IMG/VR virus record: IMGVR_UViG_3300047472_000056
Span: 1-28,744 of that record
From: a virus
DNA length: 28,744 nucleotides
Direction: 5' to 3' (one strand)
Made by a program: the position numbers and the translations under genes. Under the pieces are notes generated by a model, which was not told the origin of the DNA, did no database searches, and saw only the letters and a program-made list of their open reading frames with translations. Of this stretch, positions 1 to 28,744 are shown piece after piece. Each line of letters opens with the position of its first letter. The first letter of the stretch is position 1.

Positions 1-1048
1 GAGACTCGGCAGCTTCAAGCACATTCATAATTTTATGGGTAATATCAGAATTACGAGACTTACCAAATTGACCTAATGCTTTAGGCATCAGATGTTCGGT
101 ATGTGTGAGTAATGTATTTGCTTCTACTACATGATGCTCTTCAATACTAGTTGCAAAGTGAGATGCAGATACTACAAGACACAACTTCAAGAGATGCGTG
201 AATCTTCTGTTACTATAGGATACAAACCTAGCATCATCAATAGGTTTATACGTAGTATAAATTTTTGCTAACAGGTCTCTAGCTTTGGGACTAAGTTTTG
301 CTTGGCCACGTGAAGTCAGTTTTATTCTTTGCAGCTGACTAGTAATAGTGCTAGTGGCTTCTATTGTGGGGATAACAGGAAACGGAATCTTCTTGCCAGT
401 ATTTTCCCCATATACCAGTAGTAGCCTTGAAAAGAATCCTTGGCCCAAAGTATCTGGAGGAAATGCATTAGCAAAGCTAACAGGGGTATTGCCACCTAAG
501 ATGTTAATCGTAGGGTTACGCACAGTAATTGATTTACTATTCTTAGTTCTGTGTTTATAATCTCCTGCGAAATCCCACATTGTTCCAAGAAGCGAAATAA
601 ACTCTAAGTTACCGAGTCCGATGAAATCATTAAACTCATCACAGGCAATATACATTTCTGCATCTAAGCCATCGCCTGCATCTTTTCCCCACAGGTTTTG
701 ATCAAGTATATCATCAATGGACTTACCACTACCTTCAGATTCCTCTCCCGCCAAGTCCATAATAAACTTTTCTTTACTAGACCTGTCAGCACTAATAGTA
801 GTATATCCTGCACCTATGAGAATTTTCTTGGCTAATTTAATTGCAGTACTCTTCCTAGTTCCCGGATCACCAATAAGCATTACATACAAATTGGGAAATA
901 ACTCCGAGTGTCCAAAGGGCAAAGAATACTGTCTCCCTAAGTAGGCACCCACCGCACTTAACATGCTCCAACGGTGGTAGAAGATTGGAGCCTCGGTGTC
1001 ACCTACATACTGGAGATATTGTTGGATGAAGCCATCTCCGTGCTCCAT
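1..1048 (-). CDS. P-loop replicative helicase/ATPase (DUF3987-like), C-terminus outside window
   Basis: Read on the minus strand from ATG 1048, this frame is open for 349 residues and runs off the window edge, so the C-terminus is missing. Seen: a Walker A motif GDPGTRKST at about residues 60-68, a Walker B-like stretch IACDEFND at about 134-141, and a sensor-like INILGGNTP near 181-189 followed by GFFSRLLL with a possible arginine finger. This layout matches phage ATPases usually labelled DUF3987 or helicase, which are thought to act at the replication fork. The family call is from memory of the motifs. The start is forced: an in-frame TAA, the stop of the upstream gene, lies one codon before the ATG. 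It sits 3 bases downstream of the 119-residue gene and is the last visible gene of the polymerase operon. A primase-helicase role is inferred. Confidence 0.8.
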   Translation of the reverse strand, partial: MEHGDGFIQQYLQYVGDTEAPIFYHRWSMLSAVGAYLGRQYSLPFGHSELFPNLYVMLIGDPGTRKSTAIKLAKKILIGAGYTTISADRSSKEKFIMDLAGEESEGSGKSIDDILDQNLWGKDAGDGLDAEMYIACDEFNDFIGLGNLEFISLLGTMWDFAGDYKHRTKNSKSITVRNPTINILGGNTPVSFANAFPPDTLGQGFFSRLLLVYGENTGKKIPFPVIPTIEATSTITSQLQRIKLTSRGQAKLSPKARDLLAKIYTTYKPIDDARFVSYSNRRFTHLLKLCLVVSASHFATSIEEHHVVEANTLLTHTEHLMPKALGQFGKSRNSDITHKIMNVLEAAES

Positions 1049-1051
1049 ATA

Positions 1052-1411
1052 TTATTCTTTCGGTACAAAATTAGGATCAGTTGCAATATCATATGCATCT
1101 TCCGCAGGAATATCTAGCTTACCTGCAATGGGATCACTAGGCATAATAATAGCAGTACGTAAGCTGGGATACCCATAAAGCTCTTGCTTCATACATGCAC
1201 CAACATAACTATCACGCTTAAGAATACGATCAGTAAAATCACGAATCTCTACGTGCATATCAGGAGACAGATTAGTTCCCTTCTTAACCATAGTACGGAA
1301 TGCTTCTGCCATACTAGCAGAAACAACAATATCAATACTCCCATCTGCTTGTTCAACACAGCTAATACGATTAGCGCGCTCAACAGTTTCAATGTTTCCA
1401 AGCTTTTCCAT
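1052..1411 (-). CDS. Hypothetical protein, 119 aa, between polymerase and helicase genes
   Basis: Small soluble protein of 119 residues that I do not recognise. It is preceded by a strong Shine-Dalgarno AAGGAG about 7 bases before its ATG. It has mixed alpha/beta character with no membrane segment and no cysteine cluster (single cysteines only). It lies 14 bases after the DNA polymerase stop codon and 3 bases before the helicase start, so it is almost certainly co-transcribed with both and may belong to the replisome. That role is inferred from position only. Confidence 0.85.
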   Translation of the reverse strand: MEKLGNIETVERANRISCVEQADGSIDIVVSASMAEAFRTMVKKGTNLSPDMHVEIRDFTDRILKRDSYVGACMKQELYGYPSLRTAIIMPSDPIAGKLDIPAEDAYDIATDPNFVPKE

Positions 1412-1425
1412 TTCTTAACTCCTTC

Positions 1426-3819
1426 TTATTCAGTCTCTGACCAGCGCAGTGCGCCCAATCCATCTTTACCAGCTTTAATATCAGCTGGCACCGTGTAAGT
1501 TCTTATATTCCCATCATAGCCACGAACCTTAGCAGCAACTTCCATTCTCTCCCTGACCATATCAGCAAGATACTCATGGCCTTTACGGAACTGGAAAAGA
1601 ATGCTATCGTGAATCTGCGCACATAACTTAAAGTGCGGTGCGTACTTAGGATTCAAAGCTATTTCATAGAACACTCGCAGGTAAGCTACATTCAGCTTTC
1701 GTGCGTTAAAACCTTGTGATACGTGGGCGACATACGAGTTTTTGTCAAGCTTGTTTTTTGTAGGAGTTCCGAAGCAGTATCGAGTCCAACCTTCAAGAGG
1801 CTCTAACTCCCAATCTACTTTCCATATTGGGTCTAGTCCATATACTTCTGGTTCATTGATAACTGCATGATGCCGCAGCATACGAGTAGTCATTACTTCA
1901 TGAGTAACTGCAGGATAATACACAGCACGCAATCCCGGATAGGTAGCATGAAATACTTCCAGCAAATGGTGAGCAACATCAAGCAAACCATAAGAGCGCG
2001 GAAGTCCAAGAAGTCTTTTAGCTTCCCAAACTTTATCTTCTCCCATAGTATCTACTAGCACCTGCTCTCCCATAAGATAGTTAGCTCCGTGATTAGTACG
2101 TTTAGCAAGATCTCGTAATGCTTTATCTAGAGTATTGCTTGTCTCATCATCGAAAATCTTTTCATAAGGAGTACCAAAGAAAGCACTAGCATTCACAGCA
2201 TGGAAGTCTCGCTTACCAGTAACAGCCGCAATAAGATTCTCTTCGCCAGCTAAGTAACCAGTATCACGAGACTCTGCTTGCTTAAGGTCACACTCAGCAA
2301 ACATAAAGTCTTCATCAGCAATAAAAGTTTTCTTAACTGCGTCACCGCGAGGCTGGTTCTGAATATTAAGCCCGCACCAAAAATGATGCTCACTGCTAGC
2401 CATGCGACCAGTCTCAGTAGTAGGGTTAATACTATACAATATACGACTAGTGCCCGGAAGTTCTTTACCTTCTACTATATCCTTTTTATTCATAAAAGGA
2501 ATCTGATCTTCAGGAGTTGCTACAGGAAGGTATGTGCCTTCCAGTTTACGCAACTTACGTATCTCCAGAATCTTATTAACAATCCTGCCATTTAATGGAT
2601 GACGCAGCCCCATTTTCTTAAGAGCTTTCTCATCACCATTAGGAATGTCTTCACAGCCTAGTACTTTACGCAGTCTTGTAACTTGCGGAGGTGAGTTAGT
2701 ATTAAACAGCACTCCCTGCGGAAGCCCTAACATACGAGAGAGACTGATAACTCCTGCCTCAATCTTCACATTAACTTCTTTATTAGCTGCTACAAGTGCT
2801 TCCATATCTCGCTTAATGCCAGTCATTTCAGACAGATGGCAAGCGAAGTTAAGTGGGAACTCTTTCTTATAATTATACTTAGCCCATTCAGGAGCTTCGA
2901 GCAACCAGTTAATTACAACAAGAACAGTGGTCCAAGTATCTAATGCATTGTAGCGTAGCTGCTCCATTTTATCAGGAGAGTCTGCAAGGTCTTTCCAATA
3001 TACTATTTCACGTACATGGAAAGCAGCAAGGAAGCCAAGGTCTTTTGGTAACTCTGCGTACCAGCAATGGAACATATTCTGCGTATCCCATAGCCAGTTA
3101 TATATTGGAGCCGCATAACGACAGAGATAGCTCACATCATACTTACCATTCTGCAAAGCCTTAGGAGCTTTTAAGTCCCAATTAAACTTACGCATAATAG
3201 TAACTGCGAACATATCATTCAGTTCAAGTACCGCAGTGTGTGTAGTAAACTTACCAGAATTTTTATCAAGAAACAAGGCAGTATAACTAATACTATCAAT
3301 ACGTAATCCTGCTCTCTGTGTTTCAATGTCAACTCCGATCATGATAGCAGACTCGAATTGCTTAAAGAGTCTCTGATAATTAGAGGCAGTCATAACTTCC
3401 CAGCTAAATGCCGGAGACTTATGCCAGCTTGCAGGTTCAGTAAGTTTGGAGATAAAACGACGAGCTATAAACTCTCCGTAAGGAACAGTAAATAGCTGAG
3501 CAAGAGGAGAGATAAATACGAACTCGATTCCTTGGTGCTTGAAATAGCTGCCTTGGTAATCTGCTAGAGATACTTTATCCTTATGGTTGCCCATATTAGC
3601 AAGTAGCTTTTTCAGGATAAGAGTATTTGTGGTGATGACCCCAGTAATACCGCGAGACTTACCGTTAGGTCCAGGAGCCTTACAATAGGCAATAACCTCC
3701 GCCAGTGTTCCCACTGGAGAGTATTTAGTAAAGACAGTAGCATTACCTACACATGGCTTGAGATATGGAGCATAGCTCTTATCTTCTTCTGTGCCAAGAA
3801 AGAGAAGTATTTCACTCAT
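1426..3819 (-). CDS. polA: DNA polymerase, family A, with 3'-5' proofreading domain
   Basis: Replicative DNA polymerase of the Pol I family, 797 residues. The exonuclease domain shows Exo I D164-x-E166, Exo II N224-x3-D228 and Exo III Y290-x3-D294. The polymerase domain shows motif A with D511 and E516 (DLKQAESR), motif B R569-x3-K573 through Y581, and motif C H737-D738. No 5'-nuclease domain is present, as is usual for phage replicases. Two positions are unusual. The O-helix residue equivalent to E. coli Phe762 is His577 (context KRTNHGANY). Motif C reads HDS, where the usual form is HDE. The gene sits between an 80-residue gene and a 119-residue gene in a leftward operon with recombination and helicase genes. 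The Shine-Dalgarno is weak (AAGAG). Confidence 0.97.
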   Translation of the reverse strand: MSEILLFLGTEEDKSYAPYLKPCVGNATVFTKYSPVGTLAEVIAYCKAPGPNGKSRGITGVITTNTLILKKLLANMGNHKDKVSLADYQGSYFKHQGIEFVFISPLAQLFTVPYGEFIARRFISKLTEPASWHKSPAFSWEVMTASNYQRLFKQFESAIMIGVDIETQRAGLRIDSISYTALFLDKNSGKFTTHTAVLELNDMFAVTIMRKFNWDLKAPKALQNGKYDVSYLCRYAAPIYNWLWDTQNMFHCWYAELPKDLGFLAAFHVREIVYWKDLADSPDKMEQLRYNALDTWTTVLVVINWLLEAPEWAKYNYKKEFPLNFACHLSEMTGIKRDMEALVAANKEVNVKIEAGVISLSRMLGLPQGVLFNTNSPPQVTRLRKVLGCEDIPNGDEKALKKMGLRHPLNGRIVNKILEIRKLRKLEGTYLPVATPEDQIPFMNKKDIVEGKELPGTSRILYSINPTTETGRMASSEHHFWCGLNIQNQPRGDAVKKTFIADEDFMFAECDLKQAESRDTGYLAGEENLIAAVTGKRDFHAVNASAFFGTPYEKIFDDETSNTLDKALRDLAKRTNHGANYLMGEQVLVDTMGEDKVWEAKRLLGLPRSYGLLDVAHHLLEVFHATYPGLRAVYYPAVTHEVMTTRMLRHHAVINEPEVYGLDPIWKVDWELEPLEGWTRYCFGTPTKNKLDKNSYVAHVSQGFNARKLNVAYLRVFYEIALNPKYAPHFKLCAQIHDSILFQFRKGHEYLADMVRERMEVAAKVRGYDGNIRTYTVPADIKAGKDGLGALRWSETE

Positions 3820-3847
3820 GGCTCTTGGGTATAGTTGTTATTAAAAC

Positions 3848-4087
3848 TTATTTAGGTCCGTTAGATGGGAAGTGTCCTTTATAGGGACCACTAGTCATAC
3901 GGATACCTTTAGGAAAATAGCTGCGGGATTCTGCTTCCCATTGCCAAGCAGGTAGTAATATAAATACATCATACATATGTACAATATAATTATAGCTTTC
4001 TTCTGCGGACCAATTAGGATTGAAACTTAGCGGAGCTTTAGCTTGTTCTAACTCTTCAAGCAGCTTAGCTATATCGTATGAAGCCAT
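3848..4087 (-). CDS. Hypothetical protein, 79 aa, upstream of DNA polymerase
   Basis: Small unrecognised protein with an acidic, probably helical N-terminus (DIAKLLEELEQAK) and an aromatic-rich middle part (LPAWQWE). Two consecutive ATG codons occur at 4090 and 4087. The AGGAG ribosome site lies only 3 bases before the first but 6 before the second, so I choose 4087. It lies just downstream of a terminator-like hairpin (4101-4160) and just upstream of the polymerase. Read-through of that terminator, or a promoter I cannot identify, must supply transcripts. Confidence 0.82.
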   Translation of the reverse strand: MASYDIAKLLEELEQAKAPLSFNPNWSAEESYNYIVHMYDVFILLPAWQWEAESRSYFPKGIRMTSGPYKGHFPSNGPK

Positions 4088-4100
4088 CATAATCTCCTAG

Positions 4101-4160
4101 CAAATGAAAATCCCCTAATGCAGAACTGTTAGATTCCACAGTAGGGGACTTGATATTTAC
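4101..4160 (-). terminator. Rho-independent terminator after the candidate ssDNA-binding gene
   Basis: On the minus strand the stem arms TCCCCTA (4148-4142) and TAGGGGA (4117-4111) enclose a 24-base loop and are followed by TTTTC. It lies 20 bases beyond the stop of the 4180-4668 gene. The flanks outside the stem (CAAATGAAAAT and CTTGATATTTA in plus orientation) are identical to those of another terminator at 16441-16490. Confidence 0.7.
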
Positions 4161-4179
4161 CGACTCTTACGAATCAAGA

Positions 4180-4668
4180 TTAGATCAGGGACAGAGCATT
4201 CAGCTGAGTGTAGTACTTAATGTTCTGTTTGTCTTTGTCATTCTTACGAACACCAGTAGACACCAGAACTTCAAAGCCATTAGCTTGTTCCATGATTTCA
4301 CGGTTGGTTTTAGCATCCGGGAAAGCAGGCGCCAGCGACTTCAGAACTTCTTTCAGCTGACCTTCAGCCAGTTCATTACGAACAATCTTCTCGCCATCTT
4401 TCTTCTTCAGCATGAAGGCTACGTTAGTAAAGTCACCAGCTTTCGGAGGAACATCTTCCGGATTAAGCAGCTCAACACTTTCAACACAAACCAGTTTCAG
4501 ATCTACCGCAGGAAGATCATTAATCTTCTTAGTAGGATCAAAGAAAATCTGAACCTTATGAGCACCAGCAGCAAACGGTTTAAATTCCGGCATATCTGCC
4601 AGATCATCCAGAGTGCTATCCAGCAGATCATCGAAGGAAACGTTCTGGTTCAGGTCTTGGTCGGACAT
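4180..4668 (-). CDS. Candidate ssDNA-binding protein, 162 aa
   Basis: Acidic N-terminal tail (DDLLDSTLDDLADMPEF), then a beta-rich core with KVQIFF, DLKLVCVES, FTNVAFMLKKKDGEK and FEVLVSTG, and a C-terminal strand IKYYTQLNALSLI. I do not recognise a named family. The beta-barrel-like pattern and the location between a Sak4-like ATPase and the polymerase make a single-strand DNA-binding role plausible, because Sak4-type annealases are known to work with phage SSB proteins; this is inference. Start choice: an in-frame TTG at 4680 overlaps the ribosome site itself (TTGGAG). The ATG at 4668 has GGAG 6 bases upstream and is clearly the better start. A terminator follows at 4101-4160. Confidence 0.85.
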   Translation of the reverse strand: MSDQDLNQNVSFDDLLDSTLDDLADMPEFKPFAAGAHKVQIFFDPTKKINDLPAVDLKLVCVESVELLNPEDVPPKAGDFTNVAFMLKKKDGEKIVRNELAEGQLKEVLKSLAPAFPDAKTNREIMEQANGFEVLVSTGVRKNDKDKQNIKYYTQLNALSLI

Positions 4669-4746
4669 TTGATTCTCCAATTATTAAGTAAAGTAAAAGA
4701 AAGGGAAAAGAAAGGAAAAGTAATTTAAGATTAAAGTTCCTTGTTA

Positions 4747-5262
4747 CTACTCATGCTTATAGCCATTTGTTGCTTTAAGGCTCTGCTCAATACTACTATT
4801 GATACGATCTTCCAGACCAACGTAGCCTGCAATATCTACCAAACTGTCACGATGGTGCGGATTAGTTGCGAGCCGCGCCTGTTTCAGTAATCGCATCATA
4901 CCAGCTACGTCCTCGACTGTCAAGCGGGGATCAATAGACTTAGCAGCTTGAATGTGAATATTCCAGTAAGCTGCGATGGTGCGCAAGTTCTTACCTGGAT
5001 CACCGTAAGTCTGCTCACGATCACCAAAGATAATTTGATGTGCTTCTTGAAGAGCAGACATCTCAGTAACTGCATTAGATACAGCTTCTGTTATGGCAGG
5101 CGCAAGAAAACCTTGATCTGCAACTATGCTAATCTTAGCACTAGTGCCATCTTCGAGAATAGTAATATCTGCCCCTTTCTTTCCAAGCTCAGAAGCAAGC
5201 CAGTTAACAAAGGTAGTCTTACCAGACTTACGTTTACCACTTACTACGATTTGAATATTCAT
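4747..5262 (-). CDS. P-loop fragment fused to DUF6378-like domain, 171 aa
   Basis: Two-part protein. Residues 1-45 look like the start of a P-loop NTPase, with strand NIQIVVS, Walker A SGKRKSGKTT and a second strand ADITILEDGT. No Walker B or later NTPase motifs follow. Residues from about 80 carry FGDREQTYGDPGKNLRTIAAYW, then VEDVAGMMRLLKQARLATNP and HHRDSLVDIAGYVGLEDR, which I recognise as the phage DUF6378 pattern. That domain is common next to nucleotide metabolism genes and has no established activity. The start overlaps the stop of the Sak4-like gene (ATGA, 5259-5262), which implies translational coupling. The function is unknown; nucleotide handling is a guess from the P-loop and the neighbourhood. 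Confidence 0.85.
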   Translation of the reverse strand: MNIQIVVSGKRKSGKTTFVNWLASELGKKGADITILEDGTSAKISIVADQGFLAPAITEAVSNAVTEMSALQEAHQIIFGDREQTYGDPGKNLRTIAAYWNIHIQAAKSIDPRLTVEDVAGMMRLLKQARLATNPHHRDSLVDIAGYVGLEDRINSSIEQSLKATNGYKHE

Positions 5263-6278
5263 TTAACACCTTCCTTATCTTGGATTTGCTTTAGTTTTAA
5301 ATTATGCAGCGAACGCTGAGAAGGAGTAAGCTTACTAACATCTACTTGCATAAGCTTCTCAAGTTCTGAAAGTTCTCCTTCTGCTTGCTGCGCAGGTACT
5401 ACTGCTTGTGATACTACTGCGGGGGATGCTACTACCACGGTAGCTGATTCTTGCTCAGTGCTGCTACCATTAGGCATACCAAAGTTAGGAAGCTTCCAAG
5501 TTGTAAATACATCCAGAAGTGAACCACCTTCTTTACTAGCTTCCAATTTGATATCGGTACGAGAACCAGTGAGAACAGTAGTACTGTAATCAGTAGCTGA
5601 GCCAACAACATGCTTTTTGTTGACAAGGTTACAGTATACCACGTGGTCAAAGTATTTAGCAGTATTACGACTGCTATTACTGGACCCTCCGACTGGTACA
5701 ATCTTAGTTCTTCCGTCTTCAAATTTCACCTCCTCTTCGTGGGTGATAAAGACTGCATTATACTTAGCTACCTGAATAGCAGATAAGAATTTTTCCATCA
5801 ACAATTTAAGTGCGCCCCAGTCATCAAGCTGACACTTATAGGTATCATCCTGATTCTTAGTAATGTGAGCAAGTGCAGACTGTGCAATCTGAGTACCACT
5901 ATCAAATACAACTACCCAGCTAGCATCCAGTTCATCAAGACATACACGCTCTTGAGTACGTCCAGTTTTCTTACAGATAGGGCAATCAACTTTGCTGTGA
6001 TCTTCGCAGATCATAACTGCCTTGCCTTTAACTACCTTAAGCATCGTTTCGATTGCAATAGGATAGTCTTTTGAATCCCGTATCTTGATGAGATTAATGC
6101 GTTCTTGCCATTCGACTGGAAGCTTAAGCAAAGTGCTAGCACCATTTTCCAAATCGAACCAAAGCAAGTTATATCTTTCAGCAAGCTTACCTGCAAGCTC
6201 AGTCTTACCAGACTTAGGTGGACCAAAGAGACAGACGCGCTGCTCCATAGTCCTTGCAATTGTAGTAAGTTTAGCCAC
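5259..6278 (-). CDS. Sak4-like RecA-fold ATPase (annealing/recombination), with zinc-ribbon insert
   Basis: Phage RecA-fold nucleotide-binding protein of the AAA_24/Sak4 type, 339 residues. Seen: Walker A GPPKSGKT at 19-26, second strand FDLENG at 41-46, Walker B-like VVVFDSG around 123-129, and the conserved ITHEE strand end near 197-201. A cysteine-rich insert (C91, H94, C99, C102, C113; CPIC then C) looks like a small zinc ribbon. The last 70 residues are low-complexity and Val/Ala/Gln-rich, followed by a helical end. Sak4 proteins promote annealing or strand exchange with SSB; here the neighbours are a PD-(D/E)XK nuclease and a candidate SSB. The start codon is GTG at 6278 with AGGA 8 bases upstream. 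It overlaps the preceding 88-residue gene by 8 bases and the next gene by 4. Confidence 0.88.
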   Translation of the reverse strand: MAKLTTIARTMEQRVCLFGPPKSGKTELAGKLAERYNLLWFDLENGASTLLKLPVEWQERINLIKIRDSKDYPIAIETMLKVVKGKAVMICEDHSKVDCPICKKTGRTQERVCLDELDASWVVVFDSGTQIAQSALAHITKNQDDTYKCQLDDWGALKLLMEKFLSAIQVAKYNAVFITHEEEVKFEDGRTKIVPVGGSSNSSRNTAKYFDHVVYCNLVNKKHVVGSATDYSTTVLTGSRTDIKLEASKEGGSLLDVFTTWKLPNFGMPNGSSTEQESATVVVASPAVVSQAVVPAQQAEGELSELEKLMQVDVSKLTPSQRSLHNLKLKQIQDKEGVK

Positions 6279-6537
6279 GTTTCAATTCCTTTCTAAGTTC
6301 TTGAGCTTTTTTAATTCGTTTGATCTCGCGATCACAGACAAGACAAATGACATCACGAGTGCTCTTACTAATAATCTCAGCTGCTCGTTGATTGCTAATC
6401 TGAGACTTAACTCCTGCAAGAACAAATAAGGCAAAGTTTTCAACTGCAGCAAAGCGTTGCGATTCTGTTTGCGGCTTACCGTTTCTACGATCAGTCTTGT
6501 TTCCTGGCAGGCCAGATCTAGTATTTTGCAAACTCAT
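6271..6537 (-). CDS. Hypothetical basic protein, 88 aa
   Basis: Short, strongly basic, largely helical protein, with Lys/Arg-rich ends (NKTDRRNGK and KRIKKAQELRKELKRG). I do not recognise a family. A single CLVC pair occurs near the C-terminal third. It overlaps the nuclease gene by 4 bases at its start and the Sak4-like gene by 8 bases at its end, so it is translated as part of the same operon. The charge makes nucleic-acid contact or an accessory role for its neighbours possible, but nothing shows it directly. Confidence 0.8.
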   Translation of the reverse strand: MSLQNTRSGLPGNKTDRRNGKPQTESQRFAAVENFALFVLAGVKSQISNQRAAEIISKSTRDVICLVCDREIKRIKKAQELRKELKRG

Positions 6538-7571
6538 AACATTGTGTCTCCGTCTTGGGGAACTGCTTCGTTGTAAGGAATTATAGGAATAACTTTACTC
6601 AACTGGCCTTCAATAATCTGGTCCAGAGTTAATTCAACATCATACTTCTTATCATCTACCACAGACTCCAAAGAAAACGGATTAGTAATAAGATGAGTGG
6701 ACAAAGTACATTGATTAAGATACTCGCAATCACGAAAGAAATCCATACAAGATTCTCCTCGCATGGGATATACTCCGGTGTTCTGGTAGAGTTTAATCGT
6801 TTCAACGTCAAGCAGAAGTTCTTGAATCCACGTTGCACGCTGGAGATACGTCTTTGTAAACTGAAGAGTTTCATAAGCCATATCCTTAGTAAGATATACT
6901 AGATAGAGAACTTCATAGCTTGATATCTCTGGTGCGATAACGTCAAGAACAACTGAGTATCCGACGGCTTGTGAAGAATTCTTATATTGCGTTGCATGGA
7001 GCGTGTTAGAGCTGCTTGTTTTGCACTCCAAGACGAGAATCTTACCTGTAACTTTATGTTTGAGGACCGCATCAACGCTTCCTCGATACTTAAAGCCATC
7101 AGGTAAATGAATCCTAAATGATAGTTCCTTAGCCGGCTTTCCTTGATAGTAGAGTAGTTCGTAATCCTCAAGAAATCCATTATTACGTAAGGAAATAAAG
7201 CGTTGAATTGCTGCGACTGCAAGGTAGAATGACTTATTTTGCTTTTCATTTCTATCTTCCAGATTCGCATGGAAGCCAAGGAACATCTTCCACAATACGT
7301 GTACTTCATCGACGCCGTCAATAACATCTTGAATTCCCTCCCCAACTACGTGGCCAAATGCAAACGTAAGGTTCTGGTTTGTTTCTGCTTCTGGGTCCAT
7401 ATCATCCTCAGTAGCTTTAAGCTTATAAAGCTGATACTTACGAGGGCACAGATGCAGTAGCAGGTTACTACTATAAGAGAGTAACTTTAAACGCGGATCA
7501 AATCCATTATATTCTGCCGGAAGTTCTACTACCGTAGAAGCACTCACCTTTTCATCCAGGAAGTCGCTCAT
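6534..7571 (-). CDS. PD-(D/E)XK exonuclease, Cas4/RecB-like, probable Fe-S cluster
   Basis: Nuclease of the RecB/Cas4 superfamily, 345 residues. Seen: the entry helix SYSSNLLLHLCPRKY (30-45), motif II GSVDAV with D167, motif III LECKT with E182 and K184, and the QAVGY (Q-x3-Y, Q201/Y205) motif typical of RecB-like nucleases. Cys42 together with C275, C282 and C288 in the C-terminal CMDFFRDCEYLNQC region reproduces the one-plus-three cysteine spacing that holds a 4Fe-4S cluster in Cas4 and AddB. The likely role is DNA end resection for phage recombination or host DNA breakdown, paired with the Sak4-like gene immediately downstream. Its start overlaps the end of the 95-residue gene by 20 bases. 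Confidence 0.88.
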   Translation of the reverse strand: MSDFLDEKVSASTVVELPAEYNGFDPRLKLLSYSSNLLLHLCPRKYQLYKLKATEDDMDPEAETNQNLTFAFGHVVGEGIQDVIDGVDEVHVLWKMFLGFHANLEDRNEKQNKSFYLAVAAIQRFISLRNNGFLEDYELLYYQGKPAKELSFRIHLPDGFKYRGSVDAVLKHKVTGKILVLECKTSSSNTLHATQYKNSSQAVGYSVVLDVIAPEISSYEVLYLVYLTKDMAYETLQFTKTYLQRATWIQELLLDVETIKLYQNTGVYPMRGESCMDFFRDCEYLNQCTLSTHLITNPFSLESVVDDKKYDVELTLDQIIEGQLSKVIPIIPYNEAVPQDGDTML

Positions 7572-7839
7572 GATTTTCCTTCTCCATTTCCATTAGCTTT
7601 AAATACAGATTACCCTGTGAGCAATTTAAAATAGTCGCTAACTCTTGAAGCTCATAGCTACCGCAGAACCAAGGTATCTTATCATTGTTCTCAGTGCGGC
7701 AGATTAGATCTCTTACTTCTTCTTCAAGTAACCAGCTAACGAATATTTTAAAGTTCTCAAAATAATTAACATAGAAGAACCTCCGATGTTGCGGATATAG
7801 CTTAAGAATAGCAGTCATCAGAGGATCTTCTAACTTCAT
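7552..7839 (-). CDS. Hypothetical protein, 95 aa
   Basis: Unrecognised small protein rich in aromatic residues (RRFFYVNYFENFKIF), with a helical C-terminal half. ELATILNCSQGNLYLKLMEME could form a helix-turn-helix, but the match is loose. It overlaps the nuclease gene by 20 bases and follows the 117-residue gene by 8 bases, so it belongs to the recombination operon. A regulatory or accessory role cannot be shown. Confidence 0.78.
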   Translation of the reverse strand: MKLEDPLMTAILKLYPQHRRFFYVNYFENFKIFVSWLLEEEVRDLICRTENNDKIPWFCGSYELQELATILNCSQGNLYLKLMEMEKENHERLPG

Positions 7840-7847
7840 TTTAATAC

Positions 7848-8201
7848 CTATTGAGGAGTAGTGGGACCAGGAACAAACGTACTGCGCTCACCAGCTTCTG
7901 CTTGAGTTTTGTGGTAAGCAATAATAGTATGCGTTTGGATATGAGACATAATGTCAGCAATAGGGACATCAAGTTCATAGTGGGAAGTTAATACAAACTC
8001 ATTGCTATTATGATCAGTGAATACAATAAGCACACTAGTGCATTCAGGTATCATACTAGGCTTAGTAGTGGCAGAATAGATGGCAAGCTTACCGCCATGG
8101 TAGTCTCCGTACCACAAAGGTTTTTTAAGATCAGCTACAATTAATTCAATACTATCTTGTAGCTGTACGGTGACTCCTTGCACAGTGGTATTCTCACTCA
8201 T
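7848..8201 (-). CDS. Hypothetical protein, 117 aa
   Basis: Unrecognised protein with alternating strands (SIELIVADL, KLAIYSA, TSVLIVFTDH, EFVLTSHYELDVP) and a helix IADIMSHIQTHTIIAYHKTQAEA. This suggests a compact alpha/beta or barrel fold. The start was chosen at ATG 8201: the longer frame begins at a TTG (8213) that is part of the ribosome site TTGGAG, exactly as at the 4668 gene, with GGAG 6 bases before the ATG. It lies 8 bases before the next gene in the recombination operon. Confidence 0.82.
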   Translation of the reverse strand: MSENTTVQGVTVQLQDSIELIVADLKKPLWYGDYHGGKLAIYSATTKPSMIPECTSVLIVFTDHNSNEFVLTSHYELDVPIADIMSHIQTHTIIAYHKTQAEAGERSTFVPGPTTPQ

Positions 8202-8222
8202 TAGATTCTCCAATTATGGATA

Positions 8223-8708
8223 TTAGAACATATCAATACTAACAGCTGGATTCTTCTTAGCTCTAGTAGGCTTAGTTGCAGCTGCTATCAGCTCAGTCTT
8301 GGTTTGGATTTGCAAACCCTTGACAATGATACCAATAGCATCTTCCTCCAGAGTAGTAACAAGCTCAGGATCAGCACGAAGCTGCTTATGAATCTGCATC
8401 AGCAACACTGGCATAGTAGGATGCTGATTGTGAATAGCTTCCGCAAGAGAGTTCATCTTAGCCAGAAAATCTAAGTGATCAATCTCTGTAGTCTTGGAAG
8501 TACCTAAGACAGTAGGTGCGTTAATAGTAGGTGCAGGAGCAGAGCTAACAGTGCTGCCGCTATTCCCGCTAGCGCCCCCAGTAGTAGCCACTTGAGTATT
8601 AGTTTCATTAGTTACCTGTACTGTAGGAGTAGTTACTACTGGAGTATCAGTAGGAACAGTTTTCTGCGCAGCTAACTTAGCTTTGAGTGCCGCAAGATCT
8701 ATAGGCAT
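8223..8708 (-). CDS. Phage protein with disordered Thr/Pro-rich linker and helical C-domain, 161 aa
   Basis: The N-terminal helix LAALKAKLAAQ is followed by a low-complexity linker rich in Thr, Val, Pro, Gly and Ser (about residues 17-70). A conserved-looking helical domain comes next (DHLDFLAKMNSLAEAIHNQ, LLMQIHKQLRADPEL, EEDAIGIIVKGLQIQTKTELIAA), then a basic stretch and the hydrophobic end SIDMF. I recall similar hypothetical proteins beside phage polymerase and Sak4 genes, but no function is established. The SD GAGGTG lies 4 bases before the ATG. The final SIDMF resembles a short partner-binding tail; this is only a resemblance. Confidence 0.83.
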   Translation of the reverse strand: MPIDLAALKAKLAAQKTVPTDTPVVTTPTVQVTNETNTQVATTGGASGNSGSTVSSAPAPTINAPTVLGTSKTTEIDHLDFLAKMNSLAEAIHNQHPTMPVLLMQIHKQLRADPELVTTLEEDAIGIIVKGLQIQTKTELIAAATKPTRAKKNPAVSIDMF

Positions 8709-8736
8709 CTTTCACCTCATTACTAAAAATATACGA

Positions 8737-9042
8737 TTAAAAAGGAATGTCATCATCCGTGCCCACAGTGCCAAAGGCAGGTGAGCTAGGAGCTGGCTTA
8801 TAGGTTGGAAGATGCATCCAGTCTTTCTGCTTCAGAATCCACTCAGACGCAAAGATAACTGCATCTCCAGAGCCATCTCGCAGGATAGAGATACTACTAA
8901 TTTGAGACTTAGGAAGCCAAGCTTCAAGCTCTTCATCTTCAGGTGTTAATGCATCAGGATTCCTAGCTACAAATAAAATAGCCTTTCCTGTGTCTCGTTT
9001 AATCATGCCACGAATAGCACGATAGATATTATTGTAAGCCAT
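8737..9042 (-). CDS. Small OB-like protein with SSB-type acidic tip DDDIPF, 101 aa
   Basis: The last six residues are DDDIPF, the same as the acidic tip of E. coli SSB that recruits RecQ, PriA, RecO, ExoI and other partners. They are preceded by a Pro/Ser/Gly linker (YKPAPSSPAFGTVGT), as in SSB. The body has a strand pattern KAILFVA, EAWLPKSQIS, ISILRDG and AVIFASEWILKQK, reminiscent of small OB or WYL-like barrels in phage proteins. The inferred role is ssDNA binding, or decoying and recruiting host SSB partners. Start: an open frame extends to 9096, but the ATG at 9042 has GGAG 8 bases upstream and avoids overlapping the previous gene, which stops at 9059. Confidence 0.82.
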   Translation of the reverse strand: MAYNNIYRAIRGMIKRDTGKAILFVARNPDALTPEDEELEAWLPKSQISSISILRDGSGDAVIFASEWILKQKDWMHLPTYKPAPSSPAFGTVGTDDDIPF

Positions 9043-9058
9043 CTTGGGTTCTCCGATC

Positions 9059-9313
9059 TTATAAGTCAGTGACAGTAAGCGCACTCGTATCATCATAAGT
9101 ACGCAAGAAAATTCTAACTCTAGCAGCTTCTGCTAATGGCTTCAGAATATACCGCTTCTTCTGTTCAGCTGCCAATAGTTTAAAAGCTGTGTCCCTGTCC
9201 TTAAGATTAATAAGTCCTTTCAGTACTCGCTTTTGAAGTGGTACAGGGATAGCTAAAGTAACGTGACCGTCTCTCTTCAGCGCTTCCCAGATAGGAGCGT
9301 ACTTATTTGCCAT
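9059..9313 (-). CDS. Hypothetical basic protein, 84 aa, first gene of the recombination operon
   Basis: Unrecognised basic protein with a run RVLKGLINLKDRDTAFKLLAAEQKKRYILK and a C-terminal strand region VRIFLRTYDDTSALTVTDL. It is the promoter-proximal gene of the operon that leads to the SSB-tip protein, nuclease, Sak4-like ATPase and polymerase. It lies downstream of the structured leader 9314-9640. The Shine-Dalgarno is poor (AAGAG, 13 bases away), unlike most genes here, which leaves room for structure-dependent control of its translation. Confidence 0.78.
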   Translation of the reverse strand: MANKYAPIWEALKRDGHVTLAIPVPLQKRVLKGLINLKDRDTAFKLLAAEQKKRYILKPLAEAARVRIFLRTYDDTSALTVTDL

Positions 9314-9399
9314 CGTAGTGGACTCTTGGGATTTTAGTATTAGTATATCCTAGCTATAGTTATTATTTGTACGGGCTAGGTGCGTTCATGTATTGCTAT

Positions 9400-9476
9400 C
9401 TTATATAGTTCCCATTAACCGTGATGAGATTAACTTGGCTGAGGAGGTAAGCTCTAGCTAATGAGAACTATATAAG
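9400..9476. other. Long hairpin, 17 bp stem with one mismatch
   Basis: CTTATATAGTTC (9400-9411) pairs perfectly with GAACTATATAAG (9465-9476). After one mismatch, CATTA (9413-9417) pairs with TAATG (9459-9463). The loop is 41 bases. There is no U-run at either side, so it is not a terminator. It is not a tRNA: there is no 7-bp acceptor stem or CCA context. Confidence 0.7.
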
Positions 9477-9477
9477 A

Positions 9478-9533
9478 GGACTGCATCTTAATCTTCGCTC
9501 ATCCTATTAGGCGAGTAAAGCTAAGCGCAGTCC
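9478..9533. other. Second hairpin adjacent to the first
   Basis: GGACTGC (9478-9484) pairs with GCAGTCC (9527-9533). Inside, CTTA pairs with TAAG and CT(T)CGC with GCGAG, separated by small internal loops. It starts one base after the first hairpin ends, so the two could stack. The pairing works on either strand; in the leftward transcript it would lie in the leader of the recombination operon. Confidence 0.6.
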
Positions 9534-9560
9534 GTGCGTGAAAAGGAGATATGTTATATA

Positions 9561-9579
9561 TTATTTCATGATAGCCTCC
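9561..9579 (-). CDS. Two-codon minigene ATG-AAA-TAA with strong ribosome site (candidate)
   Basis: On the minus strand GGAGG (9579-9575) is followed after 5 bases by ATG (9569-9567), AAA and TAA (9563-9561). The ribosome site is one of the best in the window but the reading frame is only Met-Lys. An in-frame ATG also exists four codons upstream (MEAIMK) but lacks its own ribosome site. Phage lambda bar minigenes (Met-Ile) are known to trap tRNA as peptidyl-tRNA; a similar effect, or a leader-peptide control of the operon downstream, is inference. Confidence 0.4.
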
Positions 9580-9635
9580 ATAAGATTCAATATAAGGGAA
9601 AAATTTTATTTAAATGCACTTAAGAAAATGCAGAT

Positions 9636-9673
9636 AAATAAAAGGACTCCAAAGAACTTAATCAGTGGAGTCC
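9636..9673 (-). terminator. Rho-independent terminator of the 291-aa gene
   Basis: On the minus strand GGACTCC (9673-9667) pairs with GGAGTCC (9650-9644) across a 16-base loop and is followed by TTTTATTTAT. It starts 25 bases beyond the stop of the gene at 9699. Confidence 0.8.
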
Positions 9674-9698
9674 CATGTAACTAACTACTAACTAGCAA

Positions 9699-10574
9699 TT
9701 AAGCCAGTGCAGCAAGCAGATTGGTTTCATCCGTATTCAACAGCTTTTCCAGCTTCTGTTGCAGGAACTCGATGCAAGGAGTGAGAGTTTCACCTTGCGC
9801 AGTGTTCTGAGCGTAGATAGCCAGCTGACCTTCCAACAGTTTAAGAACAGGCTTGTTGGTAACGGCGCCAGCAAACTTATTCTGGAAGACTTTAGCTGCC
9901 ATCTCAACAGCCTCTTTCTTCTTACCAGTAAGGCCCGGCATGATTTCCACGTAGTCTTTCGCAAAGTCTTCCCACAGTTCTTTGCTGATACCACCGCCAC
10001 GACGTTCTGCTTTCGGCAGGTTAGCAATCTTAACCCACGACAGATTCTCGTACGGGAAGTTATTAGCGTTTGCTTCTTCATGCTCGTTAATCCAGTCACG
10101 AGCTTGCTCAACAACTACGCCACCAACAGCTTCCAGCAACAGATCCAGTTGCTTCTGATCGCCAGATTCCAGAATAGCGATAATACCTTCAACGCTAGGA
10201 GTAGGAACAGGAATGGTAACAGTCGGGCGCTTGGTTTCTACCTTGCTGACAGAACCATCAGGATTCTTAACTTCGTTGGTAACTTTGCGGAAGTAGAAGT
10301 TGGTTTCCTTAATGTCCACAAGGTTGTTAAACTTGGCTTTGATACCTTCAATACGAGCAGCTTTTTGCTCATCAGTTTCTGCTTTGGATTCGTTGCTTGC
10401 GTTAGCAGCATTGGTATCATCGGAAGCAGTAGGAGTACCAGCTGCGGCATTAGCAGCATTAGCGATGCCAGCATCACCACCATTACCACCAGTAGCTTCA
10501 GGATTAGCTTGCTGATACAGACCAGTAGCCAGAGCAGCGATAGCCAGCATTGCGAAACGATTAGTACGGATCAT
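9699..10574 (-). CDS. Phage protein of unknown function with own promoter and terminator, 291 aa
   Basis: The N-terminus has a short hydrophobic stretch (RFAMLAIAALATGLY), then about 55 residues rich in Ala, Asn, Gly and Thr that look disordered. A folded acidic domain of about 220 residues follows (KFNNLVDIKETNFYFRKV, VPTPSVEGIIAILESGDQKQLDLLLEAV, ARDWINEHEE). I recall homologues as conserved hypothetical proteins in other phages, without a proven role. It forms a single-gene transcription unit with a near-consensus sigma-70 promoter (10681-10709) and a terminator (9636-9673), which suggests high early expression. Its codons are more C/G-ending than those of the neighbouring small genes, resembling the major capsid gene, again consistent with strong expression. 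The hydrophobic start could be a signal or membrane segment, but it is short. Confidence 0.9.
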   Translation of the reverse strand: MIRTNRFAMLAIAALATGLYQQANPEATGGNGGDAGIANAANAAAGTPTASDDTNAANASNESKAETDEQKAARIEGIKAKFNNLVDIKETNFYFRKVTNEVKNPDGSVSKVETKRPTVTIPVPTPSVEGIIAILESGDQKQLDLLLEAVGGVVVEQARDWINEHEEANANNFPYENLSWVKIANLPKAERRGGGISKELWEDFAKDYVEIMPGLTGKKKEAVEMAAKVFQNKFAGAVTNKPVLKLLEGQLAIYAQNTAQGETLTPCIEFLQQKLEKLLNTDETNLLAALA

Positions 10575-10663
10575 GATTGTTCCTATCTATTAGAAGTTGT
10601 TAGCTCTTGCACTAGGTGGCTAACTTTACCATTGGGATTAACAAGTTGTTGCGGGCAATAGTT

Positions 10664-10716
10664 CCCCCACAAGAGAGCCCATTATGCCAGGTAGCAGGGC
10701 GACTGTCAAGTGGGGG
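10664..10716 (-). promoter_or_regulatory. Inverted repeat framing the promoter (operator candidate)
   Basis: GTGGGGG (10710-10716) lies just upstream of the -35 box and CCCCCAC (10664-10670) lies near +5 to +10. The two 7-bp arms are perfectly complementary and enclose the whole promoter. G/C runs of this kind are rare in this AT-rich sequence. A repressor or looping site is inferred. Confidence 0.45.
10681..10709 (-). promoter_or_regulatory. Sigma-70 promoter for the 291-aa gene
   Basis: On the minus strand TTGACA (10709-10704) and CATAAT (10686-10681) are separated by 17 bases. This is the closest match to consensus seen in the window. Transcription would start near 10674, about 100 bases before the ATG at 10574. 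Confidence 0.85.
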
Positions 10717-10748
10717 TCTATAGAGTTAGTTATAAGTGCAATCTTACA

Positions 10749-10994
10749 TTACTTAATAAGAGTTACTTGCTCAGTGTAGTCAATAACAGCTGCTCGTATT
10801 CCATAATAAGCTATATATTTATCTCCTGTTGAATGGTTATCGTGTATAAATACTCCTTTTAAGAATACTCTTTGAAACATCTGTTTAGCTGGATGACGTA
10901 ACCAATCTTCTAATCTATTTTTAAGTTCTTGTTTAGTATAGATGTCTGGCATATCAGCTTCAGTGTAAGCTATTCCATTAAGTTCTAAGCTCAT
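10749..10994 (-). CDS. Hypothetical protein, 81 aa
   Basis: Unrecognised small protein containing DIYTKQELKNRLEDWLRHPAKQ, probably helical, followed by strands QRVFLKGVFI and YIAYYGIRAAVIDY. Its ATG overlaps the stop of the helicase gene (ATGA, 10991-10994), which implies translational coupling to the helicase. No terminator hairpin is visible between it and the next promoter. Confidence 0.8.
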   Translation of the reverse strand: MSLELNGIAYTEADMPDIYTKQELKNRLEDWLRHPAKQMFQRVFLKGVFIHDNHSTGDKYIAYYGIRAAVIDYTEQVTLIK

Positions 10995-12805
10995 ACCAGC
11001 CTCCCTTCTGCTTTCTGTGCTTCTACCTTACCTTTGAAGAACTCTGCTTTCTCTGCAAGAGTATTCCCTTTAATTCTTTGCGAGTTAATACCATTAGTAA
11101 AACTCTCTGGCTCGCAGATCACATACAATTCTTCTCGCGCCCTAGTAACAGCGGTATAAAGTAGCTCACGAGAGAGCATAGTTGCGTGCGATTGATGCAG
11201 TAACAAGAATACTTTCCTGAACTCAGAACCTTGGCTCTTGTGAACAGTGAGACAGAAGGCATGAATCAGAGCATTCAAATCCCCTGCAGTTTCAAGAGTA
11301 GTTTCATAGTTCCGCTCAGTTAGCATCACTTTAATCTTGTGGCTAGCTTGCCTTACTCTGTCCTCTCCATCACCACCTTTAGCAGCTACTTGAGAAAGCA
11401 AGAAATCAATATCACCAGCGCCATCATCTTCTAAGTGGTGAGTAGCTTCTTTGCCGCCTTCAGAGTTATACCCCCAGTAATCAAGATACTTACTCTCAGC
11501 TTGAGGCATGGCACCAGTATAGCTAGGATTCTTTTCAATGCCAATAATTACTGCATCTTCTTTATCTACCAGTACTTTATCACCAACAGCAAGATACAGC
11601 TTGTTAAAGCCTGCAACTACTTCCCACACAGTTTCTCCACGCTGCCTAGCTAAGTGCTGAGCAATGTGCTTATTCAGTTCAATAGTGCCGCAAGACTTAT
11701 TAAAGGGCATTAGGATCATATCATCTTCTGGATTGTAATGACCATGATCAATTGCTTGCGTCATGAACTTAGCAAGAGTTAGTAGCGCCGTATCTGCCGC
11801 AAGTTTCTTCTTCCAAGGATGAATGGTGAGCTGTTTTTCAACTTTCCAATCTGTATACTCAACGAGAGGAATTGGATTACCTGACAGTATCCTATGCGCA
11901 AGTCTAATAATTGGGCTTTCGAGAGCTTGACGGTAAACTTCGGTAAGCTCAACAACTGGTAATTCCAGCATCTTAAAGCCCAATATGGCACTGCCGAATA
12001 CTGGTGGCAATTGCTGAATATCACCCAAGAAAATGAATTGGCAGTCAGATGGAAGCGCTTCTTTAAGTTCATTAAATAACTCCACAGATACCATTGATGC
12101 TTCTTCGATGATACAAGTTCTAATAGTTTTAGGAAGCGGCCTGAACATATTACGAGTAGGTTCAAACCGCATAGTTTTCTTAGTATCCCCAGTTACAGTA
12201 TCAATTTCATCATAATAAACTGGCTCATATTCAAGCAGTGCGTGAATAGTAAGGCAATTATTTTTCATATCCTCACTTACTGCTCTACGAATATTGCTAA
12301 CAGCACGACGAGTAAAAGATACAACAACAATGCCCGGCGTATTAGGCATAAGAAACTTGTGACCATCAGGTTCAAGAAGTCCTGCTTTTCCTTTACGGAT
12401 AAGGGAACCAACTGTTCCTTGCTGACAGGTAGTTTTACCAGTACCTGCCGCTCCGATAAGAACCGCACTTCTTCCATTTCCTGCAAGCTCAACGAACTGT
12501 TTTTGTTTTTCATTATAGGTAATAGCTTTGCCGTACTTATCATAAACAGTGTAGTCATCCAGATTGCTAGATCCTGCACTTGGTACATGCATGTGAGTTA
12601 TACTATTAGTAAGTACAAGTACCTCAGTTACAGAACCAACTTGATCAGAAGAGATTTGCTCTTCAACAGTTACACCAGACATATTAGCAGCCCCAATTAC
12701 TTCTTGGTGCCTGCGCGCCTGTTCTTCCGAGATAGTACCTTTATTGCGCATAGTAGCTACAAGCTGCGCAAGTCTTTCCTTACTGAGAGTTTTAGTTGTG
12801 GCCAT
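10991..12805 (-). CDS. SF1B DNA helicase, RecD/Dda-like
   Basis: Helicase of 604 residues. Seen: Walker A GAAGTGKTT (118-126), Walker B IIEEAS (232-237, with EE in place of the usual DE), motif III GDIQQLPP (261-268), VYRQ (290-293), motif V-like TVHKSQGSEF (520-529) and motif VI YTAVTRARE (550-558). These are the hallmarks of the RecD2/Dda group of 5'-3' helicases. The N-terminal 95 residues are not helicase-like and include a helical region with many Gln and Glu. T4 Dda acts in origin melting and fork restart; a similar role is inferred here. The gene overlaps both neighbours (13 bases upstream, 4 downstream) in the operon served by the 14666-14694 promoter. Confidence 0.95.
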   Translation of the reverse strand: MATTKTLSKERLAQLVATMRNKGTISEEQARRHQEVIGAANMSGVTVEEQISSDQVGSVTEVLVLTNSITHMHVPSAGSSNLDDYTVYDKYGKAITYNEKQKQFVELAGNGRSAVLIGAAGTGKTTCQQGTVGSLIRKGKAGLLEPDGHKFLMPNTPGIVVVSFTRRAVSNIRRAVSEDMKNNCLTIHALLEYEPVYYDEIDTVTGDTKKTMRFEPTRNMFRPLPKTIRTCIIEEASMVSVELFNELKEALPSDCQFIFLGDIQQLPPVFGSAILGFKMLELPVVELTEVYRQALESPIIRLAHRILSGNPIPLVEYTDWKVEKQLTIHPWKKKLAADTALLTLAKFMTQAIDHGHYNPEDDMILMPFNKSCGTIELNKHIAQHLARQRGETVWEVVAGFNKLYLAVGDKVLVDKEDAVIIGIEKNPSYTGAMPQAESKYLDYWGYNSEGGKEATHHLEDDGAGDIDFLLSQVAAKGGDGEDRVRQASHKIKVMLTERNYETTLETAGDLNALIHAFCLTVHKSQGSEFRKVFLLLHQSHATMLSRELLYTAVTRAREELYVICEPESFTNGINSQRIKGNTLAEKAEFFKGKVEAQKAEGRLV

Positions 12806-13019
12806 TTTTCTTTTCCTGGTTATTAGCTTTAGTTTGTTCGATCACGCTAGTAATAACTCTGTCGTGAAACTTTTGGATAATTGCGTGTAGCTCAACTGGA
12901 TGTACTTCACTCAGATGGCTATCTGTTCTTACTAACATTAGATGCACGCCATTATCTGCAAGATGCTGTAAGAATGCAGCTACAGTTAGGCGGATATTTG
13001 CAAGTTCCTGAACATTCAT
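12792..13019 (-). CDS. Hypothetical protein, 75 aa
   Basis: Short, mostly helical protein, His- and Val-rich, ending in a polar tail (KANNQEKKNGHN). I do not recognise a family. It overlaps the preceding gene by 4 bases (ATGA) and the helicase by 14, so it is tightly coupled to helicase expression. No catalytic motif, cysteine or membrane segment is present. Confidence 0.8.
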   Translation of the reverse strand: MNVQELANIRLTVAAFLQHLADNGVHLMLVRTDSHLSEVHPVELHAIIQKFHDRVITSVIEQTKANNQEKKNGHN

Positions 13020-13414
13020 TGTGTTACTCCAGCATCTACAATTTCTACAAGCGCATAAGGCTCTAAGTTAAATTCATCTTGAGCAGCGCGTAAAGAGATT
13101 CTTACTTCTTTAGCTCGTTTAACTGCATACGGATTGCAATTGTGATAGATAACTGCATAGCGATGCTGAGCAATATTAGGAACAACACTACGAATAGTGA
13201 TGGTTCCGTCGGTGAGAGCATTAGCAAATTCTGTGCCAGTGAAATGCCTCATCTGATAAATCTTCAATCCCGGTAGATACTTGTCTGCAACGTGAAAGTT
13301 ATTACGCATCTGATCGCCAAGCTGATACTTATTAAAGCCATAAGTAGCTATCAGTGCAGCTTGCGGAATAGTTTTAGATTGAGTGGCCACGATAGTCTTC
13401 CTCAAAGTATTCAT
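13016..13414 (-). CDS. Hypothetical protein, 132 aa
   Basis: Unrecognised alpha/beta protein with a Lys/Gln-containing N-terminus, a segment HFTGTEFANALTDGTITIRS, and strands AQHRYAVIYHNC and YALVEIVDAG. Start choice is uncertain. An ATG at 13429 overlaps the previous gene and encloses the GGAG site. The ATG at 13414 has that GGAG 9 bases upstream and begins 4 bases after the previous stop; a GTG at 13417 is also possible. I use 13414. Confidence 0.8.
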   Translation of the reverse strand: MNTLRKTIVATQSKTIPQAALIATYGFNKYQLGDQMRNNFHVADKYLPGLKIYQMRHFTGTEFANALTDGTITIRSVVPNIAQHRYAVIYHNCNPYAVKRAKEVRISLRAAQDEFNLEPYALVEIVDAGVTQ

Positions 13415-13418
13415 CACA

Positions 13419-14534
13419 TTATTCTCCATCTTTCTTATCTTCAGCGCGACGATTATATTCCACAGGTTCCCCGTTCTGAGTAACTACCTTAGTGGAATCA
13501 TCTAGTATCTTTTGAATTTCTTGTGACTTCTTATAATCTTGCGCCAGTCGCCAGTTAAGTTTAGCGCGAATAAATGCAAGCTTATTAGGATAGTCTTTCT
13601 CAACAGGTTCTTTTACTGGAGCAGAATCAATGAGTGCAAGCTTGTTGGCATCTTCAATGCTGGCATTTGCATCCAGAATTCTAAAGGTTGTACCATTACT
13701 ACCAATATCAATATCACCCAAATCCAGAAAGTTCTTCTTCCGCTCTGCACCAGCCCTAAGAAGAGACATAAGAGTATGAGCATAGATAGTGCCATGATAT
13801 ATGTATTCCTCGCAGTGTTCAATTAAGTCACGGAGATCAACTTCTGGAATGTTCCAGATACTTTCAGTCTTGGCGCAGGCAATAATGATTCGTTTCCAGT
13901 AATCTGCCATCCTCTCTGGTTTATCAAACTCATTAAGAACAATATAATCAGCATGCTTATCGAATGCACCAGCATCATAAGCCCAATCAGCAATACGATT
14001 AGCGTACTGTGATATGTCTTTAGTCTGATCTTTAATCCACTTCTCAAGAATACTTTCTTTTCTTTCTAATCGTTCAAGAGCAGAAGCAGTACGATAGCCA
14101 TCATCGTAATTCTTAAATGCTTCCTCCCAGATTTTAATCCAGTCAGGAGAAGAACCTAAATCTTTAGTATCAGGAGAGATAACAAAGTGAGGCAGATGCA
14201 GGACTTCTTTAACTCTGCTAGGGCCAGTATGATAGATTCTATCTACCATCTTAACTAATGGCTCCATATTCTGCGCCACAATAGATGCGGTATCTTTACT
14301 CATAGTAGCAGGAACTCTGAAGTCCATAAGTCCTGTGCTATTAAACAGAGCAAGATAGAGGAGATAATTTTCAACTGGATTCATATCACCATCAAGCCAG
14401 CGAGGTGTAATGTCCAGTAACTTTGATGTGGGAATATCAAAGATAGGATGATGTGCTTCACGAGATGTAAGATACACCTGCATGAAGTCAGTACGAAATT
14501 CAATGCCACTAATGGCGCACAGAACTTTAGCCAT
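13419..14534 (-). CDS. Phage protein of unknown function, 371 aa, operon leader
   Basis: The N-terminus reads MAKVLCAISGIEF, followed by regions rich in aromatic and charged residues (YLTSREAHHPIFDIP, VENYLLYLALFNSTGLMDFRVP). A long helical middle follows (ALERLERKESILEKWIKDQTKDISQYANRIADW), then a charged C-terminal tail. I recall similar conserved phage proteins without assigned function; no nucleotide-binding or nuclease motif is visible. Start: an open frame extends to 14585, but the ATG at 14534 has AGGAG 5 bases upstream. It is the first gene after a good promoter (14666-14694) and precedes the RecD-like helicase, so a replication-related role is possible. Confidence 0.87.
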   Translation of the reverse strand: MAKVLCAISGIEFRTDFMQVYLTSREAHHPIFDIPTSKLLDITPRWLDGDMNPVENYLLYLALFNSTGLMDFRVPATMSKDTASIVAQNMEPLVKMVDRIYHTGPSRVKEVLHLPHFVISPDTKDLGSSPDWIKIWEEAFKNYDDGYRTASALERLERKESILEKWIKDQTKDISQYANRIADWAYDAGAFDKHADYIVLNEFDKPERMADYWKRIIIACAKTESIWNIPEVDLRDLIEHCEEYIYHGTIYAHTLMSLLRAGAERKKNFLDLGDIDIGSNGTTFRILDANASIEDANKLALIDSAPVKEPVEKDYPNKLAFIRAKLNWRLAQDYKKSQEIQKILDDSTKVVTQNGEPVEYNRRAEDKKDGE

Positions 14535-14665
14535 GATTACTCCTTTGATCGTTATTGTTAATACTGCTTGTCTTGCTATTGCCACATATGAATCTATGCA
14601 GCTATCTCTTGGCCCAATGTATGAGCTTATATTTTAGTGATACGAATTACAGGTGAAACTGTCTG

Positions 14666-14694
14666 AATATAACAGAAGCGAAAGGAAAAGTCAA
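14666..14694 (-). promoter_or_regulatory. Sigma-70 promoter for the helicase operon
   Basis: On the minus strand TTGACT (14694-14689) and TATATT (14671-14666) are 17 bases apart. The predicted start is near 14659, giving a leader of about 125 bases before ATG 14534. The site lies in the 115-base gap between genes. Confidence 0.8.
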
Positions 14695-14700
14695 GCGCCT

Positions 14701-14952
14701 TCATATAGAGTTAACAAGTGATTCAATGAGATACGCTTTAAACTGATTACGAGTTTCCAGTATCATATCCTTAGGTACATAATCAACTTCGTTAATAATA
14801 AATACCTTAAGCTTATAGCCAATTCCTTCAATGAGAACACGCTTACCATTTACTGTATCAGAGTATTGATAAAGCTTAGTACTTTGCTGAGCGTCATTAG
14901 CTACTTTAGTTGCAAAGTCAGTAGTTGCTTGTTGGATGCCACCAGTTGCCAT
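14701..14952 (-). CDS. Hypothetical protein, 83 aa
   Basis: Unrecognised protein with a helical, Ala/Thr/Gln-rich N-terminus, a strand pair KRVLIEGIGYKLKVFIINEV, and a C-terminal helix RNQFKAYLIESLVNS. It could be a small virion-free regulatory or inhibitor protein; nothing in the sequence decides. SD GAGGA, 4 bases before the ATG. It is the last gene of the operon begun at 17576, with the next promoter immediately downstream. Confidence 0.8.
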   Translation of the reverse strand: MATGGIQQATTDFATKVANDAQQSTKLYQYSDTVNGKRVLIEGIGYKLKVFIINEVDYVPKDMILETRNQFKAYLIESLVNSI

Positions 14953-15035
14953 GATTTCCTCACTAAATAAGTTAATATGGAATGGATGCCTCTTGCTAAT
15001 ACAAGTACTAACAACATCCCGATAGCACCACTCAC
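14901..15035 (-). CDS. Candidate small membrane protein, 44 aa (GTG start)
   Basis: The 113-base gap between two genes of an otherwise tightly packed operon is open in one frame and very hydrophobic: SGAIGMLLVLVLARGIHSILTY, then a basic segment VRKSWQL. It ends inside the next gene. Starts available are GTG 15035 or ATG 15017, and neither has a clear Shine-Dalgarno. The frame continues upstream to the stop of the previous gene with more hydrophobic codons. A single-pass membrane peptide is plausible but unproven. Confidence 0.35.
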   Translation of the reverse strand: MSGAIGMLLVLVLARGIHSILTYLVRKSWQLVASNKQLLTLQLK

Positions 15036-15065
15036 TAGGAAAGATGCTATCAGAAGTAGTGCTAG

Positions 15066-15362
15066 TTAATAATGTGCTGCCAGTGCCTTGCCTACTTCCT
15101 TATTAAGCTCGGTATCATCAGTAATTCGCGCAATGGTAAATATCTTAGTCTTATTATAAATACGAATCAGATGCGCAGTATAACTAATAAGTGCATCATG
15201 GTGAGTAGTGCAGATAGGACTGTCACGATAGGTACAAATATCTACTTGCTTAGTCTGAGCATCTTGCACTTTAAGAGTGTATTGCTGCTCACCTTCTTCA
15301 CAGTGCAAGAGCTTAAACATATCAGTTACAGTGGACTTATTGTCCAATGGATTGCTACTCAT
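15066..15362 (-). CDS. Hypothetical protein, 98 aa
   Basis: Unrecognised protein with several cysteines (C21, C43, C51) and strands QQYTLKVQDA and KIFTIARI. There is no membrane segment. SD GGAG lies about 9 bases before the ATG at 15362, and the start overlaps the previous stop by 4 bases (15359-15362). It is part of the row of small leftward early genes. Confidence 0.8.
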   Translation of the reverse strand: MSSNPLDNKSTVTDMFKLLHCEEGEQQYTLKVQDAQTKQVDICTYRDSPICTTHHDALISYTAHLIRIYNKTKIFTIARITDDTELNKEVGKALAAHY

Positions 15363-15676
15363 TTATAAATCTCCAATGTAATTGGCTTAAATCTGAATGG
15401 ATCAAGAGTTTCAGCTATTTTATTCATTACATCCAGTACTGCTACTGTTGCTGTCTTCCTGGCTATCTGTAGCGTAAGTGATGACTTGCGATGCTCCTGA
15501 TATATTTGCTGCCAGAGAGGACCAATATGAATGTATTCCCTAGCAGGGTGCGCATTCATTACATGGTAAAGCTTATTAGTATTAGGATCAGGAGAAGTAA
15601 TAAGAGCACGATAGCAAATACTGCGCGATCGGTATTTCCTATTACTTCTTGATTGCTCAGGAGTTGTAGCTGCCAT
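15359..15676 (-). CDS. Hypothetical basic protein, 105 aa
   Basis: The N-terminus is Arg/Ser-rich (SRSNRKYRSRSICYR). It is followed by a segment with His, Trp and Tyr (HVMNAHPAREYIHIGPLWQQIYQEHRKSS) and a C-terminal strand PITLEIYK. I do not recognise a family. It lies 2 bases after the 157-residue gene. A nucleic-acid-binding role would fit the charge but is not shown. Confidence 0.8.
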   Translation of the reverse strand: MAATTPEQSRSNRKYRSRSICYRALITSPDPNTNKLYHVMNAHPAREYIHIGPLWQQIYQEHRKSSLTLQIARKTATVAVLDVMNKIAETLDPFRFKPITLEIYK

Positions 15677-15678
15677 TA

Positions 15679-16152
15679 CTACTCCGATAGTGATTTAAAC
15701 AGCTCAGCATCAGCACTAGCAGCTTCCTCCAGATTGTTCTCATTCCTAGGATGCTTCCTTCTTTCCTCTAATACTACATTCTTGTTACCTGCTAGTGCTT
15801 GCTCTTCTAACATCTGAGCATTCAGCCTCTCAAGTTCTGCATCCAGATCAGCCTGCGCCATATGCAAGTGAGTAGGAGATACAGGACTGCGAGCAGGAGT
15901 TGGCATCTTGAAGTCAGCATCAGTAGCTCCAAGATTATCTAAGCTGATAGTTCTTGCTTCCTTAGCTCCAGTCTTAACATAATCAGGAACCTTAGTGCCC
16001 ATACCAATTTTAGTTTGTAACACCATTAGCTTAGCTAGAAACCTATTAACTGGCTGAGTAGTAAGTCCTTCTTGGCGCGCAGCTTGGAGCAGCTCGGTAA
16101 CAGCTGAGAGCTCAGATTCAGCAATAGTTAGTCGGTGAGTTGGATCACTCAT
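15679..16152 (-). CDS. Hypothetical acidic coiled protein, 157 aa
   Basis: Long N-terminal helix (RLTIAESELSAVTELLQAARQEG), a middle segment with Pro/Ser (MPTPARSPVSPTH), and a second charged helix (QADLDAELERLNAQMLEEQAL), probably coiled coil. The tail is acidic (NNLEEAASADAELFKSLSE). No known domain is recognised. The start lies 3 bases after the stop of the 80-residue gene. Confidence 0.8.
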   Translation of the reverse strand: MSDPTHRLTIAESELSAVTELLQAARQEGLTTQPVNRFLAKLMVLQTKIGMGTKVPDYVKTGAKEARTISLDNLGATDADFKMPTPARSPVSPTHLHMAQADLDAELERLNAQMLEEQALAGNKNVVLEERRKHPRNENNLEEAASADAELFKSLSE

Positions 16153-16155
16153 GAT

Positions 16156-16398
16156 TTAATGCTCCTGTCCACAATTGCAAATAGCTTCTTTAAACTGACC
16201 ATAATTACGCTTACGAGCTTTAGTGCTAAGCTTAGCGTAGTAAGTTCTCATATTCCTACGTCCTTTGAGAAACTTACCTTCTCGTTTGTTCCTGGATTTA
16301 GTTACCTGGATACTGGGCTTACTCCTTATCATACCAAGTAATTCTAATGCAACCATATGATTATCCAGTTCATGTTTAATTGCTTCTTTAGTCTTCAC
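16156..16398 (-). CDS. Hypothetical highly basic protein, 80 aa
   Basis: Strongly basic, with clusters SRNKREGKFLKGRRNMR and KLSTKARKRNYG, and a C-terminal CNCG followed by EH that could bind metal as part of a dimer. I do not recognise the family. The composition suggests DNA or RNA contact. It lies downstream of the 16440-16490 terminator, so its expression depends on read-through or on a promoter not identified. Confidence 0.8.
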   Translation of the reverse strand: MKTKEAIKHELDNHMVALELLGMIRSKPSIQVTKSRNKREGKFLKGRRNMRTYYAKLSTKARKRNYGQFKEAICNCGQEH

Positions 16399-16439
16399 GC
16401 CAGAAACTCCTAATTAATAAAACTACAGTGAATGAAACA

Positions 16440-16490
16440 ACAAATGAAAATAGCCCACCACTTGATACTAGGTGAGCTACTTGATATTTA
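16440..16490 (-). terminator. Rho-independent terminator after the 67-aa gene
   Basis: On the minus strand TAGCTCACC (16479-16471) pairs with GGTGGGCTA (16459-16451), including one G-U pair, across an 11-base loop and is followed by TTTTCATTTG. The flanks match those of the 4101-4160 terminator exactly although the stems differ. Confidence 0.7.
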
Positions 16491-16503
16491 TAGTTTCTAC
16501 TTA

Positions 16504-16707
16504 TTATTCATCAAACACCACAGTTATATCTGCGAGAGATAGAACATTACGCACGATATTAAGTACACTTTCGTGTTTGTTTACTTTACCATTGCGCATT
16601 TCAGCAAGCATTATATGGTTATTTTCATACATATCACTATCTGCCTGATAAGCAGAGATAGATATTTCACCAGTCTCACCATCTTGAAAGATATAAATAG
16701 TTGACAT
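16504..16707 (-). CDS. Hypothetical small acidic protein, 67 aa
   Basis: Acidic protein starting STIYIFQDGETGEISISAYQ, which reads as a beta hairpin. It is followed by a helix and ends ADITVVFDE. I recognise no family. It is followed by a terminator. Small acidic early phage proteins are often host-enzyme inhibitors or DNA mimics; that is a general possibility only. A ribosome site GGAG lies 7 bases before the ATG. Confidence 0.78.
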   Translation of the reverse strand: MSTIYIFQDGETGEISISAYQADSDMYENNHIMLAEMRNGKVNKHESVLNIVRNVLSLADITVVFDE

Positions 16708-16747
16708 TTTAATGCTCCACTTATGTTACAGTTTATACGATATTAAA

Positions 16748-17317
16748 TTAGGTAGCAGAGCAGAACAAATCCCAATCAGGATTGCCAGTATCTGCAGCCC
16801 TGAATACTGTTCTATAATCATGACACACGTCTTCAACAATACCGTGCACAGTATAGAAGTATTGTTCGCTAGTATGAATTGCCCACTTCCGAGGAGTATC
16901 TTCAATAACCTTAACGTGCTCATCAAAGGTGCTAGGCTTAAAAATTTGTTTAAGCTTTTGCATGATAGCTGCAAGAGTATGATTATGGTAGCTCAGAGTA
17001 ATACTCACTACGTCCTGAGTTCCTTTAATGTCAGGAGCATTTTTAAAGCTGAGTTCATTAAGAGCAGACTTATTAGCTACATCTATGCTAACAGATGGGA
17101 TAGGAGCATTCCAGCTATGAAAGTCATCCATCAGTCCAACACTAGCAGATTGCAGAGTCAGATTATCCGCGTTATAACGGCTAAGCTGAATAGCAATGTG
17201 ATTAGGAAGTTGCAGAGCCATTACAAATTCAGTCTCAGTAATGCGACCTTCTTTATATGCAGTATATGCATTATGAAGGTCTTCCGAAGTCAGTTTCTTA
17301 GTAATGGATACAGCCAT
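16748..17317 (-). CDS. Hypothetical protein, 189 aa
   Basis: Unrecognised soluble protein. The N-terminal helical part (TSEDLHNAYTAYKEGRITETEFVMAL) resembles the short helix pairs seen in SHOCT-like or EF-hand-like segments, but no calcium loop is present. The central part is Ser/Asn-rich. The C-terminal part contains several aromatic and His residues (YHNHT, HTSEQYFYTVHG) and ends near DWDLFCSAT. It is the second gene of the leftward unit that begins at 17576. Confidence 0.8.
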   Translation of the reverse strand: MAVSITKKLTSEDLHNAYTAYKEGRITETEFVMALQLPNHIAIQLSRYNADNLTLQSASVGLMDDFHSWNAPIPSVSIDVANKSALNELSFKNAPDIKGTQDVVSITLSYHNHTLAAIMQKLKQIFKPSTFDEHVKVIEDTPRKWAIHTSEQYFYTVHGIVEDVCHDYRTVFRAADTGNPDWDLFCSAT

Positions 17318-17393
17318 GATATTGCTCCTATGAGTTACTTGGTTCTTGGTTAATGATGCTAGGAACTACTTGTCTTACTACAGTTAAGATACT

Positions 17394-17576
17394 TTATGCA
17401 AATAGCCTTAATCCATGCTCTTTACGCACCCAATTAACGCACTCTTCTCGCACATGAATATAGTATCTGCTAATCAAACGCTCGGTAACTCCAATACGAA
17501 TAGCTTGATTAGGGTGAGAAATTACAAGTTTAGCGTAATCTTTTTTAAAGTTATCGACTGTGAGTTCATCTTTCAT
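17394..17576 (-). CDS. Hypothetical protein, 60 aa, first gene after the origin-like region
   Basis: Small basic protein (DNFKKDYAKLVISHPNQAIR, SRYYIHVREECVNWVRKEHG) with no recognised domain. The open frame extends to 17630, which coincides with the predicted transcription start. The ATG at 17576 has GGAG 7 bases upstream and is the likely start. It is the promoter-proximal gene of the leftward unit and sits beside the origin-like repeats. Confidence 0.75.
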   Translation of the reverse strand: MKDELTVDNFKKDYAKLVISHPNQAIRIGVTERLISRYYIHVREECVNWVRKEHGLRLFA

Positions 17577-17636
17577 TTTATTTCTCCAATGCGTAATTAT
17601 AACTATCTCAATTAATCGGGTTTTCGGCAAAATGCC

Positions 17637-17666
17637 ATTTTACCATTTTTCCAATTTTCCAGTCAA
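17637..17666 (-). promoter_or_regulatory. Sigma-70 promoter at the left edge of the repeats
   Basis: On the minus strand TTGACT (17666-17661) and TAAAAT (17642-17637) are 18 bases apart. The spacer and -10 are made of the left 8-bp repeat units, so a protein bound to the repeats would occlude the promoter. The predicted start is near 17630, about 54 bases before ATG 17576. Confidence 0.65.
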
Positions 17667-17914
17667 CCCCTCCCCTTCCTGCCTGCCGAATCCATTTTGG
17701 TCATGTGAGTTACTAACTATCCTATTCCAGCTATTATAACTACCTATCTATCTGTTCTCTGTATCTCTATCTACCTGTCTTAGGGTCTATTTTTAGGGGT
17801 ACTTTAAAATTGAAAATTAAAATACATTATATAATAACTAAAAATAGATGATAGATAGAAGATAGTAAGAATAATAGAGAAGAGATAGATAGTAAGTTAG
17901 TAGGTCAAAATGGA

Positions 17915-17946
17915 AATCGAGGACAGGAATCCCCCCCCCCTCGATT
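17915..17946. repeat. Poly-C hairpin between the GATA tract and the iterons
   Basis: AATCGAGG (17915-17922) is perfectly complementary to CCTCGATT (17939-17946). The loop contains most of a run of ten C residues (17931-17940), the longest homopolymer I see in the window. Confidence 0.6.
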
Positions 17947-17992
17947 GGAAAATTGGTGAATTGGTGAATTGGTGAATTGGCAAAATGGTGAA

Positions 17993-18124
17993 TTACCGAT
18001 TTTCCGAATTGCCAATTTGGTGAATTGACTGTGACATAATTAACTTATAAATGCAAATAGCAGCAATAACAGTAACTGCAATAAGAACTGAAAACTGGAA
18101 TGCAAATGAATCTAAATAATTCAT
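17993..18124 (-). CDS. Small single-pass membrane protein, 43 aa
   Basis: Reading frame of 43 codons from ATG 18124 to TAA 17993. The protein has a short N-terminus (MNYLDSFAFQ), one clear membrane helix (FSVLIAVTVIAAICIYKLI, about residues 11-29) and a polar tail (SQSIHQIGNSENR). The Shine-Dalgarno AGGA lies 8 bases before the ATG. The last ten codons are made of the 8-bp iterons, so gene and origin-like repeats overlap. It sits just downstream of the tandem terminators. Candidate roles are a holin-like, superinfection-exclusion or membrane-anchoring peptide; none is proven. Confidence 0.6.
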   Translation of the reverse strand: MNYLDSFAFQFSVLIAVTVIAAICIYKLIMSQSIHQIGNSENR

Positions 18125-18168
18125 GGATAACGTCCTGATGAGATATTGCAATGAGTAGTGAGAAATAC

Positions 18169-18223
18169 AAAATGCGCCTGACAGCTAGCACCAGATGCTT
18201 CCTGGAGCCAACTAGCAGACGCA
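18169..18223 (-). terminator. Second of two tandem terminators after the 225-aa gene
   Basis: On the minus strand TGCGTCTGCTAG (18223-18212) pairs with CTAGCTGTCAGGCGCA (18188-18173), with a small bulge and one G-U pair. It is followed by TTTTGTATTTC. It comes directly after the first terminator. Confidence 0.55.
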
Positions 18224-18274
18224 AAAGGCATCTAGCTAGAAGAATCCATTCACGGACTCAACTAACTAGATGCC
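18223..18274 (-). terminator. First of two tandem terminators after the 225-aa gene
   Basis: On the minus strand GGCATCTAGTTAG (18274-18262) pairs with CTAGCTAGATGCC (18239-18227), 13 positions with one G-U, and is followed by TTTTGC. It lies about 50 bases beyond the stop at 18323, with the inverted-repeat arm in between. Confidence 0.7.
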
Positions 18275-18280
18275 TCTAGG

Positions 18281-18320
18281 GTAGGTTGATAGTTCTCAGC
18301 TATGTGAGAGAGTTATTGCA
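18281..18320. repeat. Long inverted repeat, left arm
   Basis: TAGGTTGATAGTTCTC at 18282-18297 is the exact reverse complement of 19097-19112. Beyond it CTATG and GAGAGAGT continue the match with short bulges, giving about 32 paired positions over 37 bases. The arm lies between the stop of the 225-residue gene and its terminators. Confidence 0.8.
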
Positions 18321-18322
18321 AT

Positions 18323-19000
18323 TTACAACAGAGCCAGCAAATCAGCACCAGCTTCAGCTTCAGCAATCATCTTATTCAAGCGAGTAGTGAAGCGAGTTGC
18401 AAGCACATCTCCGGCAGGTGCAAGAGCCAGAGCATTTACAAGGCTCTTACATACTTTCGGTTCAAAGCTAGTCTTGCCGCCTGCAAGCGATGCAACTTTG
18501 CTCTTGAAGGCTTCCACTACTGCGAGAATCTTAGCACTCTCTGCATCGGTAGGAACTTCAGAGACACCGAGCTTTTCAGCCAGCGTGACAGTCAGCTGAT
18601 CAGAGATAGTTTCATCAAACCAGCTTGCTACAACTTCCTTGGTGAGACGGCCACTCTCAGAGTTACTTTCGAGCCATTCAATACATGCTGCAATACTGAT
18701 CTCTTGCATGCTGATGCTAGTAGCTCCTGCATCCACACGCTCACGCACAATCTTGTCTTGTACGCTATGCAGGTACTCCACTACTGCCGGAGCCAAGGAA
18801 GCAATGTTAGCTACAACATCGGCAACTTGCACCAGTGGTAGCGAGACACACTTGCTATCTCGCTTGATGCCGTAGAACTCAGAGTTCTTGTCAGTGATAG
18901 TTTTATAAGTGACCTTGGACAGTCGCTGACCCGTGAAAGCTTTGGTGCTCTTCGGATCGTAGGAAACAACAGAGTGATTCAGGTTATCAATAACGGACAT
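18323..19000 (-). CDS. Phage protein of unknown function, 225 aa, in its own transcription unit
   Basis: Soluble, acidic, largely helical protein. The N-terminus reads SVIDNLNHSVVSYDPKSTKA and the middle is Ala/Val-rich (LVQVADVVANIASLAPAVVEYLH). It continues through EISIAACIEWLESNSE and KILAVVEAFKSKVASLAGG to a helical C-terminus ending EAEAGADLLALL. I do not recognise a named family and see no catalytic motif. It is the first leftward gene after the divergent control region, with an AGGAG ribosome site 8 bases before its ATG, tandem terminators, and complementary sequences in its 5' and 3' untranslated regions. Codon choice is richer in GC-ending codons than in the following small genes. 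These traits fit a strongly expressed early protein, perhaps involved in host takeover; that role is inferred. Confidence 0.88.
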   Translation of the reverse strand: MSVIDNLNHSVVSYDPKSTKAFTGQRLSKVTYKTITDKNSEFYGIKRDSKCVSLPLVQVADVVANIASLAPAVVEYLHSVQDKIVRERVDAGATSISMQEISIAACIEWLESNSESGRLTKEVVASWFDETISDQLTVTLAEKLGVSEVPTDAESAKILAVVEAFKSKVASLAGGKTSFEPKVCKSLVNALALAPAGDVLATRFTTRLNKMIAEAEAGADLLALL

Positions 19001-19074
19001 GGTATTTCTCCTATGGATTGTGTTACTACATTAGAAAGAGTGTTAGAAACTAGCAACTAGTAACTAGCTACCAG

Positions 19075-19112
19075 TCAGTAACACTCTCTCCCATAGGAGA
19101 ACTATCAACCTA
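19075..19112. repeat. Long inverted repeat, right arm
   Basis: Partner of 18281-18320. In the leftward transcript this arm is in the 5' leader and the other in the 3' trailer, so the two ends of the mRNA could base-pair. The arm also contains a small internal hairpin CTCC-TATG-GGAG. Confidence 0.8.
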
Positions 19113-19128
19113 AGTTGTTAAAGAACTT
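19111..19128 (-). promoter_or_regulatory. boxA-like antitermination motif in the leader
   Basis: On the minus strand the sequence AGTTCTTTAACA matches the rrn boxA consensus TGCTCTTTAACA at 10 of 12 positions. It sits in the expected RNA leader of the 225-residue gene, about 125 bases before its ATG. AAGTT and AACTT on either side could also form a small hairpin. NusB/NusE binding is inferred. Confidence 0.35.
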
Positions 19129-19315
19129 GGGGACTGCCCGCTAGAGACACTATGCTCTAACTCCCCTACTACTCCTGAGTGCCTTGCTACTCGCATCCAG
19201 ATAACTCACACAACTAACTACAAGAACTATGGTAACAGAACCCATTGCACCTGTCACTGACTTTTCGCAATACCAGAGTAAAATAGTCAGGTATCCAGGT
19301 AGATGCAAATGCAAA

Positions 19316-19330
19316 TGATAATCATTCTCA
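19316..19330. promoter_or_regulatory. Fur-box-like palindrome
   Basis: TGATAAT-C-ATTCTCA matches the 7-1-7 Fur consensus TGATAATNATTATCA at 13 of 14 fixed positions. The symmetry extends outwards (AATG at 19307-19310 against CATT at 19329-19332). It lies in the divergent control region. It could instead be an operator for a phage protein. Confidence 0.4.
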
Positions 19331-19541
19331 TTCAAAGCAGCTACTAACATGTGCATAAATGTAGTTGCATCCAGGAAACAATAACCCTACAAGTAGGAGG
19401 GGGATAGGACCTTTTTAGATTTCAATTGGCCGATGCATCCTATAGCAGCTCTCACATTTTCCTAAACTTTTTCAAAACACTTATCACAAGTAGATAGTAA
19501 CTAAAAGAAATGCAATCTCAAGTTTCTTAGTACCTGCTTCC

Positions 19542-19550
19542 TGGTATAAT
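19542..19550 (+). promoter_or_regulatory. Extended -10 promoter for the rightward genes
   Basis: TGGTATAAT provides a perfect TATAAT (19545-19550) with the TG extension at 19542-19543. The -35 region is weak, as is usual for extended -10 promoters. Transcription would start near 19557, leaving about 24 bases before ATG 19581. A second TATAAT at 19560-19565 has no -35. Confidence 0.65.
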
Positions 19551-19580
19551 TTTTCATATTATAATTTTCACTAACATAAC

Positions 19581-20156
19581 ATGAAACCACTAGAAATCTT
19601 AATAGCTTGTGAGTTCTCAGGAATTGTGCGAGATGCTTTTTTAGCTCGTGGCCACAATGCTATTAGTTGTGATATTGATCCTTCAGAGAGTGACAAAGGT
19701 CTCCACTATCAAGGAGATGTAAGAGACATTCTTTATAGTAAATACTGGGACATAGTAATTGCGCATCCTCCTTGCACATATCTTACATTAGCTAATAACG
19801 CCAGACTTAATGAGAATATTAAGAATGGTAATCTATTTGAAGCTCTTAGATTCTACAAAATGTTTCTAGAGCTTTACCCTAAACATACTAAGAGCTTAGC
19901 TATTGAGAATCCTCCAGGAGCAGCTCACAGATGGTACGGTAAAGCAGATCAGATTATTCATCCTTGGCAGTTTGGGCATGGAGAGAAGAAGAAAACTGCT
20001 CTGCATCTTAAGAACTTACCTAAGCTAATTCCTACTAATATTGTAGCTGGCAGAGAAGAGCGCATTCTTAATATGGCACCTTCTGCTTCTCGCTCTAAAG
20101 ACAGATCAAGATTCTATACTGGTATTGCTAAGGCAATGGCAGAACAATGGGGATAA
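19581..20156 (+). CDS. DNA (cytosine-5)-type methyltransferase, phage short form
   Basis: Seen: SAM-binding start LIACEFSG (7-14) followed by VRDAFLARGHNAISCDIDPSE with D31 and D33, then YQGDVRDI (43-50), the catalytic-type loop IAHPPCTYLTLA (60-71) and ENPPG (109-113). This is the compact phage methyltransferase family usually named DNA cytosine methyltransferase, and Cys65 in PPC would be the attacking cysteine. At 191 residues it lacks a recognisable large target-recognition domain. It may modify phage DNA against host restriction; the specificity is unknown. It is the first rightward gene, 24 bases from the predicted transcription start, with no clear ribosome site, and 16 bases before the small terminase gene. 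Confidence 0.85.
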   Translation: MKPLEILIACEFSGIVRDAFLARGHNAISCDIDPSESDKGLHYQGDVRDILYSKYWDIVIAHPPCTYLTLANNARLNENIKNGNLFEALRFYKMFLELYPKHTKSLAIENPPGAAHRWYGKADQIIHPWQFGHGEKKKTALHLKNLPKLIPTNIVAGREERILNMAPSASRSKDRSRFYTGIAKAMAEQWG

Positions 20157-20172
20157 CCTCTAGGACACTATT

Positions 20173-20736
20173 ATGACTAATATCGCTAACGTAAAATGGA
20201 ATGCAACTGAAGAGCGTGCAATTAAGTTGCTAGGTAATGGCCTCGGCCCAGAGCAAGTAGCTACAGCTGTAGGAGTTACTCCTGCTCGTATCTCGCAACT
20301 TCTTGCAGATCAGGATTTTGCAACTGCAGTTGCTGAGCTGCGTTTTCAGAATCTGCAAAAGCATAATGAAATTGATGCTAGCTATGATGAGCTAGAAGCT
20401 GCTCTTATTGATAAGCTAGCAGATGTATTACCTCTCATGCTGCGCCCAATGGAAATCCTTAAAGCACTACAAGTTATTAATGGTGCTAAGAGGAGAGGCC
20501 AGTCTGCACCGGAACAAATTGTTCATCAAAATACTGTAGTTAATCTCGTAATGCCAACAGCTATTATTGAGAAGTTCACTATGAATTCCAATAACCAAGT
20601 AACTAATGTTGGCGCACAAACCTTGCAGACTATCCAGTCAGGTACACTGCTAGCTTCTGCTAAAGCTAAACAAGGAGTATTACCAAATGTCTCACAACCA
20701 GTCACCATTGAAGCAGGAAGCGCAAAACCAAGCTGA
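20173..20736 (+). CDS. terS: Terminase small subunit (DNA recognition)
   Basis: The N-terminal part contains a helix-turn-helix (LGNGLGPEQVATAVGVTPARISQLLAD, about 20-46), as in phage small terminases. It is followed by helices (ELRFQNLQKHNEIDASYDELEAALIDKLADVLPLM) suited to oligomerisation and an Asn/Val/Gln-rich C-terminal tail. Its position directly before the large terminase supports the call; sequence similarity among small terminases is generally low. The last 50 bases overlap the start of a nested 56-codon gene. It would recognise the packaging site and load the large subunit. Confidence 0.82.
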   Translation: MTNIANVKWNATEERAIKLLGNGLGPEQVATAVGVTPARISQLLADQDFATAVAELRFQNLQKHNEIDASYDELEAALIDKLADVLPLMLRPMEILKALQVINGAKRRGQSAPEQIVHQNTVVNLVMPTAIIEKFTMNSNNQVTNVGAQTLQTIQSGTLLASAKAKQGVLPNVSQPVTIEAGSAKPS

Positions 20737-20857
20737 AAATAGATTCATAGCTGATAACAATAAGAAAGCTTACGAATTACTTCTTCGTATTCAATCCCAA
20801 ATAGATGCTACTACTGTAATAGCTGTAGCTCCTAGTAGAGACTCTAATTATGAATAA
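20687..20857 (+). CDS. Small nested protein between terminase genes, 56 aa
   Basis: Reading frame of 56 codons beginning inside the end of the small terminase gene and ending 8 bases into the large terminase gene. It has a strong Shine-Dalgarno AAGGAG 9 bases before the ATG, which argues that it is a real gene. The protein is hydrophilic and helical (SPLKQEAQNQAENRFIADNNKKAYELLLRIQSQID), with a short hydrophobic stretch and an acidic end. No family is recognised. The location suggests a terminase accessory or assembly factor. Confidence 0.65.
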   Translation: MSHNQSPLKQEAQNQAENRFIADNNKKAYELLLRIQSQIDATTVIAVAPSRDSNYE

Positions 20858-22460
20858 ATTGCTTGAATCTTTAGATCCATCTCCTAAAGAATTGGAAGCT
20901 GCCGAGTTATCTAGAATGCTACAGCTAGAGCAACTAGAAGCTGACATGGCTGCAAGTAAAAAAGCAGCAGAAGCCGCAGCTGAAGTAGTCAGTACACAAG
21001 AAGCTAGCTTTGATGCCTCTCAGGTGCATGAACTTGCTAAAACTTCCCTAGACTTCTTAGGAGCTTTGGCAGCGCCCATAGTATTTAAATTCTGCTTTCC
21101 TCCAGTATTTATAGCTGTCTGGAATTGGCTAATTGATTTTGTTAATAAGCCTCGTAGCTTCCCACAGCTAGCTTTAGGTCTGCCTCGTGGCTTTGGTAAG
21201 ACTACTGTTATCAAGCTGTTTGTTCTGTATTGTATTCTCTTTACTAATAAGAAATTTATACTAGTCATATCCCATACAGCTGGACTAGCAGAGAATATCA
21301 TTCATGACATTGCAGCATTCTTAGATGAGCCTAATATTAAAAAGATCTTTGGCGATTGGACACTAGGAAGAACTAAAGATACTCAGGAAGAAAAACACTT
21401 TGGTTTCCGTGGCAGAAATATTGTATTAAAAGGTATTGGTGCTGGTAGCTCTCTTCGTGGTATTAACGTTAATAATACTCGCCCAGACATCATGATCTTT
21501 GAAGATATTCAAAGTCGTGAAGATGCAGATAGTGAAAAGATCTCTAATGATCTTATGACTTGGATGATTGGTACTGCCATGAAAGCCAAGAGCCCAGAAG
21601 GCTGTATGTTTCTGTTCATTGCTAATATGTATCCTACTAAATGGTCGATACTTAGACAACTAAAAAGCAATCCTAACTGGGTTAAGTTTATTGCTGGTGG
21701 TATTCTTGAAGATGGTACTTCTCTCTGGGAAGAACTACAACCTATTGAGCAGCTGCTTAAAGAATTTGATAACGACCTTGCAGCTGGTAAGCCAGAAATC
21801 TTTTACTCTGAAGTGCTGAATGATGAGAATGCAGCAGCTAATAACTTAATTGATTTTAGCAAAGTGCCTCGTTGTGATATAGCTGAAGGAGAGCCTTTTG
21901 CAGGTAACTATGTAATTATTGACCCTTCAGGGATGAAGAGGAAATCAGATGATTGCGCAATTGGCTATATTGAAGTTCACTCAGAGAAGCCAGTTCTAAT
22001 GGAAGTTACTAATGATAAGCTCTCGCCAGCAGATACCATTAGGCAGGCACTTAAATACTGTCTTACTCATAACTGCAGACTTGTGGCTATTGAATCTGTA
22101 GCTTATCAGGCTTCTCTTTGTTTCTGGTTTGATTTCATTTGTAAGCAATTACAGATTACTGGTATTCACTGTGTAGAAGTCTATCCGGGAGGATTTAGTA
22201 AAACATCGCGCATCCTAGCAATGTTTAAGCTATATCAGAAAGGAGATGTACTAGTTAATACTCCAATTAGACCTAAAGTCCATGCGCAGATGACTAGTTT
22301 TAATCCGCTCAAAGATAATAATACTGATGATATTCTTGACTTGCTAGTATACGCGCCTAAGGTATTAGAAGCTTACTCAGAATTTGTAGTTTCAAATGGC
22401 CTAGTTGTAAATCAAGAATTAGATGCTATTGAAGTTATTGAAGATAACAGCCCGTTTTAA
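20850..22460 (+). CDS. terL: Terminase large subunit (packaging ATPase/nuclease)
   Basis: DNA packaging motor of 536 residues. Seen: an Ala/Glu-rich N-terminal helix; Walker A LPRGFGKTT (111-119); a strand and coupling region FILVISHTAGLAENI; Walker B IMIFED (214-219); and the motif FLFIANMYPT (254-263). The C-terminal RNase H-like nuclease has VIIDPSG with D358, VAIESVAYQ with E415, and NTDDILDLL with D493/D494. All the expected catalytic residues are present and the length is usual for the family. It pumps DNA through the portal encoded next and cuts concatemers. The ATG overlaps the nested small gene. Confidence 0.95.
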   Translation: MNKLLESLDPSPKELEAAELSRMLQLEQLEADMAASKKAAEAAAEVVSTQEASFDASQVHELAKTSLDFLGALAAPIVFKFCFPPVFIAVWNWLIDFVNKPRSFPQLALGLPRGFGKTTVIKLFVLYCILFTNKKFILVISHTAGLAENIIHDIAAFLDEPNIKKIFGDWTLGRTKDTQEEKHFGFRGRNIVLKGIGAGSSLRGINVNNTRPDIMIFEDIQSREDADSEKISNDLMTWMIGTAMKAKSPEGCMFLFIANMYPTKWSILRQLKSNPNWVKFIAGGILEDGTSLWEELQPIEQLLKEFDNDLAAGKPEIFYSEVLNDENAAANNLIDFSKVPRCDIAEGEPFAGNYVIIDPSGMKRKSDDCAIGYIEVHSEKPVLMEVTNDKLSPADTIRQALKYCLTHNCRLVAIESVAYQASLCFWFDFICKQLQITGIHCVEVYPGGFSKTSRILAMFKLYQKGDVLVNTPIRPKVHAQMTSFNPLKDNNTDDILDLLVYAPKVLEAYSEFVVSNGLVVNQELDAIEVIEDNSPF

Positions 22461-22480
22461 ATTTAAATAAGGAGTTTCAC

Positions 22481-24517
22481 ATGGTAACCGCTACCAATAA
22501 TACTGGCACTACCCCAGTACTGCTTTCTACCAAATCACAGCAAGGTATTATTGAATTCCACAAACAAGCTAAACAGCAATTTCGCAGACAAGGTAACTTA
22601 CGTGAGACTATGCGAGATGTAGATCTTGCTTATGCTCGTGAAGCAGATAAGTCACAAGATCACCAAAGAGCTAAACGAGCTAATCGCTATGGGGATAAGG
22701 ATCGTTTTCAAAACGTTACTATTCCTATTGTGATGCCACAAGTAGAATCAGCTGTCACTTATCAAGCATCTGTATTCCTCACTGGTATTCCCCTATTTGG
22801 TGTAGCATCTTCTCCTAGTTTTGAAGACGAAGCACTAATGATGGAAACTACTATTGACAACCAAGCTACTCGTGGGGGCTGGACGCGAGAACTTACTATG
22901 TTCTTCCGTGATGGCTTTAAATATAATCTCAGCGCACTTGAATGTGCTTGGGATCGTGAAGTTACCTGGACTCCTGAAACTGATTTAGAATTCCAAGGTG
23001 GCCGCATTGCTAAACCTAAGCAAGTTATCTGGGAAGGTAATGTTCTGCGTCGCTGGAACATGTATAACACTTTCTTCGATAATCGTGTAGCTCCAGCTGA
23101 AATGTATAAGAAAGGAGATTATGCTGGACATACTGAGCTTATGTCTCGCATTCAGCTTAAACAACTTATTAATTCGCTGCCAGAAGTACGCAAAGAAAAT
23201 ATTAAGAAAGCGTTTGAATCTAGTACTGGTGCAATTAATGTTGGTGGCGCAGGAGATGATGAGTCCTATTACATCCCGCACATTAATCCTCGCACGCTGA
23301 TGGAATCTGGACTTTCCAGTGCAGGATTTAACTGGTCAGCTTGGGCAGAAATTGCAGGAGCTAATCAAAGTATTCAGTATAAAGATATTTATGAAGTAAC
23401 TACTCTTTATGCTCGCATCATGCCATCTGATTTTTCAATGAATCTTCCACAGGCTAATACTCCACAAGTATGGAAGTTTATTATTGTGAATCATAATGTA
23501 CTTATTTATGCCGAGCGCCAAACTAATGCGCACGGTTATATTCCAGTACTGTTTGGTCAGCCGCTTGAAGATGGTTTAAATTACCAAACTAAATCGCTAG
23601 CAGAAAATGTATCTCCTATTCAGGATATTACTTCTGCAATTAGTAATGCTAATATTGCAGCTTTACGTCGTGCTATTAGTGATCGTGTGCTTTATGATCC
23701 TAGCCGTATTACTGAAGCTCATATTAATAATCCTAATCCAAGCGCAAAAATTCCTGTTCGTCCGGCTGCATACGGTAAAGCAGTATCTGAATCTGTTTAT
23801 GCTTTCCCCTTCCGTAACGATCAAGCACCTTATAATTCGCAACAGATTCAACAGTACGGCGCAATGGCTAATATGATCTCTGGACAGAACCCTGTTCGTC
23901 AAGGTCAGTTTGTTAAAGGTAATAAGACTCAAAGTGAATTTGATACTGTGATGGGTAATGCTAATGGCAGGGATCAACTTATTGCCATTGGCTACGAATC
24001 ACAAGTATTTACTCCTCTTAAAGAAATATTAAAAATTAATATTCTCCAGTATCAAGGTGGAGTTACTCTTTATAATCGGGAGAAAGAAACTAATGTAAAG
24101 ATTGATCCAGTTCAGTTACGTAAAGCTGTCATGGAATTTAAGATTTCTGACGGTCTTACTCCTACTGACAAGTTGATGGATTCTGATACGTTCTCTGTGG
24201 CTTTGCAACAGGTTGGAACTTCTCCTGCAATTGGCTCCGGTTATAATGTGCCGCAACTCTTTAGTTATCTTATGAAACTTAAAGGGGCTAACCTTAAACC
24301 ATTTGAGAAGTCCCAACAGCAAGTCGCATACGAGCAAGCAGTTATGCAGTATCAACAAATGGTTATTCAGCTGTATAAACAGAACCCTGATCTTAAGCCA
24401 GAACAATTACCTAAGCAGCCTCTGCCACAAGATTTTGGTTATGATCCTGCTAAAAAACCTGGAACTGACGAGAGCGCTGCGCCATCTCAAGTTGCCAATA
24501 CTGGCATCAATAACTGA
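22481..24517 (+). CDS. Portal protein
   Basis: Protein of 678 residues, a usual length for portals of podovirus type. Seen: N-terminal helices (QGIIEFHKQAKQQFRRQGNLRETMRD), VTIPIVMPQVESAVTYQASVFL, a conserved-looking region YIPVLFGQPLEDGLNYQTKSLAENVSPIQDITSAI typical of the portal stem and wing, and a Gln/Pro-rich C-terminal helix (QQQVAYEQAVMQYQQMVIQLYKQNPDLKPEQLPKQ) likely to form the barrel. It forms a ring at one capsid vertex that binds terminase and later the adaptor. The gene follows the large terminase after 20 bases, with AAGGAG 6 bases before its ATG. Confidence 0.9.
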   Translation: MVTATNNTGTTPVLLSTKSQQGIIEFHKQAKQQFRRQGNLRETMRDVDLAYAREADKSQDHQRAKRANRYGDKDRFQNVTIPIVMPQVESAVTYQASVFLTGIPLFGVASSPSFEDEALMMETTIDNQATRGGWTRELTMFFRDGFKYNLSALECAWDREVTWTPETDLEFQGGRIAKPKQVIWEGNVLRRWNMYNTFFDNRVAPAEMYKKGDYAGHTELMSRIQLKQLINSLPEVRKENIKKAFESSTGAINVGGAGDDESYYIPHINPRTLMESGLSSAGFNWSAWAEIAGANQSIQYKDIYEVTTLYARIMPSDFSMNLPQANTPQVWKFIIVNHNVLIYAERQTNAHGYIPVLFGQPLEDGLNYQTKSLAENVSPIQDITSAISNANIAALRRAISDRVLYDPSRITEAHINNPNPSAKIPVRPAAYGKAVSESVYAFPFRNDQAPYNSQQIQQYGAMANMISGQNPVRQGQFVKGNKTQSEFDTVMGNANGRDQLIAIGYESQVFTPLKEILKINILQYQGGVTLYNREKETNVKIDPVQLRKAVMEFKISDGLTPTDKLMDSDTFSVALQQVGTSPAIGSGYNVPQLFSYLMKLKGANLKPFEKSQQQVAYEQAVMQYQQMVIQLYKQNPDLKPEQLPKQPLPQDFGYDPAKKPGTDESAAPSQVANTGINN

Positions 24518-24529
24518 TAATATAACTTA

Positions 24530-24698
24530 GCGAAGTCGGAGCGACATGCGGATGACAGCGGGGTTGCTGACGAACGAAGCACAAGGTTCCGTGTCAAGGC
24601 CGAAGAGCGTAGCGTGCCTTTACATGGAATTAGCGAGTTCTAAGCTCCCTCGCGTGTCAGCGCTGGAGTGGAGACGCAGCGAAACTAACTGGAGTTAA
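24530..24698 (+). ncRNA. GC-rich structured island, possible RNA element
   Basis: The 180-base gap after the portal gene is distinctly richer in G and C than its surroundings and is full of potential stems. These are GTCG-GAG-CGAC (24536-24545); CAGC/GCTG enclosing GGGGTT; a 16-position stem of 24585-24600 with 24616-24631 (three G-U pairs, one mismatch); and GCGAG (24633-24637) with CTCGC (24649-24653). It also has an open frame of 50 codons from ATG 24546 to TAA 24698 with GGAG 4 bases upstream, whose codons (GCG, CCG, AGG, CGG) are unlike those of neighbouring genes. It may be a regulatory RNA, an inserted element or a small foreign gene. I recognise no known RNA family. Confidence 0.45.
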
Positions 24699-24700
24699 CA

Positions 24701-24982
24701 ATGGCATCTATCGTACCATCTACCTTTACTCAGTACCAGCAAACAGAACAAGAACAACTTGCAGGTACTTTGTTGTCAGGAGAACAGAAACAATTTATTC
24801 AAACACAAGTTGCGCAGATTGCGGAACAACGACTAGCGATTGTTCCTGATCCTAATAACTATTCAGATTTTATCCAACAAGAGTCTTTCTTGAAGGGCCA
24901 AATGGAAGCGTATAAGTATTTGCTAGACTGTGCAACTGCTAGCGAAGCTCGTATTGCTAATCCAGAGCAACAACCTGAGTAG
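24701..24982 (+). CDS. Hypothetical head-module protein, 93 aa
   Basis: Gln/Glu-rich helical protein (QQTEQEQLAGTLLSGEQKQFIQTQVAQIAEQRL, then a second helix after DPNNYSDFIQQ). It lies between portal and scaffold in the late head operon, where small conserved proteins of this kind are common. A role in head assembly or as an internal protein is inferred from position. GGAG lies 6 bases before its ATG. Confidence 0.82.
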   Translation: MASIVPSTFTQYQQTEQEQLAGTLLSGEQKQFIQTQVAQIAEQRLAIVPDPNNYSDFIQQESFLKGQMEAYKYLLDCATASEARIANPEQQPE

Positions 24983-25032
24983 TATCTTTCCTTTGTAACA
25001 CAACCTTAACTTTTAAATTTTGGAGAACTTCT

Positions 25033-25833
25033 ATGTCTATCATGGCTAAACTGTTTGGCAATCTGGGAATTCAACAACCTGCAGGCGCTCCGCAACAAAC
25101 GCAAGCACCTGTAGCTAATCCTAATGCGCCAGCAATGCCAGGTAATATGCCTGCTAATAATAATAATCCTCCTGCTCCGGGCAATCCTACTGCTCCTAAT
25201 TCTGCAGTTCAAGCCACTGCTAATACTCCTAACGATGGTGCAGCTAAGCCTACTCCTGAAGGTTTGGAAAAGTTTGCGGACCTGTGGAATATTAAGCCTG
25301 AAGATCAGCCTAAAGGACATGAGCCTGTATTTGCAGGTGTAACTCCTGAAGCTATTCAGCAAGTAGCAGGTAAGCAGGATTTCTCCAAAGTTGTAACTCC
25401 TGAACTTATGCAACAAATCTCAGCTGGCGGAGAAGCAGCTGTAGCTGCTACACTTCAAGCTATGAATCTCATGGCACAGCAAACTTATGCAGGCTCTGCC
25501 GAAGCTAGTATGAAACTTATCGAGACTGCGCTGGAAAAACAGCGTACTCAATTTGAAGCCTCACTGCCTAATTTGGTAAGACAGCAAACCGTAGCACAAA
25601 CTCTTCGTAGCTCCAATCCTATCTTTAATGATCCAGCAGCAGCTCCGATGCTTAAAGGCTTGCAAGATCAATTCCAGCTTAAGAATCCTACTGCTACTCC
25701 AGAACAAATTCAGGCTCAAGTAACCGAATATCTTACTGGCTTTGCTGCTAAGCTAACGCCGCAACAAGCTAATCCACAACAGCAACAAACTTCTCGTACC
25801 AAAGGAGATACCGATTTCTCCGACTGGTCTTAA
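25033..25833 (+). CDS. Scaffold-like protein, 266 aa
   Basis: The N-terminal third is low-complexity (Pro, Ala, Asn, Gln). The centre and C-terminal parts are helical (AAVAATLQAMNLMAQQTYAGSAEASMKLIETALEKQRTQFEASLPNLVRQQ), and it ends with a Gln-rich stretch and an acidic tail with Trp. This composition and the position between portal and major capsid genes are typical of a capsid scaffolding protein, which directs coat assembly and then leaves. Primary-sequence similarity among scaffolds is poor, so the call rests on context. The gene has GGAG 7 bases before its ATG. Confidence 0.78.
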   Translation: MSIMAKLFGNLGIQQPAGAPQQTQAPVANPNAPAMPGNMPANNNNPPAPGNPTAPNSAVQATANTPNDGAAKPTPEGLEKFADLWNIKPEDQPKGHEPVFAGVTPEAIQQVAGKQDFSKVVTPELMQQISAGGEAAVAATLQAMNLMAQQTYAGSAEASMKLIETALEKQRTQFEASLPNLVRQQTVAQTLRSSNPIFNDPAAAPMLKGLQDQFQLKNPTATPEQIQAQVTEYLTGFAAKLTPQQANPQQQQTSRTKGDTDFSDWS

Positions 25834-25866
25834 TTGAATTATCTTTTTTCTTAGATAGGAATTACC

Positions 25867-27090
25867 ATGACTACTGGTCTGTTTAATACTTCGCAGTTCA
25901 CGCAAGATCTGGCATCTAAATCGTTTGCAGGTCTTATTACTCGACTGATGCCAAATGGCTCTGCTCCGCTGTTTGGTATGACTTCGATGCTGGCATCTGA
26001 AACTGCTACTGCTACTGAGCATGGCTTCTTCACCAAAACTATGCTGTTCCCTCAGCTGACTATTGGTGGCGGTGGCCAGCTGGCAGCAGATACTACCTTT
26101 ACTGTTACTAGCACTGCCAATATCCTGCCAGGCATGATTATGCAGGTGGATACTACTCGTGAAAACATCATCATCAATACGGTAACAGATGCTACTCACG
26201 TGACTGTTACTCGCGGTGTGGGTACTACGGCAGCTGCTAACATTGCTGGTGCAGTTAATCTTTACCAAGTTGGTAACGCATTTGAAGAAGCTTCTGTGCG
26301 TCCGAACGCTCTGAACATTAATCCTGTTCGTATTACTAACCTGACTCAGATCTTCCGTAATAGCTGGGGTATCTCTGAATCGGTTCGTGCTACTCTGATG
26401 ATTGCTGGTGAATCTAACCAAGCAGAATCTAAACAAGATTGCGCAGCTTTCCACGCAGTTGATATCGAGAAGTCTCTGTTCTTTGGTCAGAAGTCGCAAG
26501 GTACTCGCAATGGTCAGCCGTTCCGTACTATGGATGGCCTGATTAATATTGTTGGTAATCTGAGCTATTATCCGGCCAGCTACGCAACTGCTAACGTTAA
26601 TATCGCAGGTGCTACTACTAACTATACCCAGCTGGAAAATATGCTGGACCCAGTCTTTAACCAGACTACTGATCCGAAAGGTGCTAACGAGCGTGTGCTG
26701 TTTGTTGGTGGTACTGCACACAAAGTTATTAACTCCATCGGTCGTCTGAACGGTCAGTATCAGCTGGTTGATGGTCAAACTTCGTATGGTCTGCAGTTCT
26801 CTAGCTTTAAGACCACTCGTGGTACTTTCCGCCTGATTGAGCATCCGCTGTTTAATACTAATGCTAGCTGGTCGAAGATGGCAGTTGCAGTTGATCTTGC
26901 TACCTTTAAGCTGGCTTATCTGGGCGATCGTAAGACTCAGCATAAAGGTTATAATACTGGTGGAGATCAAGCAACTGATCAGGGTATCGACGCTGAAGGT
27001 GGTACTCTGACTTCGGAACTGACTTGCGTTGTTAAGAATCCTCCGGCAAATGCAGTTATCTATAACATGACCGCAGGCGCCCAAGGCTAA
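25867..27090 (+). CDS. Major capsid protein, SU10/DUF5309-like HK97 fold
   Basis: Coat protein of 407 residues. Seen: an N-terminal arm (TTGLFNTSQFTQDLASKSF); an insertion with strands NILPGMIMQVDTTRENIIINTVTDATHVTVTRGVGTTAA, which resembles the Ig-like insertion of DUF5309 coats; the conserved-type segment TNLTQIFRNSWGISESVRAT; then DIEKSLFFGQKS and GLINIVGN; and the C-terminal strand region VAVDLATFKLAYLGDRKTQHKG. The codon choice is biased to CTG, GGT, CGT and CCG, unlike the neighbouring genes, as expected for the most abundant virion protein. It has AGGA 6 bases before its ATG. A hairpin follows the gene (27115-27142). Confidence 0.92.
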   Translation: MTTGLFNTSQFTQDLASKSFAGLITRLMPNGSAPLFGMTSMLASETATATEHGFFTKTMLFPQLTIGGGGQLAADTTFTVTSTANILPGMIMQVDTTRENIIINTVTDATHVTVTRGVGTTAAANIAGAVNLYQVGNAFEEASVRPNALNINPVRITNLTQIFRNSWGISESVRATLMIAGESNQAESKQDCAAFHAVDIEKSLFFGQKSQGTRNGQPFRTMDGLINIVGNLSYYPASYATANVNIAGATTNYTQLENMLDPVFNQTTDPKGANERVLFVGGTAHKVINSIGRLNGQYQLVDGQTSYGLQFSSFKTTRGTFRLIEHPLFNTNASWSKMAVAVDLATFKLAYLGDRKTQHKGYNTGGDQATDQGIDAEGGTLTSELTCVVKNPPANAVIYNMTAGAQG

Positions 27091-27114
27091 TTAGCTAATA
27101 ACTAGTTAGTACCG

Positions 27115-27150
27115 TTTGGCAGTATCGTATAACTGCTCCAAATTCTTTCA
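27115..27150 (+). terminator. Hairpin after the major capsid gene, possible attenuating terminator
   Basis: TTTGG-CAGT (27115-27123) pairs with ACTG-CT-CCAAA (27132-27142), with a two-base bulge and an 8-base loop, and is followed by TTCTTTC. It could reduce transcription of the downstream genes relative to the coat protein, or protect the coat mRNA 3' end. The U-run is imperfect. Confidence 0.45.
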
Positions 27151-27171
27151 AAAACTTCGGAGTTATTTATC

Positions 27172-27720
27172 ATGGCAATCCAAAAAATCTTTAAGTCCAC
27201 TCTTCCTTCTTTCCGCTTTGCAGCTGCTTCTGGCTTGATTGCTCACTTCATGAACGGTAAGTTCACTACTGATAACAAACGACTGGAAGCAGAATTGATG
27301 GATGAGGTGGGCGAAATTGGCCGCACCAAAAGTAGCCATCCTTTTATTTTTATTGACGAAGAAGAAGCGGAACTCGATACGGAAGCACTCAGCCCGTTTG
27401 AACTCCTTAAGCTGCAACTTAAGGAAGAAGCCCGCCAAGAAGTTCTTCGCGAAATCAAAGAGCAAGAAGGACGAGCGATGAATGCTGCAGCTAATGTCAG
27501 CTCTACTTCTGCTAACTTTGCAAATTCGCTTAATAATACTGCTAAAGTGACAGACTCAATTAACGGCGCCAGTACTTTTGAGGTTGCAGGTACTGAAGAT
27601 AAAGCGCTACAACAAGAAAATTCTGAACCGCCTCAGCAACAAGCTGCAACTGGTTTAGTTACGTTGAATGCTACTGGTGGTTTGGCTGCCCGCTTGGCTA
27701 ATCTGACTAATAAGGGTTAA
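27172..27720 (+). CDS. Hypothetical head-module protein, 182 aa
   Basis: The N-terminal half is folded (FKSTLPSFRFAAASGLIAHFMNGKFTTDNKRLEAELMDEVGE, HPFIFIDEEEAELD), with a charged helix (ELLKLQLKEEARQEVLREIKEQE). The C-terminal half is low-complexity, rich in Ala, Asn, Ser, Thr and Gln. Proteins with the sequence type HFMNGKFTTDN-like plus acidic patch often follow phage coat genes and may be minor head or head-fibre components; this is from memory and position, without a named family. A ribosome site GGAG lies about 9 bases upstream. Confidence 0.8.
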   Translation: MAIQKIFKSTLPSFRFAAASGLIAHFMNGKFTTDNKRLEAELMDEVGEIGRTKSSHPFIFIDEEEAELDTEALSPFELLKLQLKEEARQEVLREIKEQEGRAMNAAANVSSTSANFANSLNNTAKVTDSINGASTFEVAGTEDKALQQENSEPPQQQAATGLVTLNATGGLAARLANLTNKG

Positions 27721-27726
27721 TACACT

Positions 27727-28314
27727 ATGAACCACTCACTCACCAGTTTAGTTAATGATGTGTTCACTCTAACAAATCGTCCTGATCTGGTGGGTGAGAC
27801 TACATTAGCTGTACGCAATGCTACACTAAAAGCTCACAAATCAGATTATTATTATAAAGATTTGTTTGAAACTGGAATTACTTTTGATTTCGCACAAACA
27901 CAACAATCGCTAGAATATAAACAACTTATTCCACGTTGGCGGGCTCTGAAGTATATTCGTAAATATTCAGCGGGTCCGGGAAGTTTCTTAGAGATTATCA
28001 CTCCAGAACAAGTATTAGATAGTTATAGTGCAACCAGAGAAAATGTTTGTTATGTGGCTGGACAAGAAATAAAAATAAGATCACTAGACGCATGTCAAAA
28101 CTTTCTTCTTGGTTGTTACGTTCACCCTGATGTAACTACAGATAATTACTGTAGTTGGATCGCAGAAGAACAGCCAGCTGCAATTGTATATGAAGCTGTT
28201 GCAACCATATTTAAAACTATTGGTTATGATGAGCAATTTGTAGCTTATCGAGATATGGCTAAAACAGAAATTGACAGCCTTAGAAATAGTAATATTATAG
28301 CTGTTGCTTATTAA
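27727..28314 (+). CDS. Head-tail adaptor protein
   Basis: Protein of 195 residues with a short N-terminal helical region (SLTSLVNDVFTLTNRPDLVGETTLAVRNATLKAHKSDYYYKDL), a central domain with strands, and a C-terminal helix region (QPAAIVYEAVATIFKTIGYDEQFVAYRDMAKTEIDSLRNS). The opening NDVFTLTNRPDL and AVRNATLKAH pattern resembles adaptors that attach to the portal in short-tailed phages. It lies 6 bases after the previous gene and 26 before the tail fibre or spike gene, matching head-completion gene order. Confidence 0.8.
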   Translation: MNHSLTSLVNDVFTLTNRPDLVGETTLAVRNATLKAHKSDYYYKDLFETGITFDFAQTQQSLEYKQLIPRWRALKYIRKYSAGPGSFLEIITPEQVLDSYSATRENVCYVAGQEIKIRSLDACQNFLLGCYVHPDVTTDNYCSWIAEEQPAAIVYEAVATIFKTIGYDEQFVAYRDMAKTEIDSLRNSNIIAVAY

Positions 28315-28340
28315 TTAATTTAACTTAAAGGACAATAAAT

Positions 28341-28744
28341 ATGAGCGGCGCTAGTATCTGGAATCCGATGGCCAAAACTGTAACTCAAGCAAACGCACAA
28401 GGGTTACTGAAAATGGAAGCTAAAGTAGCTTCTGAAGGGCAGCGTGTGTTTAGTCTTGATACCTTTACCTACGCAGTAGGTACTGGTTCTATTGTAGTTT
28501 TTAAGCAAGGTAAAATTCTTGCGCGTAATAAAGATTATATCGAAGCAGATGCTACTAGCATTATTCTTGCAGAGCATGCTGATCTTGGAGACATTCTTGT
28601 TCTTGTAGGATTTGTAGGTATTACTGGTACTGCAGTTGTTGATGATATTCTTCGTGCAGACTTGCTTGCGAATAGTGGAACTAACTTGTTGGGCTTCTTG
28701 CACTCTGGACTTAATACTACTATTCCTACTTCAGCCTCTAAGAA
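28341..28744 (+). CDS. Tail fibre or tailspike protein, N-terminal part, cut by window edge
   Basis: Open from ATG 28341, with AAGGA 8 bases upstream, to the end of the window (134 codons). It begins MSGASIWNPM, then has FTYAVGTGSIVVFKQGKILARNKDYIEADATSIILAEHADLGDILVLVGF. This FTY-GTGS-V-V-G-L-DY-E-GD-V pattern is typical of the N-terminal virion-binding domain of podovirus tailspikes and fibres. The receptor-binding or enzyme part lies beyond the window. Confidence 0.8.
   Translation, partial: MSGASIWNPMAKTVTQANAQGLLKMEAKVASEGQRVFSLDTFTYAVGTGSIVVFKQGKILARNKDYIEADATSIILAEHADLGDILVLVGFVGITGTAVVDDILRADLLANSGTNLLGFLHSGLNTTIPTSASK

Follow-up and report, generated by a model that had tools for sequence, protein, structure and literature searches.

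Does the non-coding element of about 400 bases at 17621-18030, in which short inverted repeat arrays surround AT-rich DNA, serve as the replication origin of the podophage that carries it, as an earlier note made from the sequence had proposed? The window (the whole stretch of DNA analysed, 28,744 bases) is a linear IMG/VR contig of an uncultured phage that encodes a DNA polymerase A, a Sak4-like annealing protein, a Dda-like helicase, an exonuclease and a DUF3987 helicase, while the opposite strand carries the small and large terminase genes (terS, TerL) followed by late genes. The nearest cultured phages, all of them distant, are Pseudomonas PaP2/119X/PaMx41 (Fredfastierviridae), Polaromonas Tiera, Aeromonas P5 and EBPR podovirus 3, with identities of 29-38% in TerL and 37-41% in the helicase. 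Since TerL is about 31% and the Dda-like helicase about 40% identical to those of PaP2-like phages, which is not close, the contig phage is, judged by its proteins, only a distant relative of the Fredfastierviridae, with a similar gene order around the element. Comparison of the element region with GenBank phages by blastn gave no match, plasmid records gave distant TerL matches only, and Rfam and tRNA scans of the window found nothing. Relatives were drawn from 77 IMG/VR loci encoding TerL or helicase relatives, of which L032 and L053 are the complete-length contigs closest to the window phage (many proteins at about 70-85%).

Read in the direction of the early genes, the element consists of an 8-bp-period array, a G/C run, a pyrimidine tract, an AT-rich core, a purine tract, a G run, the box TTGACT-N18-TAAAAT and an inverted 8-bp array (Table 1). 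The repeats described in the earlier note are present: its array of five exact 8-bp units plus variants lies at 17944-18027, with many units degenerate, and the inverse-type units that it placed at 17635-17658 form a CCATTTTT-type period-8 array at 17635-17661. Exactly five copies of GGTGAATT occur in the window, all within 17955-18026, compared to a mean of 0.83 and a maximum of 3 in dinucleotide shuffles. The two outer arrays are mutually inverted, with arms at 17622-17664 and 17943-17985 that are 72% complementary and, within them, 17635-17655 and 17944-17964 at 86%. The mirrored CTAT and GATA tracts were also recovered (17737-17776 and 17860-17899, 75%), as was the AT-rich centre with the core; the softest 60 bp of the window also fall inside the element. 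At 17786-17796 and 17838-17848 lie the perfect 11-bp arms, TCTATTTTTAG and CTAAAAATAGA, but no conservation of them was seen in relatives, which do keep the arrays, the tracts, the AT core and the TTGAC box. With a long-range dyad score of 30, the element is the strongest dyad in the window (next best, 15-16); when 17580-18060 is folded as single-stranded DNA, it falls 6.8 sd below its dinucleotide shuffles. No second copy of the element was found in the window.

Table 1. Features of the element, its neighbours and the DUF3987 gene, in positions of the window.
Feature	Position	Strand	Remarks
DUF3987 AAA+ helicase	2..1048	-	3' end lost at contig end; candidate initiator/helicase
Small ORF, 60 aa	17394..17576	-	immediately downstream of the promoter
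Outer array B	17621..17661		inverted period-8 units; overlaps promoter spacer and -10
Candidate sigma-70-like early promoter	17637..17666	-	TTGACT 17666-17661, 18-nt spacer, TAAAAT 17642-17637; consensus match
CCCCTCCCCTTCCTGCCTGCCGAA	17667..17690		G run and GGCAGGCAGG on the early strand; kept in L032 and L053
CTATC tract	17713..17782		pyrimidine-rich (+ strand)
AT-rich core	17783..17848		has GGTCTATTTTTAGGGGTACTTTAAAAT, which the two closest relatives keep almost unchanged; candidate unwinding element
Softest 60 bp of window	17817..17876		nearest-neighbour sum -57.7; next best elsewhere -61.5
GATAG tract	17849..17903		purine-rich (+ strand); inverted mate of 17713-17782
C run (10 C)	17931..17941		between array A and the purine-rich tract; most relatives have G/C runs here
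Outer array A	17944..18027		period-8 units: ATTGGTGA/GGTGAATT, five exact, and variants ATTGGCAA, AATGGTGA, ATTACCGA, TTTCCGAA; period 8/16
225-aa ORF	18323..19000	-	constant neighbour of the element in relatives; first early gene

The earlier note had suggested a search for the same arrangement in related phages, and the layout was found in place in about 40 diverged relatives. L032 and L053 have the full series of parts at the same place with the core, TTTTTAGGGGTACTTTAA, nearly unchanged, and their 8-bp units differ: ATTGGTGA in the window, TTGACATT/TTGGCATT in L032 and TTTGCCAG/TTTGGTGA in L053. More distant relatives, whose 225-aa ORF is 23-41% identical, show array, G/C run, pyrimidine tract, core, purine tract, G run, TTGAC and inverted array in the same order, often with TTTAAA and ACCCC in the AT-rich core. 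Elements were located by TTGAC anchoring together with a dyad scan, as centring by the pyrimidine/purine switch alone misplaced many loci. The strongest long-range dyad of the locus fell in the element region in 37 of 41 relatives, the region being defined as just downstream of the 225-aa ORF or, where that ORF was unassigned, within 2.6 kb of terS. In each of the six complete-length relatives examined, the element has the top-scoring dyad of the whole genome. In one relative (L029/L003) the flanking gene is present and the dyad scan found no such dyad, and in eight loci TTGAC was absent from the searched span. The corresponding place in PaMx41/PaP2/FBPa48 and Tiera holds an AT-rich, repeat-bearing intergenic region with weaker dyads (14-17), that of PaMx41 only equalling the best dyad elsewhere; the examined record stretches of PaP2-like phages and Tiera annotate no origin. 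The element is real and family-wide. The earlier note had named a loss of the repeats beside conserved flanking genes as a point against an origin; beside those genes the layout is conserved and the sequence of the repeats is not. Searched across IMG/VR, the pattern GTACCCCTAAAAATAGACC matched only the close relative L053/L106, and three exact GGTGAATT units gave a single match, in L003. That short array was set aside as a weak or coincidental counterpart, as its neighbour is a different small ORF and no dyad accompanies it; the intergenic stretches concerned (L003:3800-3830 and L003:4343-4395) hold the three units together with ACATCTC, a tandem repeat of 7 bp. The corresponding intergenic region of Tiera includes two copies of a direct repeat about 71 bp long (OQ067478, 43930-44072).

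Although the units change from phage to phage, the two arrays of one phage change together. In 35 TTGAC-anchored phages, whose anchors were picked by promoter match so that some centres may be wrong, the left flank scored a mean of 18.9 against the reverse complement of the phage's own right flank and 11.2 against the right flanks of other phages, and the largest of 10,000 shuffled means was 14.4. The phage's own right flank outscored all others in only 16 of the 35, because phages of one unit family also match one another. These families include TGCCAGAA, CTAGACCG/CTGTCAGA, TTGACAGA, TTAACCAA, AATTCACC, AATGCCTC and the 6-bp ATGATT. A period of 8 was the best lag in 17 of 29 elements and stands out in the mean (37.1 vs 27-30), while the repeats of the Pseudomonas phages (Fredfastierviridae) are about 10 bp. 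Unit similarity did not follow TerL similarity (rho about 0). Comparing protein divergence with unit class for the 225-aa ORF, its paralogue, the helicases, TerL and others revealed no convincing covariation; the only sign of it, a weak one, came from the Dda-like helicase (rho 0.31, p 0.015, one of ten tests), and the C-terminus of the DUF3987 helicase showed none (rho 0.01). We suggest, tentatively and with more doubt than belief, that the fixed layout (8-bp period, two inverted arrays, soft core, promoter) carries a repeat spelling that is swapped between phages independently of phylogeny, a private origin code whose two arms array conversion or a rapidly switching binding protein would keep in step. 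If real, such codes would prevent relatives or satellites in a shared infection from triggering one another's origins. A kept layout with changing spelling also makes a natural experiment on joint change of initiator and origin.

One array is also placed where it could affect transcription. The earlier note made no mention of a promoter-like box overlapping the right array; as a consensus match, a putative sigma-70-like promoter points towards the early genes, with array B lying over it. In the anchored set, TTGAC and a -10-like hexamer lie at the same relative place, beside the G/C run and at the start or edge of the right array. A single such match means little, because 3.5 are expected by chance in shuffles of the same 1.1 kb region, and it is the constant position that carries the argument. 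The 225-aa ORF next to the element matched nothing in Pfam, PHROG or the PDB, and its predicted fold (pLDDT 86, pTM 0.51) had no significant PDB or viral match. Iterated profile searches across relatives joined it in one family with a 291-aa ORF downstream of the helicase (9699-10574, minus strand), an apparent paralogue, and this family matched no known family or fold. For the 60-aa ORF, no homologue was found in relatives. More repeats occur in the non-coding DNA between the 225-aa ORF and array A (18182-18290), along with an imperfect inverted repeat of 29 nt (18219-18247/18254-18282).

An easily melted AT-rich stretch is a common property of these elements. In the 29 anchored elements, the softest 60 bp between the arrays always lay within the softest 1% of the locus and was the softest of the locus in most, and the element holds the softest 60 bp of the genome in four of the six complete-length relatives, as it does in the window. 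Cumulative GC and AT skew, a check proposed in the earlier note, changes near the element in complete-length relatives, with detrended extremes that scatter. Skew is not independent evidence of an origin, because gene direction switches 1-2 kb from the element and four-fold-degenerate sites show no switch at it; as proof of an origin it was rejected as confounded. The origin proposed in the earlier note thus keeps its anatomy, which is real and held in place across diverged relatives, and gains no independent support from skew. We put the probability at roughly 60% that the element is the replication origin of a podophage lineage, with an embedded early promoter and a layout like that of the origins of SaPIs and PICIs.

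Part of the same evidence would be expected if the element controlled early transcription only, its arrays serving as operators for a repressor or activator that loops over the AT-rich spacer to govern the TTGAC promoter while replication starts elsewhere. The constant position of the box under one array, the switching of units between phages as operators switch between immunity types, and the location of the element between the first early gene and the other early genes all fit this account, which we nevertheless consider unlikely. It leaves unexplained why the spacer holds the softest DNA of the locus or genome and why the pyrimidine and purine tracts are symmetrical; no repressor-like gene was found beside the element, the neighbouring ORFs tested giving no HTH family match; and AT-rich DNA often yields sigma-70-like matches by chance. 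Alternatively, the inverted arrays may act by base pairing, as a cruciform or a long hairpin in single-stranded DNA or RNA (for example a strand-initiation or structural site), rather than as protein-binding iterons. Single-strand DNA folding in 19 of 20 elements (z -2.2 to -9.4, controls near 0; 25-66 pairs spanning more than 250 nt) and the retention of complementarity within each phage while the sequence turns over are consistent with pairing. A single protein reading both arrays, or conversion between the arrays, would leave the same pattern. Complementarity in the window is imperfect (72-86%), the arrays are offset, and arms about 300 bp apart are expected to pair slowly in duplex DNA; we regard this explanation as improbable.

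A packaging (pac) or genome-end site is suggested by the PaMx41 and PaP2 records, which start inside the corresponding intergenic region, and by the nearness of terS. However, the same-genus records 20Aug470 and FBPa48 start elsewhere and are contiguous through the region, the contigs of the complete IMG/VR relatives end at other, unrelated positions (in four of the six the ends overlap over a short stretch, of 127, 69, 127 and 144 bases), and terS in the window is about 2 kb from the element with other genes between; such a function is very improbable. Strongly disfavoured, finally, is a mobile foldback or MITE-like insertion or neutral low-complexity DNA, to which simple repeats, imperfect terminal inversion and short tandem arrays elsewhere in relatives might point, but for which neither the shared synteny and conserved part order in about 40 diverged phages nor the single copy in the window would be expected.

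For the replication origin that we favour, PICI origins provide the closest precedent, as they 'always' consist of two iteron sets flanking an AT-rich region (PMC6092414), and SaPI Rep is a self-loading helicase whose C-terminal domain recognises the iterons, apparently as two hexamers (PMC7581432). The element too has two iteron sets flanking a putative AT-rich melting region, in sequence a close match in layout, and the C-terminal origin-binding domain of SaPI Rep has a possible parallel in the C-terminal winged helix modelled in full-length homologues of the phage MCM-like helicase. In contrast, the SaPI origin lies immediately 3' of rep, whereas the DUF3987 gene (2-1048) is remote from the element (17621-18030); SaPIbov1 Rep contains DUF927 and SaPI5 Rep D5/Primase_Cterm rather than DUF3987; and the phage element has a promoter-like box inside one of its arrays as well as conserved pyrimidine/purine tracts and G/C runs, and is carried by a full podophage. 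In iteron plasmids of the RK2, R6K and pSC101 type, the origin combines direct repeats with an adjacent AT-rich unwinding element, and an autoregulated promoter is often present; these iterons usually share one orientation and are longer, at about 17-22 bp. No Rep of these families was found among the ORFs tested. The type I repeats of phage P4 are octamers resembling GGTGAACA, and P4 has two separate cis regions. Short repeats and a winged helix in the replication protein liken P4 ori/crr to the system proposed here, as the P4 repeats are bound by the winged helix of the multifunctional protein alpha (PMC4234260); alpha differs in carrying a bacterial-type primase domain. Closer in synteny, the intergenic region of the Fredfastierviridae (PaP2, PaMx41, FBPa48) and Tiera lies likewise between the terS side and the early genes and has an AT-rich core and mirrored repeats, differing in its weaker dyad and, in the Pseudomonas phages, its longer repeats; the core of the latter carries ACCCCC. 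The PaP2-like phage Shea reportedly persists as an episome (PMC13348215), which makes extrachromosomal replication plausible in distant kin. The element would offer a concrete, testable origin for widespread uncultured podophages and their cultured kin (PaP2-like phages, Tiera), and would set a phage MCM-like helicase alongside a SaPI-like origin layout.

The earlier note had recognised no initiator gene, and the DUF3987 AAA+ helicase is a plausible candidate. Its product matches DUF3987 with E 6.7e-13 and the PHROG family phrog_14296, labelled 'DNA primase', and longer homologues from 24 relatives have 411-445 aa. An AlphaFold2 model of the L032 protein (pLDDT 84, pTM 0.79) matches MCM helicases (Foldseek E about 1e-8; VIA Z 20.0, rmsd 3.3 over 269 residues with 6mii_B), and its residues 332-390 run helix-helix-helix-strand-strand, as in a winged helix; SaPI Rep was not among the structural matches listed. 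Full-length homologues are accordingly predicted to be MCM-like with a C-terminal winged helix, and the structural model makes an initiator role plausible. Its link to the arrays is inferred, and against it the gene lies about 16.6 kb from the element and is far from it in relatives too; the DUF3987 protein is a candidate array binder. Initiation might begin when a phage protein binds the two arrays, possibly in the form of two oligomers turned towards the core, whereupon the AT-rich core between them would melt, the MCM-like helicase would be loaded, or load itself like SaPI Rep, in both directions, and the phage A-family polymerase would extend. As one array covers the putative sigma-70-like early promoter, array binding may also lower early transcription, and copy number would then be coupled to early expression. 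The phrog_14296 family (2-1048 on the minus strand of the window; L113-L136) models as an MCM-like helicase in which no primase domain was seen, and a phage primase is not evident; the A-family polymerase and its neighbouring small ORF recall PolA-SSB primases (PMC10061031). A scan of genome contigs with the DUF3987 family gave seven matches on MAG contigs, which were uninformative on the host. One 119-kb MAG contig, PBMU01000004.1 (L141, L142, L143), carries the DUF3987 helicase three times at a spacing of about 45.6 kb, as if a phage genome stood head-to-tail in the assembly.
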